From: Candidatus Krumholzibacteriota bacterium
Lineage (GTDB): Bacteria; Krumholzibacteriota; Krumholzibacteriia; Krumholzibacteriales; WJIX01
DNA length: 64,000 nt
Direction of reading: 5' to 3'
NCBI GenBank assembly: GCA_034520215.1
Contig: JAXHNR010000001.1
Span: forward strand, 1 to 64,000
This document shows positions 1 to 64,000 of the stretch, one piece after another. The translations under genes and the position numbers were made by a program. Below the pieces are notes generated by a model that saw nothing but the letters and a program-made list of their open reading frames with translations, was not told the origin of the DNA and did no database searches. Within the stretch, counting starts at the first letter, position 1. Every line of letters starts with the position of its first letter.

Positions 1-871
1 CCGTATCCGCCCGCTTATGTGGTCTACGCAGCGGGAACTCTGACGCCGACAAGGTTTCCAAAGTTTTCGCCTGCCGAGGTAGTAGTCACATACGCCCACG
101 CAAAGGTGAATACTACCTCCTCGACCGAATGACGAAGGCATGTCCGAACAAGGTTATCTTCCCCGTTCCCAACGCGGTGTCGAAGGGGATGCTGGAGTTA
201 TTCCCACCGTCGAGGGAAACGGCGCTCGTCGGTCCCACCGCCGAGGAAGTGCGGGAGTAAAGACGACCTGTCCACTACCTCGGACAAACTGAAGCAGATC
301 TTCGATTCAGCCAGACAGATGGTTCCGAAGATTTCCACAGGAGATGTAATTACCGCCTTCTCCGGCCTACGACCGCAAACAGCCCTGCCGGACGGAGATC
401 TTCTACATCGCGGCAAGCAGAAAGATTCCGCGCTTTATTCATGTGGCCGGCATTCGGTCGCCGGGCCTCACCGCTCTCTCCCGCCATTGCCGAAGTATGT
501 GAAGGATATTCTCAAGACAGAGGGACTCGTACTGAAAAGAACGAACCGACTACGATCCAAAAGTCGATGATGTGCCCCGAATCAGAAACAAGTCTGTCTA
601 CGAAATCGACGAACTCATCCAGGAAAATCCACACGACGGTAACACCCCCTGCCGCTGAAAACGTCTCGGAAGCCGAAATCATCGTAGGCAATACGCCGAG
701 GCCACGAGACGCTCGATGGCATCAAATTTTTCTACCCGCGCCCAAATGGGTCGTTGTCAGGGAGGATTTTGTACCGGCAAGATTATCAACATACTCATGA
801 GGGAAACCGGAAAAAGCTACGGGGAAGTGACGAAACGCGGTCCGAAGAGCCCGGTACTGCGGGGAGAATGA
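1..871 (+). pseudogene. Frameshifted GlpA-like FAD glycerol-3-phosphate dehydrogenase, 3' part
   Basis: No single frame is open, but switching frames every few dozen codons reads as one protein. Successive segments are RPRKGEYYLLDR, VIPTVEGN, ALVGPTAEEV, DDLSTTSDKLKQIFDSA, MVPKISTGDVITAFSGLRP, and a C-terminal BFD-like [2Fe-2S] segment (AQMGRCQGGFCTGK, cysteines near 756-774) ending in TGA at 869-871. This order matches the C-terminal half of GlpA-type FAD-dependent glycerol-3-phosphate dehydrogenases that carry a BFD domain. The 5' part lies outside the window. At least six single-base shifts are needed, so it is either a decayed gene or uncorrected sequencing at a contig end. The same kind of damage continues into the next gene and stops near 1.2 kb, which favours a sequence-quality cause. 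Confidence 0.7.
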
Positions 872-1205
872 TGCAGAGAATTAGGGAATAGGATACATTG
901 GTCATCGGAGGAGGTGCAGCTGGGCTCGCAGCGACACACACCATCCACGATAAGGGATACCGTGTTGCTTTAGCCGAACGGGACGTCGAACTCGGAGGTG
1001 TCCTGCTGCAGCGCATTCGCATACGGTTTTCCGGGCTACAGGAGTTCAACGAAGAGCTCACCGGCCCCTGAATATGCGCGAGCGATGGACCGAAGCGGTG
1101 ATGTCCACCGATGTAAGGAAGCATGGACCGGTACCACCATCATGGAAATTCACCATTCCGATGGGGGAAGAAGGAGTGTATAGGCTATGGGGCAAGCAGA
1201 CGTAA
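868..1205 (+). pseudogene. Truncated, frameshifted FAD/NAD(P) oxidoreductase
   Basis: The ATG at 868 overlaps the stop of the preceding gene (ATGA), as in an operon. The frame reads MMQRIRE, then an in-frame TAG at 889-891, then DTLVIGGGAAGLAATHT (Rossmann GxGxxG dinucleotide site) and LAERDVELGGVLLQ. After that it needs more single-base corrections to give LQEFNEELTGPEYA and TTIMEI. This is the start of the NAD(FAD)-dependent oxidoreductase usually encoded next to GlpA-like proteins, for example in the Thermotoga glycerol-3-phosphate cluster. Only about 110 codons are present; similarity stops near 1205 and glutamate dehydrogenase sequence begins within about 40 bases. The abrupt change suggests a deletion or an assembly join. 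Confidence 0.6.
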
Positions 1206-1245
1206 CTGAACCAAGGCCTGCAAAAAACTGTACGTATTGCTGTAA

Positions 1246-2142
1246 AGGCAGCTGATGAAGAATCTCGGACCGCTTAATGATGTTCCCGCTCCGGATGTTA
1301 TGACGAGCCCACAGCACATGCTGTGGATGCTGGACGAATTCGAAACAGTCAGGGGTAAAAAGCTGCCCGGTTTCATAACGGGAAAACCGGTTGGAATGGG
1401 AGGATCTCTGGGGAGAACAGAGGCTACAGGATATGGAGTAATATTCAACGTCAGGGAGGCGCTCAAGGAGCTGGGTATACCGCCCGCAGACACAACGGCA
1501 AGTTTTCAGGGATTCGGCAATGTGGCTCAATACGCCATTGAACTCTACACCAAGATATGGGGCAAGGTGATATGCGTTTCCTGCTGGGATCAGCAGGACC
1601 AAACCTCTTACAGTTACAAAAAGAGCGGCGGCATAGATCTTGAGGAGCTTCTGGGGATCACCGACCGTTTCGGCGGTATCGACAGGGAGAAGGCGCAGGA
1701 ACTCGGTTACGAAGTGCTTCCCGGGGATGCCTGGATCGAACAGGATGTGGATATTCTGGTGCCGGCTGCGCTTGAGAATCAGATTACAGCTGACAACGTA
1801 GGGAAAATAAGTGAAAAGGTAAAGATCATCGCGGAGGGTGCCAACGGTCCTACCGCCCCCGATGCAGATAAGGAGATAGCCGAACGGGGTATCTTTATGA
1901 TTCCGGATCTTCTGGCCAACGCCGGGGGGGTTACCTGCAGTTATTTCGAACAGGTACAGTGCAATATGAACTACTTCTGGGAGAAGGATGAGGTAATAGG
2001 TAAACTGGACGCCCAGATAACCAGCGCGTTCGAAGCGGTTAATGAAATGAGAAAATCCAGAGATCTCTACGCTCGGGAAGCCGCTTATGTTATAGCTGTA
2101 GGAAGAGTTGCCGAAGCCTGTGCGGAGCGCGGCTGGGTCTGA
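1246..2142 (+). CDS. Glu/Leu/Phe/Val dehydrogenase lacking its N-terminal domain
   Basis: Would catalyse reversible oxidative deamination of glutamate to 2-oxoglutarate if whole. The frame is open from 1246 (after TAA at 1243) with a first ATG at 1255. It carries [32 protein letters not shown], the NAD(P)-binding GFGNVA motif (about residue 88), [13 protein letters not shown] and the C-terminal helical region, ending in a normal C-terminus. Family members are about 415-450 residues; this has about 296. The missing 120-140 residues contain the substrate-binding domain and the catalytic lysine, so this copy cannot work as it stands. The missing part coincides with the damaged stretch upstream. 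It is followed after 60 bases by the PEP-binding genes in the same direction, so gdh may head that operon. Confidence 0.85.
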
Positions 2143-2202
2143 GTCGTTATGTAGGGCGAGACGGGAAGTTTAACCTCTTTTTCAGCTTAGAGGATCTCAC
2201 TG

Positions 2203-3960
2203 ATGGGGATGAAAAATTACAGCCCGCATCGTGGCCTGCTGGTGCCGTTTGACCGGGATTTCTTTTCCAGTGATCATAGATTCACATATATTGGGAGAGG
2301 TGAACTGGGCGGCAAGGCCCATGGCCTGGCAGAGATGAAGGGTATCATAGATTCCGAGTTAGGCGGAAGGTTCGCCCCGGATCTGAATGCTTATATCCCC
2401 ACACTGACTGTAATAACAACGGAATATTTCGATCTCTTCATGAAGGAGAACGATCTCTATTCCATAGCGTATTCCGACAAGAGGGATGATCTGATAGCTC
2501 ATGCCTTTCAGAGAGCCCACCTTCCGGTAAGGTTGGTGGGGGATCTAAGGGCGCTGGTACATGAGGTTCATACGCCGTTGGCTGTGAGGTCTTCCAGTAT
2601 GCTCGAGGATGCCATGTTCGAGCCCTTCGCCAGTGTCTACGGCACCAAGATGATACCGAATAATCAGCCCGGAGTGGACAAAAGGTTCAGTAAACTCGTA
2701 GAAGCGGTTAAATATGTTTATGCATCCACCTTCTTCGGGGCGGCCAGAAACTACATGAAAGCCACCCATCACACCACCAGGGACGAGAAGATGGCTGTGA
2801 TTATTCAGGAGGTGGTCGGATCGAAGTTCGGAGAGAGGTTCTATCCGAATATCTCGGGAGTTGTAAGGTCTTATAATTTCTATCCAACCGGAAACGCTTC
2901 CCCTGAAGACGGTGTGGCGGATCTGGCGCTGGGGCTCGGAAGAACCATAGTAGACGAAGGGATGGCCTGGTCTTACTCTCCGGCTTATCCTAAAGCGGGC
3001 GCGCCGTTTAACTCCATAAACGACATGCTGAAGAATACCCAGACAGAGTTCTGGGCTGTGAATATGAAAGGCCCCGCCGCTTACGATCCCCTGAACGAGA
3101 CCGAGTATATGAATAAATACGATTTGACAGACGGCGAATATGACGGAACTCTGAAGAATATCGCCTCCACACTGGATTCTCAGGACGGCAAAATCGTTAT
3201 GGGGACAGGACGCAAGGGTCCCCGGATTATAGATTTCGCCCCGATTCTGAAGGCTGGAATCATACCCCTCAATGACCTTCTCAAGACACTTCTCAAGGCC
3301 TGCGAGGACAGTCTTGGAGTAATGGTGGAGATAGAATTCGCCGTCCGGATGGACATAAAAAGAGGAAAACCCGCCGAGTTCGGATTTCTCCAGATCAGGC
3401 CGATGGTGGTCTCGGAGTCCACAGTGGAGCTGGATGAAAATGAAATGAGGGGGGAAAAGGTTCTTCTGTCATCAGAGACGGTGCTGGGAAACGGAACTAT
3501 TGATTCCATAAGGGATATAGTCTATGTCGACCCGGAAAAATTCGATGTCAGGAAAACAGAGAAGATAGCCGAAGAAATGGATGCTCTTAACCGGTCGTTG
3601 GTCAAGGCGGGGAGGGAATACATTCTTGTTGGATTCGGAAGGTGGGGCACTTCCGATCCTTCAGGCGGAATTCCGGTGAAATTTGACCAGATATCAGGCG
3701 CAAAGGTGATTGTTGAGGCTTCTCTTCCCGGACTCAGCTTCCCCCTGAGCCAAGGTTCTCATTTCTTTCACAATGTTACCAGTTTCAAGATCTTCTATTT
3801 CTCCCTGGAGCACAGGGAAGAATCAGGTATTGACTGGGAATGGCTGCGGAACAATAATATTATAGAAGAGACCGAGCATTTGAAGCACGTCGAAACCTCC
3901 TCGCCTCTGCGGGTAAAAGTCGACGGTAGAAAGAGCATGGGAGTCGTGTTGCATGGATGA
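2203..3960 (+). CDS. PEP/pyruvate-binding domain protein (ATP-grasp-like, no phosphohistidine domain)
   Basis: A 585-residue protein built on the nucleotide-binding half of PEP synthase/pyruvate phosphate dikinase. GGKAHG (residues 36-41) is the family glycine-lysine motif, AVRSSSMLED (about 126-135) matches the VRSS..ED loop, and FLQIRPMV (about 395) is the family's E/xQxRP motif. The swivelling histidine domain and the PEP-utilising TIM barrel are absent, so it is not a complete synthase or dikinase. The last 180 residues (from VDPEKF) are shared in outline with the next protein and hold a GFGRWGTSDPSGG stretch. ATG at 2209 is an alternative start two codons in. It overlaps the next gene by 8 bases, indicating translational coupling. 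Substrate and partner are unknown; a phosphotransfer or ligase role on an acceptor is possible but not shown. Confidence 0.8.
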   Translation: MGMKNYSPHRGLLVPFDRDFFSSDHRFTYIGRGELGGKAHGLAEMKGIIDSELGGRFAPDLNAYIPTLTVITTEYFDLFMKENDLYSIAYSDKRDDLIAHAFQRAHLPVRLVGDLRALVHEVHTPLAVRSSSMLEDAMFEPFASVYGTKMIPNNQPGVDKRFSKLVEAVKYVYASTFFGAARNYMKATHHTTRDEKMAVIIQEVVGSKFGERFYPNISGVVRSYNFYPTGNASPEDGVADLALGLGRTIVDEGMAWSYSPAYPKAGAPFNSINDMLKNTQTEFWAVNMKGPAAYDPLNETEYMNKYDLTDGEYDGTLKNIASTLDSQDGKIVMGTGRKGPRIIDFAPILKAGIIPLNDLLKTLLKACEDSLGVMVEIEFAVRMDIKRGKPAEFGFLQIRPMVVSESTVELDENEMRGEKVLLSSETVLGNGTIDSIRDIVYVDPEKFDVRKTEKIAEEMDALNRSLVKAGREYILVGFGRWGTSDPSGGIPVKFDQISGAKVIVEASLPGLSFPLSQGSHFFHNVTSFKIFYFSLEHREESGIDWEWLRNNNIIEETEHLKHVETSSPLRVKVDGRKSMGVVLHG

Positions 3961-6900
3961 CAAGAAGAATATTTCGGATAACCTGATCCAGTCCTTCCGT
4001 GAACGGGAAAAGGAGCTGAAATGCCTCTACAGGATCGAGGAGATCCTTAAAAAATCCGGAAAGGAAAAGCAGCAGGTTTACGACGAAATTATAGAAGCTA
4101 TTCCGTGGGGCTGGCAGTACCCCCAGTACTGTATGGCAAGGATTACCATCGGCACCGATGTTTACCAGCCTCCGGGTTTTGAGGAAACCCCCTGGGTACT
4201 GGAAGCAGATATCATGGTTCAGCAGAAGAAGGCTGGAGAGGTTGCGGTATACTATACCAGGGAGGTGTCCGGGGAGGACCAGGGCCACTTTCTCAAACAT
4301 GAAAAGAGACTCCTCGAAGCGATAGCGGACAGGCTGGGCAGTCATATCCTTTACATGCAGCTTGAGGAAGCTCCTGACGGTGAAGTCAGCCGCGAACAGA
4401 AGGATGAATCCAGACAATGGCAGGTTATCCTTAATCTTCTCAGACACACTGACAGGAATCTGCACGCAACCCTCTGCGAGAAGATGCTGAATCATCTGAA
4501 CTGGAGCGGTATTGCTGAAGTGGAGGAGATAGAATCGGGTTGTCTCGGAAAGAACCGGACAATGGACAATGAATTGAGCGGTGAAGTAAATCAGCCCGGA
4601 GAGAGACAGAAGATCGATTTATGCGATGAGACATGTGATAAGATATTCCGTGTCGCCGCCAAGCACTTCACCGACAGCAGGATACTTAATTACCTTCAGA
4701 AGTGGATAGCTGACGATAAGCTCAAATTCCTTGCCCACGTTGCCAACAGGAACCTGACGTTGCCTGAGGTGATATCAGCTGTCAGGCGCTACCGCGATAT
4801 TGCCGGCGAGGGGGTGGAACTGTCCAATGTGGCGAAAAAAGGGGTGGTAGTTTCTCTGATAAGGAAGTTCTTCTCCAGCCAGCTGAATTATATAAGAATT
4901 GCCAAGAATTACTTTTCCATCGAAGATTTTTTCAAGATTATAGACAGCATAATTTACACCAAGGACAGCCGGGGAAGACTGGGCGGCAAGAGCGCTGGAC
5001 TTTTTCTGGCTGAGAATATTATAAGGAAGTCAAAAGATTCAAAGGATCTCTTTAAGGAAATAAAGACGCCTAAAAGCTGGTATATTACCTCTGATGTTCT
5101 ACTGGGATTTCTGAAGTACAATAACCTGGATGAAATCATGGAGCAGAAGTACAAGGATATAAGACAGGTGCGTATGGAGTACCTTTACGTGGTAAGAACA
5201 TTCAAGAACGGAAGTTTCCCTCCGGAGATAGTTCAGATGCTCTCGATGGCCCTGGATGAATTCGATGAAAAGCCCTTGATAGTGAGATCTTCCAGTCTTC
5301 TGGAAGACAGCCTGGGGGCGGCCTTCTCGGGTAAGTACAAAAGTCTGTTCCTGGCCAACCAGGGCAGTAAGAGGCAGCGGCTGGAGGACCTGATGGACGC
5401 CATCGCGGAGGTGTATTCTTCCACTTTCGGGCCTGATCCGATACAGTACAGGGCGGAGAGGAACCTTCTCGACTTCAACGAAGAGATGGGGATAATCATA
5501 CAGGAGGTAGTGGGAAACAGGATAGGGGATTATTTCCTTCCCGCTTTTGCCGGCGTGGCTTTCAGCAGGAACGATTTCAGATGGTCGCCCAGAATCAAGA
5601 GGGAAGATGGATTGATGCGGATGGTCCCCGGGCTGGGAACCAGGGCAGTGGACAGGATAAGTGAGGATTACCCGGTACTGGTGGCCCCCGGACAGCCCTC
5701 GCTGAAGGTGAACGCTACCCCGGATGAAGTGGTTTACTACTCTCCCAGAAAACTCGATCTGATTAACCTCCGGACTAAATCTTTCGAGACGGTGGATATT
5801 AAGGAGCTGCTGAAAAAGCATGGGCGGGAGCTTCCTCTGTTCAGCAAGATGGTATCCAGATATGAGGAAGGCCATCTGAAGACTCCTCTGGCGATGAATA
5901 TCGATTTTGAGAAGGATGACCTGTTGGTTACTTTCGACGGTATGATAAAGAAGACCAGATTGGTCGAGCAGATGGACGGGGTACTTCGAATGCTCTCAGA
6001 CAAGCTCGAGACATCCGTGGATGTGGAGTTCGCCCATGACGGAGAGGATCTCTACCTTCTGCAGTGCAGGCCGCAGAGTTTCTCTGAGGACAGTGCTCCG
6101 GCGGCGATTCCGAAGGATATCTCCGAAGAGAGAATGCTCTTTTCCGCTCACCGCTATATTTCCAACGGGCTGGTTCCGGACCTGACACACATCGTCTACG
6201 TCGACCCCGAGAAGTATTCACAGCTTTCCAGCAGGGAAGAGATGGCAGAGGTGGGAAGGGCTGTCGGCGAATTGAATAAGGTGCTTCCCAAGCGCGGGTT
6301 CATACTGATGGGGCCGGGAAGGTGGGGAAGCCGCGGTGATATAAAGATGGGTGTCAGCGTGACTTATTCCGACATAAACAACACCGCCGTTCTTACTGAG
6401 ATAGCAAGAAAAAAGGGCAACTATATGCCCGATCTGTCATTCGGGACTCACTTTTTCCAGGACCTGGTGGAAGGGCAGATTCGGTATCTACCCCTTTACC
6501 CTGACGAAGAAGAGAACGTCTTTAATGAACGCTTTCTTCTTGGCTCCAGGAATATTTTGTCTGAAATCGTTCCTCAATATTCGCATCTGGGAGATGTAAT
6601 AAAACTGATCGATCTGCCCGAAGTAACTGACGGGCTCATCCTGAGGGTTCTAATGAATGCCGAACTCAACGAGGCGGTCGGTATACTCGCGGAACCGGAT
6701 AAGAAGCAGATAAGGGAAGGGGTTCAGGTGGAGGACCATGATCTGCCCGCGGAGAAGCACTGGCTGTGGAGGTTGAGAATGGCGAAGCATATAGCTTCCG
6801 AGGTCGACCCGGAGCGTTTCGGTGTAGAGGGATTCTATGTTTTCGGAAGTACAAAGAACGCCACGGCAGGCCTGAACAGCGATATAGATGTCCTTATACA

Positions 6901-7132
6901 TTTCAGGGGCACAGAGAACCAGCGCGAGGAGCTTAAGCTTTGGCTGGAAGGTTGGAGCCTGTGTCTGGATGAGATAAACTATCTGAGGACCGGTTACCGT
7001 ACGGGGGGCTTGCTGGATGTTCATATAGTCACCGACGAGGATATAGAGAATAAGAACAGCTACGCGGTCAAGATAGGCGCTGTTACAGACCCGGCCAGGG
7101 AAATTCCTCTGAAAAAGAAGAAGAACAAATAG
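3953..7132 (+). CDS. GAF-like / PEP-binding / nucleotidyltransferase fusion protein
   Basis: A 1059-residue three-part protein. Residues about 15-145 resemble the GAF-like input domain of some sensor kinases (IPWGWQYPQYCMARI, ETPWVLEADI, FLKHEKRLLEAIADRLG). Residues about 340-720 are a PEP/pyruvate-binding domain with GGKSAG (about 343), IVRSSSLLEDS (about 443) and LLQCRPQS (about 700). A segment with MGPGRWGSRGDIKMG parallels the end of the upstream protein. Residues about 955-1045 form a small nucleotidyltransferase: VFGSTKNATAGLNSDIDVL gives the GS...DxD signature of the MNT/Pol-beta fold, with a further candidate acid in LLDVHIV. It again lacks the His and TIM-barrel domains of PEP synthase. 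It overlaps the upstream gene, so the two are probably made together. The three-part architecture is unusual; signal-dependent nucleotidyl or phosphoryl transfer is inference. Confidence 0.8.
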   Translation: MDDKKNISDNLIQSFREREKELKCLYRIEEILKKSGKEKQQVYDEIIEAIPWGWQYPQYCMARITIGTDVYQPPGFEETPWVLEADIMVQQKKAGEVAVYYTREVSGEDQGHFLKHEKRLLEAIADRLGSHILYMQLEEAPDGEVSREQKDESRQWQVILNLLRHTDRNLHATLCEKMLNHLNWSGIAEVEEIESGCLGKNRTMDNELSGEVNQPGERQKIDLCDETCDKIFRVAAKHFTDSRILNYLQKWIADDKLKFLAHVANRNLTLPEVISAVRRYRDIAGEGVELSNVAKKGVVVSLIRKFFSSQLNYIRIAKNYFSIEDFFKIIDSIIYTKDSRGRLGGKSAGLFLAENIIRKSKDSKDLFKEIKTPKSWYITSDVLLGFLKYNNLDEIMEQKYKDIRQVRMEYLYVVRTFKNGSFPPEIVQMLSMALDEFDEKPLIVRSSSLLEDSLGAAFSGKYKSLFLANQGSKRQRLEDLMDAIAEVYSSTFGPDPIQYRAERNLLDFNEEMGIIIQEVVGNRIGDYFLPAFAGVAFSRNDFRWSPRIKREDGLMRMVPGLGTRAVDRISEDYPVLVAPGQPSLKVNATPDEVVYYSPRKLDLINLRTKSFETVDIKELLKKHGRELPLFSKMVSRYEEGHLKTPLAMNIDFEKDDLLVTFDGMIKKTRLVEQMDGVLRMLSDKLETSVDVEFAHDGEDLYLLQCRPQSFSEDSAPAAIPKDISEERMLFSAHRYISNGLVPDLTHIVYVDPEKYSQLSSREEMAEVGRAVGELNKVLPKRGFILMGPGRWGSRGDIKMGVSVTYSDINNTAVLTEIARKKGNYMPDLSFGTHFFQDLVEGQIRYLPLYPDEEENVFNERFLLGSRNILSEIVPQYSHLGDVIKLIDLPEVTDGLILRVLMNAELNEAVGILAEPDKKQIREGVQVEDHDLPAEKHWLWRLRMAKHIASEVDPERFGVEGFYVFGSTKNATAGLNSDIDVLIHFRGTENQREELKLWLEGWSLCLDEINYLRTGYRTGGLLDVHIVTDEDIENKNSYAVKIGAVTDPAREIPLKKKKNK

Positions 7133-7133
7133 T

Positions 7134-8000
7134 TCAGATCAGCTCACGTTCAACATTATCGATGTCGGCCAGGTCAAACCTGACCAGGGCAAGTTCGGGT
7201 CCGTCGTGAGCTGCCGTTACCGCCAGGGTTTTTCCGATCCGTTCCCGCCAGCAGCCTGTAATTCGAGCTGATTCATGAATGTGTCCGTGCATGGTCATCA
7301 GGGGCTGCCTCTTTTCTATGAATCTTTGAATCGCAATGCTTCCGACATGTACATCCAGGGGGGTGTGATCTATCCTGACTCCGTCGAGATCGGCCCTGTC
7401 GATGTTTGTCTTATAGGGAGGCGAATGGAACAGGAAGATCGCGTTATCCATATCATGTCCTTCGGTAAGTTTCTCAAGGTCCTCTTTAATAGTACCGTAC
7501 TTGAGATCGTTCTTATCCATGGAGAAGCTGTGGCTCCCTTCTTCAGGAGATATACATCCTATATCAACGAATCGGGAGACATCATACCGTTCCCAGTCTT
7601 TAAGCCTGAAGGGGGTGGGAGGAACAAAGGAATATCCGAATACCTGCCAGCGGGCAGCCTTCGCCCTGCGGCCGTGAATGTAATCAATAAGCCCTTCTTC
7701 TGATGCTTCTATCAATGAATTTTCTTCGTGCCTGCCGTCGTCGTTCCCCAGAATAACAAAAACACGCGGGTATGAATCGCCGAGCCCGTCACGAAGTTTG
7801 GCCAGTTCACCGAGAAAGTAACCGCGTAGAAATCTCTCTCCGGAGAACTGCGGCGGATCTATCGGAGGAAGAATATCCCCGCCGACAAACAAAAACCCCG
7901 GTTTTTCCTCCGCCACAGCCCTAAACAGCTTTGTGAACCTGGGGGTCTTGCCGTGAAGGTCGGAGACGAAGAATGATCTGGTATTCTGTTCAATACTCAT
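7134..8000 (-). CDS. Calcineurin-like metallophosphoesterase
   Basis: A 288-residue cytosolic protein with the ordered metal-ligand motifs of the calcineurin-like fold: FFVSDLHG (DxH near residue 13), FVGGDI (GD near 38), VILGNDDG (GNxD near 84), FLFHSPP (about 195) and MTMHGHIHES (GHxH near 240). The spacing agrees with a single-domain phosphoesterase, and its position gives no clue to substrate. It runs toward the preceding gene with only one base between the two stop codons, leaving no room for a dedicated terminator. The start ATG at 8000 follows AAGGTTCTTT on the minus strand, a weak ribosome-binding site. Confidence 0.85.
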   Translation of the reverse strand: MSIEQNTRSFFVSDLHGKTPRFTKLFRAVAEEKPGFLFVGGDILPPIDPPQFSGERFLRGYFLGELAKLRDGLGDSYPRVFVILGNDDGRHEENSLIEASEEGLIDYIHGRRAKAARWQVFGYSFVPPTPFRLKDWERYDVSRFVDIGCISPEEGSHSFSMDKNDLKYGTIKEDLEKLTEGHDMDNAIFLFHSPPYKTNIDRADLDGVRIDHTPLDVHVGSIAIQRFIEKRQPLMTMHGHIHESARITGCWRERIGKTLAVTAAHDGPELALVRFDLADIDNVERELI

Positions 8001-8078
8001 AAAGAACCTTCCTGCCGGTATATGCCGGACACGTTACAATATAACGAATACCCCCGCTGTGGCAATATATAACCCCAT

Positions 8079-8385
8079 GTGGAGTTCCCCCAATTTTTAT
8101 AACCTATAAGGTAGTCGATGATTTGTAACAGTATGCGGCTGATTGATATTTTCAAAATCGTGGTCAATTCCCCCGGCGAGTGAATTGCCACTCCCGCCTC
8201 GGGCTCGCTCTTTCTGCCCCTTCGGGCCAGAAATCCTTGCCCGCTCGCCCTCCGGAGGGTTTTGAAAATATCAATCAGCCGCACTCATCAGCAATGAAAG
8301 CCCTATTCCACTTACCAATCCTGATAACTGATTGTATCTCGCAATGTTATTACAATACTTGCCGAATTTTCAGAGGGAACTCCAA
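8079..8385 (+). mobile_element. MITE-like element, copy 1, with 9-10-bp target duplication
   Basis: A 307-base non-coding element. It is bounded by inverted ends GTGGAGTTCCCCC (left) and GGGAACTCCAA (right, the complement of TTGGAGTTCCC). Inside lies a second inverted pair: GCGGCTGATTGATATTTTC near 8131 and its complement ending near 8282, so the element can fold into a long hairpin. It is flanked by a perfect 10-base direct repeat, ATAACCCCAT at 8069-8078 and 8386-8395, as expected from transposition. A near-identical copy in reverse orientation lies at 23447-23757. No transposase is encoded, so it would be mobilised in trans. The duplication length is compatible with IS4-type enzymes, but the family is not proven. 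Short frames inside are by-products of the repeat. Confidence 0.85.
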
Positions 8386-8395
8386 ATAACCCCAT

Positions 8396-8700
8396 TTCTC
8401 TAATAGCTGTATTTGCTGTAATCTTTCTATCGGGGGCCGATTACCAGCCTGCCGGGAAAATCCAACGCTCTTCCCGATAAGCATTTTTCAGGTGAATTGC
8501 CCTGCCACCCGCGTCTTAAGTGTCTGTTCATGTCCGCTTTTACTGCCGATGTGGTAGAAAGCCGCTGGATGCTGGATGAACACGCGCTCTTCATCTATAA
8601 ACTGTATACAGCAAATGAGTTATCAGCAAAGATAGTGGAGACTCTGAGCGTGTCGGAGTAAGCGTTTCTGAAGATTCAATATCTAAAAAAAAATAATGGT
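8396..8700. other. Intergenic stretch with one small doubtful frame
   Basis: About 300 bases between the MITE and the promoter region of the DUF4236 gene. No protein family is recognised. The only frame worth noting is the 43-codon one at 8530-8661, listed separately. The sequence looks like decayed or unconstrained spacer. Confidence 0.5.
8530..8661 (+). CDS. Possible small protein or gene fragment, 43 aa
   Basis: An ATG-to-TAA frame reading MSAFTADVVESRWMLDEHAL and ending ELSAKIVETLSVSE. It is not recognised as any family and has no convincing ribosome-binding site just upstream. The composition is protein-like, and the sequence could be a leftover of a longer gene. It may be chance. Confidence 0.2.
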   Translation: MSAFTADVVESRWMLDEHALFIYKLYTANELSAKIVETLSVSE

Positions 8701-8703
8701 ATC

Positions 8704-8732
8704 TTGATATTTTAAGCGATTGCCTCTACTAT
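8704..8732 (+). promoter_or_regulatory. Candidate sigma-70 promoter for the DUF4236 gene
   Basis: TTGATA (8704-8709) and TACTAT (8727-8732) are separated by 17 bases, about 65 bases before the proposed start of the DUF4236 protein. The match is fair, not perfect. Confidence 0.4.
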
Positions 8733-8798
8733 ATATCTGTAGTAAGTATCCGCGCCCGACTTGCCGAAAACTCTAAGCAAACTGAAGGGGGTATAGCC

Positions 8799-9857
8799 AT
8801 CGGTTTTCGTTTTATAAAGCGTAAACGTATAGCACCCGGGCTGACTCTGAATCTAAGCAAAAGGGGCGGTTCGGTCTCTGTGGGGCCCAGGGGGGCCAGG
8901 GTGTCCGCGGGAACTTCTGGCACCCGTAAAACGGTAGGCGTTCCCGGAACGGGATTATACTATACAGAGCGTAAAAAGCGCGGAAGTTCAAAGAAGCGTA
9001 AACGGTCATCCGGTTCACGCTCATCCTCTTCAGAGGTTTATTCACCCCGCCGGGTTCCGGTTGAGAAGAGAGTTACACTCGGGTTTTTTAAGAGGTTGTT
9101 TACCCCTCAGGACGAGGAGGATTTTGTTGACGGCCTCAAAGCATTTGTTGAAAAGGATGAAGATAGAGCTCTTGAATTATTCTACAAGTCGATGCATATA
9201 GCAGACTCCGCTTTTATGGCTGGATTTATTGCCCTTAAGCGGAAGCGCTTCCCGGACGCAGTTTCAGCTTTTCTCGCCGCTGATAAACTGCATAATAATT
9301 TAGGACGCTACTTTGATAAATACGGAATTTCTCTCTTTCTCACCATGTCTATTACAGATGAAATTACCGCCCATATCGCTCCGAAGCGAAGGGGGCTTTT
9401 CCTCGGGCTTGTCGAGGCATACCAGGAGCTTAAAGAATATGATAAAGCTGTAAAAACCCTTTTGAAACTCCGCAATCTGGCCCCGGACGACGTGCTTGTA
9501 AAGGTCTCTCTGGCCGAGCTCTCTCTTGAGGCCGATCCGGGTGACCATAGGGCATGCCGGGAGATAGTAAAAATGGCATCTGATGTAGAGAATGAATCTG
9601 ACATTCACGCCGCGCTTCTGCTTTACAAAGGAAAGGCACTTAAGACTATGGGGCTTTTAACAGCAGCCAGAGATGCCCTGACGAAAGCTGCCCGGCGGAA
9701 AAAAGACAGAAGCAAAACTCTGCTTAAAGCCATTCGTTATGAACGGGCTCTGGTTTACGGCAAACTCGGAAGAAAGTCGAGGGCGCGGGCTGAATTTGAG
9801 AAATTATACGCGGAAGATCCGTCTTATGAGGATGTCGCCGCCAGGTTGAAGGTATAA
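8799..9857 (+). CDS. DUF4236 domain plus TPR-like repeat protein, probable ATC start
   Basis: The frame is open well upstream of the first conventional start (GTG at 8880). Read from 8799 it gives IGFRFIKRKRIAPGLTLNLS, then SVSVGPRGARVSAGTSGT and TVGVPGTGLYYTERKK, the full DUF4236 module (MGFRF..APG..LN.SK....S.G.RG....VG.PGTGLSY). GTG 8880 would cut this module in half. A purine-rich GAAGGGGG lies at 8784-8791, seven bases before the ATC that stands where the family's ATG should be. ATA at 8793 is the other option. After a basic, serine-rich linker (about 60-85), residues about 95-350 are helical TPR-like repeats (AVSAFLAADKLHNNLGRY, YDKAVKTLLKLRNLAPDD). No signal peptide or membrane segment is visible. 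The role is unknown; TPRs suggest protein binding. Confidence 0.75.
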   Translation: MGFRFIKRKRIAPGLTLNLSKRGGSVSVGPRGARVSAGTSGTRKTVGVPGTGLYYTERKKRGSSKKRKRSSGSRSSSSEVYSPRRVPVEKRVTLGFFKRLFTPQDEEDFVDGLKAFVEKDEDRALELFYKSMHIADSAFMAGFIALKRKRFPDAVSAFLAADKLHNNLGRYFDKYGISLFLTMSITDEITAHIAPKRRGLFLGLVEAYQELKEYDKAVKTLLKLRNLAPDDVLVKVSLAELSLEADPGDHRACREIVKMASDVENESDIHAALLLYKGKALKTMGLLTAARDALTKAARRKKDRSKTLLKAIRYERALVYGKLGRKSRARAEFEKLYAEDPSYEDVAARLKV

Positions 9858-9896
9858 AAACAGCAATTCTTTACATTCGGAATAAAGGAGAAAATC

Positions 9897-11378
9897 ATGG
9901 CTGAAGATCCTATTATGCTTCTTGAAAAGATAAGAGATTATGGCGGGAAGAGGATCACCGGCGGATTGGACGATGACGCAATCCGTAAGTTCTGTGAAAG
10001 GGACGAAAAGCTGCCGCTGGCAATTAAGCGGGCGGTAAGCGAGCATAAGCGTCTCCGCGGTGAGTTTGAGAAAGAACTTTCCATGCCTGAAGAAGAGCTT
10101 TGCAAATTACTTCAATCGGAGTTCGTTAATTTTTATAAATCAGAGACCAGAAATCCATTTGTAGCTATAAGCGCCGCGGGGCCGTGGATAGTGACCAGCC
10201 ACGGCGCGGTTATACACGATTCAGCCGGTTACGGCATGCTGGGTATGGGCCATTCGTCGCCGGAACTGCTCGAATCGATGGCAAAGCCCTGGGTGATGGC
10301 GAATGTTATGACTCCCCAATTCAGCCAGAAACGATTTACCAATCGCCTGAAAAAGGAAATCGGGCATACACGCGGGGAATGCCCCTACAGCCGTTTCATA
10401 TGCATGAACAGCGGATCTGAATCGGTGAGTGTCGCTTCCCGCATTTCTGATATTAACGCCCTTCTGGAGACCTCTGAGGGTGCGCCTCATGAGGGCAGAA
10501 CGATAAAGCAGCTGGCGGTAGAGGAAGGCTTCCACGGGCGCACATACAGAGCCGCGGCCGTTTCCGATTCATGTATGGACGCCTATAAAGAACATCTCGC
10601 TTCTTTTCAAAAGGGACAAACTCTTGTAACCGTACCCCTCAACGATTGTGAAGCGCTTAAAGAGGCTTTTGCGCGGGCGGAGAAAGAGAATGTTTTCTTT
10701 GAAGCTATGTACATTGAACCTGTCATGGGTGAGGGTGAGCCCGGAAAGGCGGTTTCCAGAGAGTTTTACGACCTCGCCAGGAAACTCACTCTTGAAAGCG
10801 GCTCGATGTTTATAGTCGATTCTGTTCAGGCGGCCTTAAGGGTACAGGGTTGTCTGAGTATTGTGGACTACCCCGGGTTTGAAGGCTGCGAAGCCCCCGA
10901 TTGCGAGACCTATTCAAAAGCTCTTAACGCCGGGCAATATCCGTTGTCTGTTCTGGGTTTGAATAAGAAGTTCGCCGATATATACACACCCGGCGTGTAT
11001 GGAAATACCATGACTACAAACCCGAGGGCGCTCGAAGTAGGATGCGCTGTACTCGATGATATTACAGACCGTCTGCGGGTCAACATACGTGAAAAAGGTG
11101 AAGAACTTTACGAAAAGTTAGAAAAACTGGCCGCGGAATTTCCTGAAGCGATAATCTCGGTAACTGGCACAGGTTTGATAGTCAGCGCCGAATTAAATCC
11201 GGACAGGTACCAGGTAGTGGGTGAAAAAGGATTCGAATATTACCTGCGTATCCACGGTATTGGAATGATACACGGCGGGCACAATGGAATAAGATTTACT
11301 CCGCATTTTAACATTACATCAGAGGAAATAGATCTTATCATCAAAGCTGTAAGGGACGGACTGAAGGAGCTGGGGTAG
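9897..11378 (+). CDS. Class III PLP-dependent aminotransferase
   Basis: A 493-residue fold-type I, class III (ornithine/GABA/lysine-type) aminotransferase. Visible are AGPWIVTSHGAVIHDSAGYG (the glycine/aspartate-rich entry of the domain), MNSGSESV (phosphate/PLP cup, about 168), EEGFHGRTY (about 205), YIEPVMGEGEP (about 275), FIVDSVQAALR with the PLP-contacting Asp (about 305), and TYSKALNAGQYPLSVLG with the Schiff-base lysine about residue 341. The C-terminal domain is normal. Substrate specificity cannot be read from the sequence; lysine- or 4-aminobutyrate-type donors are plausible. ATG 9897 follows AAAGGAGAAAATC. It starts 40 bases after the TPR protein, so the two may be cotranscribed. 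It fits the amino-acid-catabolic theme of the window. Confidence 0.85.
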   Translation: MAEDPIMLLEKIRDYGGKRITGGLDDDAIRKFCERDEKLPLAIKRAVSEHKRLRGEFEKELSMPEEELCKLLQSEFVNFYKSETRNPFVAISAAGPWIVTSHGAVIHDSAGYGMLGMGHSSPELLESMAKPWVMANVMTPQFSQKRFTNRLKKEIGHTRGECPYSRFICMNSGSESVSVASRISDINALLETSEGAPHEGRTIKQLAVEEGFHGRTYRAAAVSDSCMDAYKEHLASFQKGQTLVTVPLNDCEALKEAFARAEKENVFFEAMYIEPVMGEGEPGKAVSREFYDLARKLTLESGSMFIVDSVQAALRVQGCLSIVDYPGFEGCEAPDCETYSKALNAGQYPLSVLGLNKKFADIYTPGVYGNTMTTNPRALEVGCAVLDDITDRLRVNIREKGEELYEKLEKLAAEFPEAIISVTGTGLIVSAELNPDRYQVVGEKGFEYYLRIHGIGMIHGGHNGIRFTPHFNITSEEIDLIIKAVRDGLKELG

Positions 11379-11423
11379 GGTAGGCTTTCAGAGGGGTATT
11401 CTTAAAAGTTTCCTTGACCTCTT

Positions 11424-11462
11424 TCGCCGCCCCGCGGAAATGTCTCACGCGGCGATTTTGTT
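11424..11462 (+). terminator. Possible terminator after the aminotransferase
   Basis: TCGCCGC (11424-11430) pairs with GCGGCGA (11449-11455), giving a seven-base stem with an 18-base loop, followed by TTTTGTTG. The loop is long and the T-run short, so strength is doubtful. Confidence 0.4.
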
Positions 11463-11590
11463 GTGATGAACGATTATTCCTGTAAAGTGTTATTATAAAT
11501 TCTCGTGACAAAAAAATGAAGTAACAGCTTCTTATAAAAACCTGCCGGGAGTTTGTTTTTACCGGCCGGGCAGCGTAACGGGACGAAAGA

Positions 11591-13090
11591 ATGGCCGCTG
11601 TGGGAATTTCTATTGAGAGTTTGTTATGTCAGGGCTTACCGACGGAACCTGACCCTGATGCCGGTACGGTCCTGGTAACAGGAGCAAGCGGATACATAGG
11701 CGGCAGGCTGGTCCCTGAGCTCACGGCGCGGGGATATAATGTTCGTGTGATGGTCAGGGGGTATCCCTCTGAATATAAAGCTCTTTGGCCCGAATGCGAA
11801 GTTGTTGTCGCGGACGCTCTTGATATGGACGCTTTAAGACGCGCTCTTGAAGGAGTGTCAGTAGCGTATTATTTGATTCATTCCATGCTTCTGGGCCGTG
11901 AGGAATTTGCCGAAGCGGATATCAGGGCGGCCTGTAATTTCAGGAAAGCGGCTGAGGAAAGAAATATCAGGAGAATAATATATCTCGGGGGTCTTGGCGA
12001 TGTGGCTAAGGGTCTCTCGAAACATCTCAGAAGCAGGATTGAAGTTTCAGAAGAACTGTGTTCCGGAAATGTGAAGGTTACAGTGCTTCGGGCCGCTGTG
12101 ATAATAGGTTCCGGCAGTGCTTCCTATGAAATTATGGGGAATCTTGTAAAAAAGCTGCCGATTATTCCTGAGCCGCGGGCGGCGAAAAGTCTCTGCCAGC
12201 CTATTTCAATAAGGGATATAGTGAAATATCTCGTAGCTGTTCTTGAAATAGAAGAGACATCGGGAAAGATGTTTGACGTTGGAGGCCGTGAGGTTATGAG
12301 TTATTCAGAGATGCTGGAAAAGACTGCCGCTGTTCTAGGTGTAAAAAGGGTTTTTGTACCGGCATCTTTTTTTAGCACAGGGGCTTATTCATATATAACG
12401 AGTCTCCTCACACCCGTTCCGGGGCCGATTACGAGATGCCTTATGGAGGGATTGAAGAATGATGTTGTCTGCAGAGAAAACAAGATAAAAGAGTATGTGG
12501 ATTTTGTCATGGTGGGGTTTGAAGAAGCTATAGAGAGAGCAATTGCCAAAGAAAAAAAGGACAGAGTGAAGACAAGATGGTCCAACGCGTATTACCCTTC
12601 TAGGAAGTTCCTGCCGAAACTCGGCGATTTGAAAGAAGCTCCCCAATATAAGGCTTTTGCTTCACTTGTTACCGGGAAGGAGGCGGCGAAACTTTTCGGT
12701 TCAATCTGCGCGGTCGGGGGGCCTGAAGGATGGTTCCACGGTAACTGGTTATGGCGGCTCAGGGGCGCGATTGACAGAATAATACTCGGTGTCGGCACGT
12801 CGAGGGGAAGGCGTAAAATGTCTCATTTGAAGGTCAACGATGTTGTGGATTTCTGGCGTGTCGAGGATCTTCAGGTAAACAGAAGGCTTCTTCTGAGATC
12901 CGAGTTGAAGCTTCCCGGAAATGCCTGGCTGGAATTTAATATCTTAGAGAAGGAAGAGTCCAGAGAGTTGTCAATAACGGCATGGTATTATACCGGATCT
13001 GTTTTCGGAAAACTCTACTGGTATTTTTTTCTGCCCTTTCATCATTTTATCTTCAAAGGGCTTATAGAGCAGATTGAAAAAAGAAGCTGA
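11591..13090 (+). CDS. NAD(P)-dependent SDR with C-terminal DUF2867
   Basis: A 499-residue atypical short-chain dehydrogenase. LVTGASGYIGGRL (about residues 28-40) is the dinucleotide-binding motif, VRVMVRG follows the second strand, and SVAYYLIHSM and IRRIIYLGGLGD are typical of the YbjT-like epimerase group. SLCQPISIRDIVKYLVAVLE (about 205) is shared with that group. From about residue 340 the DUF2867 lipid/hydrophobic-ligand domain follows (WLWRLRGAIDRIILGVGTSRGR, VNDVVDFWRVEDL, ending YWYFFLPFHHFIFKGLIEQI). The ligand is unknown. ATG 11591 follows GGGACGAAAGA. The C-terminus is complete, yet the very next bases are in a dinB reading frame, marking a deletion junction. Confidence 0.85.
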   Translation: MAAVGISIESLLCQGLPTEPDPDAGTVLVTGASGYIGGRLVPELTARGYNVRVMVRGYPSEYKALWPECEVVVADALDMDALRRALEGVSVAYYLIHSMLLGREEFAEADIRAACNFRKAAEERNIRRIIYLGGLGDVAKGLSKHLRSRIEVSEELCSGNVKVTVLRAAVIIGSGSASYEIMGNLVKKLPIIPEPRAAKSLCQPISIRDIVKYLVAVLEIEETSGKMFDVGGREVMSYSEMLEKTAAVLGVKRVFVPASFFSTGAYSYITSLLTPVPGPITRCLMEGLKNDVVCRENKIKEYVDFVMVGFEEAIERAIAKEKKDRVKTRWSNAYYPSRKFLPKLGDLKEAPQYKAFASLVTGKEAAKLFGSICAVGGPEGWFHGNWLWRLRGAIDRIILGVGTSRGRRKMSHLKVNDVVDFWRVEDLQVNRRLLLRSELKLPGNAWLEFNILEKEESRELSITAWYYTGSVFGKLYWYFFLPFHHFIFKGLIEQIEKRS

Positions 13091-13317
13091 AGGATTCCAA
13101 TTTCAAGCAGATCACAAGAAGTGTGACTCTGAAAAGGGGAACACAACTAGCGAGGGTGATATTGAAGGAAGCGAAAGCTCTTCTTCCCGAATCTGTTCCG
13201 CGGCAGGGAGTTCGGCTTATAGGTGTGGGGCTTTTGAATCTTCAGCAGGCGGGTAGGGGAGAGCAGATCTCTCTGTTCGAAGAAGGGGCCCTCGGCCCCG
13301 GATCGCTTCTCGAATGA
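13078..13317 (+). pseudogene. dinB: DNA polymerase IV (dinB) 3' remnant
   Basis: The frame is open from 13078 (after TGA at 13075) to TGA at 13315-13317 and encodes about 79 residues of the Pol IV little-finger (IMS_C) domain: KLKDSNFKQITRSVTLKRGT, then ILKEAKALLPE, then RQGVRLIGVGLLNLQQ and the terminal QISLFEE. In intact DinB the pieces (Y/D)F..ITRS.TL, (P/Q)(L/V)RLLGV..SNL and QL.LF occur in that order at the C-terminus. The palm, fingers and catalytic residues, over 270 residues, are missing. It starts exactly where the SDR ends, so a deletion most likely joined the two. The first GTG (13123) is not a real start. Confidence 0.8.
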
Positions 13318-13332
13318 TCACCCTTAAATTCT

Positions 13333-13860
13333 TTAATCCCTTTTTATCGGAGGATATTCCCTGAGCAGTCTTTCTACCGATTCGGCGATATCCTCCGCGC
13401 TGTTTTCCCTTCCGTGAAATACACTGGAGGCCCAGCCCCGCCATACGAGCTGTTTGTTTCCCGCGTCGACAAAATCAAGGATTAAAGTCCCTTCTTTATA
13501 TTTACGCACACTTACCGGCCGGTTATGAAAACGTCTCCATCCGCCGTATCCGTAGCGTGTCACGTCAACCTTTCTCTTCGTTCCGATGTAATAGGTAATG
13601 AGAAGATCGGCTGTCGAGCGCCCGGCCTTTATGAATCCCATTTTGGCCATTTCCCTCTCAACCGCTGAATGAACGTGTTTTCTTATCAGCTGGTCCTTCA
13701 TCAGTCTGTTCCGGGGTTTTATCTTATTCTCGGGTATCCATCTGTACGTTTTGTAGAGGGAGAAGTCCGCGCCACGGTCAAAATCTGTTTTTACGCGTAT
13801 CGTGGAACAGCTGGATAAAAAGAGCAGAACAACAGCTGCGGGTATAAGGAATTTTTTCAT
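13333..13860 (-). CDS. DUF4136 lipoprotein
   Basis: A 175-residue exported lipoprotein. The N-terminus MKKFLIPAAVVLLFLSSCST has a charged start, hydrophobic core and lipobox FLSSC with acylated Cys18. The rest matches DUF4136: VKTDFDRGADFSLYKTYRWI near the start, VEREMAKMGF..A..ADLLITYYIG in the middle, and GTLILDFVDAGNKQLVWRGWA toward the end. The function is unknown; such proteins are envelope lipoproteins of diderm bacteria. It runs convergently with the dinB remnant, with 15 bases between stops. ATG at 13860 is preceded on the minus strand by GGAAATAAA, a weak but usable site. Confidence 0.85.
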   Translation of the reverse strand: MKKFLIPAAVVLLFLSSCSTIRVKTDFDRGADFSLYKTYRWIPENKIKPRNRLMKDQLIRKHVHSAVEREMAKMGFIKAGRSTADLLITYYIGTKRKVDVTRYGYGGWRRFHNRPVSVRKYKEGTLILDFVDAGNKQLVWRGWASSVFHGRENSAEDIAESVERLLREYPPIKRD

Positions 13861-13951
13861 TTTATTTCCTCTCCGTATCTTTAATAAATATTACCTTCAC
13901 TCTCTGCTGACCGTTGAGAATTGTCTGAAGAGTTCTTTTCAACTATCAGTG

Positions 13952-13985
13952 TACCCCCATGACCGTATACGGCTCAAGTGATATT
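13952..13985 (+). promoter_or_regulatory. Candidate promoter with TACCCCC box, upstream of the metal exporter
   Basis: TACCCCCATGACCGTA (13952-13967) is followed by GATATT (13980-13985) 15 bases after the ATGACC. The same 16-base box, with one mismatch and the same spacing, occurs at 15322. It lies about 100 bases before the 10-TM exporter gene. Confidence 0.4.
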
Positions 13986-14088
13986 GTTCTTTACATCGGA
14001 GGTTTTTTTTGATATAGCGGGGTTATAAAATCTATTTCGAAAGATCTTTCAGCTTCTCTAAAAAGCTTGTTTTAAGGGAAGAGATGTC

Positions 14089-15129
14089 ATGACAAGAAGT
14101 ATAATTGGTATATTCAGGCAAACGGTTATGATCACGGGATTTGTATTCGTGATGATGCTTTTGCTCGAATATCTCAATGTTCTTACGAGCGGGGTCTGGC
14201 GGAAAATCTTATCTTCCAACAAGTGGGGGCAGTATCTGGTGGCGGCTCTTCTGGGAGTAATTCCCGGCTGTCTGGGCGCGTTTGCCGTCGTCGCGATGTA
14301 TTCCCACGGATTTATCAGTCTGGGCGCCGTTGTGGCGGCTATGATAGCGACAAGCGGTGATGAGGCTTTTCTGATGCTGACGATGATCCCCTCTCAGGCT
14401 CTTATAATCAGCGGACTGCTTTTCGCAATTGGGATTATAGCCGGGGTTTTAACCGATTTTTCCCTCGGGAAACGCGGGATTTCCGGCAAAGATGAATACT
14501 GCGAGCTCGAAGTTCATGAAGACTACGGCACCTGCTGCTCATTTTCAGCCGGGCGCACTACAAAGGTTTGGAAGAACTGTTCGCTTGCCAGGGCGGTTCT
14601 CGCGCTGCTTTTAGTTTTGATAATAGCTGCTGTTGTGACGGGACATATAGGCCCGGGCGAATGGAATTGGATCAGAGTAACTGTTCTGATTGTTTCAGCC
14701 GGAGCGCTTTTTGTTGTCTCTACGGTAACGGATCATTTTCTGCAGGAGCATCTCTGGGAGCATATAGCAAAAAGACATCTCCCGAAAATTTTCCTCTGGG
14801 CTTTCGGCACCCTTCTTCTGATATTTATTCTGAGGGAGTATCTGGATCTTGGAATAAGCGGACACTCAGGATGGGGGAGATGGATCTTTCTTCTGGTTGC
14901 CTGTCTGGCGGGGCTGATACCGCAATCCGGCCCCCACCTTGTTTTTCTCACCCTGTATGTGAGCGGCACACTCCCCTTGAGTATCCTTCTGGCGAATTCT
15001 ATTGTTCAGGACGGTCACGGGATGCTTCCCATGCTCGCTGAATCCAGAAAGGCCTTTTTTCTGGTAAAAGCTGTTAACATTCTAGTAGGGCTGCTTGTAG
15101 GAGCAGCCGCTTTGGCGGCCGGGTTTTAA
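14089..15129 (+). CDS. Putative 10-TM heavy-metal/manganese exporter (ArsP_2 type)
   Basis: A 346-residue integral membrane protein with about ten hydrophobic segments in two related halves. Each half has the family's loop: YLVAALLGVIPGCLGAFAVV, then GAVVAAMIATSGDEAFLML in the first, and FLLVACLAGLIPQSGPHLVF, then SILLANSIVQDGHGMLPMLA in the second. The paired IPGC/IPQSGPH and SGDE/QDGHG motifs are characteristic of the putative manganese/heavy-metal exporter family (PF11449). A short cytoplasmic region after the fourth segment has cysteine-rich ELEVHEDYGTCCSF. The substrate is not proven; Mn2+ is the usual database suggestion. A yybP-ykoY-type leader was looked for upstream and not found. 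A good RBS (AGGGAAGAG) lies eight bases before ATG 14089. Confidence 0.8.
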   Translation: MTRSIIGIFRQTVMITGFVFVMMLLLEYLNVLTSGVWRKILSSNKWGQYLVAALLGVIPGCLGAFAVVAMYSHGFISLGAVVAAMIATSGDEAFLMLTMIPSQALIISGLLFAIGIIAGVLTDFSLGKRGISGKDEYCELEVHEDYGTCCSFSAGRTTKVWKNCSLARAVLALLLVLIIAAVVTGHIGPGEWNWIRVTVLIVSAGALFVVSTVTDHFLQEHLWEHIAKRHLPKIFLWAFGTLLLIFILREYLDLGISGHSGWGRWIFLLVACLAGLIPQSGPHLVFLTLYVSGTLPLSILLANSIVQDGHGMLPMLAESRKAFFLVKAVNILVGLLVGAAALAAGF

Positions 15130-15321
15130 GCTCAGCCGCATTAAATAACGTTGATGGATTCATTCCAGTTGTTTTCCCCTGTAACTAATTCTCAATCCAC
15201 AATTTAGTGGATTCATTGCTGAACTTTTGGGGAATGTCATGCAAATATGTGAATACCCCGGAATTTGACCGTTCCTCGAGGTTGGCGGTTTAAAAGAAAT
15301 TTTAATAACAGTTTTATTGTC

Positions 15322-15355
15322 TACCCCCTTGACCGTAAATACAACTTGCTATAAT
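15322..15355 (+). promoter_or_regulatory. Promoter with TACCCCC box for the DUF3857 operon
   Basis: TTGACC (15329-15334) and a perfect TATAAT (15350-15355) are 15 bases apart, 57 bases before the TTG start. The preceding TACCCCC makes the box nearly identical to that at 13952. Confidence 0.6.
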
Positions 15356-15412
15356 CTACTATTACTTAAATAACTGCCGATAGAATGAGATTTATAAGAC
15401 AGGAGGTTCAGT

Positions 15413-17491
15413 TTGCAAAGAAATGGATGGATAAAGTATTTTTCCTTCGCGGCCCTGCTGGGGTTGATTCTTCTTTCAGCCCCCGCGCATTTGCAGGCCT
15501 CGCGGGAAAGTGATCTTCCGCCGGGAGATACGCCCCCGCCGGATCTGTTTTCGCGCCTGGAAAGGGCCGGAACCGCAGAGGATCACGATGGAGCAGCCAG
15601 TGTTATAGTATACGATTACTCGAGAAACAGCGTGAAACCATCCGGGGTTACCTATGTTGATAAATACCTTATTTACAAGGTTTTGAGTTCCGCTGGATGC
15701 CGGAACAGATCGGTGCTCAACTGGAAATACGATCCAAGGAGCAGTCACGTTGAGGTCCGTGAGGTGAACATCGTAAGAGACGGTAAGCGGATTCCGGTTG
15801 ATGTTTCACGCGTGCGTGATCTTCCGGCTCCGCAGTCTATGATATACTGGAAGGACCGCGTCAAGACCCTTCAGCTTCCAAGACTTAGGATAAATGACGG
15901 CATTGAAATCAGAACATTCCGCAAGGGGTTTACATACGCTTTGCTCGGGCACGCTGAGAATGAAGCGCCTGCAGGAGCGGGAAGTGATACCGCATCCACT
16001 GTGGAAGGGGACGAAAAGTATATTCCCCCTATGCCCGGGGAGTACTTCGATATAGTGCTCTTCTCCGCCTCGAAACCTGTTATAGAGAAGAAGTACGTAT
16101 TGAGTCTTCCGCCGGATAAGAGGCTTCACTCTGAAATATACAACGGACCCCTTTATTCCAGCACTACATATAATGATGACTGCACGGAGTACGCCTGGTG
16201 GGGGCTGAACCTGCCTTCGAGAACTCACGAACCCGCCCAGCCGGCCCCGAGCGACTATGCGCCCAAGGTTGTTATGGCGACTGTTAAAGACTGGGAGACA
16301 AAGAGCCGCTGGTTTTTTGACGTTAATCGGGGACAGTTTGATGTTACAGGGGCGATCAGAGAGAAAGTGGATGAGATATTCAGAAAAGCTGATATTGAAG
16401 ACGCATCCGAAGAACGGAAAGCAAAGGCTCTTCTTCACTGGGTTGCTCAGAATATTCGTTACAGCGGACAGACTATGGGTGAGGGAGAGGGGTTTACCCT
16501 TCATCCTGGTTCCATGATATTCGATCAGCGAAGCGGTGTATGCAAGGATATCGCGGGAATGTTGATTACTATGATGCGGGCGGCTGGGATGGATAGTTAC
16601 GCGGCGATGACGATGGCTGGAAGCCGTATAGAGAAAGTCCCCGCCGATCAGTTCAATCACTGCGTTTGCGCACTGAGGGGAGAGGACGGATCTTTCGAAA
16701 TGTACGATCCGACATGGGTGCCGTTTAACAACGATATATGGTCGCTTCTGGAGGCGGAACAGGACTATCTAATTGGAACTCCGGGCGGGGAAACTCTTGA
16801 CAGAATTGCCTACAGCCCCCCGGAAGAATCTCCGCTCAAGATTGTTCACAACGCCAAACTGCGCCGTGACGGCTCGCTGGAGGGTACGTTCGAGCTGTCG
16901 GGATCCGGAGCGCTTGACAGCAGGTTGCGCCGGATTATATCAGGAAGCCGCAAATCGGAACTTGACTTGACAGTGGCGGGACTTATCGTTCCAATAAGCA
17001 GCAGGGTGGAAAGGATCGAATATGAGTTTCTTAAGCCGGATGACTTCAGCTCGGATATGTGGGTTAAAATAGATTACCGCATCCCTCGTTTCGCGCTTCG
17101 CGTAGCGGGAGGGTACGAGTTTAAAAGTCCACTAATGAAAGTCGTTCTCAATAACGCCCGGCTTTTCCGGGCGGCTTCAGTTAATCTGGATGAACGAAGA
17201 GAAACAGATCTCTTCCTGTATTACACTCAGCTCATCGATGGAACAGAAAGAATCAGAATGCCGAGAGGCTACGAAACTGCCGATCTTCCCTCGTCTGAAG
17301 AGATAGACCGCACATACGCCTACTTTAAAGGTTCCAGCAGGGAGGACGGCGCCGACCTTGTGATCAATCACCGCGCCGAGATACGAAGGCGGCAGATTCC
17401 GCCAGACGGTTACGGCGGATTCCGCGAAGCGCTTGAGGAGGCAAAGTTATGGGGCGAAGAAATCTTCCGTATTGAGAAGGGAGGCAACTAA
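15413..17491 (+). CDS. Exported DUF3857/transglutaminase-like protein
   Basis: Starts at TTG 15413, seven bases after GGAGGT. It has a Sec signal peptide (residues 1-30, YFSFAALLGLILLSAPAHLQA). Residues about 50-250 are DUF3857 and about 300-440 a transglutaminase/protease-like core with a likely catalytic triad: Cys in RSGVCKDIAGML (about 377), His in FNHCVCAL (about 415) and Asp in MYDPTWVPF (about 431). Length 692 agrees with the DUF3857-transglutaminase architecture common in Bacteroidota and related phyla. Substrate is unknown; these proteins are placed in the periplasm. It is coupled to the next gene (TAATG), which encodes a paralogue with the same plan. Confidence 0.85.
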   Translation: MQRNGWIKYFSFAALLGLILLSAPAHLQASRESDLPPGDTPPPDLFSRLERAGTAEDHDGAASVIVYDYSRNSVKPSGVTYVDKYLIYKVLSSAGCRNRSVLNWKYDPRSSHVEVREVNIVRDGKRIPVDVSRVRDLPAPQSMIYWKDRVKTLQLPRLRINDGIEIRTFRKGFTYALLGHAENEAPAGAGSDTASTVEGDEKYIPPMPGEYFDIVLFSASKPVIEKKYVLSLPPDKRLHSEIYNGPLYSSTTYNDDCTEYAWWGLNLPSRTHEPAQPAPSDYAPKVVMATVKDWETKSRWFFDVNRGQFDVTGAIREKVDEIFRKADIEDASEERKAKALLHWVAQNIRYSGQTMGEGEGFTLHPGSMIFDQRSGVCKDIAGMLITMMRAAGMDSYAAMTMAGSRIEKVPADQFNHCVCALRGEDGSFEMYDPTWVPFNNDIWSLLEAEQDYLIGTPGGETLDRIAYSPPEESPLKIVHNAKLRRDGSLEGTFELSGSGALDSRLRRIISGSRKSELDLTVAGLIVPISSRVERIEYEFLKPDDFSSDMWVKIDYRIPRFALRVAGGYEFKSPLMKVVLNNARLFRAASVNLDERRETDLFLYYTQLIDGTERIRMPRGYETADLPSSEEIDRTYAYFKGSSREDGADLVINHRAEIRRRQIPPDGYGGFREALEEAKLWGEEIFRIEKGGN

Positions 17492-19425
17492 TGAAAGCTT
17501 TAAGGACAAGCGGTCTGGTCACTTCTCATTTAGTCATTATGCTTCTTTTATCGATCCCCGTTTTTGCAGGACAGATGGGTGTCTCTGAGGGGCACGATCT
17601 TGACAGGTTATGGGCGAGGGCGGAAAAAGAGCTCGACCCTTCCGGCGAAGATGCTGTTCTGCTTCTGGAGAGCAGGCATATTTCTATTCTCGAAAACGGA
17701 TTAAAGCGCGCGCGGGTACATAGCGTTGTATGGATAGGGACCGACCGCGGCGTGCGGGAATACGCCGATCTGCGGATTCCCTATAACACTGCTTCTTCGA
17801 GTTTAAAAGTAATAAAACTGAGAACGTGGCGTGACGATAAATGGTGGCCGGATGAGAAGGAGATAAGCTCCACCGCGGTCGTAAAAACACTTCCGTTCGG
17901 ACTAACCGGAGCGGATGATTATACAGATATGCGCGAGGTGATGCTTCTCCACGACGGCGTTGAGATTCCCTGTATTATCGAGACGGTATATGAGATAGAA
18001 GAGCCGCGCGGATCGGAAAAGGGTTGTGAAGGGTTGTGGGTATTCCCCCGGAATGACCCGGCAGCTCTGGTAGAATACAGTGTTTCAGTTCCGGAAGAGG
18101 GGGTTTTTAATTTTTCGGGCGGAAACGGCGCCCCTGAACCCGAAATGATCTCAGGCAGCGGAGAAGCTAAAACATATATCTGGAGAATGGAAATGACAGG
18201 CAGTCTCGGACTGCCCCGTATATCTGATTCCGCTGATTATTATCCCTATGTAGTATGGTCAACTTGGAAGAGCTGGAATGAGCTTGGCAAGAAGGTTCTT
18301 TCGAGCTTTGACAGCGCGGCCGGATTGACTGAGGAGCTTACGGACACTCTGGCTGAGAGAACAGAATACGAGCCGAGTTCAGCCGCGAAAGCCCTAGCCG
18401 CGGTTGAACTTGTAGGTGAAAAGACCCGCGGCATTCATTACGACTCCAGCTTCTGGTTTCTATCCCCGCGTCCCGCGAAGCGCACCTGGGAAACCGCATA
18501 CGGCCACTCTCTTGACAGGGCTGTTCTTGCCGCGGCGCTTATGCGTAAAGCCGGGCTGAATGCTCAGCCGGTGTACCGTTCGAAGGGTTTTCGCCCGATT
18601 GATACCGGCGTTCCGGGACTTTCCAGGTTTAAGAGGATTGGACTCTATGTGACAGGCGGCGATTTTCAGGCCTTTTACGAGCCGTATGAGGGAAAGCTGT
18701 ACGAAGGATCCGGCAAATTCACGGGCCGGGTTGTCTTTGAGCCGGCGAGCGGAGAACTTCCGGGAATGCGGAAGGTTATGTGTGATTCCCAGACTGTTAG
18801 CGGATTGGATTTGGTTCTTACCATCAAACCAGGTGACGGCGGAAACTGGACGGGCAAAGGAGAATACAGGGCGGAAGGTTTGTTCAGTCCCTATGATGAA
18901 ATGACAGGATCGGGTTTCGAAGCTCTGAATTTTTTAAGAAATACGGTCAGCTCTATGCTCGAGGGGGCAAAGGTGAGTGGTTTTAATCCCCGGATTTTTA
19001 CGCCCTCGCTTGTCAGTACGGCCTTTGAGTTTGAGTTGGAAAGCAGAGATCAGGACCGGCATGGACGAGAGCGGTTTATAATCGGAGATCCCGAGGGAAG
19101 TATACTCAACAAACTTTCATCGGGGATATATCTTTACCAGGAGAGCAGGACTTCACCTGTTCTCCTGCGGGGAAAGTTTAAACAGCGAATCTGTCTCAGG
19201 ATTAAAACGGGCGGCAGGGAAATTGTCCGTCTGCCCAAAGAGAGGGAGATAGACAATGAAGCGGGGCATTATTCTCTCAGCGCGGGAAATAAAGACGGCT
19301 GGATTACTGTCAGCCGCGAACTGATATTAAAAGTGAAGACAGTATCTGGTGAACTCTGGCCTGAGCTGAAGGCGCTGCTGATCGAGGAGGAAGATCCGGC
19401 GGGCAGAACTGTTATGATAAGGTAA
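17491..19425 (+). CDS. Paralogous exported DUF3857 protein with degenerate transglutaminase site
   Basis: ATG 17491 shares its A with the stop of the upstream gene. A signal peptide (SHLVIMLLLSIPVFAGQ) precedes a DUF3857 region (residues about 60-240) and a transglutaminase-like region (about 270-400). Where the upstream protein has SGVCKDIAGML this one reads YGHSLDRAVLAAAL, so the nucleophilic cysteine is replaced and enzymatic activity is unlikely by this mechanism. Later alignable parts (GLNAQPVYRS) keep the fold. A catalytically dead partner beside an active paralogue suggests a pair that works together, for example as binding or regulatory subunit; that is inference. The intergenic gap to hutH is 65 bases, so readthrough is possible. 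Confidence 0.8.
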   Translation: MKALRTSGLVTSHLVIMLLLSIPVFAGQMGVSEGHDLDRLWARAEKELDPSGEDAVLLLESRHISILENGLKRARVHSVVWIGTDRGVREYADLRIPYNTASSSLKVIKLRTWRDDKWWPDEKEISSTAVVKTLPFGLTGADDYTDMREVMLLHDGVEIPCIIETVYEIEEPRGSEKGCEGLWVFPRNDPAALVEYSVSVPEEGVFNFSGGNGAPEPEMISGSGEAKTYIWRMEMTGSLGLPRISDSADYYPYVVWSTWKSWNELGKKVLSSFDSAAGLTEELTDTLAERTEYEPSSAAKALAAVELVGEKTRGIHYDSSFWFLSPRPAKRTWETAYGHSLDRAVLAAALMRKAGLNAQPVYRSKGFRPIDTGVPGLSRFKRIGLYVTGGDFQAFYEPYEGKLYEGSGKFTGRVVFEPASGELPGMRKVMCDSQTVSGLDLVLTIKPGDGGNWTGKGEYRAEGLFSPYDEMTGSGFEALNFLRNTVSSMLEGAKVSGFNPRIFTPSLVSTAFEFELESRDQDRHGRERFIIGDPEGSILNKLSSGIYLYQESRTSPVLLRGKFKQRICLRIKTGGREIVRLPKEREIDNEAGHYSLSAGNKDGWITVSRELILKVKTVSGELWPELKALLIEEEDPAGRTVMIR

Positions 19426-19490
19426 ATCCGCGTGGTCGCCGCGTGTCGGGGTTTTGATGTCACGCCGGAACACAGAGGGAGTGAATTACG

Positions 19491-21065
19491 TTGAGCGGAG
19501 AGGTCTTTAAATACGGACGCGAACAGCTCTCGGCCGCGAAAGCGCTCGGGATTGCCGAAGGCGGCATAAAGGGGATACTTACTGAAAAGGCCGCGGGACA
19601 GATAGAGAGAGGAAAAAATACCGTTGAGGCAATCTTAAAAGAAGGGAAAACGGTTTACGGTATAAATACGGGGTTCGGCCCCCTTTGTACGACAAAAATA
19701 TCTGCCGAACAGACGAATCAACTACAGTATAATATTCTGAGAAGCCACAGTGTGGGTGTCGGAGAAAAAGTGCCGGACAGGATAGCTAAGCTGTCGCTTA
19801 TTCTCAAAGCTCACTCGTTCGCGCTTGGCTATTCGGGCGTGTCCATTAGAACGGTTGAGAGGATACTGTGGCATATCGAAAATGATATTATTCCCGTTGT
19901 CCCCTCTCAGGGTTCTGTCGGAGCGTCGGGCGATTTAGCGCCCCTCGCTCACACCTTTCTGCCCCTGATAGGTCTAGGTAAAGTCAGGTATAAAGGGGTT
20001 GAATACGATTCGGGGGACATTCTTCTAAAATTAGGCAAGAAACCCCTGCAGCTCGGCCCGAAAGAAGGGCTGGCACTGATAAACGGCACGCAGTTTATAA
20101 CGGCATTCAGCGCGGCGGCTGTCGACAGGTTTAAGAACTGTCTGGACAACGCGGACATAATAGGCGCGATGACATTAGAAGCCCTGCTCGGCTCAACCTC
20201 CCCCTTTACCGAAGAACTTCACCGCCTGCGCCCCTACCCGGGAACCAGATATGTAGCCCGCAGGCTGAAGGCCCTTCTGGAGGGATCTGAAATGGTCAAG
20301 TCCCATTTAGACTGCGCGAGAGTTCAGGATCCCTATTCGCTTCGGTGTATGCCGCAGGTGCACGGCGCCTCAAGAAACGCCTGGCTTCATCTGAAAGAAA
20401 CGGTAGAGATAGAGCTGAATTCCGTTACCGATAATCCGGTTATTCTAGAGGGGAATAAAGCTTTAAGCGGCGGCAACTTTCACGGTCAACCCATCGCTCT
20501 TCCTCTTGACTATGCCGCCGTGGCCGTAAGTGAGCTGGGAAATATTTCTGACAGAAGAACATATCTTCTTCTCGAAGGAGGTTACGAGGGTTTGCCGAAA
20601 TTGCTCATGAGGGATATCGGCATTAACTCAGGTTTTATGATGGCGCAGTATACATCCGCCGCTCTTGTTTCCGAAAACAAGGGTTTGTGCTTTCCCGCGA
20701 GCGCTGACAGCATCCCCACATCTCTGGGACAAGAGGACCATGTAAGTATGGGATCTATAAGCGCCAGGAAATTAAACAGAATAATTGATAATCTCGAGAA
20801 CATTCTGGCGGTTGAATTGCTCTCCAGCGCTCAGGCATTTGATTTCAGAAGACCCCTTAAGTCGAGCAAGATCCTTGAATCGTGCCATAAATATATAAGG
20901 AGATTTATCAGGCATGCTGAGAGAGACAGGATATTCGGAGAAGATTTGAATATTGCCAGGAACATTATAGTGGATGGGAAATTGGCGGAGATCTCGCGCG
21001 AAGCGGCGGAAAAAGAGAACATTCTTCTGTTAAATGACGAAGAGAAGATATTTGAAGACTATTAA
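19491..21065 (+). CDS. hutH: Histidine ammonia-lyase (aromatic amino acid lyase family)
   Basis: A 524-residue cytosolic lyase that would deaminate histidine to urocanate. It shows YGINTGFGPLC (substrate-loop Tyr and Gly region, residues 54-64), the self-forming MIO cofactor triad Ala-Ser-Gly in SVGASGDLAPLAH (about 144-146), LINGTQFITAF, VQDPYSLRCMPQVHGASR, SVTDNPV, GGNFHGQP, and QEDHVSMGS near the C-terminus. All are diagnostic of HutH, though other family members share most of them. TTG 19491 is the start, with AGAGGGAGTG just upstream. No hutU, hutI or hutG is seen in the window, so the rest of histidine catabolism must be elsewhere. It converges on the OPT transporter gene. Confidence 0.9.
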   Translation: MSGEVFKYGREQLSAAKALGIAEGGIKGILTEKAAGQIERGKNTVEAILKEGKTVYGINTGFGPLCTTKISAEQTNQLQYNILRSHSVGVGEKVPDRIAKLSLILKAHSFALGYSGVSIRTVERILWHIENDIIPVVPSQGSVGASGDLAPLAHTFLPLIGLGKVRYKGVEYDSGDILLKLGKKPLQLGPKEGLALINGTQFITAFSAAAVDRFKNCLDNADIIGAMTLEALLGSTSPFTEELHRLRPYPGTRYVARRLKALLEGSEMVKSHLDCARVQDPYSLRCMPQVHGASRNAWLHLKETVEIELNSVTDNPVILEGNKALSGGNFHGQPIALPLDYAAVAVSELGNISDRRTYLLLEGGYEGLPKLLMRDIGINSGFMMAQYTSAALVSENKGLCFPASADSIPTSLGQEDHVSMGSISARKLNRIIDNLENILAVELLSSAQAFDFRRPLKSSKILESCHKYIRRFIRHAERDRIFGEDLNIARNIIVDGKLAEISREAAEKENILLLNDEEKIFEDY

Positions 21066-21139
21066 AAGGGGCGGGTGATTAGAGTCGCGCCCCCTTGAGC
21101 TTGTTAAATAGATTATAGTTTGTGCCGGTTGAATAAAGA

Positions 21140-23245
21140 TCAGCTTTTAGAAACCTTCTTTGAAGCTGTTCTTACGAGCACGGCGCACAGTATTGCGAAT
21201 ATAATTACGCTGAACCAGCTTTTATCAGTGAGCCCTCCAAGTATCCCGGGGCCGAAAGCCAGCATCTTATCCAAATCAAATCCGGTAAGTATAGCAAAGA
21301 GAAGCCCGCCGAGCGCTCCTCCGGCTATAAGCCCGCTGCTGAAAAGCATTCCGGAACCGGACTCCTCGCCTGCTTCTTTGCCCCGGCCGGAGAATTTGTC
21401 GACACCCCACTTGAGGGCTCCCCCGACGAAGATCGGGGCGGTGATCGAAAGGGGCAGATATACGCCAACGGCAAACGCCAAAGCGTTCACTCCGCACAGC
21501 TCCATGCCGATCGTCAGGGATATACCCATAAGGATAAGTATCCACGGAAGACGCCGGTTTAAGACTCCGTCTATAACAGTCGCCATAAGGCGGGCTTGAG
21601 GCGCGGGAAGTTTCGAAGAGCCGATTCCCGCTTCCTGCCTTATCACGTGAGAGGGATCTTCTTTTTCGACGAAAAACTTTTCTCCCGTACCCGGACTGCC
21701 GTAGACATTGAATTTTATTCCGTCGCGCTCGATCACTCTCTCGAGCGACGCACTTTCCGGAATGGTGAAGTAGGGATCTGTGATAGTCTCTTCTACGGTA
21801 AAGGCGTTGTTAAGGGTTATGAGTGTTACGCCAACGAGGAAGATAGAGGTGAAAGCACCGATTATATATCCATATTCCTGTTTTTTTGGAGTACATCCGA
21901 TGAGATAGCTTGTTTTGAGGGCCTGCGCGACATTTCCCGCGTTTGACGCGCAGATACATACTACCGAGCCGATCATCAGGGCCACAGCGGTGTAAACTCC
22001 GCCCGACCAGCCGACAGCCAGAAAAAGCAGAGAAGTAACCATCAGGGTCGCGATTGTCATTCCTGAAGTCGGGTTCGATGAAACTCCTATTTCGCCCACA
22101 AGTCTTGATGATACCGTGGCGAAGAAGAAACCGAAGATTATAATAAGTATAGTCGCTATGAAATTTCCGAAAAGGTGCCCGGGATGAATTATAAAAGTAA
22201 GAAGCATAAGGATCAGTATAAAAGCCAGACCGATACCGACAATAACGAATGTAATCGGCAGATCCCGCGATATTCTGCTTATCGATTCTCCGCCCCTTTT
22301 TACCCCTCGCAGCTCGGCTATGGAATCTTTGAACGAGTAAATGATCGTCGGAAGAGCCTTGATTAGATTTATTATTCCTCCGGCTACAACCGCCCCTGCC
22401 CCTATGTACCTCACGTATTTGCTCCACAGGATCGAATAATTTGTCACATCTCCCAGAGTTTTTGTAATTATTGTTCCGCTTCTGCTTATTTCAATTGGAA
22501 TTGACGCGCCGAAGAATTTGATCAAAGGTATTAAAAGCATCCAGGAAATGAACCCTCCGGCCACCATGATTCCGGCGATTCTAGGTCCTATGATGTATCC
22601 TACGCCCAGAAGTTCGGGAGAAACCTCGCAGTTCAGAGTGGCGCCGTTGTAGAATTTCGGATTCCATACGGGGGTTTCTTTCCAGAAGCGCCCGGTGGTC
22701 ATCAGCAGTTTGTAAACGATGCCTATCCCCGCTCCCCAGAATACGGATTTAGCGTGCGACCCCCCTTTGTCTTTACTCTTGATAACTTCGGCGCAGGCTA
22801 TACCCTCCGGATAGGGAAGAATGCCGTGTTCATGTTCGATAAGATAGCGTCTCAGGGGAATAAGAAAGAATATTCCGAGAGAACCGCCTGCCAGAGCGAC
22901 AATAAAGGTTTTTGTTATATCGAGCTGGAATCCGAGAAAAATCAGCGCGGGAAGTGTGAATATAACTCCAGCGGCGATCGATTCGCCCGCCGCTCCGGTG
23001 GTTTGCACGGTCGCGAGCTCGAGCACGTTGACCTTCTGCTTGAATCCCGAGAAGAACGCGATTGCTATAATCGCTATCGGGATGTTTACGGCAACTGTAA
23101 GGCCGGCTTTGAGGCCTAGGTATACTGTGACAGCGCTGAACAAAAGTCCCAGTACAACTCCGAGCAGTACAGCCCGCAATGTAAATTCAGGTAAATTTTT
23201 ATCCGCGGGGATGTAGGGTTTAAATTCCTGTTGTTTTTCATTCAT
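21140..23245 (-). CDS. OPT family oligopeptide transporter
   Basis: A 701-residue inner-membrane permease with about 14-16 hydrophobic segments. Near the N-terminus NLPEFTLRAVLLGVVLGLLF and VYLGLKAGLTVAVNIPIAI are the standard OPT opening; GAAGESIAAGVIFTLPAL, LPYPEGIACAEVIKS and ISRLVGEIGVSSNPTSGMT are further family motifs. The likely start is the ATG at 23245, with AAAGAGGAATAG before it on the minus strand; a longer version from 23287 has no such site. It probably imports small peptides. It faces hutH tail-to-tail with 74 bases between, and lies directly downstream of the repeat region. Confidence 0.88.
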   Translation of the reverse strand: MNEKQQEFKPYIPADKNLPEFTLRAVLLGVVLGLLFSAVTVYLGLKAGLTVAVNIPIAIIAIAFFSGFKQKVNVLELATVQTTGAAGESIAAGVIFTLPALIFLGFQLDITKTFIVALAGGSLGIFFLIPLRRYLIEHEHGILPYPEGIACAEVIKSKDKGGSHAKSVFWGAGIGIVYKLLMTTGRFWKETPVWNPKFYNGATLNCEVSPELLGVGYIIGPRIAGIMVAGGFISWMLLIPLIKFFGASIPIEISRSGTIITKTLGDVTNYSILWSKYVRYIGAGAVVAGGIINLIKALPTIIYSFKDSIAELRGVKRGGESISRISRDLPITFVIVGIGLAFILILMLLTFIIHPGHLFGNFIATILIIIFGFFFATVSSRLVGEIGVSSNPTSGMTIATLMVTSLLFLAVGWSGGVYTAVALMIGSVVCICASNAGNVAQALKTSYLIGCTPKKQEYGYIIGAFTSIFLVGVTLITLNNAFTVEETITDPYFTIPESASLERVIERDGIKFNVYGSPGTGEKFFVEKEDPSHVIRQEAGIGSSKLPAPQARLMATVIDGVLNRRLPWILILMGISLTIGMELCGVNALAFAVGVYLPLSITAPIFVGGALKWGVDKFSGRGKEAGEESGSGMLFSSGLIAGGALGGLLFAILTGFDLDKMLAFGPGILGGLTDKSWFSVIIFAILCAVLVRTASKKVSKS

Positions 23246-23377
23246 TCTATTCCTCTTTCCTGGGTGACAATAACTTTCAGGGTTCATATTTACTTACTTA
23301 TAGAAATAGCGTCAACATATTTTTAAGTCGGAGTTTCACAAATTTTTTATTAATCGGCCGGCAAACAGCCTCAAAAG

Positions 23378-23437
23378 GAAAGAACGAGTCCGAGGCTCAG
23401 AGCGCGCAGACTTGCTCGGCCGCCGGGGAAACTCCAG
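23378..23437 (+). repeat. Degenerate remnant of the MITE core and end
   Basis: The stretch GAACGAGTCCGAGGCTCAGA to CTTGCTCGGCCGCCGG, then GGGGAAACTCCA, imperfectly repeats the GC-rich core of copy 2 (23600-23670) followed directly by the element's terminal GGGGAAACTCC. It abuts copy 2 and looks like an older, internally deleted copy. Confidence 0.5.
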
Positions 23438-23446
23438 TTCATATTA

Positions 23447-23757
23447 CAGGAGTTCCCCCGAAAATTCGGCAAGTATTGTAATAACATTGCGAGATACAAT
23501 CAGTTATCAGGATTGGTAAGTGGAATAGGGTTTTCATTGCTGATGAGTGCGGCTGATTGATATTTTCAAAACCCTCCGGAGGGCGAGCGGGCAAGGATTT
23601 CTGGCCCGAAGGGGCAGAAAGAGCGAGCCCGAGGCGCAGAGCCAGCGGTTTCCTCGGCCGGCGAGAAACCGACCACGATTTTGAAAATATCAATCAGCCG
23701 CATACTGTTACAAATCATCGACTACCTTATAGGTTATAAAAATTGGGGAAACTCCAC
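23447..23757 (-). mobile_element. MITE-like element, copy 2, inverted
   Basis: A 311-base copy of the element at 8079, in opposite orientation. The ends are CAGGAGTTCCCCC and GGGGAAACTCCAC. The direct repeat TTCATATTA flanks it (23438-23446 and 23758-23766). The outer 130 bases on each side are almost identical to copy 1; the GC-rich core differs, with copy 2 holding an extra GCGCAGAGCC...CGGCGAGAAACCG segment and copy 1 a shorter AATTGCCACTCC one. The internal hairpin arms GCGGCTGATTGATATTTTC are conserved in both, implying selection on, or recent spread of, the folded structure. The intergenic space 23246-23834 holds nothing else recognisable. Confidence 0.85.
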
Positions 23758-23834
23758 TTCATATTAAGATTGAATTTAATCAGCTTAAGAGTTACGATAG
23801 GATTTGGTTATTCTATTTTGAGAGGTGTAAGATA

Positions 23835-24524
23835 GTGTCATTCGAGGAAAACTTAAAAGATACTCAGGAAAGAATAGAAAGGGCCGCTCAAGAAGCCGGG
23901 CGTGATCCTTCTGAAATAACTATAGTTGCCGTTACCAAGACTCACGGACCGGAGGTTGTTGAAGAAGCGGTATCAGCGGGACTTTTTGATATCGGTGAAA
24001 ACAAGGTTCAGGAATTTCTCGAAAAATCGAAAAATGTGTCGGCAAACTGCAAGTGGCATTTTATCGGTCACCTGCAGAGGAACAAGGTCAAAAAGATTAT
24101 CGGACGATTTGAATTGATACATGGAGTTGATTCACTCAGACTCGCGAGGCGCATAAGCAATCTAAGCCTCGAAGAGGGAATCGTTTCGGATATATTGATT
24201 CAAGTCAATACGAGTGGTGAAAAATCTAAATTCGGAATTGAATCTGATGAAGTCGAGGAGTTCTGCGGGAAGGCTTCAGGGCTTGAGGGAATAAAAGTGA
24301 GAGGTCTTATGACAATGGCGCCCTGGGTGGATGACACCTCTGTTATAGCAAATACATTCAGAGGGCTTCGCATTTTGAGTGAAAAGCTCCGGAGACAGGA
24401 TATGGAAAATATCTCGATGGAGCATCTGTCTATGGGTATGACTGATGATTTTGAGATTGCCGTTGCCGAAGGATCTACTATTTTACGGCTTGGAAGAGTT
24501 CTTTTCGGCCCGAGAAATGTGTAA
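23835..24524 (+). CDS. yggS: YggS-family PLP homeostasis protein
   Basis: A 229-residue fold-type III PLP-binding protein without known enzymatic activity, important for PLP and amino-acid homeostasis. The PLP lysine is in IVAVTKTHG (Lys35), followed by IGENKVQEF, WHFIGHLQRNKVKK, ILIQVNTSGEKSKFG, GLMTMAP and the phosphate-binding SMGMTDDFEIAVAEGSTILRLG..LFG at the end. All canonical motifs are present and the length is normal. GTG 23835 is the start, 12 bases after GAGAGGTG. It begins the yggS-yggT-divIVA order that in many bacteria lies near division genes. Confidence 0.93.
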   Translation: MSFEENLKDTQERIERAAQEAGRDPSEITIVAVTKTHGPEVVEEAVSAGLFDIGENKVQEFLEKSKNVSANCKWHFIGHLQRNKVKKIIGRFELIHGVDSLRLARRISNLSLEEGIVSDILIQVNTSGEKSKFGIESDEVEEFCGKASGLEGIKVRGLMTMAPWVDDTSVIANTFRGLRILSEKLRRQDMENISMEHLSMGMTDDFEIAVAEGSTILRLGRVLFGPRNV

Positions 24525-24536
24525 AACCGCTCCCTC

Positions 24537-24559
24537 TTCCGGCAAAAAAATTGCCGGAA
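24537..24559. other. Perfect hairpin after yggS
   Basis: TTCCGGCAA pairs with TTGCCGGAA around an AAAAA loop, a perfect nine-base stem 13 bases after the yggS stop. No T-run follows, so a terminator role is uncertain; it may be a processing or stability element. Confidence 0.5.
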
Positions 24560-24644
24560 ATTGTATAAAGCGGCAATTTCTCGCCGGGCCGGGCGAAAAA
24601 CTGAATTATCAGTAAGGCCGCAAAAGCTTGAATAGTTATGAATT

Positions 24645-24908
24645 ATGGATTATTTTGTAAAAAGTCCGTCTGGATTAATAATTGCCTTCCTGAATGTATG
24701 CACGTTTATGCTGCTGATTTATATATTGCTTCAGATCCTGGAGGAAAAACAAAGGGGGAAGGTTTTTGCTATACTCGACAGAATTTTTTCTCCGATCCTT
24801 ACGCCCCTTCGAAGGTTCTTGCAGGCTGGAAGGATCGATTGGGCGGCAGTCGGGGTAATAATAATTCTGCAGTTGGCAGCTTTTATTATTAAGAAATGGC
24901 AGTATTAA
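24645..24908 (+). CDS. yggT: YggT-family membrane protein
   Basis: An 87-residue protein with two hydrophobic segments (residues about 9-29 and 66-82) flanking the conserved cytoplasmic loop ILDRIFSPILTPLRRFLQ, the YggT signature (P..L.P.RR.....G.ID). The second segment follows GRIDWAAVGVIIIL. Members affect membrane integrity and sit beside yggS and divIVA, as here. ATG 24645 has only a weak ribosome-binding site (AATAGTTATGAA upstream). Confidence 0.85.
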   Translation: MDYFVKSPSGLIIAFLNVCTFMLLIYILLQILEEKQRGKVFAILDRIFSPILTPLRRFLQAGRIDWAAVGVIIILQLAAFIIKKWQY

Positions 24909-25005
24909 TAGACCGGTTGTTTTACCGGGTTTGGCGAAATGGAAAATAAAAACCAGAAACTAATTTGTTAAGAGGCGGAAACGCCCTGAAACAGGAGGAC
25001 AAGCA

Positions 25006-26319
25006 ATGAGGATTACTCCGCTGGATATAAGAAGACAGGAATTCAAAAAGAGTATGCGCGGATTCGACCCGGATGAAGTAAGCGCCTTTTTAAATACTGT
25101 TGCCGAAGAATATGAAGCGGCTCTCAATGACAATAAAGGCCTCCGTGAGCACATTGTCAATCTTAAGGCGAGAGTGGATGAATTTAAATCTATGGAAACA
25201 AATCTTCGCAACACACTCCTGACCGCCCAGCAGTTGACGTCGGACGCGAAAGAGAACGCCAGGCATGAAGCCGGGCTCATTTTAAGAGAGGCTGAAGTTG
25301 AGGCTGAAAAGGCATCTGAGAACATACGTTCCCATACGAGGCAGCTTCGCAGGGAAATACTTGAACTTAAGAAACAGAAGGACAACTACCTTACAAGGCT
25401 TAAGACACTTATAGAGAACCACCGCGAGATGATCAATGGGTTCGAAGATGATTTTGCCCAGTCCGATCAGGAGATTGAAAATCTGGAATCAAGAATAAAG
25501 GAAGATTCAAGAAAGAGCGTCCAGCACCGGAGAATGAGCCGGGAAAAGATAACCGAGAAATTTTCACGTAAACTCGAAGAGAAGCGGGTTGAGGAAGAAA
25601 ACACCGAGCCTCGAGGAGAAGAAGCCGAAGGAAAAAGCGCGCCGCAAGGCCCCCTGGGCGCGGGGGAAAAAGATGACCTTTCGCCGCGAACCTCCGATGA
25701 AGAAAGATCTTTGCAATCTTCTGCTGAAGCTGATTTCTCCAACCCCGAAAACCCAGCCGCGGAGGCAGACGGGGACATGGATATAATAGAGGCCCGTTTG
25801 AATAATTTAAACAGGGATGAATTTCAGCAGAATAGTGATGAAGCTGATTCTGCTGAGAATGAGGATGTGGAGGGGGAAAACTCCGAAAGTGATCAATGGG
25901 ATAATTATGAGGTAAGGAAGAAGGAAACGGACTGGAAGAATTATGAGATTTCCTCCGAGGATAATTCGGCGGAGGATGGTGTTGAAGAAGCCCTTTCAGG
26001 ATTAACAGAGGAATCGGGTCAGAGTGAGCACGAAAGCGCCGGAAGAGATGATAAGGAGGGGCTGTCCGCCTACGCGGAGGAAGAATCAGCTGAGGCGGAA
26101 TCCGGCGTGGACGAGACTCGGGACAACCCTCAAGGTCAAGGGCGGCAACAATCTGAAGGATATGAAATGAAACAGGAAAGCAAAGAGACAGGAGAAGAAA
26201 ATAGCGGCGAGCAACCTGAAAACGGATTGAATTCTGAAGAAGAAGCGGATGAGGATGGTACCTGGTCAATGGACCGCTTGAAAGAGAATGTTACGAATAT
26301 TGGAAAACAGGACAGTTGA
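25006..26319 (+). CDS. DivIVA-domain protein with long acidic tail
   Basis: Residues 1-60 match DivIVA: MRITPLDIRRQEFKKSMRGFDPDEVSAFLNTVAEEYE, containing the membrane-curvature-sensing N-terminus and first coiled coil. Residues about 60-160 continue as coiled coil. From about 190 to 437 the protein is extremely rich in Glu, Asp, Ser and Gln (EEENTEPRGEEAEGKSAPQG, DEADSAENEDVEGENSES), predicted disordered. Typical DivIVA proteins are 150-250 residues, so the tail roughly doubles the size. It probably acts at the division site or cell pole, as suggested by yggS/yggT upstream. GGAGGACAAGCA precedes ATG 25006. Confidence 0.85.
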   Translation: MRITPLDIRRQEFKKSMRGFDPDEVSAFLNTVAEEYEAALNDNKGLREHIVNLKARVDEFKSMETNLRNTLLTAQQLTSDAKENARHEAGLILREAEVEAEKASENIRSHTRQLRREILELKKQKDNYLTRLKTLIENHREMINGFEDDFAQSDQEIENLESRIKEDSRKSVQHRRMSREKITEKFSRKLEEKRVEEENTEPRGEEAEGKSAPQGPLGAGEKDDLSPRTSDEERSLQSSAEADFSNPENPAAEADGDMDIIEARLNNLNRDEFQQNSDEADSAENEDVEGENSESDQWDNYEVRKKETDWKNYEISSEDNSAEDGVEEALSGLTEESGQSEHESAGRDDKEGLSAYAEEESAEAESGVDETRDNPQGQGRQQSEGYEMKQESKETGEENSGEQPENGLNSEEEADEDGTWSMDRLKENVTNIGKQDS

Positions 26320-26384
26320 TAAGGTTCTGCCGGTTTTCAGCCGGCTGATACAAGGCAAACTATAAAATGTCAGGGTATTACCTC

Positions 26385-26414
26385 AGGGATTGAGCTTACC
26401 AGAGTTCAATCCCT
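26385..26414. other. Hairpin between divIVA and pnp
   Basis: AGGGATTGA (26385-26393) pairs perfectly with TCAATCCCT (26406-26414) around a 12-base loop, 66 bases past the divIVA stop. There is no T-run after it. It could end the upstream transcript or act in the pnp leader. Confidence 0.45.
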
Positions 26415-26600
26415 TATGTTAAAAGGGTTTTCCGGCAGTGAAATCTTTTATATATTTCAGATAAACCTTGCCGGATAATACAATAATATGTATAAGAGGT
26501 AGTTGAGTGCGAAGGGGATATTGGAATCAGGATTGAATGAGTCCGGGTTTTTTTGATAGAGGCTTTTAGTCAGCCCGGGTTGAGAAGGAAAGGGCAATAT

Positions 26601-27425
26601 ATGTCGTGTCTGTATGACGATATCAGAAAAGCTGTTTCATACATTAGGAAACAAGTAAAAACACGTCCGGCATACGGGCTGATTCTCGGCAGCGGCCTTG
26701 GCGGACTTGCCGGCAAGATAGATGTCAGCGCAAAGATACCATACGGCGAGATTCCCGGATTTTCCGTTTCGACTGTGGAGGGTCTTCACGCGGGCAATTT
26801 GATAATAGGCAAACTGTCAGGGAAGCGGGTTGTGGCTATGGAGGGGAGGGTTCATTACTATGAGGGATACTCTATGAAGGAGATAACATTTCCAATTAGA
26901 GTGATGAAGGCTCTGGGGGTAAACTCCCTGATATTAACTTCCGCGGTAGGCGCCATGAACCCTCAACTTACGCCGGGGTCACTGGTTGTGCTGACAGATC
27001 ATATAAACCTGATGGGGGATAATCCCCTTATCGGCCCGAACGATGAGAGGCTGGGTCCCCGTTTCCCTGATATGAGCATGCCCTATAACAGGAATTACAT
27101 CTCGAGAATCGAGAAAGTGGGGCTGGACCTGAAGATCCCCTTAAAGAGGGGGGTTCTTGCCGCCGTGGCGGGACCAAATCTTGAAACAGCGGCTGAATAC
27201 CGTTTTCTGAGGCGCGTGGGCGCTGATATAGTGGGAATGTCTATAGTCCCCGAGAATATTGTGGCGGTACATGCAGGGATGAAAGTGCTTGGGATATCGA
27301 TCGTTACCGATCAAGCTCTTCCTGACTGTCTTGAACCTGTTGATATAAAAGAGATAGTAAGAGTGGCAAAAAAGGGCGAGAAAAAATTGTGCAAACTGGT
27401 CAGAGAATTTCTAAGAAGGTTTTGA
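26601..27425 (+). CDS. Purine-nucleoside phosphorylase, trimeric class I type
   Basis: A 274-residue cytosolic enzyme that splits purine nucleosides with phosphate. Motifs in order are ILGSGLGGLA (phosphate-binding loop, about 31-40), VEGLHAGNLIIGKLSG, MEGRVHYYEGYSM, LGVNSLILTSAVGAMNP (about 110-126), VLTDHINLMGDNPLIG, ETAAEYRFLRRVGADIVGMSIVPE (ribose/base contact region) and SIVTDQALPD. ATG 26601 is chosen because AGAAGGAAAGG precedes it; a TTG at 26553 would add 16 residues with no RBS. It lies upstream of ileS in the same direction (68 bases). Confidence 0.9.
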   Translation: MSCLYDDIRKAVSYIRKQVKTRPAYGLILGSGLGGLAGKIDVSAKIPYGEIPGFSVSTVEGLHAGNLIIGKLSGKRVVAMEGRVHYYEGYSMKEITFPIRVMKALGVNSLILTSAVGAMNPQLTPGSLVVLTDHINLMGDNPLIGPNDERLGPRFPDMSMPYNRNYISRIEKVGLDLKIPLKRGVLAAVAGPNLETAAEYRFLRRVGADIVGMSIVPENIVAVHAGMKVLGISIVTDQALPDCLEPVDIKEIVRVAKKGEKKLCKLVREFLRRF

Positions 27426-27493
27426 GTATTTCTCCTGTTAACATTATATTCCTTAGAGGAAATGTCGTATAGGTTACAGATGGAGCAAATGAA

Positions 27494-30400
27494 GTGAAAG
27501 AGAAAGAGAAGAAAAATATATACAGAGATCTGCCCCCTCTTGCCAAACCCGCCGAGGCTGAAGCGGAAGTGTTGAAATATTGGGATGATTACGGGATATT
27601 TGGCAGAAGTCTCGAGAAGCGTTCTCCGGAAAATCCTTTTGTGTTCTATGAAGGGCCTCCCACGGCTAATGGGAGACCCGGGGTTCATCATGCTATGTCA
27701 AGGACAATCAAAGATACGATCTGCAGATTTAAAACAATGCGGGGATACAGGGTTGAAAGAAAAGCGGGGTGGGATACACACGGACTTCCGGTTGAGATAG
27801 AGGTTGAAAAAAAGTTGGGCCTTGACGGCAAAGAACAGATTGAAGAGCACGGAGTCGAGGATTTTAACAGGGAATGCCGGAAGAGTATATTTAAGTATCT
27901 GGATGAATGGCACGAGTTCACACGCATGCTCGGTTTCTGGCTTGATCTTGACAACCCTTATGTTACATGTACGAATGAATATATAGAATCGGTGTGGTGG
28001 ATTCTTAAGCAATTCTGGAATAAGAATTTACTTTATGAAGGACATAAAATTGTTCCCTATTGTTCCCGTTGCGGAACTTCACTCTCAAGCCACGAAGTCT
28101 CGCAGGGATACAAAGAAGTAAAAGATCCTTCAATTTATTTCAAGCTCCCCCTCAAAGACGAGGAGGCGAGCTTTCTTGTCTGGACCACGACTCCATGGAC
28201 TCTGCTTTCCAATGTGGCTCTCGCGGTCGGTCCTGAATATAAATATGTAAAAGTAAAGTCTAATGGAGAAATCCTTATACTTGCCGAAGCTCTAACGGCT
28301 GTCTTAGGAGATGAATTTGAGGTTCTTGACAGGTTCGACGGAAAAGAGCTTGTAGGCAAAGAGTACAAACCCTGCTTCCCCTATTTTGAAGACGCCAAGG
28401 GCGCGTTCAGGGTAATAGCGGGGGATTTTGTGACTCTCGCCGACGGTACGGGAATAGTTCATATCGCGCCCGCTTTCGGTGAGGATGACTATAAAGTAGG
28501 AGAGGCTGAAAATCTGCCCTTTGTTCAGCCTGTTGATAAGAAGGGGAGATTTACTGAGGATATCGAGCCCTGGCCCGGCGTCTTTGTAAAAGATTGCGAC
28601 CCCGAAATTATTGCTGATCTTAACAAGCGGGGGATACTCTACAGGAGCGGAGAGATTGAGCATTCATATCCGTTCTGCTGGAGGTGTGATTCCCCACTTC
28701 TTTACTACGGCAGGCGCTCATGGTATATCAAGACTACTGCCTTTAAGGACAAGCTGATTGAAGCCAATTCTAAAATAGAATGGTTCCCCCCTGAAGTAGG
28801 AGAGAACAGATTTGCCAGATGGCTTGAGGGGAATGTCGATTGGGCTTTAAGCCGTGAACGCTACTGGGGCACGCCCCTTAATATCTGGATATGTAATTCG
28901 TGCGGAGAGAAGTTCTGCCCCGCAGGTGTGGAGGAATTAAAAGAGGTCAGCGGGAATTTTCCCGAAGACTACGATCTCCATAAGCCTTTTGTTGATGAGC
29001 TGGATGTCTCGTGCCCCCAGTGCGGCGCAAGCATGAAGAGGGTTCCGGACGTTATCGATTGCTGGTTTGATTCAGGCGCGATGCCGTTCGCGCAGCATCA
29101 TTACCCTTTTGAAAACAAGGATGTTTTTGAGAATCAGTATCCAGCGGAATTTATCAGCGAAGGTGTTGACCAGTCGCGCGGATGGTTCTATTCACTTCTC
29201 GTAATAGGGGTATTTTTGAAAAAAGAAAGTCCATACCGCAGATGTCTGCCCCATGGAATGGTTCTCGACGCCAATGGCCGGAAGATGAGCAAAAGCCGGG
29301 GGAACGCGGTTTTCGCGCGCGACGCTCTGAACACTTACGGCGCCGACGCTCTAAGGTGGTTTCTTATGACATCGGGAGCTCCTCATCTCGCAAAGCGCTT
29401 TGATACGGATTCCCTTAAGGACTCGGCCAACAGATTTATCGGCACATTCAAGAATCTTTACAGCTTTTTCGCGATGTACGCGAGACTTGACGGTTTTGTT
29501 CCAGCCGGAGAAATCGAAAGTGATAATTTAATAGATAAATGGCTTCTTTCCGTATATAACTCTACGATAAAGGAAGTTACAGAAGCTCTGGACGCTTATG
29601 ACATTAACCGGGCAGGCAGAAAGTTATCGGTTTTCGCTGTTGACCAGCTCAGCAACTGGTATTTAAGACGCTGCCGCAGAAGATTCTGGAAGAACGAAAT
29701 GAGCGGTGATAAAAGGGCGGCTTATGAAACATATTATATGGTTCTCAGTGGATTGACCAGGCTTATGGCCCCGATTGTACCTTTTATAAGCGAGTCTGTT
29801 TATCTGAGACTCAACAGCTACAGGGAGGAAGAAGAGGGGAATCTCAGTGTTCATCTGCAGGATTATCCTGAATATGACGAAGAGATGATTGACGGAGAGC
29901 TTGAAAGAAAAATGCGGGAAGTTCTTCAGGTTGTAATAGCCGGCAGGGCGGCCAGGAACAAAGCGGGAATAAAGGTCAGAACACCCCTTTCTGAACTCCT
30001 TGTATCTAATGCCTCTTCCGGAAGGGTTGATTGGCTGGATGATCAGGGGTATACATCTCTGGTTCATGATGAGCTCAACGTTAAAAAGATATCATACGCG
30101 GAGAGTGCCGATGACTACATTCTTCTTACTGCCAAACCGGAATATTCCTTGCTCGGAAAGAGGTTTGGTAAAAAGATAAAGGAAGTATCCCGGGTTATTG
30201 AAGAATTGCCAAGCGCTAAGCTTAAGGCTCTCGAATCTGACGGAGAGATATTTATCGATATTGAAGGGAAGAGAGAAAAATTTATATCCGAGGAAATCAA
30301 AATATCCAGGAAGACCATCGAAAACTTCGAAGTGGAAGAAGAATCCGATATGACGGTTGTTCTTAACACTGAATTAACCCCCGAACTGATTAGAGAGGGG

Positions 30401-30646
30401 ATAGCCAGAGACTTAGTGAACAGAATTCAGAATCTGAGGAAGGACTCGGATTTTGAAATAAGCGATAGAATAGTTTTATCCCACGAATCTGATGAGGAAA
30501 TTGAAGAGGTCTTTGCTGAATTCGACGATTATATCCGAAGTGAAACTTTAACTGAGTCTATTTCCAGGGGTAAAAAGGATTGGCCTTTTACCGCGGAGTT
30601 CGAACTTAATGACTTAAGCGTTAAAATCTGGACGAAACTTACCTGA
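27494..30646 (+). CDS. ileS: Isoleucyl-tRNA synthetase, eukaryote-like (type 2) form
   Basis: A 1050-residue class Ia synthetase. The N-terminal catalytic entry PPTANGRPGVHHAMSRTIKD carries the HIGH-equivalent signature, GWDTHGLPVEIEVEKKLG is typical of IleRS, the editing (CP1) domain has LVWTTTPWTLLSN and DFVTLADGTGIVHIAPAFGEDD, and KMSKSRGN is the KMSKS loop (about residue 596). The PTANGRPG..H and EIEVEKKLG wording and length fit the type 2, eukaryote-like class, which is generally less sensitive to mupirocin than type 1; this is family knowledge, not tested here. GTG 27494 is the start. The dksA-like gene follows within 27 bases. Confidence 0.93.
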   Translation: MKEKEKKNIYRDLPPLAKPAEAEAEVLKYWDDYGIFGRSLEKRSPENPFVFYEGPPTANGRPGVHHAMSRTIKDTICRFKTMRGYRVERKAGWDTHGLPVEIEVEKKLGLDGKEQIEEHGVEDFNRECRKSIFKYLDEWHEFTRMLGFWLDLDNPYVTCTNEYIESVWWILKQFWNKNLLYEGHKIVPYCSRCGTSLSSHEVSQGYKEVKDPSIYFKLPLKDEEASFLVWTTTPWTLLSNVALAVGPEYKYVKVKSNGEILILAEALTAVLGDEFEVLDRFDGKELVGKEYKPCFPYFEDAKGAFRVIAGDFVTLADGTGIVHIAPAFGEDDYKVGEAENLPFVQPVDKKGRFTEDIEPWPGVFVKDCDPEIIADLNKRGILYRSGEIEHSYPFCWRCDSPLLYYGRRSWYIKTTAFKDKLIEANSKIEWFPPEVGENRFARWLEGNVDWALSRERYWGTPLNIWICNSCGEKFCPAGVEELKEVSGNFPEDYDLHKPFVDELDVSCPQCGASMKRVPDVIDCWFDSGAMPFAQHHYPFENKDVFENQYPAEFISEGVDQSRGWFYSLLVIGVFLKKESPYRRCLPHGMVLDANGRKMSKSRGNAVFARDALNTYGADALRWFLMTSGAPHLAKRFDTDSLKDSANRFIGTFKNLYSFFAMYARLDGFVPAGEIESDNLIDKWLLSVYNSTIKEVTEALDAYDINRAGRKLSVFAVDQLSNWYLRRCRRRFWKNEMSGDKRAAYETYYMVLSGLTRLMAPIVPFISESVYLRLNSYREEEEGNLSVHLQDYPEYDEEMIDGELERKMREVLQVVIAGRAARNKAGIKVRTPLSELLVSNASSGRVDWLDDQGYTSLVHDELNVKKISYAESADDYILLTAKPEYSLLGKRFGKKIKEVSRVIEELPSAKLKALESDGEIFIDIEGKREKFISEEIKISRKTIENFEVEEESDMTVVLNTELTPELIREGIARDLVNRIQNLRKDSDFEISDRIVLSHESDEEIEEVFAEFDDYIRSETLTESISRGKKDWPFTAEFELNDLSVKIWTKLT

Positions 30647-30673
30647 CATGCTCAGGTGGAAGGAGAATCGCAG

Positions 30674-31075
30674 ATGCCTTCAAAAAAGAGAAAAAAGTAT
30701 AATAAAAAAGAACTTGAAAAATTCAGAAAGGATATAATTGCTGAGCGGGACAGGATCATAGAAGAGCTTGACCGGATCAACGAATTGATAACTTCTTCAG
30801 CGGAAGACGAGGGAGCCAAAAAGACATATTCGAACCATTTGGCGGATCAGGGAACAGACGGCATGGAGAAGGAGAAGCTGTATTCCTATGCCAGCCAGAA
30901 AGACTCTTATTTGAGGGCCTTAAACGAAGCTATGGAGAGGCTGGAGAGAGGGATCTACGGCAAATGTGATATATGCGGGGATTTGATTCCCAAGAGAAGA
31001 CTGAATGTGGTTCCTTCGGCGAGGTTATGCATTACGTGCAAAAGTGATCAGGAGAGCGGACGGAAGGAACGATAA
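30674..31075 (+). CDS. DksA/TraR-type zinc-finger protein
   Basis: A 133-residue protein. A lysine-rich start is followed by a coiled coil (EKFRKDIIAERDRIIEELDRI), the DksA-like LADQGTDGMEKEK acidic segment and a four-cysteine zinc finger CDICGDLIPKRRL...ARLCITC (about residues 101-121). The family binds RNA polymerase or acts as a general stress regulator. ATG 30674 has AAGGAG nine bases upstream; the GTG at 30656 is less likely. It sits between ileS and lspA, a conserved order in several phyla. Confidence 0.85.
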   Translation: MPSKKRKKYNKKELEKFRKDIIAERDRIIEELDRINELITSSAEDEGAKKTYSNHLADQGTDGMEKEKLYSYASQKDSYLRALNEAMERLERGIYGKCDICGDLIPKRRLNVVPSARLCITCKSDQESGRKER

Positions 31076-31079
31076 ATAG

Positions 31080-31559
31080 ATGCTGTATTTTACGGTTGCC
31101 GCCCTTGTTGTTATCCTCGATCAGACTACCAAGAGGATTGTTCTTGAAACATGCTCAAGGGGGGGCGGCAGGGAATTGATAGGAAACTTCCTCAGGGTAA
31201 GATTGAGCTACAATCCCGGCGCGATACTGGGTGTGCTTTCAGGTTCGAGAGTTCTCCTTTTGACTGTTACAATAATTTCTATTATAGCGCTTATCTTCTT
31301 CGCGTATAAGATGAGATACGCCCCGGTCATTAAACGTTTTTCTCTGGGACTTATTCTCGGAGGCGCGTTCGGCAACCTCATTGACAGAGTGGCCTCCGGG
31401 AGTGTAGTTGATTTTCTCGACATGGGGATAGGCAAGTACCGGTGGCCCACATATAATATAGCGGACGCCGCTGTAACTGTCGGGGCGATTATACTGATTT
31501 CAGGGTTTATTCTATCTTCTGATTCTTCCAGTGAAGAAGAAAGTGAAAATCCTCATTAA
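31080..31559 (+). CDS. lspA: Lipoprotein signal peptidase II
   Basis: A 159-residue inner-membrane aspartyl protease that cleaves prolipoproteins. It has four hydrophobic segments and the two catalytic boxes GGAFGNLIDRVASGSVVDFLD and TYNIADAAVTVGAIIL with an Asp in each (LIDR and NIADAA). The early DQTTKRIV and NPGAILGVL motifs are also family-typical. ATG 31080 starts only four bases after the dksA-like stop. It matches the several lipoproteins encoded nearby. Confidence 0.93.
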   Translation: MLYFTVAALVVILDQTTKRIVLETCSRGGGRELIGNFLRVRLSYNPGAILGVLSGSRVLLLTVTIISIIALIFFAYKMRYAPVIKRFSLGLILGGAFGNLIDRVASGSVVDFLDMGIGKYRWPTYNIADAAVTVGAIILISGFILSSDSSSEEESENPH

Positions 31560-31666
31560 TTCATACGCGCTTTTCTTGTAATATCAAAGATGTTTACCGG
31601 CGGCGATTTTGGAAAAGATAACCGTTATGAAGTTCAACGAGAAAGCATTGCCGTCTCAGGGTTGTC

Positions 31667-32647
31667 ATGAGTAAAAGAATCTATGAATTTGTTGTCGACG
31701 AGAAAAGTTCGGATGAAAGACTTGATCGGTATCTCGGAAAACAGATCGAGGAGCTGTCCAGATCAAGGCTTAAGAAGGCGATAAAATCCGGAGAGGTTTT
31801 TGTCGACGGCCGTGAAGTGAGAAAAGCCGCGTACAGAGTCACAGGCGGCGAAAAAATTTTTCTTGAGTTTACTCCTCCTTCGCCCATGGAAGCCTTCCCC
31901 GAAGATATTCCTCTCAGCATTGTTTATGAAGATAAAAGTCTTTTGGTTCTGGATAAACCCGCCGGGCTTGTCGTGCATCCGGCTCCGGGGCATCGAAGCG
32001 GCACTCTTGTTAACGCTTTATTGTATCACTGTAATGATCTCTCGGGGATTGGAGGAGTACTGCGCCCCGGTATTGTTCACAGACTTGATAAAAACACTTC
32101 GGGGCTACTCGTTGTAGCCAAAAATGACGAGATTCATCATTCTCTCTCCCGGCAGCTTATGGAGAGGACTGTTTCAAGAGTATATCACGCGATAGTGTGG
32201 GGCAGAATGCCCCGCGGTGAAGGGGTAATTGATTTTCCTATAGGCAGATCAAGACGTAACAGGAAGAAGATGGCGGTGTTAAAATCGGGCGGCAGGGATG
32301 CTGTGACAAGCTACAATGTTATGGACACTTATCAGCCTTTCCAGTATATTGAAGTAAAGCTCGGTACGGGAAGAACCCATCAGATAAGGGTGCATTTTTC
32401 CTATTACGGAAGACCGGTTCTCGGGGACCCTGATTATGGGGGCAGGAAACTGCGGAAAAGGAGTCTGTCCGACAGGGAAAGGGAAATTGCTCTGAAGGCG
32501 CTTTCTGTTATTGACAGGCAGGCTCTTCATGCCGCCGAATTGTCATTTTATCATCCGATTGCCGAAAGGAAGATGAGTTTCAAGACAGCCCTTCCGGATG
32601 ATTTTGAATCGGTATTGTCGGTAATAAGGGAGGATGATGAAATATAA
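31667..32647 (+). CDS. RluD-family 23S rRNA pseudouridine synthase
   Basis: A 326-residue RNA-modifying enzyme. The N-terminus is an S4 RNA-binding domain (LDRYLGKQIEELSRSRLKKAIKSGEVFVDGREV). The catalytic domain contains LVVHPAPGH, HRLDKNTSGLLVVAKN with the catalytic Asp (about residue 140), GRTHQIRVHFSYYGRPVLGDPDYGG and the end region QALHAAELSFYHP. The length is normal for RluD-like enzymes, which modify helix 69 of 23S rRNA. It overlaps the STAS gene by 14 bases, linking it to the regulatory trio. Confidence 0.92.
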   Translation: MSKRIYEFVVDEKSSDERLDRYLGKQIEELSRSRLKKAIKSGEVFVDGREVRKAAYRVTGGEKIFLEFTPPSPMEAFPEDIPLSIVYEDKSLLVLDKPAGLVVHPAPGHRSGTLVNALLYHCNDLSGIGGVLRPGIVHRLDKNTSGLLVVAKNDEIHHSLSRQLMERTVSRVYHAIVWGRMPRGEGVIDFPIGRSRRNRKKMAVLKSGGRDAVTSYNVMDTYQPFQYIEVKLGTGRTHQIRVHFSYYGRPVLGDPDYGGRKLRKRSLSDREREIALKALSVIDRQALHAAELSFYHPIAERKMSFKTALPDDFESVLSVIREDDEI

Positions 32648-32981
32648 AACAAGAGAAAGCAGCGGGGTTGTGATCGTAGAGTTATCCGGAAAGCTTATGG
32701 GCGGCTCCGATTCGGCAAAATTCAGAGATCTTATATATGATCTTTTGGAGAAAGGCAAAAAAAATATTGTAATTGACCTTGGAAAGGTTTCATGGGTAAA
32801 CAGCGCGGGTGTGGGGATTCTTATTTCGGGCTATACGACGATGCGGAAACATCAGGGTGATTTAAAATTGCTTAACGTTTCGAACAAGATAAAGAGCCTT
32901 CTTTATGTGACTAAATTGAATTTAATATTTGAATCTTTTGAAGATGAAACCAAAGTTATTCAAAGCTATTTTGAAAATTGA
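32634..32981 (+). CDS. STAS-domain anti-sigma factor antagonist
   Basis: A 115-residue STAS protein. The signature KVSWVNSAGVGILISGYTTMRK includes the phosphorylatable serine (about Ser57), as in SpoIIAA/RsbV. GGSDSAKFRDLIYDLLEKGKKNIVIDLGKV is the preceding strand-helix pair. In partner-switching the unphosphorylated form binds the kinase/anti-sigma partner, here probably the next gene product. It overlaps the upstream pseudouridine synthase by 14 bases and is followed by the RsbW-like gene after 18 bases. Confidence 0.9.
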   Translation: MMKYKTRESSGVVIVELSGKLMGGSDSAKFRDLIYDLLEKGKKNIVIDLGKVSWVNSAGVGILISGYTTMRKHQGDLKLLNVSNKIKSLLYVTKLNLIFESFEDETKVIQSYFEN

Positions 32982-32999
32982 TTTGAAGGGGGGCAATTT

Positions 33000-33431
33000 G
33001 TGGCTGAATCTATAATGATGGAATTCCCGAGCAAGTACGAATATCTCAATCTGATCAATATTATTTGCGGAGAAATAGCGGATGATATGCAGCTTGAATC
33101 AAGTGTGGCGGATGAGGTTGCGATTTCAGTGATAGAGGCGTGCACGAATGCTCTGGAACACGGCAACAAATCCTCTCCCGAGAAATGTATACGGATTGTT
33201 ATCAACCGTCACCCGGACAGGATTGTTGTGGAAGTATATGATAGGGGAGACGGGTTTGATTATAAAGAGTATTTGGAACATATTCCCGACCCTTCAAATA
33301 TTCAGGAAACGCGCGGGAGGGGAATTTTTATTATGAAAGAAATGATGGATAATCTGTCTTTTGAGTTTGTAAAGGACAGAGGGATGAAAGTGACCCTTGA
33401 GAAGAGGTTAAACGGATCAAAGAAAAAGTAA
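33000..33431 (+). CDS. RsbW/SpoIIAB-like ATP-binding anti-sigma kinase
   Basis: A 143-residue GHKL-type protein. The N-box is VISVIEACTNALEHGNKS, the G1 box YDRGDGFDY (DxGxG), and the G2-like GRGIFIMKEMMDNLSF. These bind ATP and phosphorylate a STAS antagonist. GTG 33000 has AAGGGGGGC just before it. No sigma-factor gene is present, so the controlled sigma factor or other output is unknown. Confidence 0.9.
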   Translation: MAESIMMEFPSKYEYLNLINIICGEIADDMQLESSVADEVAISVIEACTNALEHGNKSSPEKCIRIVINRHPDRIVVEVYDRGDGFDYKEYLEHIPDPSNIQETRGRGIFIMKEMMDNLSFEFVKDRGMKVTLEKRLNGSKKK

Positions 33432-33570
33432 TTTCCGGATATACTCTTTTTACGCGAGTTCCAGTATTTTAAGCGTGAACAAACCACAGCGGATAAAAAG
33501 TTAAGTTCCTAAGTGCAAAATTATATTATCCGGAGTAAAAAATAGCGGTTTAGAGCCGTTTTGGGAGTTT

Positions 33571-35835
33571 ATGATGGCTGCTTCTTCATTTCTCGCTTCA
33601 TTATATTTTATATGCGGGGCAGTAATTTTCTTTGTGGCGATTACAATTCTCCGTTATTCAGCAAGGGATATTGTTGGTTGGGCCACAGTTCTGGTTCTCT
33701 TTTTCTCCGGCACAGGCCCCCTTCTCAGCGCGCTGGGAGTCATCCTTAAAAGCAATCTTAACGAGGGAGCTTTTCTCTTCAAAAGTCTTATTGACAGCTT
33801 CGATTACACCTGGGAATTTTTCTTTCCGTCATTAGTTCTTTTCGCGCTTGTTTATCCCGCCAAGCATAAACTATGGAAGTATATCAGGAAGGTTTCGATC
33901 ATTCTGTTCCTGCCGCATCTCTTCCACTTGATTCTGGTAATATTCCTGATAGACAGAATAAATCCATCTGATTCTTTTTCATTCTTGAAGGATGTCTCAT
34001 TTTTGCCGGATACCTTAAGTTCATATCTCGGTGAAGCAGCTAATCTTCTCGGAGTCTTTACCGGAATGCTTTTTAAAGTACATACCAAACTTTTTTCTGT
34101 CGTAAATATTTCTTACGCGGCTTTTTCAATGATTCTGCTGAGCCGTTCCCGAAAGCTTAAACTTACTCCAAGAGCTATCAGGCAGACGTGGTTTGTAATC
34201 GCCGGACTCGGAGTCTGTGTGGTTACCTATTCTGTTGCCAGATTCATCCCTGTTTTCTGGGGATATGGGGCCAGCGCCGGGCTGAGTGTTGCTTTAATCA
34301 ACGCGTCTCTCATAATCGGGGGAGGCACAATAGCCTATGTTGTTGTGCGGTACAAGTTTCTTGATATTAAGTTGATCGCCCGGAAGGGAATATTCGTTGG
34401 CGGAGTCACAGCTGTTATAGTCTCTACTTATCTTATTATCATAAAACAGCTTGTATCCTTTATTAGAGGATTTTCAGATATAAGTATAGAAGTGCTGGAG
34501 ATTGGCCTGATAGTTATTTTCATAATCATCTTTCAACCCGTTCTGGTAAGGATAGAAGACTGGGTTGAAAATATATCGATCGGGGAGGGGAAGAATCCGA
34601 GGGAAAGAATAAAGGCGCTCAGCAGTGAGCTGCTTTCAATAGTTAATATCGACAGTATGAAGAAGACAATCAAAGAAACTCTCTCGGATCTGTTTGAGGT
34701 CAGGAATCAGGAGATAATCCTCAGAGATGAAATTTATTCTCTTGTTCGCGGGGAGGATTTCGAAAAAATGGAATCCATCTTTGAGGTAGCGGGCGAGCCG
34801 ATGGGAAAGCTCGATTTTATCGAATCAATGGGATTTGAAAGACCGAAGAGAAGGGGGTTTCTGCCTCCATCGGAAAGAGATATCGCGGTTTCCGTTAATA
34901 ATCTTCCCCGGGGGATAAAATGGCTAGCCGGCTTTGAGGTTATAGTTCCCGTTATGAGAAGTGGAAAGTGTTCAGCTTTGATTCTGCTTGGGAAACATGA
35001 GCAGAGGGGGCATTATTCGGCAGGGGAGATCATGCTGCTTTCGATGCTTTCCACCCAGATAGCGGCTGTTTTTTCAAGGGTCGAACTCCTTGAAGAAGTT
35101 ATTGAGAAAAGGGTTATGGAAGAAGAATTGAGTATCGCCCGTAATATTCAGCAAAATCTTCTTCCGTCTCGCGCTCCGGAACTTGAAGGATATGAGGCTT
35201 CAGCGGTGAGTATTTCCAGCAAACAGGTAGGGGGAGATTATTTTGATTATATAACCCGTGACGATCTGTTTGCTTTCGCGGTGGCGGATGTCGCCGGTAA
35301 AGGCGTCCCCGCCTCTCTGCTTATGGCTTCGATGCAGGCAAGCCTGAGGTCTATGAAGGACAGGATAGAGGATCCCGTAAAGGTTGTAAGCAGTCTTAAT
35401 AATGTTATGTGTGATATTACCGCTGACGATAAATTCGCCACACTTTTTTACGGATGTGTTAATCTTAGCAGGAACAAACTGCTCTACAGCAATGCCGGTC
35501 ATTTCTTCCCGGTTATTATGAGAGCGGACGGTAAAATTGAAGAGCTGGATTACAGCGGGCTTATTCTCGGAGTTCAGCCTGAGTTTGAATACAGGAATCT
35601 GAAACTGAAATTTAAACCGGGCGATACGCTGATAGTTTCAACCGACGGAGTTCTGGAAGCTGAAAATGAAGACGGCGAATTTTACGGTGAAAAGAGGATG
35701 AGAGTATTTCTTTCCGAGCTCGCGGGCAGAGGCGCTGACGAGATAAGAGATTCTATAATAAGAGACGTGGGAAAATTCTCGGCCGGCAGTAAAGAAAGAG
35801 ACGATACGACGATTCTGGTGCTTAAGAGGAACTGA
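33571..35835 (+). CDS. Membrane-bound SpoIIE-type PP2C phosphatase with GAF-like sensor
   Basis: A 754-residue protein. Residues 1-330 hold about nine hydrophobic segments, a sensor-like membrane region. Residues about 360-510 look GAF-like (EIMLLSMLSTQIAAVFSRVELLE at the end). Residues about 530-754 are the SpoIIE/PP2C domain with SKQVGGDYFDYI, DVAGKGVPASLLMASMQA, GHFFPVIMR, and STDGVLEAENEDGEFYGEKRM, giving the metal-binding aspartates. The family dephosphorylates a STAS antagonist. Together with the two preceding genes it forms a complete partner-switching module: an external or lipid signal releases the antagonist, which frees the target of RsbW. Confidence 0.9.
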   Translation: MMAASSFLASLYFICGAVIFFVAITILRYSARDIVGWATVLVLFFSGTGPLLSALGVILKSNLNEGAFLFKSLIDSFDYTWEFFFPSLVLFALVYPAKHKLWKYIRKVSIILFLPHLFHLILVIFLIDRINPSDSFSFLKDVSFLPDTLSSYLGEAANLLGVFTGMLFKVHTKLFSVVNISYAAFSMILLSRSRKLKLTPRAIRQTWFVIAGLGVCVVTYSVARFIPVFWGYGASAGLSVALINASLIIGGGTIAYVVVRYKFLDIKLIARKGIFVGGVTAVIVSTYLIIIKQLVSFIRGFSDISIEVLEIGLIVIFIIIFQPVLVRIEDWVENISIGEGKNPRERIKALSSELLSIVNIDSMKKTIKETLSDLFEVRNQEIILRDEIYSLVRGEDFEKMESIFEVAGEPMGKLDFIESMGFERPKRRGFLPPSERDIAVSVNNLPRGIKWLAGFEVIVPVMRSGKCSALILLGKHEQRGHYSAGEIMLLSMLSTQIAAVFSRVELLEEVIEKRVMEEELSIARNIQQNLLPSRAPELEGYEASAVSISSKQVGGDYFDYITRDDLFAFAVADVAGKGVPASLLMASMQASLRSMKDRIEDPVKVVSSLNNVMCDITADDKFATLFYGCVNLSRNKLLYSNAGHFFPVIMRADGKIEELDYSGLILGVQPEFEYRNLKLKFKPGDTLIVSTDGVLEAENEDGEFYGEKRMRVFLSELAGRGADEIRDSIIRDVGKFSAGSKERDDTTILVLKRN

Positions 35836-35842
35836 CGGAAGA

Positions 35843-36280
35843 ATGCCCCGAAACCGTAAAGAAGATCCGCCCCGCGTACTGGGACTTGACCCGGGCGGGA
35901 AAAGAACCGGAATCGCCCTAAGCGATCCGCTGGGTATAACAGCGCAGGGACTTGAAACATTTGTTGATAGTTCGAAGATGGGTTTGCCGGAATATGTAGA
36001 GAAACTGGCGGGGGAATATAATATTAAAACTGTTGTAATCGGAATGCCACTCTCTATGAGCGGAAAAGAAATAGAGGGGACGGGAAGATCGAGGGCGCTG
36101 GCTTCTTCTATAAAAGAGAGAATAGACGCTGAGATTGTTTTTGTCGACGAGAGAATGACAAGCCTTGAATCTGAAAGGCTTCTGAGGCGGGAGGGCAGAG
36201 TGCGGGATAAAGGAAATATAGATAAAATATCGGCCGTTCTTATTCTGCAGAGCTATCTTGACGGAGTTGATAGAATATGA
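35843..36280 (+). CDS. ruvX: RuvX/YqgF-family Holliday-junction resolvase-like protein
   Basis: A 145-residue RNase H-fold protein acting in rRNA processing and/or recombination. The first strand and metal-binding Asp are in VLGLDPGGKRTGIALSDPLG (about residues 12-31), then VVIGMPLSMSGKE and VDERMTSLESERLL with later acids in DKISAVLILQSYLD. The length is normal. It starts seven bases after the phosphatase stop and overlaps mltG by four bases (ATGA). Confidence 0.9.
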   Translation: MPRNRKEDPPRVLGLDPGGKRTGIALSDPLGITAQGLETFVDSSKMGLPEYVEKLAGEYNIKTVVIGMPLSMSGKEIEGTGRSRALASSIKERIDAEIVFVDERMTSLESERLLRREGRVRDKGNIDKISAVLILQSYLDGVDRI

Positions 36281-37293
36281 AAAAAATTCTGACTATTGGG
36301 GCCGCCGCTGCTGTTGTTATGATATTTGTGTCGTTATTATATACAGCGGCCCTGTATTTCGATAGCGAGACTCAGAGCGGAGAGAAAGGTGTGGTTGTAA
36401 GAGTTCATCCAGGCGAGGCCCTTTACGATATTCAGGCTAAGCTGGAAAAAAAAGGGGTTCTTGAGCATTCAACTATTTTCCGATGGGCCGCATATCTTAA
36501 AAGAAAAGAGAAAGATATTAAGGCCGGGGAATATCTCTTCAAGCGCGGCGAAAGCGTAAGAGCCGTTCTAAGTAAGCTTTCAAGAGGAATTGTTGAATAT
36601 AAACGTATTGTCGTACCCGAAGGCTTTATGGTCAAGGAGATCGCCTCGCTTCTATACAGTAAGGCCGGGATTGATTCCTCCGCTTTCGAAAGCGCGGTAA
36701 GAGACGATTTATTTATAGAGAAACTTGGATTTGAAGCTGAATCCCTCGAAGGGTATCTCTTCCCGGACACCTATCTGATATCCTGGCCCTATACAGCGAG
36801 AGAAATAGCCGCGCAGATGGTAGAGCGGTTTAAGACCGTATATTCTGAAGAAATCACAGAAAGAGCAGATTCACTTTCAATGACCATGCACGAGATTGTA
36901 ACCCTCGCATCGATCGTCCAGGCGGAAGCTATGCTGAAGTCAGAGATGCCCCGGATATCAGCTGTGTATCATAACAGATTGGAGAAGGGGATGAAACTTG
37001 AAGCGGATCCCACCGTTGCCTACGCTCTGGGCGGGGTAAGACGGAAACTCTGGTATAATGATCTGAAGGTTAAATCGCCTTACAACACGTACATTCATAA
37101 AGGGCTTCCGCCCGGTCCTGTCTGCAGCCCGGGAAGGGCCGCTTTAGCCGCCGCCGCGTACCCGGCAGAAGACTGCGGGGATTACTATTTTGTAGCAGAC
37201 GGCAAGGGCGGGCATATATTCAGCAGAACTCACGCCGAACATAACAGAGCAAAGAGAAGGGTTAAGTCGGAAAATAAGAAGAGTGGCAGATGA
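36277..37293 (+). CDS. mltG: Endolytic murein transglycosylase
   Basis: A 338-residue membrane-anchored YceG-like enzyme that terminates glycan strand synthesis. One transmembrane segment (residues about 6-26) is followed by a LysM-like module and the YceG domain: GYLFPDTYLI, then TLASIVQAEAMLKSEMPRISAVYHNRLEKGMKLEADPTVAYAL, and the terminal GLPPGPVCSPGRAALAAAAYP and YYFVADGKGGHIFSRTHAEHN. The glutamate in the ASIVQAEA stretch is in the position of the family's catalytic Glu. It overlaps both neighbours by four bases, so ruvX-mltG-larE is one transcript. Confidence 0.92.
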   Translation: MKKILTIGAAAAVVMIFVSLLYTAALYFDSETQSGEKGVVVRVHPGEALYDIQAKLEKKGVLEHSTIFRWAAYLKRKEKDIKAGEYLFKRGESVRAVLSKLSRGIVEYKRIVVPEGFMVKEIASLLYSKAGIDSSAFESAVRDDLFIEKLGFEAESLEGYLFPDTYLISWPYTAREIAAQMVERFKTVYSEEITERADSLSMTMHEIVTLASIVQAEAMLKSEMPRISAVYHNRLEKGMKLEADPTVAYALGGVRRKLWYNDLKVKSPYNTYIHKGLPPGPVCSPGRAALAAAAYPAEDCGDYYFVADGKGGHIFSRTHAEHNRAKRRVKSENKKSGR

Positions 37294-38102
37294 TGGTTGC
37301 GGAAACTGAAGAGAAAGTTAAAAAGCTCACCGAAACAATAGCGGAATATCCTCTTAAAGTTGCCGTAGCTTTCTCAGGCGGAGTTGACTCAGCGTTCCTT
37401 CTCAGTGTGGCGAGCGAGATTCTTGGTAGTGATCTATTCGCGGTTACGGTCAACGCCGGGTTTGTTCCCGGGCGGGACATAGATCACGCGGAGTCTGTCG
37501 CTGAAGCGCTCGGCGTTTCACACGAGATTATATATGTTGATTTTAAGGAGATAGATAATTTTACCGATAATCCTCCGGACCGGTGCTATTACTGCAAAAG
37601 GGCTATTTTTGCAAAGCTGAAAGAATTTGCCGGAGCGCAAGGGGCTGAAACTGTCATTGAAGCTACAAACGCGGATGACCTGGAAGATTACCGGCCGGGG
37701 ATCAGGGCTCTTTCCGAGCTGGATGTTAAAAGCCCCCTTATTGAGGCCCGGTTCAGCAAGAATGAAATCCGGAATCTCTCTAAGGAACGAGGTGTTCCCG
37801 GCTGGGACAGACCTGCCGACGCGTGTCTTGCCACAAGAATAGAGACAGGACAGCAAGTTACCGAGAGTAAGCTTGAGCAGATAGAAGAAGCCGAAAAATA
37901 TCTGAAATCCCTTGGATTCTCGCTCTGCAGAGTAAGGCATCACGGCGCGCTTGCGCGTATTGAAGTTAGCCCGGATAAGATCGGTAATATTTTACACTCT
38001 GCCGTCCGCCGCGGAATAGATAAGCGTTTCAGAGAGCTTGGGTTTATATATGTAACGGTGGATATGGAAGGATATAAAAAAGGGAGTATGAATAAATTAT
38101 AA
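37290..38102 (+). CDS. larE: LarE-family ATP-dependent sulfur transferase
   Basis: A 270-residue PP-loop enzyme that in lactate racemase maturation transfers sulfur to the nickel-pincer cofactor. The PP-loop is VAFSGGVDSAFLL (about residues 24-36). Cysteines lie in PPDRCYYCKRA (about 98 and 101) and DRPADACLATRIETG (about 178), the three-cysteine pattern of LarE proteins that carry a [4Fe-4S] cluster and recycle sulfur; single-cysteine forms are sacrificial. No larA, larB or larC is nearby, so its partner enzyme is unknown. The overlap with mltG is likely operon packing without functional link. Confidence 0.88.
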   Translation: MMVAETEEKVKKLTETIAEYPLKVAVAFSGGVDSAFLLSVASEILGSDLFAVTVNAGFVPGRDIDHAESVAEALGVSHEIIYVDFKEIDNFTDNPPDRCYYCKRAIFAKLKEFAGAQGAETVIEATNADDLEDYRPGIRALSELDVKSPLIEARFSKNEIRNLSKERGVPGWDRPADACLATRIETGQQVTESKLEQIEEAEKYLKSLGFSLCRVRHHGALARIEVSPDKIGNILHSAVRRGIDKRFRELGFIYVTVDMEGYKKGSMNKL

Positions 38103-38218
38103 AATAGAGTAGTATTAAAGCCGGTGCCTTGAAACGAATATCTTGACAATAGAAGGCAGGTTAATATCATTTAAAGAGTAGCGAATTTGGGCAAATACGA
38201 TAAAAGAGGAGTTCAAGG

Positions 38219-38374
38219 TTGGATTTAATAAGAAAATATAAGAGTGTGATTATGATTCTGGGATTGATATCGATAGTCAGCGGGTACATCTTTCTGGCAA
38301 ATAATTCAACCTCACTTGCTCCGGTACTGCTGGTTCTCGGATATTGTATCCTTGTACCAATCTCGCTTCTGTAG
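38219..38374 (+). CDS. Small membrane protein, 51 aa
   Basis: TTG 38219 to TAG 38372-38374, eight bases after AGAGGAG (38205-38211). The product MDLIRKYKSVIMILG...PISLL has two hydrophobic stretches (about residues 10-26 and 33-51) separated by ANNSTS, so a hairpin of two membrane segments is likely. It is not a known family to me, but the pattern and the good RBS support a real gene. It lies between larE and tRNA-Val. Confidence 0.65.
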   Translation: MDLIRKYKSVIMILGLISIVSGYIFLANNSTSLAPVLLVLGYCILVPISLL

Positions 38375-38387
38375 CATACCCGATTGT

Positions 38388-38464
38388 GGGCGATTAGCTC
38401 AGCTGGTCAGAGCACCTGCCTTACAAGCAGGGGGCCACTGGTTCAAGTCCAGTATCGCCCACCA
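38388..38464 (+). tRNA. tRNA-Val (anticodon TAC)
   Basis: Cloverleaf of 77 bases: acceptor GGGCGAT/ATCGCCC, D-arm GCTC..GAGC, anticodon stem CCTGC/GCAGG with loop CTTACAA (anticodon TAC, Val), T-arm ACTGG-TTCAAGT-CCAGT, discriminator A and encoded CCA (38462-38464). All arms pair. Confidence 0.97.
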
Positions 38465-38774
38465 TTTATTTCCTTATATTACAATAAGATAGAGCTTGCA
38501 GGCCTTATGTAGTGATGGTGTGTTTTTTACAATGTCAACACATTGCAAGGTTAAAGGAGGATTATGCAACTTCTTATACCAGCAGATATACGCTAAGCCT
38601 ACAGGCTTGGCCTCCGGCACATTCGGTAAAGCCGAATGGCGCAAACCTGCGAAATGGTTATATGAAATAGCGCGCAGAAGTATACAATTGCTTGAGCTGA
38701 AATTATGAATAGGGTATGATGATTTTTTATAAGAAAGGGACTCAGCATTTGTTTTATAACCAGGGATGCAATTA
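38465..38774 (+). other. Hairpin-rich spacer between tRNA-Val and the lipoprotein
   Basis: About 310 bases with no supported gene. It holds AAGCC-TACA-GGCTT (near 38596) and CATTCGG-TAAAG-CCGAATG (near 38620), two small perfect hairpins. A 70-codon frame here (from 38496) looks unlike a real protein. It may be the decayed edge of an inserted element next to the tRNA. Confidence 0.4.
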
Positions 38775-40028
38775 ATGCGAAAGTTTTGTATTTTATCTGT
38801 AATTGTTTTTATTGTATCTCTTTCAGTGCTTAACTGCAGTGAAGATGAAGTGACCAGCCCTGATAATGGAGGCAATGATCCGACGGTTAATATAATCAGT
38901 CCGTCAGATGGCGAATCATTTGTAGAAGGTGCTACCATTACTTTCACTGGAACAGGGGAAGATTTTGAGGGGAACGTTTTACCGGACAGCGCACTTATCT
39001 GGACATCGGATATTGATGATACCATAGGAACCGGTACATCATTTGATAACGATAGTCTTTCTATGGGTGATCATGTAATAACGCTTACGGGCATTGACAC
39101 TGATGGAAGAACCGGTTCGGAGAGCATAACGATAGAAGTGACTATGCCGGAAGGTTTTGTATTGATCCCAGCTGACACCTTCACGATGGGCAGCCCGGCT
39201 GATGAGCCCTCTAGAAGCAGTAACGAGACTCAGCATGCAGTGACCCTGACAAATGATTACTACATGTCTGAGACGGAGATAACAAACCAGCAGTATGCCG
39301 ATATGGCACAGTGGGCGTATGATAACGGTCACTGCACGGCTACGAGCTTAAGTCTGCAGGATAACCTGGATGGTTCGATGGTGGAACTTCTTGACATGGG
39401 CGACAGTGACTGTGAAATTTCTTTCAGCGGCGGCACATTCACCGTTGATTCCGGCAAAGAGGATCATCCAGTTCTGGAAGTATCCTGGTTCGGGGCTGTC
39501 AGCTACTGCGATTGGCTGAGCATGAAGGCAGGGCTAACGAGTGCTTATAACCACAGCAGCTGGGAGTGTAACGGACATGATCCCTACAATGCTGAAGGGT
39601 ACCACCTTCCGACAGAGGCGGAGTGGGAGTATGCGTGCCGAGCAGGGACTCAAACTCCGTTTAATACGGGCAATTGTCTTGATGCTGGGACAGAGGCGAA
39701 CTATGACGGTCGCTATCCCTATTCTGGCTGTCCCTCCGGACCTTACGAAGTATGGACTGTGCCAGTGGGCAGTTATCCAGCCAATAGCTTTGGTCTGTAT
39801 GACATGCACGGAAATGTATTGGAGTGGTGCAACGACTGGTATGGAAGCTACAGCGGAGATGAGACGGACCCTGTTGGCCCCGCTTTTGGAAGTTCTCGCG
39901 TTCTTCGCGGCGGCGGTTGGGGCATCTATGCACACTACTGCCGTTCAGCGCTCCGCGCCGGGACCACCCCGTCGGGCACGCACTACAGCTTCGGTTTTCG
40001 TGTTTGCCGCGCGGTGTTTGCCCGCTAG
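38775..40028 (+). CDS. FGE/SUMF1-domain lipoprotein with DGR-like variable C-terminus
   Basis: ATG 38775 (9 bases inside an alternative at 38766) begins MRKFCILSVIVFIVSLSVLNC, a lipoprotein signal with Cys21 acylated. A disordered link (SEDEVTSPDNGGND) and an Ig-like segment (residues about 35-125) precede the formylglycine-generating-enzyme fold from about 130 (FVLIPADTFTMGSPADE, EITNQQYADMAQWAYD, YHLPTEAEWEYACRAG, GLYDMHGNVLEWCNDW). The C-terminal 45 residues read RVLRGGGW-6-CRSA-L-R-4-PS-6-GFRVCRA, the typical frame of DGR C-type-lectin targets in which the numbered positions vary. 13 of 17 codons at those positions end in C, as expected when an AAC-rich template is mutated at adenines. 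It likely displays a ligand-binding surface on the outer membrane. Confidence 0.85.
   Translation: MRKFCILSVIVFIVSLSVLNCSEDEVTSPDNGGNDPTVNIISPSDGESFVEGATITFTGTGEDFEGNVLPDSALIWTSDIDDTIGTGTSFDNDSLSMGDHVITLTGIDTDGRTGSESITIEVTMPEGFVLIPADTFTMGSPADEPSRSSNETQHAVTLTNDYYMSETEITNQQYADMAQWAYDNGHCTATSLSLQDNLDGSMVELLDMGDSDCEISFSGGTFTVDSGKEDHPVLEVSWFGAVSYCDWLSMKAGLTSAYNHSSWECNGHDPYNAEGYHLPTEAEWEYACRAGTQTPFNTGNCLDAGTEANYDGRYPYSGCPSGPYEVWTVPVGSYPANSFGLYDMHGNVLEWCNDWYGSYSGDETDPVGPAFGSSRVLRGGGWGIYAHYCRSALRAGTTPSGTHYSFGFRVCRAVFAR
39900..40028 (+). repeat. Candidate DGR variable region (VR)
   Basis: The 3' end of the FGE-like lipoprotein gene. Invariant framework codons (GTT CTT CGC GGC, TGC CGT TCA GCG, CCG TCG, GGT TTT CGT GTT TGC CGC) alternate with 17 codons, 13 of which end in C (GGC, ATC, CAC, TAC, CTC, GCC, ACC and others). 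This is the pattern left by adenine-specific mutagenic retrohoming from AAC triplets. No template or reverse transcriptase is in the window. The stretch just after the stop (40029-40180) contains GGTCC...GGACC and an eight-T tract, and could be the homing end signal, but that is inference. Confidence 0.6.
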
Positions 40029-40244
40029 TCTCCATGGGTCCCTTGGATTCTTGGACACTTGGACCTTGGAATTTTTTTTGGGGGGTGCGCTACTTCGATA
40101 TAACAAGAGCATTTCCGCATCGGAGCGAAGCGCGGCTGCCCTGCGGGAGATCCTGTCGGATGTCTCGGGGATGCCTTAAATGTTATCCGGCATGCTTTAT
40201 TAATAAATTGTCAGAGCTAAATGGCCATAGTGAGAGGAAGAACA

Positions 40245-40703
40245 ATGAAAAATGCAGCAGTTATTATTTGTATTATTGTTCTATGCTTTGTTGCTCAGAA
40301 TGTTCTAGCACATTGTGAGATACCATGTGGTATTTATGATGATGGGATGAGAATAAAATTAATACGAGAGCATATCGCTACAATCGAGAAATCGATGAAG
40401 ATGATAACTGATCTTACAAGTGTAGAGGAAAAGAATTATAACCAGATAGTACGATGGATTAATAATAAAGAAAATCATTCGAACGAACTCCAGCATATTG
40501 TAACTCAATATTTTATGACTCAAAGAATAAGCCCGATGTCGAATGATAAACCAGAAGACAGAGAAGAAGGCTTAAATAAGCTAGCTTTGTTACATTCATT
40601 GCTTGTTTCTGCCATGAAAGCAAAGCAATCAATTGATTTAAAACATATTGCGGACATGAGGGCGATTGTGGATAAATTTGAAAAGTTGTATTTCAAGGAT
40701 TAG
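40245..40703 (+). CDS. sodN: Ni-superoxide dismutase with Sec signal peptide
   Basis: ATG 40245 follows GAGAGGAAGAAC. The first 22 residues (MKNAAVIICIIVLCFVAQNVLA) form a signal peptide with a VLA cleavage site. Cleavage would leave HCEIPCGIYDD at the new N-terminus, the nickel hook HCxxPCGxY: His1 amine and imidazole, Cys2 and Cys6 bind Ni. The remaining 120 residues are helical (EKNYNQIVRWINNKENHSNELQHIVTQYF), as in the four-helix NiSOD subunit. In Streptomyces and cyanobacteria a separate peptidase matures the hook; here signal peptidase could do it, giving a periplasmic enzyme. The gene is clearly AT-richer than its neighbours, suggesting transfer. Confidence 0.88.
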   Translation: MKNAAVIICIIVLCFVAQNVLAHCEIPCGIYDDGMRIKLIREHIATIEKSMKMITDLTSVEEKNYNQIVRWINNKENHSNELQHIVTQYFMTQRISPMSNDKPEDREEGLNKLALLHSLLVSAMKAKQSIDLKHIADMRAIVDKFEKLYFKD

Positions 40704-40899
40704 TAAAGCACGCAGTATATCAAATCTGTTCGCGGCTGCGCGTTGGCACCCGGGCTGTAGGAGCCTCAAATTGCCAATGCGGGGAATTTTATTTAGTTTG
40801 ATTTCAAATAATAAACTTTAATAACTGCAACTTAGATAGATGGTTGCGGCGTTATCGGGATAATCTTATAAGAATCGATAGATGGTGAACCCGAAACAG

Positions 40900-41208
40900 T
40901 TATTCCTTTGATATATCCCTTCCGATTATCTTTTCTACGTCGTCTATCTTCCCTGTTAAACGGCCGGTTGCCCCTTTTCTGTCATCAATAGTGATAGATG
41001 TAAGAACTCTGCCGGCCTTTTCTTTCATCAGGTTGTGGCAGTCCATGATCAAAGACATGACTTCTTCCTGAGGTCCTTCAACCGTTGTGTGCATAGCGCC
41101 CATACGGTAATCCAGACCCGATTCGTCGATCAGTGAAATAATTTCAGCAACGTATTTACTAAGACTTTCTCCAACTCCCACAGGTGCCACAGAAAAACTG
41201 GCAAGCAT
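40900..41208 (-). CDS. MTH1187-family thiamine-binding protein
   Basis: A 102-residue ferredoxin-like protein of the YqgV/MTH1187 (DUF77) family: MLASFSVAPVGVGESLSKYV at the start, SGLDYRMGAMHTTVEGP in the middle with the thiamine-contact HTTVEG stretch, and SITIDDRKGATGRLTGKIDDVE near the end. The family binds thiamine in solution; the physiological role is unclear. ATG at 41208 is followed upstream on the minus strand by GGGAGAAGAAAT, a clear RBS. A Thi4 gene lies 20 kb away. Confidence 0.87.
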   Translation of the reverse strand: MLASFSVAPVGVGESLSKYVAEIISLIDESGLDYRMGAMHTTVEGPQEEVMSLIMDCHNLMKEKAGRVLTSITIDDRKGATGRLTGKIDDVEKIIGRDISKE

Positions 41209-41578
41209 ATTTCTTCTCCCTTTTGTATGTTTAGCTGTGCCTTAATAAAAAGCTTTTCATTTTAATTAATAACAGCACTGCGCCATTTTTTCCATTATCT
41301 TTTCCTTGGGGGTTCTTTCTGTAAAGACCGCCGTATAAGTTGTCCTTTTTGAACCTTTAGTATGTCAGGCTCAACTGCCGGCAAAGCTATAGTCCCCCCG
41401 GCAGACGAATCTCTTTGACCAGGACTTCCCTCGAAAATTACCCTGTTATTTAGCTAAGCACAATTTATTAAGTCAGTTATTAATAATAACAAGTGGAAGA
41501 TGAAAACCAGTAAACTTCAGACAAATATGTTCTCCCTTTAAAAAAAATCGGGGAAAAGGAACTCAGAATTAATATATA
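41209..41578. other. Gene-free stretch with one strong hairpin
   Basis: No coding frame is supported between the MTH1187 gene and the fasciclin promoter. CTGCCGG pairs with CCGGCAG around CAAAGCTATAGTCCCC near 41374-41405. Composition is AT-rich. No riboswitch family was confirmed. Confidence 0.4.
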
Positions 41579-41608
41579 TTGACATTGTAATGATTTCAAT
41601 GTTATAAT
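41579..41608 (+). promoter_or_regulatory. Near-consensus sigma-70 promoter with internal inverted repeat
   Basis: TTGACA (41579-41584) and TATAAT (41603-41608) are both perfect, 18 bases apart. ACATTG and CAATGT, an inverted repeat with a nine-base gap, occupy 41582-41602, inside the spacer, a natural operator position. The transcript leader holds ACCGCC-CATGA-GGCGGT near 41645-41661, then GAGGGGAGTTCACA before the fasciclin ATG. Confidence 0.75.
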
Positions 41609-41689
41609 GTTTTCAATAATTCCTGGGAGAATAAATTCGTCAGTACCGCCCATGAGGCGGTGCATAACCTTAATTGAGGGGAGTTCACA

Positions 41690-42394
41690 ATGAAACGTTA
41701 CCTGCTTATCGCTATGGGACTCGTATTCGCTGTCACCTTCATATCCTGCTCCGAGACCTCAACCAGTCCGGAAGATTACAGCTCACTGAAAGAGTTGGAT
41801 TCTATGGATGAAAGCGTTGAAATCACGGGAAGAATGAATGAAGGCGCGATGAAGCGCCAGATGAACGGCATGAAAGGCAAGGCTCTTCCTCCCGGCGGCA
41901 TGACCATCGCCGAAATCGCGGAGGATGCCGGCTTCACCCTGCTGCTTGCGGCCGTAGGGTACATAGCCGAGATGAATCCCGACAGCCCGCTCATTGCGGG
42001 ACTGCTCAACAACGACCAGTATACCGTGTTCGCGCCGACCGATGATGCGTTCCTTAACCTGGTCGCCGCGGTCGAAGATCTGCTCGATCCGGACATCCTC
42101 GCTGAAGAGGGTCCGTTCGCGGCGATAGATGATCTGCTCGGCGCCGGAACGATAGAGGCAGTGGTAAGTTACCACGTTACAGAAGGTCGCCGCGCCTCCA
42201 ACAGCGTAGTTCCGCGTAGGCATGACAGGACCATCATGACCCTGCTAGAGGGAGCGACATTCTCAGTGTCTACCGACGCTATGATCACAGCGGTCGGCAA
42301 CACCGCCTACATTGTCACCCCTAACATCTCCGCCAGCAACGGCATCATCCACGTGATAGACGCCGTAATACTGCCGGTGGACCTCGGTCTGTAG
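41690..42394 (+). CDS. Fasciclin (FAS1) domain lipoprotein
   Basis: A 234-residue lipoprotein. MKRYLLIAMGLVFAVTFISC is a lipoprotein signal with Cys20, followed by SETSTSPED, a start like that of the FGE-like lipoprotein. Residues about 75-234 form one FAS1 domain: IAEIAEDAGFTLLLAAV, then YTVFAPTDDAFLNL (H1 motif), VSYHVTEGR, and NGIIHVIDAVILP (H2 motif). FAS1 domains mediate adhesion. Codon use is GC-rich compared with the adjacent AT-rich sequence. The gene has its own strong promoter and a following hairpin, so it is a single-gene unit likely expressed at high level. Confidence 0.9.
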   Translation: MKRYLLIAMGLVFAVTFISCSETSTSPEDYSSLKELDSMDESVEITGRMNEGAMKRQMNGMKGKALPPGGMTIAEIAEDAGFTLLLAAVGYIAEMNPDSPLIAGLLNNDQYTVFAPTDDAFLNLVAAVEDLLDPDILAEEGPFAAIDDLLGAGTIEAVVSYHVTEGRRASNSVVPRRHDRTIMTLLEGATFSVSTDAMITAVGNTAYIVTPNISASNGIIHVIDAVILPVDLGL

Positions 42395-42416
42395 ACTATT
42401 TGGGTGATATTTCACA

Positions 42417-42452
42417 ACAAGGGCCGGGTCCCGCGTGGACTTCGGCCCTTGT
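42417..42452 (+). terminator. Hairpin after the fasciclin gene
   Basis: ACAAGGGCCG and CGGCCCTTGT form a perfect ten-base stem; the loop contains GTCC-CGCGT-GGAC, a second small stem. It lies 23 bases after the stop. No T-run follows, so it may protect the mRNA end as well as, or instead of, terminating. Confidence 0.5.
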
Positions 42453-42524
42453 CATTGATTCAGAAAATAATTAAACCATAAAATATGTCACAACATCTGC
42501 CGCTTTACTTATAAACTAAGGGCT

Positions 42525-42674
42525 ATGGCTGTGCTTATAGTCTCATCGTCAGGGGAGAACGTCCCTGGAAGCAGGGTGCAGGTCAGCTATGAGGGGACTG
42601 AAGCCGGCAAAAAAATTTTCGGTATCCCTGACTGCTTGACTCGATCTCGAAGTTGGTATAGCATGAAGGGCTAA
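42525..42674 (+). CDS. Possible 49-aa frame or fragment
   Basis: The frame from ATG 42525 reads MAVLIVSSSGENVPGSRVQV and ends WYSMKG. It faintly resembles a carboxypeptidase-regulatory-like beta domain (PGSRVQVSYEG) but is far too short, and no RBS is seen. It is probably a relic. The rest of the 395-base gap (42395-42789) holds only the hairpin listed. Confidence 0.2.
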   Translation: MAVLIVSSSGENVPGSRVQVSYEGTEAGKKIFGIPDCLTRSRSWYSMKG

Positions 42675-42789
42675 CGTGTTTAACGTACGTTTATGATTGG
42701 AGCAGTTAAATTCAGTATGTTTTCTGATCGTCATAGTAAGAGATAGGCCACGTTGTTTTTAAGAGTTCATAATCAGTAAAGGAGAAGAC

Positions 42790-44178
42790 ATGTTTTACAT
42801 TGAAACATACAGGGATCGAAGAAATGGACTTAAAAAGAAGGTGGAATCGGGGATTATTCTTCTGCCGGGAAATAATGATGCGCCGATGAATTATACCGCT
42901 AACACATACCATTTCCGTCAGGACAGCTCTTTTCTCTACTATTTCGGAATAGATGAGCCTGGCCTTACGGGGATTATTGATATTGATAATGATGAAGAAT
43001 TTATATTCGGTGATGATGTTGCCATCGAGGATATTATCTGGACCGGACCTCTTCCGAAGCTTGCCGGCAAAGCTAAAAAGGCGGGTGTAGAGAAGACAAG
43101 ACCGTCATCTGAATTGAAGGATACTATACGAGGTTATATCAAAAATGACAGAAAAATTCATTATCTGCCTCAGTACCGCGCGGAGACAGTTCTGCGGATT
43201 GAAGAGCTGACGGGGATAGAGCATTCGTCCGTTAATAATTTGAGCAGCGAAGAGCTGGCAAAGGCCGTTATTTCCCAGCGGTCAATTAAAACTGAAGAAG
43301 AGATAAAAGAGATAGAAAAGGCTCTGGATATCAGTTATCAGATGTATACCACCGCGATGAGTTTGATCAGCCCGGGAATCTACGAACATCAGGTCTGCGG
43401 AAAGGTTCATGGAGTAGTGCTCGCGAACAACAGCCATTTGTCTTTTCCCTTTATCTTTTCTGTTCACGGCGAAACACTTCATAATCATTCCTATAATAAT
43501 ATTATGGAGGAGGGAGATTTAGTACTTATGGATTCAGGCGCCGAATCCCCTCTCCATTACGCGAGCGATATAACAAGAACGATGCCCGTAACCGGTAAAT
43601 TTACAGGCAAACAGAAGGATATATACAATATTGTACTCAAGGCTCAGCTTGACGCGATTGAAATGATGAAGCCCGGGGTTCTAAACAGGGATTGTCATTT
43701 AAGGGCGGCTAAGACTATCACGGAAAACCTCAAAGAACTGGGGTTGATGAAAGGTGATCCTGATGAAGCCGTAGCGGCGGGCGCCCACGCTTTGTTTCTA
43801 CCTCACGGCCTCGGACATATGATGGGCCTGGATGTTCACGACATGGAAGGGCTTAATGAAGATCTCGTCGGGTATGACGAGAATGTTCGCAGAAGCAAGC
43901 AGTTTGGATTGAGCGCGCTTAGACTCGGAAGGGAGCTTCGGCCGGGATTTGTGCTTACCGCCGAGCCGGGAATATACTTTATTCCGGAATTGATCGACCG
44001 CTGGAGGGAAGAAAATAAACTGGAGGAATTCATCAATTATGATGAGGTTGAAAAGTACCGTGGTTTCGGCGGTATCCGGATTGAAGATGATGTTCTTATA
44101 ACCGGAAGCGGCCATAAGATCCTCGGCGAGCCTATAGCAAAAACTGTAGAGGATGTTGAAAGCTGGTGCGCTAGGTAG
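42790..44178 (+). CDS. M24 Xaa-Pro aminopeptidase (aminopeptidase P)
   Basis: A 462-residue cytosolic metallopeptidase that removes N-terminal residues before proline. The N-terminal domain has YHFRQDSSFLYYFGIDEPG, as in aminopeptidase P. The pita-bread domain supplies the dinuclear metal ligands: Asp in VLMDSGAESP, Asp in YASDITRTMPV, His in HGLGHMMGLDVHD, Glu in LTAEPGIYF and Glu in GIRIEDDVLI. ATG 42790 follows AAAGGAGAAGAC. It opens a peptidase block. Confidence 0.92.
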   Translation: MFYIETYRDRRNGLKKKVESGIILLPGNNDAPMNYTANTYHFRQDSSFLYYFGIDEPGLTGIIDIDNDEEFIFGDDVAIEDIIWTGPLPKLAGKAKKAGVEKTRPSSELKDTIRGYIKNDRKIHYLPQYRAETVLRIEELTGIEHSSVNNLSSEELAKAVISQRSIKTEEEIKEIEKALDISYQMYTTAMSLISPGIYEHQVCGKVHGVVLANNSHLSFPFIFSVHGETLHNHSYNNIMEEGDLVLMDSGAESPLHYASDITRTMPVTGKFTGKQKDIYNIVLKAQLDAIEMMKPGVLNRDCHLRAAKTITENLKELGLMKGDPDEAVAAGAHALFLPHGLGHMMGLDVHDMEGLNEDLVGYDENVRRSKQFGLSALRLGRELRPGFVLTAEPGIYFIPELIDRWREENKLEEFINYDEVEKYRGFGGIRIEDDVLITGSGHKILGEPIAKTVEDVESWCAR

Positions 44179-44307
44179 AGATAGCTCTGCTGAAACTCAA
44201 GCTGCCGTGCAGTTCCGCGGGACATTTATGACGGTCCTGTATCGCTAGAGGCGTTTATCCTCCCCTTGGAGGCGGTTTATATCTAATGCCGCAAGGTACA
44301 CCTGATA

Positions 44308-45534
44308 TTACTTGGCGCTGTAAAGCTCGATTATCTTAAGAATCACTTCGACAGCTTTCTCCATAGATCTGACCGGAACGTATTCAAATCTGCTGTGGAA
44401 ATTATGTCCTCCCGCGAATATATTTGGCGTGGGAAGTCCCATGTAGGATAATCTGGCTCCGTCGGTGCCTCCTCTTATGGGCGCCTTAATAGGTTTTATT
44501 CCGGAATCGATCATGGCTTTTTCGGCTGCCTCTACTATATGCATAACAGGTTCGAGTTTCTCCCTCATGTTGAGATACTGTTCTTCGAGCTGCACATCTA
44601 CTCTTCCTTCACCATGTTTTTGATTGAGGAAGTCTCCGATTCCGCGGGCGAGATCTTTTTTCGCTTCAAATTTCTCCATATCATGGTCTCTTACGAGATA
44701 GGAGAGTTTTGTTTCTTCCACGTCGCCCGAAACACTGATAAGGTGGAAGAACCCCTCCCTTTTTTCCGTATAGAAAGGTGTTTGTTCCACGGGAAGCATA
44801 GAGTTGTATTCCATCGCGATCAGCGAGGAGTTGATCATTCTGTTCTTAGCGTATCCAGGGTGAATATTGCGTCCCTTGACTGTAATTACAGCCTTGGCGG
44901 CATTGAAATTTTCGAATTCGAGTTCACCGAGTTTTCCTCCGTCAAGTGTGTAGGCAAAATCAGCACCGAACTTTTTAACGTCGAAATGATCCGTGCCCTT
45001 TCCTATTTCCTCATCCGGCGTAAAAGCTATTTTGATAGTGCCGTGTTTGATATCGGGATTTCTGACAAGGTGTTCCGCTGCGGTCATGATCTCGGCGATT
45101 CCCGCCTTATCATCAGCGCCGAGAAGGGTCGTTCCGTCAGATGTAATCAGGGTATCGCCTATATAATTCTTAAGCTCCGGAAAGCTGTCGGGAGAAAGAA
45201 CGATATTTTCCTTCTTGTTTAAGACGATATCCTTTCCGTCGTAGTTTTCAACGATCTTTGGTTTTACTCCTTCGCCTGAAACATCAGGGCTTGTATCGAG
45301 GTGGGCTAAAAAGCCTATAACGGGAATCTTTTTGTCCAGATTGGCTTCGAGCGTGGCGGTCACGTAGCAGTGCTTGTCAACGCCGACATCTTTCAGCCCC
45401 AGGTCTTTAAGCTGAGCGGCAAGTTTTTCGGCCAGATCAAACTGAACCTTTGTACTGGGGCTTTCTTCGGATCCTTCCTCGGATGTTGTGTTGATCTTTA
45501 CATATTCAAGAAATTTGTTTACTAAATCTGACAT
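44308..45534 (-). CDS. pepT: Peptidase T (M20B tripeptidase)
   Basis: A 408-residue tripeptidase. The metal-binding HLDTSPD (about residue 80), LLGADDKAGIAEIM (about 140), FTPDEEIGKGTDHF (about 175) and LDGG are canonical PepT motifs, and PIRGGTDGARLSYMGLPTPNIFAGGHNFHSRFEYVP near the end holds the last His ligand. Length is as expected. It lies opposite to aminopeptidase P and probably shares a transcript with the C1 protease gene upstream of it (about 70 bases, same strand). Confidence 0.93.
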   Translation of the reverse strand: MSDLVNKFLEYVKINTTSEEGSEESPSTKVQFDLAEKLAAQLKDLGLKDVGVDKHCYVTATLEANLDKKIPVIGFLAHLDTSPDVSGEGVKPKIVENYDGKDIVLNKKENIVLSPDSFPELKNYIGDTLITSDGTTLLGADDKAGIAEIMTAAEHLVRNPDIKHGTIKIAFTPDEEIGKGTDHFDVKKFGADFAYTLDGGKLGELEFENFNAAKAVITVKGRNIHPGYAKNRMINSSLIAMEYNSMLPVEQTPFYTEKREGFFHLISVSGDVEETKLSYLVRDHDMEKFEAKKDLARGIGDFLNQKHGEGRVDVQLEEQYLNMREKLEPVMHIVEAAEKAMIDSGIKPIKAPIRGGTDGARLSYMGLPTPNIFAGGHNFHSRFEYVPVRSMEKAVEVILKIIELYSAK

Positions 45535-45602
45535 TTTTATCCTTTCATATTAAACGGCAAAACGGTTCTTTAAGAACGCGGCCCGGTTTTTCTCACCTCA
45601 GG

Positions 45603-47009
45603 CTACTTATCTTCCGCCGGCAGAAACATCGGGTCCCACGGATGAAGCTGTACAGGTTCAGTTTTGAGTATTTCAAGAACTTCGGATGAAATATATTCCT
45701 CGTGAATTACAACCCTGAACATATATTCATCAAACCACTGATCGGTCATGGTGATAAAACCTTCCTGGCCCTCTTCTTTGCCCCAGCTGTTTTCAAGAAG
45801 CCATTTTACGGGGGTTCCGCTTTTATCTGTCTCCATACCTACGAGTGTCATTCCGTGAGTGGAGCCGCTTGCTGACGCGAGAATACGCTCCTTTTTGTTC
45901 ATGTCGAATTTAATTCCGTAAAGTGCTTCGTAATCGTTGTTCGAAAGGCTCAGAAGTCCTTCACTCCGGTTCAGCTGCTTTCCCACGTCACAGGAGAAAT
46001 ACATCGCCTCTTCATCTAAAAGAGACTCTCGGGCGAATTTCTTAATCTCCGCGTTTGGAAGATTTATATATGTCCAGTTGAATGCTTCAACCATGTCACG
46101 GTCATATTCTATCTCGTAGAGTTTATAATAGGGGCGGGTGGGATCGTTCATCAGCATCACGTAATCTTTAAGGTCAACGTCGATTGTTTCTCTGAAAAAC
46201 TCAAGCGGGGTATATTTTTTAAGGTCACTGATATTACCGTCTTCATCTTTGTAACGCCATGTAAATTCCGCGGGCGGTTCACCAAGGTGATAGACAAGTA
46301 ATTTGTAGATATCTATCAGCATTTCTTCTTTTGCTTCCCGAAGCTCTCTAATCTCTTTGCCCTTATTATGCATCTGGCGTAGCCGAACTCCGTCTTCGCG
46401 GAGTTTCTTTCTGAGAACGCTTCTCATCCTTTTAGTGTTTGAGCTGTGGTAGGTCTCGGGCATGACGCTTAAGGGGACAAGCCCGTATTTTTCTATTACG
46501 GCGACTGCCATGTTCCAGACTCCTCCGTCGCTTACGGGATGGTCAAAAAGCCATTCCACCTTTCTGTCCTTATAATCTTTGCCCCTTGTTTCTATGATCC
46601 CCTCGAGGAAAAGGTTGGCTTTTTCGAGCTGATCCCAGAAGAAGGAGTAGTTTTCTGAAAATTCAAAGCTATCCAGGTTGAATTTTTCCCTTACCTTCTG
46701 TCTGATTACATTTAAACTCGTAAACAACCAGCATCTGCCGGTTGATTTCTGATCTGTAATTCCTTTAACATCCAGCCTCACGGAAAAGTAATGATCGGTT
46801 TTACCGGCATTTAAGCGGCTGGGCAGAAGCTTTTTAATATCATTATTACTTATGGAATTGATTTTTCCCTCATCCTTTTCCAAGCCGCGCATTTTCTTAA
46901 GTAGAGTCGGGGAAATAGCTCCCTCCTCTTTTCCGGCGGCTTCGGCGGCAGAGGTTGAAATTAGTAACACGGCGGTAAATAGAAGTAACACGAGACTTCC
47001 CTTTTTCAT
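45603..47009 (-). CDS. Exported C1B (bleomycin hydrolase/PepC-like) cysteine aminopeptidase
   Basis: ATG 47009 follows AAAGGAGAAATA on the minus strand; the 47024 start would lack a site. Residues 1-24 are a signal peptide (LVLLLFTAVLLISTSAAEA), unusual because PepC and bleomycin hydrolase are normally cytosolic. The catalytic Cys is in DQKSTGRCWLFTSLNV (about residue 92), His in GSTHGMTLVGM (about 385) and Asn in WLLENSWGKEEG (about 407). Total 468 residues, as in the family. It probably degrades peptides in the periplasm or outside. Confidence 0.9.
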   Translation of the reverse strand: MKKGSLVLLLFTAVLLISTSAAEAAGKEEGAISPTLLKKMRGLEKDEGKINSISNNDIKKLLPSRLNAGKTDHYFSVRLDVKGITDQKSTGRCWLFTSLNVIRQKVREKFNLDSFEFSENYSFFWDQLEKANLFLEGIIETRGKDYKDRKVEWLFDHPVSDGGVWNMAVAVIEKYGLVPLSVMPETYHSSNTKRMRSVLRKKLREDGVRLRQMHNKGKEIRELREAKEEMLIDIYKLLVYHLGEPPAEFTWRYKDEDGNISDLKKYTPLEFFRETIDVDLKDYVMLMNDPTRPYYKLYEIEYDRDMVEAFNWTYINLPNAEIKKFARESLLDEEAMYFSCDVGKQLNRSEGLLSLSNNDYEALYGIKFDMNKKERILASASGSTHGMTLVGMETDKSGTPVKWLLENSWGKEEGQEGFITMTDQWFDEYMFRVVIHEEYISSEVLEILKTEPVQLHPWDPMFLPAEDK

Positions 47010-47154
47010 TATTTCTCCTTTCAATGTTATCCCTGTTATTCCGAATTAAAATAGGATTTTACATCAGTTGATATATTCGGTCAAGACAGCAGTAACGCGA
47101 AGTCTGTTTTAATCGTGAAGCGAAAAAAGAATTAGGCTAAAGGGGAAGAATTGT

Positions 47155-47160
47155 TATAAT
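47155..47160 (+). promoter_or_regulatory. Possible -10 box for the M1-M28 gene
   Basis: A perfect TATAAT about 90 bases before the start. The hexamer 17 bases upstream (TTAGGC, 47132-47137) is a poor -35 match, so the assignment is tentative. Confidence 0.35.
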
Positions 47161-47250
47161 TATTTTACAGCTTTACCGTAGGGGAAAGTTAAGCTCAAGT
47201 TTGTCCCGGTTAGTTTGCGGGCCTGTTATGGTTTTTGGCGGGAGGCATCG

Positions 47251-50200
47251 ATGCTGAAAAGACGCTGGACGATGGTAATTTTCTTATTTCTGTTTTTCTT
47301 CGCGGATCTTTCTGCCTCAGAGAACGTTATTCATCATAAATTATCTCTTTCTATAGATCCAGCTGAGCATTTTATAGATGTTTCCGACAGAATGATTCTC
47401 CCTGAGGGGATCCTGTCACAACCTTTGACTTTCCTTCTTCTGTCCGACCTCGAGGTTGAATCCATGACCCCGGGTGTCACTTTTGAACTCGAAGGGCGCG
47501 GAGGGGCGGATGATATCGGAATGGACCGCGAAAATTTCGACAGACCCGGATTTACCAAAAACAGGTATAAGATTTTAATTGATGATATGCCTAGCGGAGA
47601 TCTGGTTATCGACTTGGCATTCAGCGGGAGTATCAATTATCCGATAAAACAGCGGGGCTCTGAATACGCCAGGGGTTTCAGCAGAACTCCCGGAATTATC
47701 TCGGATAAAGGTGTTTATCTGTCGGGGTCCACATTCTGGGTGCCTTCATTCGGCAATAGACTGGTAACATTTGAGCTTACAGCATCGGTTCCGGACGGGT
47801 GGGATGTTGTAAGCCAGGGGGCCGGAATGCCCTGTGAGAATAAAGACGGAAGGACGGTTGTCCGCTGGGATTGCATGAAACCTATGGAGGAGATCTATCT
47901 GATCTCGGCCGAATTTTGTAAGTATTCGAGAACCGCCGGCGGAGTTGCTTTAATGGCTTTCCTCAGGACTCGCGACGAGAATCTCGCCCTGAAGTATATG
48001 GATACTACAGAACGGTATATGAAGATGTACAGTGAGTTGATCGGTCCTTATCCATATTCTAAGTTCGCCCTCGTGGAAAATTTCTGGGAGACGGGTTATG
48101 GAATGCCGTCCTTTACACTTCTGGGGGAAAAGGTAATCCGCTTTCCGTTCATACTTCATTCATCCTATCCACATGAACTTCTTCACAACTGGTGGGGCAA
48201 CAGCGTTTACGTTGATTTCGCTAACGGCAACTGGTGCGAGGGGCTTACGGTTTATATGGCCGACCATCTGATCAAACAGCAGCGCGGGCTGGGAGCCCGA
48301 TACAGACGGGAGAAGCTTCAGAGATACACCGATTATGTAAGCAGAGGAAATGATTTTCCCCTCTCCAGTTTTACCTCGCGGAGTGACGCTGCATCTGAGG
48401 CGGTAGGATATGGCAAAGGTATGATGATGTGGCACATGCTGAGGCAGAATATAGGAGACGAGCTCTTTATAGAGGGTGTAAGGGCTTTCTACCGAAGAGG
48501 CAAATTCAAATACGCCTCTTTCGATGATATACAAAAAGCATTCGAGTCTGTAACGGATAAAGATTTAGAGTATTTCTTCAGGCAGTGGGTCACCGGGACA
48601 GGAGCCCCGAAGCTGAGTCTTGCCGGAGTTAAAGCAAGACATAAAGGCGAAGATTATAATATAGAGATTAAACTGAAACAACGGCAGGAAGGTGAAGCTT
48701 ATATTCTCGATATCCCGGTAGCAATTTCATTTAAGGAAAGAGTTGAAATTAAAAAGGTGAGAATGAGCCGGAAGGAAGAGGTATTTAGATATACTTTCAA
48801 AGACAGGCCTCTGTATTTGAGAGTCGATCCGAGCTTCGATCTGTTCCGCGAACTTGGCTATAATGAAATTCCGCCTTCTCTTTCGAGCGCGTACGGGTCT
48901 GAAAATATTCTCGTTATTCTACCTTCCGGCGCGGATCATGAGGATTTGGAAAATTACAACAACCTGGCCGGATTATGGGCCGAAGACAGTTCTTTGAATA
49001 TTGAAATAACAGATGACGATCAGGTTGACGAACTGCCCCCTGACAGAGCGGTGTGGATCTTCGGCGTAAATAACAGCTGCAGAGATTTTGTCCAAACGGC
49101 ACTGGAGGAATATGACGCTGAAATATCAGAGGAAACGGTAAAGATCGGAGGCATGAAGTTTGGATGTAACTCTAACAGCTTTGTAATTTCAGTGCGTCAT
49201 CCGCGTAATCCCGCGATTTCTGTTGTATGGCTCACTGTGGCAGAAAGCGGAGCTGTCGAGGGATTGGCAAGAAAACTGCCGCATTACGGCAAGTACAGCT
49301 ATTTAGTCTTCGAAGGGGTTCAGCCCACGAATATAGCCAAGGGCAGCTGGGATGTTGTTGATACTCCAATGGCCTCGGAAATTTCCTGGGACGGGGATCA
49401 TAAGGGAAAAGGGTTTGCCGTGAAACTTCCTGAAAGGAAAGCGCTGGCAGAACTTGCTCCCGCCTTTTCTGCTGAGAGAATGAAGAGAGACATCGAATAT
49501 CTGGCAAGCGATGAACTGGAGGGACGGGGCCTGGGATCCGAGGGGATAAGAAAGGCCTCGGTATATATAGCGGAGAGATTTGAGGAAGCGGGGCTTTCCC
49601 CTGCCGGAGATGACGGCACTTTCTTTCAGACCTTCGAGGGTGTGATAGATGCCGGGGGGAAGACTGGCAAAATCAGAAATATCATAGGATTTTTGCCCGG
49701 CGCGAATGAAGGATTAGAAAAGGAATCTGTTGTTATATGTGCTCATTACGATCATCTGGGATACGGCTGGCCCGATGTCCGAAAAGGTAATGAAGGGATG
49801 ATTCACAATGGCGCGGATGACAACGCGAGCGGGGTGGCGGTGATGCTTGAGCTTGCCCGGCGGCTCGGAGAAAGCTTCAAGCCGGGGAGAAGTATTGTGT
49901 TTGCCGCGTTTACGGCTGAAGAGAACGGGCTTTTGGGCTCGAGGCATTATGTTGCCAACATGAAACAGTTTCCCGCTGAAAAATGCGCGGGTGTACTGAA
50001 TCTGGACACCGTCGGGAGGCTCAGAGACGGGAAACTGCTAGTCCTGGGCAGCTCCAGCGCCCGTGAATGGAAACATATCTTTATGGGCTGCGGTTATGTT
50101 ACGGGAGTTGAGGCGGAGATGGTGAGCAAGGACCTGGACGCGAGTGATCAGGTCAGTTTTCTTAAAGCAGGTGTTCCCGCTGTTCAGATTTTTTCCGGTC

Positions 50201-50640
50201 CTCACGGGGATTACCACAGGCCTACTGATACAGCAGAGAAAATTGATTATGCAGGCCTCGTAAAGGTAGCGGCATTTACAAGAGAGGCTGTTATTTATCT
50301 AACGGAAAGAGAAAACCGTCTGCTGTTTTCAGGCGGGAAGAAGCAGGATGCCAAGCGGCGTCATAGTGGGGGGAAACGTGCTGTTTCTACCGGATGTATG
50401 CCTGATTTTACTTTTAAAGGAGATGGAGTCAGGGTGGCCGGTGTTTCTGTGGATTCCCCGGCGGCAGAGGCGGGAATGAAGCAAGGGGACGTAATAATTC
50501 TTATTGGCGGCATCAGGGTAGCTGACCTAAGGGAATATTCTGCGGAGCTGAAGAAATACAAACCGGGAGACGCTGTCGAGATCACATTTATCCGAAAAGG
50601 TAGAAAGATAACTAAAACCATTGTCCTTTCTGAACGTTAG
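47251..50640 (+). CDS. M1 aminopeptidase - M28 peptidase - PDZ fusion, exported
   Basis: ATG 47251 has GGGAGGC eight bases upstream; the first 22 residues (RRWTMVIFLFLFFFADLSASE) are a signal peptide. Residues about 25-470 are M1: HELLHNWWG (His308, Glu309, His312) with Glu330 in WCEGLTVYM as third zinc ligand. The GAMEN loop is replaced by TGYGMPS. Residues about 740-1020 are M28: CAHYDHLGYG, HNGADDNASGVAVMLELARR, FTAEENGLLGS, LDTVGR and GPHGDYHRPTDTAEKIDY give both zinc sites. Residues about 1045-1129 are a PDZ domain (VDSPAAEAGMKQGDVIILIGG). All catalytic ligands are intact in both peptidases, so one chain has two exopeptidase activities and probably trims peptides outside the inner membrane. 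Confidence 0.88.
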   Translation: MLKRRWTMVIFLFLFFFADLSASENVIHHKLSLSIDPAEHFIDVSDRMILPEGILSQPLTFLLLSDLEVESMTPGVTFELEGRGGADDIGMDRENFDRPGFTKNRYKILIDDMPSGDLVIDLAFSGSINYPIKQRGSEYARGFSRTPGIISDKGVYLSGSTFWVPSFGNRLVTFELTASVPDGWDVVSQGAGMPCENKDGRTVVRWDCMKPMEEIYLISAEFCKYSRTAGGVALMAFLRTRDENLALKYMDTTERYMKMYSELIGPYPYSKFALVENFWETGYGMPSFTLLGEKVIRFPFILHSSYPHELLHNWWGNSVYVDFANGNWCEGLTVYMADHLIKQQRGLGARYRREKLQRYTDYVSRGNDFPLSSFTSRSDAASEAVGYGKGMMMWHMLRQNIGDELFIEGVRAFYRRGKFKYASFDDIQKAFESVTDKDLEYFFRQWVTGTGAPKLSLAGVKARHKGEDYNIEIKLKQRQEGEAYILDIPVAISFKERVEIKKVRMSRKEEVFRYTFKDRPLYLRVDPSFDLFRELGYNEIPPSLSSAYGSENILVILPSGADHEDLENYNNLAGLWAEDSSLNIEITDDDQVDELPPDRAVWIFGVNNSCRDFVQTALEEYDAEISEETVKIGGMKFGCNSNSFVISVRHPRNPAISVVWLTVAESGAVEGLARKLPHYGKYSYLVFEGVQPTNIAKGSWDVVDTPMASEISWDGDHKGKGFAVKLPERKALAELAPAFSAERMKRDIEYLASDELEGRGLGSEGIRKASVYIAERFEEAGLSPAGDDGTFFQTFEGVIDAGGKTGKIRNIIGFLPGANEGLEKESVVICAHYDHLGYGWPDVRKGNEGMIHNGADDNASGVAVMLELARRLGESFKPGRSIVFAAFTAEENGLLGSRHYVANMKQFPAEKCAGVLNLDTVGRLRDGKLLVLGSSSAREWKHIFMGCGYVTGVEAEMVSKDLDASDQVSFLKAGVPAVQIFSGPHGDYHRPTDTAEKIDYAGLVKVAAFTREAVIYLTERENRLLFSGGKKQDAKRRHSGGKRAVSTGCMPDFTFKGDGVRVAGVSVDSPAAEAGMKQGDVIILIGGIRVADLREYSAELKKYKPGDAVEITFIRKGRKITKTIVLSER

Positions 50641-50642
50641 AT

Positions 50643-51249
50643 ATGATTTCTTTTAAACACGAAAGAATCCGGGTAGCTGCTGCAGCCGTTTGAACTTACC
50701 CTTGCTGTACGCGACGCCCTGGAAGAAGAACACCGGGTAGTTGAATTTACTCCCCGCGTATGGTGGTTTCCCGGCGGGTTCAGCCCGTTCGGCTCTGAAG
50801 CAGGGATTGACAGATACAACAGTAATATAACAGAAGAGAAAACAGGCGCGGTAGAAGACGAGGGCAAAAGCACTCGCCCGCGGAAGGGTTCACCCTTATC
50901 TGTCTGCGCTGGATTTCAGGTAAGGCATGAGAAGTGGAAGGAGAGAGGGGTTGACCACGGAGATTTCAGAAAGGAAGAGCTGCTTCCCTTTTGTCTTGTT
51001 CGATCCCGGATATCTTCAAGGCATATTCTTGAGGCCGGATACCTTGCGGACAAGTATGAATCGGAAAGGACTGGCAGTCTGGCCGGAGAATCCTCAAGAT
51101 GGGAGAACAGGATTAAGCTGTCATGGGAATTCGTTTTCAGCGGCAAAAGCCGCCTCCGTGTTATCGAGACAGTAGACCTCGACCCTGAGGACTGGGGAGA
51201 GTTCTCCCTGCATGATCATTTTTTTGTGATGCTTCACGTCGCTTTTTAA
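50643..51249 (+). CDS. Hypothetical protein, frame without a normal start (frameshift or CTG start)
   Basis: From 50677 (after TAG 50674) to TAA 51247-51249 one frame is open for 190 codons with no ATG, GTG or TTG before the last ten codons. It reads LLQPFELTLAVRDALEEEHR, then EFTPRVWWFPGGFSPFGSEA, RKEELLPFCLVRSRI and FSLHDHFFVMLHVAF, with ordinary codon use. Upstream, ATG 50643 gives MISFKHERIRVAAAAV before stopping. One inserted or deleted base near 50670-50680 would join the two into a protein of about 200 residues. I do not recognise a family. It follows the M1-M28 gene by two bases, so it could be its operon partner. CTG 50677 is the alternative start. Confidence 0.6.
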
Positions 51250-51268
51250 CTGACTAATTTATAAAGTT

Positions 51269-51300
51269 AAGCCGTAAAGAAATTTTCATCTTCACGGCTT
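51269..51300. terminator. Bidirectional hairpin between convergent genes
   Basis: AAGCCGT and ACGGCTT form the base, extended by AAGA/TCTT across single-base bulges, between the stops at 51249 and 51323. No long T-run is present on either side. Confidence 0.4.
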
Positions 51301-51322
51301 GAGAATGGTTATATCGTAATGA

Positions 51323-52012
51323 TTATATGTTTTCGGGGTAGTATTCCAGCACCCAGGCCTCTTTATTGATCTCTTTCTGTACCTTTCTGAGCACTTTAAA
51401 CGCTTCTTTTTCCGTTCCGAATGACTGGTAGGTAACAGCGCTCATCCTTCCATCGAGAACGGGGAAAATTTTTGAGTTGTAACCTTTGCCTTTGAGCTTT
51501 TTGCTGTAATTTAGAGCGTTACTTGGTTTTTCAAAACAACCGAGTACGATATGATATTTTTCCCTGCCCGCGGGAGGAGTTTTTACCTTCGGCTCAACGC
51601 TTTCCTCCGCTGGTTCTGTTTTTTCCGGTTCACTTTCTTTTGAAATTTCTCCTGCGGGGGAAACTTCCTTTTCGAGAGTTTCTTTAATTTTTTCCTCTTT
51701 CCTGAAAGTGAGAATACTGTCAATTACGCCAATTCTTTCAATCGCGTGGCTGGCTGACGGGTCGATAAGGAGGGCGGCTTCGTAATCTTTCTTTGCCTTC
51801 AGGTACTCATTCTGCCTGAAAGATTTATTTGCTTTTGAAATCAGAGACTCGTATTCTGAATCGTCAGTCCCGGATTGATAATTTATGAACATAAATACAA
51901 CAACCAATATAACAAGTACAGGCACAATCCAAATCAGGGCCTTTTTAATATTAATCGTACTGTTTGACTTTTTTTCATATTCAAACTTTTCCGGGGTGTG
52001 TTCTTCATCCAT
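51323..52012 (-). CDS. Membrane-anchored SPOR-domain protein
   Basis: A 229-residue bitopic protein. The short cytoplasmic tail (MDEEHTPEKFEYEKKS) is followed by a transmembrane segment (about 24-44, ALIWIVPVLVILVVVFMFIN), a TPR-like unit (YLKAKKDYEAALLIDPSASHAIERI), an acidic Glu/Pro-rich linker and a C-terminal SPOR domain from about 150 (KYHIVLGCFEKPSNALNYSKKLKGKGYNSKIF). SPOR domains bind denuded septal peptidoglycan, so it is likely a division-site protein. Divergent from the papain gene. Confidence 0.87.
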   Translation of the reverse strand: MDEEHTPEKFEYEKKSNSTINIKKALIWIVPVLVILVVVFMFINYQSGTDDSEYESLISKANKSFRQNEYLKAKKDYEAALLIDPSASHAIERIGVIDSILTFRKEEKIKETLEKEVSPAGEISKESEPEKTEPAEESVEPKVKTPPAGREKYHIVLGCFEKPSNALNYSKKLKGKGYNSKIFPVLDGRMSAVTYQSFGTEKEAFKVLRKVQKEINKEAWVLEYYPENI

Positions 52013-52256
52013 GATATGCCTCCTCTTAAAAACTGAAACGGCATTTTTAGTTAAAGCGGCCGGAGCCTGTTAAAAAGGGGCACTGTGCGGTGCTGATGAT
52101 CTTAGTGGATGGACTGACCCTTTAGGTTGAACTGTATTTGATAAGTAGCGCCGCTGTCAACAAAAAACTGTCAAGCTCATCTTTCTGAGATTAAGCCCGA
52201 GGATTATTCTCCTTTTAATCACATTCATTCATTCCGAAGCTCTAAGAGTAAAATGA

Positions 52257-52285
52257 TTGAGTTTTATTGAAGGATATGGTATAAT
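52257..52285 (+). promoter_or_regulatory. Sigma-70-type promoter for the papain-like gene
   Basis: TTGAGT (52257-52262) and a perfect TATAAT (52280-52285), spacer 17, about 165 bases before the ATG. The rest of the 439-base gap 52013-52451 shows nothing else I can name. Confidence 0.55.
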
Positions 52286-52451
52286 CGATGCTTAATGAGT
52301 AAGTTGTGGGGAGAAAGTAGTGTATTATCCACGGGAGTCGGCCCCGCGGCAGCGGCATCTCATGGATTATTTCAGTGTCGAAGTGGACCTTCTGCATGTT
52401 CTTCCAGCCGTGGTTGTCAGATTTTGCCGGTCTGGGGAAAGGAGAAATTTA

Positions 52452-53906
52452 ATGAAATCGAAGTTTGTTATTGTTTTATTCGCCGTGTTCTTTGTGGCGA
52501 TTTTTACAATAGGAAGCGCGTATTCGCAGGAACCTATTGTGGCTCAGAAGAGGGTGTATAAGGCGCCGACCGGCGAAAACTTTGGATATATTCCGCCGCC
52601 GATGGACCTTAGCCACATCACACCCACCGAGCACCTGCTGGGAGCTGCTGCCAGTTCCTGGGACTGGAGAACGATGGGGGGAGTTACTTCCGTTAAAAAT
52701 CAGAACCCTTACGGGACTTGTTGGTGTTTTGCCGCCTGCGGAGATCTCGAATCTAAAGTTCTAATTAATGAATCAGTTACCGCTGATTATTCCGAATTGA
52801 ACATTCAGGCATGCAATCCGACGACCTATCATAATTGTGACGCTGGTGGTAACGCCTGGATTTCCAATAATTACCTTTCACTTTCAGGTTCCGTTAATGA
52901 AACGTGCGATCCCTATCCGGGAGGATGCCCGACGCCAACCTGCATTAACCCTTCCTGCACCTTCTTCAAACAGGTCCGGGAATGGAAGCTTATTCCCAAT
53001 GATGTTACAGCAATAAAAAACGCCGTACAGGGATACGGACCGGTATATACATCTATGTACGCGAGTTTTTCCGGGTTCGGCACTTATGACGGAAGCTACT
53101 GTATTACATATTCAGGTACTGAAACTACAAATCATGCCGTTGTGATTGTGGGCTGGGATGACGATATGTGCAGCGGCAATGGCGCCTGGATTGTTAAGAA
53201 TTCCTGGGGTACAAGCTGGGGCGATAACGGGTATTTCTATATCCAGTACGGATCCGCCAGTATAGGGCAAAACTCCACTGTTATCAGCCGCTATGTAAAT
53301 TACGATTCAGATGAAACGATTTATTATTTTGATGAATGGGGCTGGTGGACTTCTGCCGGTTATGGAGACGGTAATGACTGGGGTCTTATGGAACTTACCC
53401 CATCCGGAGATAATGAATATCTTAAAAAGGTTTCTTTCTCAGCAACCGCCTCGGGCTGTTCATATACAATAAATGTCTATGACGATTTTTCGAGCGGATC
53501 GGTTTCAAATCTGCTTTCAGGCCCTGTCTCCGCCACTCTTTCGGAAGCGGGATATTATACCGTGGATCTGCCTTCTCCTCTTTCTCTTGCGTCAGGCGAT
53601 CCTGTTTATATTGAGGTTGAATTCAACACCGGAAGCTACGCTTATCCTGTTCCCTACGACGATACTGGAACGATGGAGACGGACAAGTCATTTATCAGTA
53701 ATGACGGCGTGTCGTATACAGCGCTTGACAATGGCAGTTATGCTATGGGTGATATAGCGATACGCGGTGTAGTCGAGGTTATAGAACCAACCGCGATGCC
53801 TCTATTGAATCCCGTTGTCCTTACGATTCTTGCGCTCGTATTAGTCCTGTCGGCAGCTTTCATAATCAGAAAGCGTGTCGAGGTAAAGGCATACAACGGC
53901 AAATAG
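52452..53906 (+). CDS. Exported papain-like (C1A) protease with C-terminal anchor
   Basis: ATG 52452 follows AAAGGAGAAATTTA; a longer frame from 52320 lacks an RBS and hides the signal peptide (VIVLFAVFFVAIFTIGSAYSQ). Catalytic Cys90 is in NQNPYGTCWCF, the His in TTNHAVVIVGWDDD (about 240), and Asn in AWIVKNSWGTSWGDNGYF (about 260). From about 300 a beta-rich region follows. The end, TAMPLLNPVVLTILALVLVLSAAFIIRKR, is a single transmembrane segment with basic residues after it, like a C-terminal sorting or anchor tail. 484 residues. It probably degrades protein outside the cell, held at the surface. A strong terminator follows. Confidence 0.9.
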   Translation: MKSKFVIVLFAVFFVAIFTIGSAYSQEPIVAQKRVYKAPTGENFGYIPPPMDLSHITPTEHLLGAAASSWDWRTMGGVTSVKNQNPYGTCWCFAACGDLESKVLINESVTADYSELNIQACNPTTYHNCDAGGNAWISNNYLSLSGSVNETCDPYPGGCPTPTCINPSCTFFKQVREWKLIPNDVTAIKNAVQGYGPVYTSMYASFSGFGTYDGSYCITYSGTETTNHAVVIVGWDDDMCSGNGAWIVKNSWGTSWGDNGYFYIQYGSASIGQNSTVISRYVNYDSDETIYYFDEWGWWTSAGYGDGNDWGLMELTPSGDNEYLKKVSFSATASGCSYTINVYDDFSSGSVSNLLSGPVSATLSEAGYYTVDLPSPLSLASGDPVYIEVEFNTGSYAYPVPYDDTGTMETDKSFISNDGVSYTALDNGSYAMGDIAIRGVVEVIEPTAMPLLNPVVLTILALVLVLSAAFIIRKRVEVKAYNGK

Positions 53907-53947
53907 ACGCGTTGGCTTAAGTGTGTAGTATAAGCGGATTTTTTTAA

Positions 53948-53978
53948 GGCCGGCAGATTAATCCTGCCGGCCGTTTTT
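53948..53978 (+). terminator. Rho-independent terminator
   Basis: GGCCGGCAG (53948-53956) and CTGCCGGCC (53964-53972) form a perfect nine-base stem with loop ATTAATC, followed by GTTTTT. It lies 42 bases after the papain-like gene. Confidence 0.9.
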
Positions 53979-54085
53979 AGTAAGTCCAAAGGGAAAATCA
54001 TTCTTTAATAAATTAACACATTTCTGCTACTATTGATTCTGAGTGTTTCAGAATATTTTATTTATATCCGGGATCTGTGCAGATA

Positions 54086-57000
54086 ATGAACGCGACTGTA
54101 ATAACAGCTGAAAGCTATTCGCGGCTCAGGGTGTTGCTTAAAGAAGAGATCGAACGCCGGAGCAAGTCAGATAAATTTTCTCCGATTAACATCCTCGTAA
54201 GATCAAATCTAGTGGCCGGGCAGCTTCAGTTATTTCTTTCAAGAAGACTGGGCGGAATTTTCAACGTTAGATTTATGACCTTCCCGGACCTTTTGACAAA
54301 TATAGAAAACCTTTCAGGAATATATTCAAGCGGAAAATTGCCGGCCGGTTCGGAAAGGATTCTCCTTGAAGAGATCGTCTCTTCAGGATCTGTTCCGGAC
54401 TATTTCAACGCGATAGCAGATACCGAGGGGTTTATCGATTTTCTTATTGGCACTTTTTCCGATCTTTCCGAGAGCGGCTGCACGGCGGGTATTGCATCTG
54501 AAATTATAAACGAGAAGGGAGGCGGGCTTCCCGAAAGGGTATTGGGGGTTCTGTCTCTCTACACTACTTTTAGAAAGAGGGTTCTTGCCTTGGGCCTGGA
54601 CGTACACGCCCGCTTTGAAAGAGCGTGCGGGCTTGCCGGAAATGTCAAACTTAACGGGCCGCTCTATACCTACGGCTTTTACGATTTTAACGAGATGCAG
54701 CTGAGGCTTCTTATGGAAGCGGCGGTTAGAGGGAAGGTTTGCCTTTTTGTTCCCGCCGGCGAAGGGGGCAGATACAGATTCGCGGCGAAAACACTTAAGC
54801 GGCTGAAAAAGAGAGGGGCTGAGCTTTCGAGTTCAGGCTCTGATGACGGTTCCAAGGAATCTTCGACCCTTTTATTGGAAGCTTCGGATGAAGAGACGGA
54901 AGCGGCGGCGATTGTCCGGTTGATACTTAAGAAGATCAGAAGGGATAAAATACCTTTTAGGGATATCGCGGTTATTTACCCATCAGGTGGGAATTTTGCT
55001 CCTCTAAAAGAAGTGCTGGAGGATGCGTTGATACCGTTAGAACCTCCTATTGAAAGAAGCCGGGTTTTCCGTGCGGCAAATCTTCTTCTCGACCTTCTCT
55101 CCGGACCGGTAAAAAGAAAGAGGATGGTTGAATTTCTGATTTCCGCTCCTCTTGAGGTTCCTGCCGGCTTAGAGTCTGAATCTGATCCCTTTTCGCTCTG
55201 GGTGAAAAAGAGCGCCGAGTTTGGACTTACGGGAGAAGACGGCTGGGTAGAGGGAAACGGTAATTTGATTGATTTTCTTTCACGGGGGGAGGAGTCTCCG
55301 GATACAAAGGAGGCGGTTCTCTCGGCTAAAATAACAGGGGATATCTTAAAGCGTATAATGGACGTGAGGAAAACCTTTGAAGAAGAAAATGGCTGGCCGG
55401 GAATGTCCTCCCTCCTGTCGGTTCTATTCAGGGATATTTTCAAAGATGATAAGGAAGTAGACCAGCTGTGTATTGCCGTTGAAGGTCTTTCCCGGCTTGA
55501 CCGCGTTTCTGACTCTGTGTCCTTTTCGCTTTTAGCGAAGACTGTCAAATCTCTTCTTCGCGGTCCGGGCGAACCGAGAGGCAAACTTTCAGGAGAAGGA
55601 ATTAATCTGTTGACCCTGGATCAGGCAAGGGGACTTTCTTTTAAGACAGTTTTCCTGGCTGGATTGAACGATGAAAACATCCCGGGAGTAATCAGACAGG
55701 ACCCGTTTCTTAAAGATACAGAAAGAGCGAAACTCAATGAAGCCGCGGGAGGAAAAATATTTCTTCAGAAGAAGACGGGAAGACTTGCCGAACTGGAACT
55801 TATTTTCACGCTGGCCGTCCAGTCCGCCGCGAGTGAATTGATCTGCAGCGCGCCTCTCTCTGACGCGTCTTCGGGGAATAAAAGGATAAAATCCTTCTTT
55901 CTGGAATCATTTGAGCGATCGTTAGATGTGTCTGGGAAGTGCGGGGTTGAGAAGAAAAAGGTCTTCAGAAAACAGATGCCGGAAAGGGTTGATGAGCTGC
56001 TTAGTATTGACGAATTTGACTATTCGAGGGCTCTTTCCTTCCGCGAATCAGGGGGGGGGAATATTCCGCCGGGAGACTTCTTTGCCAGGTCGATAGAAAT
56101 GCTTAAAAACAGGCGGAACGAAAGTCGCTTTACTCCCTTTGACGGCGTCTTCGAATCTCGCGCGGCGAGAGCTTGCGTTCGTTCAATGCTGGAAAGAAAG
56201 GGCTATTTATTTTCAGCGACATCGCTGGAAAGATACGCTAAGTGCCCCTTTTCCTTTCTGATGAATAATGTCCTTCAGGTTGAATCGCTTGAGGAACCGG
56301 AAACGATAATCGGCATTAATCCGATGCAAAGAGGGTTTATAGTTCACGAGCTGCTCGAGCGGTTTTACAGAAACCTGGCCGAAAAAGATCTACTTCCCGT
56401 TAAAAGAGATAAATGGGAGCTGATATGGAAGGTTTTCAAGGAAACGGCAGACAAAATATTTGGGTGGTATTCAAGAAATCGGCCGGTAGGCCTGGAATTG
56501 TTGTGGGAAATGGAGAAGGGCAAGATAGAACGTTCCGTAAATATATTTCTCGAAAAGGAACTGGATGAAAAGGGGGAGTACACGCCCGTTTTATTTGAAA
56601 AACCGTTTTCTTTAAGCCCGGATGACATCGAATTAATCCTGCCCGGGAATAAGAGGAAAGTCGGATTCAGAGGCAGAATCGACAGAATAGACTTCATGGG
56701 AAATGAATCTTTTAGAGTAATCGACTATAAAACAGGGAGTTTAGAGGGTAAAAAAAATAATACTCTAAGGGGAGGCGACTATCTTCAGCTTCCAGTGTAT
56801 CTTTTAGGGGCTTCGAGTATTTCGGGACGTCCTTTAGAGACGGGCATAGCGGAGTACAGAGCGGTTAACACAAAAGGGAAAAAAAGCGCGGTGCGGTTCG
56901 ATGGGGAGAGACTGGCGGAGATGAAAACCGAATTTGAAGAGATCTTAGATACTATCGTAAGCGGTATAGAAAAGGGGCTCTTCTTCGCCGTTCCTTCGAA

Positions 57001-57136
57001 GGATAATTGCAAGTACTGTTCTGCCGCTTCTGTATGTCCGGCCGGCAAGGAGTCGATTTTCAAGAGAAAGGCCGGTTTTGATGGCAGGTGCAGGGACTAT
57101 TTGGAGATGAAAGGATTGATTCAAGGTAAAAAATGA
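54086..57136 (+). CDS. addB: AddB-like nuclease with PD-(D/E)XK domain and Fe-S cysteines
   Basis: About 1016 residues from ATG 54086 (GTG 54077 possible; no strong RBS for either). The N-terminal two thirds are an inactivated helicase-like region without a Walker A lysine motif. The C-terminus has YLFSATSLERYAKCPFSFLMNNVLQVE, with a cysteine in the nuclease N-lobe (about residue 720), then VIDYKTGSLEGKK (catalytic Asp/Lys, about 880) and CKYCSAASVCPAGKE (three Cys near 975-984). One plus three cysteines is the [4Fe-4S] staple of AddB nucleases. It overlaps the AddA-like gene by four bases, together forming the double-strand-break end-resection pair. Confidence 0.85.
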   Translation: MNATVITAESYSRLRVLLKEEIERRSKSDKFSPINILVRSNLVAGQLQLFLSRRLGGIFNVRFMTFPDLLTNIENLSGIYSSGKLPAGSERILLEEIVSSGSVPDYFNAIADTEGFIDFLIGTFSDLSESGCTAGIASEIINEKGGGLPERVLGVLSLYTTFRKRVLALGLDVHARFERACGLAGNVKLNGPLYTYGFYDFNEMQLRLLMEAAVRGKVCLFVPAGEGGRYRFAAKTLKRLKKRGAELSSSGSDDGSKESSTLLLEASDEETEAAAIVRLILKKIRRDKIPFRDIAVIYPSGGNFAPLKEVLEDALIPLEPPIERSRVFRAANLLLDLLSGPVKRKRMVEFLISAPLEVPAGLESESDPFSLWVKKSAEFGLTGEDGWVEGNGNLIDFLSRGEESPDTKEAVLSAKITGDILKRIMDVRKTFEEENGWPGMSSLLSVLFRDIFKDDKEVDQLCIAVEGLSRLDRVSDSVSFSLLAKTVKSLLRGPGEPRGKLSGEGINLLTLDQARGLSFKTVFLAGLNDENIPGVIRQDPFLKDTERAKLNEAAGGKIFLQKKTGRLAELELIFTLAVQSAASELICSAPLSDASSGNKRIKSFFLESFERSLDVSGKCGVEKKKVFRKQMPERVDELLSIDEFDYSRALSFRESGGGNIPPGDFFARSIEMLKNRRNESRFTPFDGVFESRAARACVRSMLERKGYLFSATSLERYAKCPFSFLMNNVLQVESLEEPETIIGINPMQRGFIVHELLERFYRNLAEKDLLPVKRDKWELIWKVFKETADKIFGWYSRNRPVGLELLWEMEKGKIERSVNIFLEKELDEKGEYTPVLFEKPFSLSPDDIELILPGNKRKVGFRGRIDRIDFMGNESFRVIDYKTGSLEGKKNNTLRGGDYLQLPVYLLGASSISGRPLETGIAEYRAVNTKGKKSAVRFDGERLAEMKTEFEEILDTIVSGIEKGLFFAVPSKDNCKYCSAASVCPAGKESIFKRKAGFDGRCRDYLEMKGLIQGKK

Positions 57137-60100
57137 CAGGTGGTAATGAGCAAACTCTGGTTGATCAGGCTCAAAGAGAAAGAGCCGAAGAAGCGGTAGA
57201 TGAATCTCTGTGTCTTGAGGCTGGAGCGGGAACGGGGAAAACGACTCTACTGGTCAACCGCTATCTTTCGATTCTAAAGAAGGGGCGGGCAAAATGCACA
57301 GAGATTGTCGCTATTACTTTCACGGATAAAGCTGCCGCGGAGATGAAGACAAGGCTCCGAAGAGAAATATCGGAATTGACCCGGTCAGCTGGAGATGACA
57401 GCTTCGAGCTTGAAGAAAGTCTTGTTGATCTGGAAAGGGCTCCAATATCCACAATCCATTCGTTTGCCTCTTCAATTTTGAGAGATTTTCCCGCGGAAGC
57501 GGGAATAGATCCCGATTTTTCAATGCTCACAGACCCGGATGATTCTTTGTTTCTGGAGGAATGCTGGCAGGATTTCCTCTCCTCTACCTCATATCCGAAA
57601 GATTATTTCCCTAAGCGTTTCCTGAATGTGGGAGGGGGAGTTGATAAATTAAAGGAACTTGCCTTTGCTTTTTACCACAGCCGTTCAGAGCGTCATGTAG
57701 AGGGTATTCTCGGAAAAGAGGATGAAAAGGAAACTGCAAAAGAGAAAAGCAGCTTAAAAGGAAGGCGGAACCTGACAGATATTGAAACATTTTACCAGGA
57801 TTTAAATAAGTATGCGGATATGCTCTCAAGTTATATCCGTAATCATTGCACGAACCATAAAGACAATGGATTTATAGAAATAGAAGCGTTCCTCGGGAAG
57901 TTTGAGGTGGCGCGTCATTTGGAGGGGGAGAGTCTGGAAGACTTCCTTCTGCTTTTGGATCTGCCAAAGGCAAAAGGGGCTAAGAAGAACTTCGATCCGC
58001 CGGAGATATGTACAGAACAGAAAAAAGCCGTCAAGGAAATGGCGGCGCTTCAGAGAGAATACCGGAAGATTTTCATGGATAGGACAGCGGAAGGTCTTAC
58101 AGGCTGGTTTGTAGAATTTATTGAATACGTAAAAGAACGCAAAAAGGCTGAAGGGGTCCTTGACTTTGACGATCTTTTGATAGAGACGAGGAAACTTCTT
58201 GATAACGATGAAGTTCTCGATCTTCTTAAGGGGCGGTATCGCTATATTCTCGTTGACGAGTTTCAGGATACCGACTCTCTGCAGGCTGAGATTGTTTTTT
58301 TGCTCGGAGGCATGAATAGAGACGGGAAGTTTTGCCGGCGTCACGGCCCTTCGAGTTTATTTATTGTGGGAGACCCGAAGCAGAGTATTTACAGATTCAG
58401 GAAAGCGGACATTGAGGTTTATGAAAATGTAAAAAGGCATTTTATAGAAGAGGGTTCATACCTTAAGATAACCCAGAATTTCAGGTCTGGAAGAGATATT
58501 ATAGAATGGATAAACGCTTCCTTTTCAGCTTTGATAAGGAAACCCGAAAGGGGCGGGTATCAACCCGCCTATGAAGCTATCGAAGCCCACAGAAGAGATG
58601 CCGGCACAGAAGTAATCCTGCTGGACCTTGAATACGGCGATAAAAAGATGAATGCTGACGGGCTGCGGGCTCTGGAAGGCGATGGTGTGGCCAGATTCAT
58701 CAAAGAGATTATTTCTGAGGAGCGGATTGTAAGAGATGTTAATACGAAGGAGTTCCGTCCCGTAAAATACAGTGATATTGCTTTGATCTACCGGGGAAGT
58801 ACAGGTCTGGAAAATTATGAGGAACCCCTTCGTTTAGAGGGAATTCCGTATATTGTGGAAGGGGGCGGTCTTTTTTATAAGAGGCAGGAAATCCGGGATC
58901 TTTCCATGGCGATGTGGGCGATCGAAGATCCGTTCGATTCTATAGCTCTGGTTTCAATCCTTCGTTCATCCCTTTTCGGGTTCAGTGACGAAGAAATATA
59001 TTTGTTCAGGGAAAACGGGGGGGAGCTGAATTATCTGTCCGGCGGGGCCGCTGAAGATTCCGGATTTAAAGATATAGGGGAAGCTTTTAAAGTTCTTTCC
59101 GATCTGCACGAGGGCCGGAATGAGATAGGAGCTTCCGCGACTATGAAAGATCTGTTGCGAAGGACAAATTATAGAGAGGTTTCTCTTTTCAGGCCGCACG
59201 GATATCAGAGGGTCGCCAATATCAAAAAAGCCGTCAGGAGAGCCCGCGATTTTGATAACTCCCTCCGTTCATTCAGATCTTTTGCCGGATGGTTCAAAGA
59301 TCAGTGGTTGTCCGAAACCAGAGAGGGAGAATCATCCCTTGTCGATGAAGATGAAAACGCGGTCAGGCTGACAAGCGTTCATAAATCAAAGGGTTTGCAG
59401 TTTCCGGTAGTAATAATGATAAACCTGCTTCAGGAAATAAAACACAGGAATAAGATTTTAATCGACCGGGGTAGAAAGATAGATTTCAGTTTGAGAGACA
59501 ATTGGAATACAAGTGAATTCGAAAAGAGCTTTGAAAGGGACGTGCTGAAGGAAAACGCTGAAAACCTGAGACTTCTATATGTGGCTTCCACGAGGAGCGG
59601 CGACCTTCTTGTAATCCCCGAAGTCCCTAAGAAGAAGAGCTATTTTCAGCTTCTCAAAAACAATCTTCCAACGGGGTCTGATTACGAAGCGGATGATCCT
59701 GATATTGGAGAATCCGCGGGCGATGATCAGAAGGGGGAAAACAGGTTCAAGGAGGCAAAAGAACTTGTCACGAGGCTTTCCGTATCGACCCTTCCTCTTT
59801 TGAGTGATGTTGTAAAGCCGTTTGCCCGGATAGATAAGACAGATAAAAGGTCAAGAAGCAAGAGCCGCGGGGAAAAGGAAGAATGGATTGAAGGGAGAAA
59901 AAGACTTATCGATAATGCCGCGTCCGTTCCCTTGACAATCACTCCGTCATCTTTAAAAGATGTAGAAAGGATGATCCGTCATTCCCCTCCGGAGTCAGAA
60001 AGCAGGATATATAGTAAAGAAGGATCCGGCAATGCGGCGGATTTCGGGCTTGCTTTTCACCGTTTGATGGAAATCGCCGACTTTAACGCCCCGGAAGATA

Positions 60101-60573
60101 TTGAAAAACTGGCCGAAGCTGTGTCGGTCGAATTCGGTCTGCCGGGCAAAAAAGATGACCTTGCTTCTCTCGCCTCGAAGGCTTTGTCGTCGAATTTGAT
60201 AGAGGCGGCCCTGAATTCGGAAAGAATACTCCGCGAAGTGCCGTTTTCGGTTCCGGTTAGAGGGAAATCCGCGAAAGATGATTTAAGAGAAATGTTTATT
60301 AACGGAAGGGTTGATCTGTTGTTTTATTCAGCGGGGGTGTGGACAGCTGTTGATTATAAGACAGATAACATCAGGGACCCTGAAAAAAGATTTAAAAATT
60401 ACCGGGGTCAGGGGGCTCTCTACGCGCTGGCCCTCGGCAGGATCGGAATTGAGCTTCGAGGCGGCGTAATATTCTACTTTGTCCGGCCGGATAAGGAAAT
60501 AAAACTGGAAATTGAAGATATCAGTGAAGATGACTTATTGTCTTTCGGAGTTTCGATAAATAAATCTGTATAG
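57133..60573 (+). CDS. addA: AddA-like UvrD-family helicase/nuclease
   Basis: A 1146-residue SF1A helicase fused to a nuclease. The N-terminus has DQAQRERA (Q motif) and EAGAGTGKTTLLVNRYL (Walker A, about residues 30-46), ITFTDKAAAEMKTRL (motif Ia), VDEFQDTDSLQ (motif II, about 374), GDPKQSIYRFRKAD (motif III), NFRSGRDII (motif IV), VRLTSVHKSKGLQFPVVIM (motif V) and LRLLYVASTRS (motif VI). The C-terminal PD-(D/E)XK nuclease has VDYKTDNI (about 1074). All ATPase motifs are intact. With AddB it would resect double-strand ends and load RecA. Confidence 0.92.
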   Translation: MTGGNEQTLVDQAQRERAEEAVDESLCLEAGAGTGKTTLLVNRYLSILKKGRAKCTEIVAITFTDKAAAEMKTRLRREISELTRSAGDDSFELEESLVDLERAPISTIHSFASSILRDFPAEAGIDPDFSMLTDPDDSLFLEECWQDFLSSTSYPKDYFPKRFLNVGGGVDKLKELAFAFYHSRSERHVEGILGKEDEKETAKEKSSLKGRRNLTDIETFYQDLNKYADMLSSYIRNHCTNHKDNGFIEIEAFLGKFEVARHLEGESLEDFLLLLDLPKAKGAKKNFDPPEICTEQKKAVKEMAALQREYRKIFMDRTAEGLTGWFVEFIEYVKERKKAEGVLDFDDLLIETRKLLDNDEVLDLLKGRYRYILVDEFQDTDSLQAEIVFLLGGMNRDGKFCRRHGPSSLFIVGDPKQSIYRFRKADIEVYENVKRHFIEEGSYLKITQNFRSGRDIIEWINASFSALIRKPERGGYQPAYEAIEAHRRDAGTEVILLDLEYGDKKMNADGLRALEGDGVARFIKEIISEERIVRDVNTKEFRPVKYSDIALIYRGSTGLENYEEPLRLEGIPYIVEGGGLFYKRQEIRDLSMAMWAIEDPFDSIALVSILRSSLFGFSDEEIYLFRENGGELNYLSGGAAEDSGFKDIGEAFKVLSDLHEGRNEIGASATMKDLLRRTNYREVSLFRPHGYQRVANIKKAVRRARDFDNSLRSFRSFAGWFKDQWLSETREGESSLVDEDENAVRLTSVHKSKGLQFPVVIMINLLQEIKHRNKILIDRGRKIDFSLRDNWNTSEFEKSFERDVLKENAENLRLLYVASTRSGDLLVIPEVPKKKSYFQLLKNNLPTGSDYEADDPDIGESAGDDQKGENRFKEAKELVTRLSVSTLPLLSDVVKPFARIDKTDKRSRSKSRGEKEEWIEGRKRLIDNAASVPLTITPSSLKDVERMIRHSPPESESRIYSKEGSGNAADFGLAFHRLMEIADFNAPEDIEKLAEAVSVEFGLPGKKDDLASLASKALSSNLIEAALNSERILREVPFSVPVRGKSAKDDLREMFINGRVDLLFYSAGVWTAVDYKTDNIRDPEKRFKNYRGQGALYALALGRIGIELRGGVIFYFVRPDKEIKLEIEDISEDDLLSFGVSINKSV

Positions 60574-60734
60574 CAGCCGGGTAGATATTGGAGCGTAAAT
60601 CTAAGGCGTCATAATAATACCGGTTATCAATTTATATATTGTGCTGCTGAAGTCGAAGGGACAGCAACCCGGGTGTAGAGTAGGCAGAAGAACTTAACCC
60701 CATCCGTGCTGCTTTTCGGCAAAGAGAGGAAAAA

Positions 60735-61694
60735 TTGAACAAAACTATCAGAGGAATAATCCTGCATGTTTTCTTTGCCGGCGGGTTGATTTTTCTGGTT
60801 ATAGGTGGACCTGGTTATAACGCGGCCAGATCTATTAGGGATGGCTGGGATCTGGGTCACGCGGTCCTTTTTATTTTATTTACTTATATTCTCTATCGGG
60901 ATTGGAAGAAATTTGCAGATAAAGCCCTGATATCACAATGGGTCTTAGTATTATCATTTACCGCTTTACTTGCCGCGGCAACGGAAGGAATTCAATATTT
61001 TGTAGGCCGGCAGTTTGACCTCCTCGATATACTCAGAGATTTATCCGGCAGCGCGATAGGCATGCTGCTTTTGGGGAAAGTTAGTGCCGGCGGCAAAAAA
61101 GCGGGGAGGTTGATGGGTGTTCTTTTAATTACCATTCTCGCGATAATTACAGCACGACCCTTTCTTGTTTCAATAGCGGATGAATACATTGCGGCGAGAC
61201 AATTCCCGGTGCTTGCAAACTTTGAGACACCGTTTGAAATTGGCCGCTGGAGGGCTGATGGAGAGATATCGATTTCCGGTAATATTTCGCGCGGCGGGGA
61301 TTCTTCATTAAAAATAGAATTTACAACAAAAACATATTCCCCTGTTACTATGAAGTATTCTCTGGGGAAATGGGAAGAGTACGACACGCTGAAGTTTTCG
61401 TTTTGCAATCCTGATACGGCGGATTTAAAAGTGGCCTGCCGCGTTCACGATAACAAGCATATAAAACATGGAAACGCGTATTTGGATCGTTTCAATCGTT
61501 CTTTTATTCTGAAAGGCGGATGGAATACTTTTGCTATCCCCGTCTGCGACCTGCGGAATGCCCCTTCAACCAGAAAAATGAACTTGAATAGGATAGAAGA
61601 AATCTCATTTTTCAGCATGTCCCTTCCGGTGCCTAGAACTGTTTACCTCGATGATGTTTTATTAATAAAAAGAGAGAATCGCGGGGGAAATTAA
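60735..61694 (+). CDS. VanZ-like membrane protein fused to a carbohydrate-binding-like domain
   Basis: Starts at TTG 60735, with AGAGAGGAAAAA before it. Residues about 1-160 are VanZ-like with about five hydrophobic segments (GIILHVFFAGGLIFLVIGG, DLGHAVLFILFTYILY, AATEGIQYFVGRQFDLLDILRDLSGSAIGMLL). The DLGH and E-IQ..VGR..D..D...N/DL.G motifs are characteristic. Residues about 165-319 form an extracytoplasmic beta domain (LANFETPFEIGRW, SSLKIEFTTKTYSPVTMKYSL, FILKGGWNTFAIPV, VYLDDVLLIKR) resembling CIA30/galactose-binding modules. The ligand is not known. Confidence 0.8.
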   Translation: MNKTIRGIILHVFFAGGLIFLVIGGPGYNAARSIRDGWDLGHAVLFILFTYILYRDWKKFADKALISQWVLVLSFTALLAAATEGIQYFVGRQFDLLDILRDLSGSAIGMLLLGKVSAGGKKAGRLMGVLLITILAIITARPFLVSIADEYIAARQFPVLANFETPFEIGRWRADGEISISGNISRGGDSSLKIEFTTKTYSPVTMKYSLGKWEEYDTLKFSFCNPDTADLKVACRVHDNKHIKHGNAYLDRFNRSFILKGGWNTFAIPVCDLRNAPSTRKMNLNRIEEISFFSMSLPVPRTVYLDDVLLIKRENRGGN

Positions 61695-61710
61695 AATTGG
61701 GGAAACTCCA
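61693..61710. repeat. Solo terminus of the MITE-like element
   Basis: AAAATTGGGGAAACTCCA is identical over 18 bases to the right end of copy 2 (23740-23757). The rest of the element is absent. It starts one base before the VanZ gene stop and may be a relic of insertion and excision. Confidence 0.5.
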
Positions 61711-61779
61711 ATACTATAGAAAGGATTGCTAAATATGAATATTTCGTTTGTTCGCGCCTTGACAGCCGCTTAGCCTTAT

Positions 61780-62562
61780 TTACAGCTTTTTTAGTTTTTC
61801 AGAAAGGGTTTTTGCCACCTTTTTTCCTGAAAGGAGCATGCCTCCGAATATGGGGCCCATTCGGTATGAACCGAACACTGCGTTCGCGCACATACCCGCA
61901 ATAAATACATTAGGAAAGACTTCGCGTGTATTTTCAAGTGTTGTTTGTTCGGCTCTGTCGGCCCACATGGATTGCTCCCCTTCCACTTTTCCAGACGGAG
62001 TCATAAGTCTTGAATCAACCTTGTTTTCGATTATCCTTATTACTTCAGCCGGATGGCCTGTGGCGTCAACGATATATTTTGACTCGATCGTAAGCGGGTC
62101 TACGTGCAGTCCCGCCATTTCGACCGAGGACCAGTTGATCACTATCCCGGCGGCTTTATTATCTTTAAGCATTATATCTTCCGCCATGATCAGGTTGAAG
62201 ATTTTAGCTCCATTCTTAACCGCGGCGGCACCGATTGAGCAAACCGCTTCTATTGAATCCGCGGTATAGTATCCTTCCGAGAAGGGAGTGGTTTTAACAC
62301 CAAATTCATCAAGAACTTCCCTGCCTTCTTCCTGAACTACTATCTCGTTCATCATCATGCCCCCGCCCCACATTCCTCCTCCGATACTGAGCTTTCTCTC
62401 AATGACTATTGTTTTAAAATTAGCTGCCGCGAGATCTGAAGCCGCGACCAGACCTGAAGGACCGGCACCTACAATAACGACGTCACAATTTAGTGAGTCC
62501 AGAAGCTTGTTGGTGTAAGTCTTTATTATAGCTTCGGTTACTATTTTCTCATCCAATGGCAT
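61780..62562 (-). CDS. thi4: Thi4-family sulfide-dependent thiamine thiazole synthase
   Basis: A 260-residue FAD/NAD-fold protein making the thiazole moiety of thiamine. VVIVGAGPSGLVAASDLA (about residues 29-46) is the dinucleotide site, ERKLSIGGGMWGGGMMMN and VVQEEG are Thi4 motifs, and VFIAGMCANAVFGSYRMGPIFGGMLLSGK closes the chain. After IVDATGHPAEV there is no cysteine in the stretch where yeast THI4 has its sacrificial Cys205; the three Cys present lie elsewhere. This points to the catalytic, sulfide-using type known from methanogens and anaerobic bacteria. ATG 62562 follows AAGGAGAAACGAA on the minus strand. No TPP riboswitch was recognised upstream. Confidence 0.85.
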   Translation of the reverse strand: MPLDEKIVTEAIIKTYTNKLLDSLNCDVVIVGAGPSGLVAASDLAAANFKTIVIERKLSIGGGMWGGGMMMNEIVVQEEGREVLDEFGVKTTPFSEGYYTADSIEAVCSIGAAAVKNGAKIFNLIMAEDIMLKDNKAAGIVINWSSVEMAGLHVDPLTIESKYIVDATGHPAEVIRIIENKVDSRLMTPSGKVEGEQSMWADRAEQTTLENTREVFPNVFIAGMCANAVFGSYRMGPIFGGMLLSGKKVAKTLSEKLKKL

Positions 62563-62880
62563 TTCGTTTCTCCTTAGAATTCAGGACATATTAAGGGTGA
62601 TGATGATTTTAGATCTACTTTTTATTCATTATATTACTGCAATTTCTCTACATCTGCTTTATTTCTTAACCAATCTGACTATCGAGGTCAAGACTATTCT
62701 TTTTATAGGATTAAAATTAAGCAGGGGTTGACCATTTTTAATTTGTCCCGTATAATGAGTTTCCTTAAATAGAAACAGAAGGCGTTTTATGTATTGAATG
62801 TATTTGATACGGTTTTAAACATGAATAAGCGTCAGACGGTTAGCATCTGTGCTGGCGAAAACTTGAAGGAGGTAGGGTAG
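62563..62880 (+). promoter_or_regulatory. Intergenic region with the pepD promoter
   Basis: The 318-base divergent gap holds TTGACC (62728-62733) and a perfect TATAAT (62751-62756) with a 17-base spacer, 125 bases before pepD, and AAGGAGGTAGGG as RBS. Nothing coding is seen. The thi4 side shows no clear promoter to me. Confidence 0.6.
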
Positions 62881-64000
62881 ATGTCATTAAATGAACTTAA
62901 ACCGGCTAAGCTCTGGGAACATTTCGGGAAAATATGCGAAATTCCGCATTGTTCAGGTAATGAAGAAGAACTTGGCAATTATCTATTATCATTTGCCAAA
63001 GAAAAAGGCCTTGAAGCTGAAAAAGATGCGGCGGGCAACGTTGTAATCCGCGTACCGGCTACTGAGGGACATGAAGATGCGCCTGTAGTCGTTCTCCAGG
63101 GGCATCTTGATATGGTTTGTGAAAAAGACAACGATGCGGATCATGACTTCGCGAAAGATACAATCAAGACTGAAATCGACGGCGACTGGCTTACGGCTAA
63201 GGGTACGACACTGGGAGCTGACAATGGTGTCGGAGTAGCGGCGGCGCTTGCAGTAATTGATGAAGATGTTACTCACGGTCCTCTGGAGATACTCTCCACT
63301 GTAAGTGAGGAAGTTGGATTAATCGGCGCGGGCAAATTGGAGCCCGGATTCCTCAAGGGAAAGACATTGATGAATCTGGATAGCGAAGAGTTAGGAGCCG
63401 CTTATATCGGCTGTGCCGGAGGTGGTGACAGTGTTCTTAGACTGCCGCTTGAAAAAACCGATACACCGTCTGATTTGAAAGGAGTCTCTATAAGAGTAAC
63501 GGGGCTTCGCGGAGGACACTCAGGAATAGATATTATTGAACAGAGGGGTAACGGTATTAAAATACTCACGAGGATCCTTTCAAAGATTTTCTGTGAGAAG
63601 GAAATCAGCATAACTTCCATTGAAGGCGGGAAGATGAGGAATGCCATTCCGAGGGAAGCGGTTGCTTTGGTAGCAGCTCAGAGCTCGGATATTGGAGAAA
63701 TTGAAAAGATAGCTAAGAGCGAAGTTGAAACTATAGCTATAGAATTGGGGGGGCGCGAGAAGGGTCTTAAAGTCGTCGTCTCTTCAGAGGAGGCTCCTGA
63801 TAAGGTTGTAACGAAGGAATCACAAAAAACTCTTCTTGACCTTCTGACTGCTCTTCCTCACGGCATCGAGGCTATGAACTATGATATAGAAGGGCTTGTG
63901 GAGACGTCAACCAACCTCGCAACCATTAAGATGGATGATAATACGGCCGTTATAGGTACATCAACACGAAGCTCGATTATCACAGCTTTAAACGCCCTGA
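62881..64000 (+). CDS. pepD: Aminoacyl-histidine dipeptidase, 3' end outside the window
   Basis: ATG 62881 has AAGGAGGT 9 bases upstream; the frame stays open to the window edge (373 codons; full-length PepD is about 480). M20C motifs are visible: ICEIPHCSGNEEELGNYL at the start, VVLQGHLDMVCEK (His/Asp zinc ligands, about residues 75-83), TLGADNGVGVAAALA (about 118), STVSEEVGLIGAGKL (catalytic Glu/Glu, about 145), NLDSEELGAAYIGCAGG and VTGLRGGHSGIDI. It is a broad dipeptidase for Xaa-His and others, completing the peptide-degradation set of the window. Confidence 0.92.
   Translation, partial: MSLNELKPAKLWEHFGKICEIPHCSGNEEELGNYLLSFAKEKGLEAEKDAAGNVVIRVPATEGHEDAPVVVLQGHLDMVCEKDNDADHDFAKDTIKTEIDGDWLTAKGTTLGADNGVGVAAALAVIDEDVTHGPLEILSTVSEEVGLIGAGKLEPGFLKGKTLMNLDSEELGAAYIGCAGGGDSVLRLPLEKTDTPSDLKGVSIRVTGLRGGHSGIDIIEQRGNGIKILTRILSKIFCEKEISITSIEGGKMRNAIPREAVALVAAQSSDIGEIEKIAKSEVETIAIELGGREKGLKVVVSSEEAPDKVVTKESQKTLLDLLTALPHGIEAMNYDIEGLVETSTNLATIKMDDNTAVIGTSTRSSIITALNAL

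Follow-up and report, generated by a model that had tools for sequence, protein, structure and literature searches.

An orphan lipoprotein gene of Candidatus Krumholzibacteriota with a probable DGR-type variable region appears to be carried as an integron-type cassette

How does a gene that resembles the target of a diversity-generating retroelement (DGR) come to stand alone, with no reverse transcriptase (RT) or template beside it? This question is raised by a lipoprotein gene in the first 64,000 nucleotides (hereafter the window) of contig JAXHNR010000001.1 from a Candidatus Krumholzibacteriota assembly. Until now, DGR targets were known inside DGR loci, as paralogues at a distance in the same genome, and as remnants; the gene described here appears to travel alone as a cassette, and two well-known bacterial diversity systems, the DGR and the integron, appear to meet in it. 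The features on which the argument is built are collected in Table 1.

Table 1. Features of the lipoprotein locus, with positions counted from the first base of the window
Feature	Position	Strand	Basis or remark
tRNA-Val, directly upstream of the mini-array	38388..38464	+	ARAGORN, Rfam
Upstream attC, of a preceding, lost cassette	38572..38665	+	Covariance model R1, 30.2 bits, E 6.5e-5
Apparent integron-type gene cassette, 1525 bp	38658..40182	+	G^TTATATG of upstream attC to G^TTATCC of own attC
Lipoprotein CDS, start 38766 or 38775	38766..40028	+	FGE-sulfatase / C-type-lectin-fold domain, N-terminal signal
Very probable DGR-type variable region, frame RVLRGGGW..CRSA.R..PS..GFRVCR	39897..40028	+	NNC loop codons; length and frame as G027 template
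24-codon loop segment GGC ATC TAT ... AGC TTC	39921..39992	+	
Conserved non-coding tail past the stop, candidate homing/initiation signal	40029..40060	+	Alignment with G005:C27, G012:C12, G005:C30
T8/G6 run	40068..40085	+	Not conserved in three related genes (alignment)
attC of the lipoprotein cassette, gene-oriented	40096..40190	+	R1, 47.7 bits, E 4.1e-9
Ni-superoxide-dismutase-like gene, next cassette	40221..40703	+	Pfam PF09055, E 1.8e-29
Degenerate attC (5' half) past the Ni-SOD-like gene	40716..40780	+	Local alignment with L309:6966-7090

The predicted product (417-420 residues) carries a lipoprotein-type signal with its cysteine (..SVLNC) at the N-terminus and matches the FGE-sulfatase family of Pfam (PF03781, E 1.3e-49). 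An AlphaFold2 model (mean pLDDT 74.8, with a low-confidence N part) was matched by Foldseek to FGE (1e-18) and to TvpA of Treponema denticola (2y3c, 2.8e-17), and TvpA was also matched at the sequence level (E 6e-24), confirming the likeness to this protein that a preliminary description of the locus had proposed. Both the Pfam domain and the TvpA matches place at the C-terminus a fold of the C-type-lectin type, as in DGR targets, and the model is best explained as that of a surface lipoprotein of TvpA/FGE type. Catalytic FGE function was considered and rejected: of the two active-site cysteines of human FGE, Cys336 and Cys341, one is present in the alignment while the position of the other falls in the loop segment, and with only one of the two the lipoprotein is therefore unlikely to be an FGE-type enzyme.

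The last 43 residues of the protein read RVLRGGGW-GIYAHY-CRSA-L-R-AGTT-PS-GTHYSF-GFRVCR-AVFAR*, a fixed framework interrupted by loops. The preliminary description had counted 13 of 17 loop codons ending in C; frame, framework and codons are as it described them, with 13 of 16 on recount. By comparison, C-ending codons make up 24.5% of the gene body and 24.3% of the window ORFs, and 4.9 would be expected in the loops given their amino acids (p = 1.4e-5 if codon usage is taken from the gene itself, 1.2e-4 if it is taken from the window). Within the same 38 codons the proportion differs between loops (13/16) and framework (8/22; Fisher p = 0.007), and the loop codons are compatible with AAY->NNY mutagenesis beyond what codon usage provides, as is seen in DGR targets. 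Among 106 FGE-type C-termini from relatives and public contigs, all tested alike, the gene ranks fifth for loop C-bias (p = 1.9e-5), adjoining template-proven targets of the public loci L116 (4e-5) and L089 (6e-5). The other FGE gene of the genome, a paralogue that lacks the 3' tail discussed below, displays no significant NNC bias (p about 0.075-0.08).

These values bear on an alternative in which the gene is an ordinary FGE-domain cassette that was never acted upon by a DGR and whose loops owe their C-richness to codon preference or to a recent transfer. FGE-domain proteins are common, most members of the phylum are without a DGR, and the GC content of the region is high overall (65% in the variable region versus 49% in the gene body); moreover, a stretch of a FAS1 gene some 2 kb away (42245-42300) equals the lipoprotein loops in its count of C-ending codons, so that C-richness of the loops is not in itself unique. 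However, a bias that is limited to the loops and spares the framework, in a gene ranking beside proven targets, is not what codon preference would be expected to produce. As a separate observation, the FAS1-domain-like lipoprotein gene has 41% C-ending codons throughout, against a window mean of 24%, and possibly encodes a highly expressed surface protein.

DGRs acting on the same protein family were found in relatives. A complete DGR is present in G027:C252 (L053), a genome of the same class, where it comprises an FGE C-terminus, an accessory ORF, an RT with GNLTSQ and YMDD motifs and an AAC-rich template, and 15 of the 16 mismatches between template and variable region lie at template A. Its target frame (RGGSW..CRSA.R..GFRVAR) is like that of the window gene and its 24-codon loop segment is equal in length, whereas it differs from the window in that the DGR is complete, the 3' tail is another one and attC matches are lacking. 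The template of this DGR overlaps the end of the RT gene, and its accessory ORF resembles an HRDC protein (putative). In the public relatives, mismatches at template A amount to 17/17, 19/19 and 11/11 for L116, 17/18 for L089 and 18/22 for L189. Furthermore, a decayed DGR lies beside an FGE target in G013:C227 (L272/L311, ~18771-19313), a genome of the same order, in which a 31-nt template fragment (7/7 mismatches at A) and a second fragment survive together with an RT remnant that is interrupted by a stop codon; the two separated template fragments both display adenine mismatches only. Elsewhere, the locus L273 (G030:C247:106863-113452) is a tandem row of several FGE genes whose loops vary; it has no attC match, and a DGR-type RT was not recognised in that genome. 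When foreign templates were laid over the window gene, the non-A bases of variable codons fitted at only 10 of 18 positions for the G027 template (4.9 at random; reached in 184 of 20000 trials) and at 9 of 19 for that of L116 (reached in 1112 of 20000). We infer the DGR origin of the loops, since this gene has no template against which adenine-linked differences could be read; taken together, the codons, the fold, the related DGRs and the 3' tail indicate that 39897-40028 is very probably the variable region, of DGR type, of a lipoprotein resembling TvpA.

The tail that follows the stop codon, GCCCGCTAGTCTCC, was compared with that of other lipoprotein genes. A lipoprotein gene from another family of the order (G005:C27) is 87% identical in DNA to the window over 39992-40058, a stretch of 67 bases made up of the 3' coding end and approximately 30 nt past the stop, and the same stretch is recognisable in G012:C12 and G005:C30. 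All four genes that share the tail have the NNC bias (window, 6e-5; G005:C27, 5e-6; G005:C30, 0.004; G012:C12, 0.017). In L116, a Chlorobiaceae locus (CAJEXI010000004.1), the template match goes no further than the stop codon, yet three targets have about 60 nt of sequence in common beyond it; shared DNA that extends beyond the template end is as expected for a target-side signal. These targets lie at 193-388, 3804-4004 and 6736-6936 of L116, and a further, degraded template-like copy is present at 8537-8642. The natural reading of the window tail is that it, too, is a target-side homing signal, for which it is a candidate. The preliminary description had sought such a signal in a GGTCC/GGACC hairpin and a run of eight T; the idea of a 3' signal is retained for the ~30 nt conserved in three other lipoprotein genes, whereas the T-run is not conserved and the hairpin is weak (z -0.01 in a 101-nt context, -1.9 in a 66-nt piece) and was rejected as a signal because shuffled sequences do as well as it in the longer context. 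A candidate IMH-like sequence at the 3' end would thus consist of the coding end and post-stop tail conserved in four genes, with a weak hairpin and no template for comparison. In viral contigs the long pattern of the tail was not found, and the short one matched three times, by chance, within a gene for a DnaJ-domain protein. The sharing of the bias by all four tail-bearing genes, and a conservation of non-coding DNA that an ordinary cassette would leave without explanation, further weigh against loops that never met a DGR, and we consider that alternative unlikely.

The genome to which the window belongs (2.60 Mb in two contigs, 97.3% complete) was searched for the missing machinery. The absence of an RT and a template from the window, noted in the preliminary description, holds: tblastn found no RT in the 64 kb, there are no RT or template remnants there, and the genome search for a template was negative. 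The check that it had put forward, a template next to an RT elsewhere in the genome, yielded neither in the two-contig assembly. RVT_1 and, by tblastn, the G027 RT had no match in the genome at E<=0.001, and a DGR RT profile of four sequences had none even at E<=10, while recovering as expected G027 and G080, both of which had supplied members of the profile. Likewise, no second copy of 39880-40110 and no copy of the template predicted for the loops was found in the genome. Since the assembly contains no RT and no template copy, an active DGR in this genome is unlikely and is not supported, and the lipoprotein gene is an orphan target. Of the proposal of a DGR-type variable region, what stands is the region itself, by its codon pattern, fold, template-bearing relatives and conserved tail, while an active DGR in the genome is not supported.

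An active element might nevertheless mutate the gene in trans from an unassembled gap, an episome or a phage. About 3% of the genome may be missing, given the completeness of the two-contig assembly, the loop codons still match the template pattern well, and remote DGR targets are known from Treponema denticola and cyanobacteria (PMC4891356, PMC7517822). However, the assembly is devoid of an RT down to the permissive profile threshold and of a template copy, of the phylum's RT loci that were examined only that of G027 was of DGR type, and the tail-sharing genomes G005 (95% complete) and G012 (90% complete) are also without a DGR-type RT; we therefore judge such remote activity to be quite improbable. 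Phage records searched for the gene gave no match by DNA and, by protein, only distant FGE-domain proteins.

The preliminary description had overlooked that the gene appears to be an integron-type cassette. A simple hairpin finder for attC proved too strict, missing real sites, and a covariance model (R1) was used instead, constructed from eight attC sites of the genome's own integron, none of them from the window; being specific to this lineage, the model would overlook attC sites of distant types. On the 64-kb window it produced exactly two matches, one on each side of the lipoprotein gene and both on the + strand. In a search of 80 genomes of the phylum, the downstream site (40096-40190) was 84% identical in DNA to two sites of the genome's own integron (C1:875142 and C1:885914). 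Additionally, the first 18 nt of the cassette, TTATATGAAATAGCGCGC, are identical at L309:9155, in that integron, and at L275:4076, in a lipoprotein cassette of G005. The degenerate half site past the Ni-SOD-like gene was not found by R1 at E<=10. The protein of this second cassette has a signal-peptide-like start and scores below the cut-off of the NCBIfam model sodN. No integrase is present in the cluster, as tblastn of both recombinases against the window gave nothing significant, and a LarE-like neighbour gene has no good match in the same-genus genomes G001-G003. At least two attC sites thus flank single-gene cassettes, as in integron cassettes and CALIN; because of the flanking sites, the shared cassette start and the half attC past the Ni-SOD-like gene, 38658-40182 appears to be a cassette in an integrase-free cluster, in which the attC sites are observed and excision by the recombinase at G^TT, with which the shared 18-nt cassette starts agree, is predicted from sequence. 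The interval 40098-40187 had also been considered as a DGR remnant (the end of an RT or accessory gene), and this was abandoned since two copies of it sit in the attC array beside the recombinase.

A complete DGR might, alternatively, have existed at this place and decayed, with RT and template deleted and the attC sites coincidental. Decay of this kind seems to have occurred in G013:C227, where template fragments and an RT remnant remain beside the target, and RT-less strains of T. denticola keep targets that are regarded as remnants (PMC4891356). In the window, by contrast, such remnants are lacking, the attC of the gene and the Ni-SOD-like cassette occupy the DNA that follows it, and chance would not be expected to place attC sites on either flank at precisely the spacing of a cassette; decay in place is thus very improbable. 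The lone occurrence of a target without machinery is instead explained if the target travelled alone as a cassette.

The genome's own integron-like array (G000:C1:872184-~891300; L309, L313) lies ~0.83 Mb from the window cassettes and has at least eight attC-like sites. It begins, next to tRNA-Glu, with a tyrosine recombinase (C1:872184-873089) whose closest solved relative in the PDB is IntI4 (E 2e-45); this protein passes NF040815 (site-specific tyrosine recombinase/integron integrase), scores below the cut-off of TIGR02249 (227 versus 265 bits) and appears to be without the IntI-specific insert. In the array, single genes alternate with sites of 90-180 nt that start with ..TAACA and end with AAATGTTAT, which is the anatomy of attC as read from the sequence. 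Its cassettes include a PD-(D/E)XK restriction nuclease, an M78 peptidase and an ORF6N protein.

A similar arrangement was observed in relatives. In G005:C30, the tail-bearing lipoprotein gene comes after three attC sites, which themselves lie behind a recombinase 67% identical to that of the window genome. In G012:C12, an attC (E 1.5e-5) lies after the tail-bearing gene, and half sites follow two of its neighbours. Tail-bearing, NNC-biased lipoproteins in or beside attC arrays therefore appear to recur in three genomes of one order. R1 gave no attC match at the tail-sharing gene G005:C27, and none at 47 other FGE loci of the phylum and 78 public loci, indicating that FGE genes in general are not flanked by attC.

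We consider it likely that a TvpA/FGE lipoprotein gene written by a DGR was captured, without template or RT, as an integron cassette, and that its loops are now frozen. The loops would have been written by adenine-directed mutagenic retrohoming of a DGR elsewhere, and the target gene alone would have been captured as CDS plus attC; it would now reside in a two-cassette, integrase-free cluster beside tRNA-Val, from which an IntI-type recombinase could move it or express it as an already diversified binding protein. Its loops would remain frozen, barring the action in trans of a DGR that the assembly does not contain, and the protein would present an unchanging binding face at the surface of the cell; the conserved 3' coding end and the ~30 nt past the stop codon would represent the former homing signal, retained within the cassette. 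If true, hypervariable binding proteins would spread between cells without the mutator, which would explain orphan targets. Furthermore, RT-centred DGR surveys, which miss remote targets by design (PMC8144416), would on this suggestion miss cassette-borne targets as well, and the finding allows the integron arrays of bacteria at large to be searched for variable genes of DGR type. It is also conceivable, although distinctly unlikely, that the integrons of this order store DGR-diversified binding lipoproteins whose homing tail is kept and which are re-diversified in trans by the DGR of another cell, phage or strain, thereby coupling retroelement mutation to cassette shuffling.

Among known systems, TvpA of Treponema denticola resembles the window gene product in being a lipoprotein with an FGE/C-type-lectin fold and C-terminal variable loops. 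Strains of this species without RT and template keep their target genes, which are regarded as remnants (PMC4891356). In contrast to the window, the T. denticola template is known and its mismatches lie at A, the phylum is a different one, and the available text of the same paper describes no integron cassette for the targets. The FGE-type targets of L116 likewise resemble the window gene in sharing DNA past the stop, but have RT and template in cis and no attC match. In the openly accessible literature searched, no published case of a DGR target as an integron cassette was found, and the available text of PMC3521204 only speculates that DGRs might co-opt the integron system. The cluster itself is like CALIN, i.e. 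attC clusters without an integron integrase (PMC9024848), in having two strong attC sites, single-gene cassettes and no integrase nearby. It is unlike them in that its cargo is a lipoprotein of the DGR-type variable kind, and in that the recombinase of the genome is IntI/XerA-like and falls below the curated IntI cut-off.
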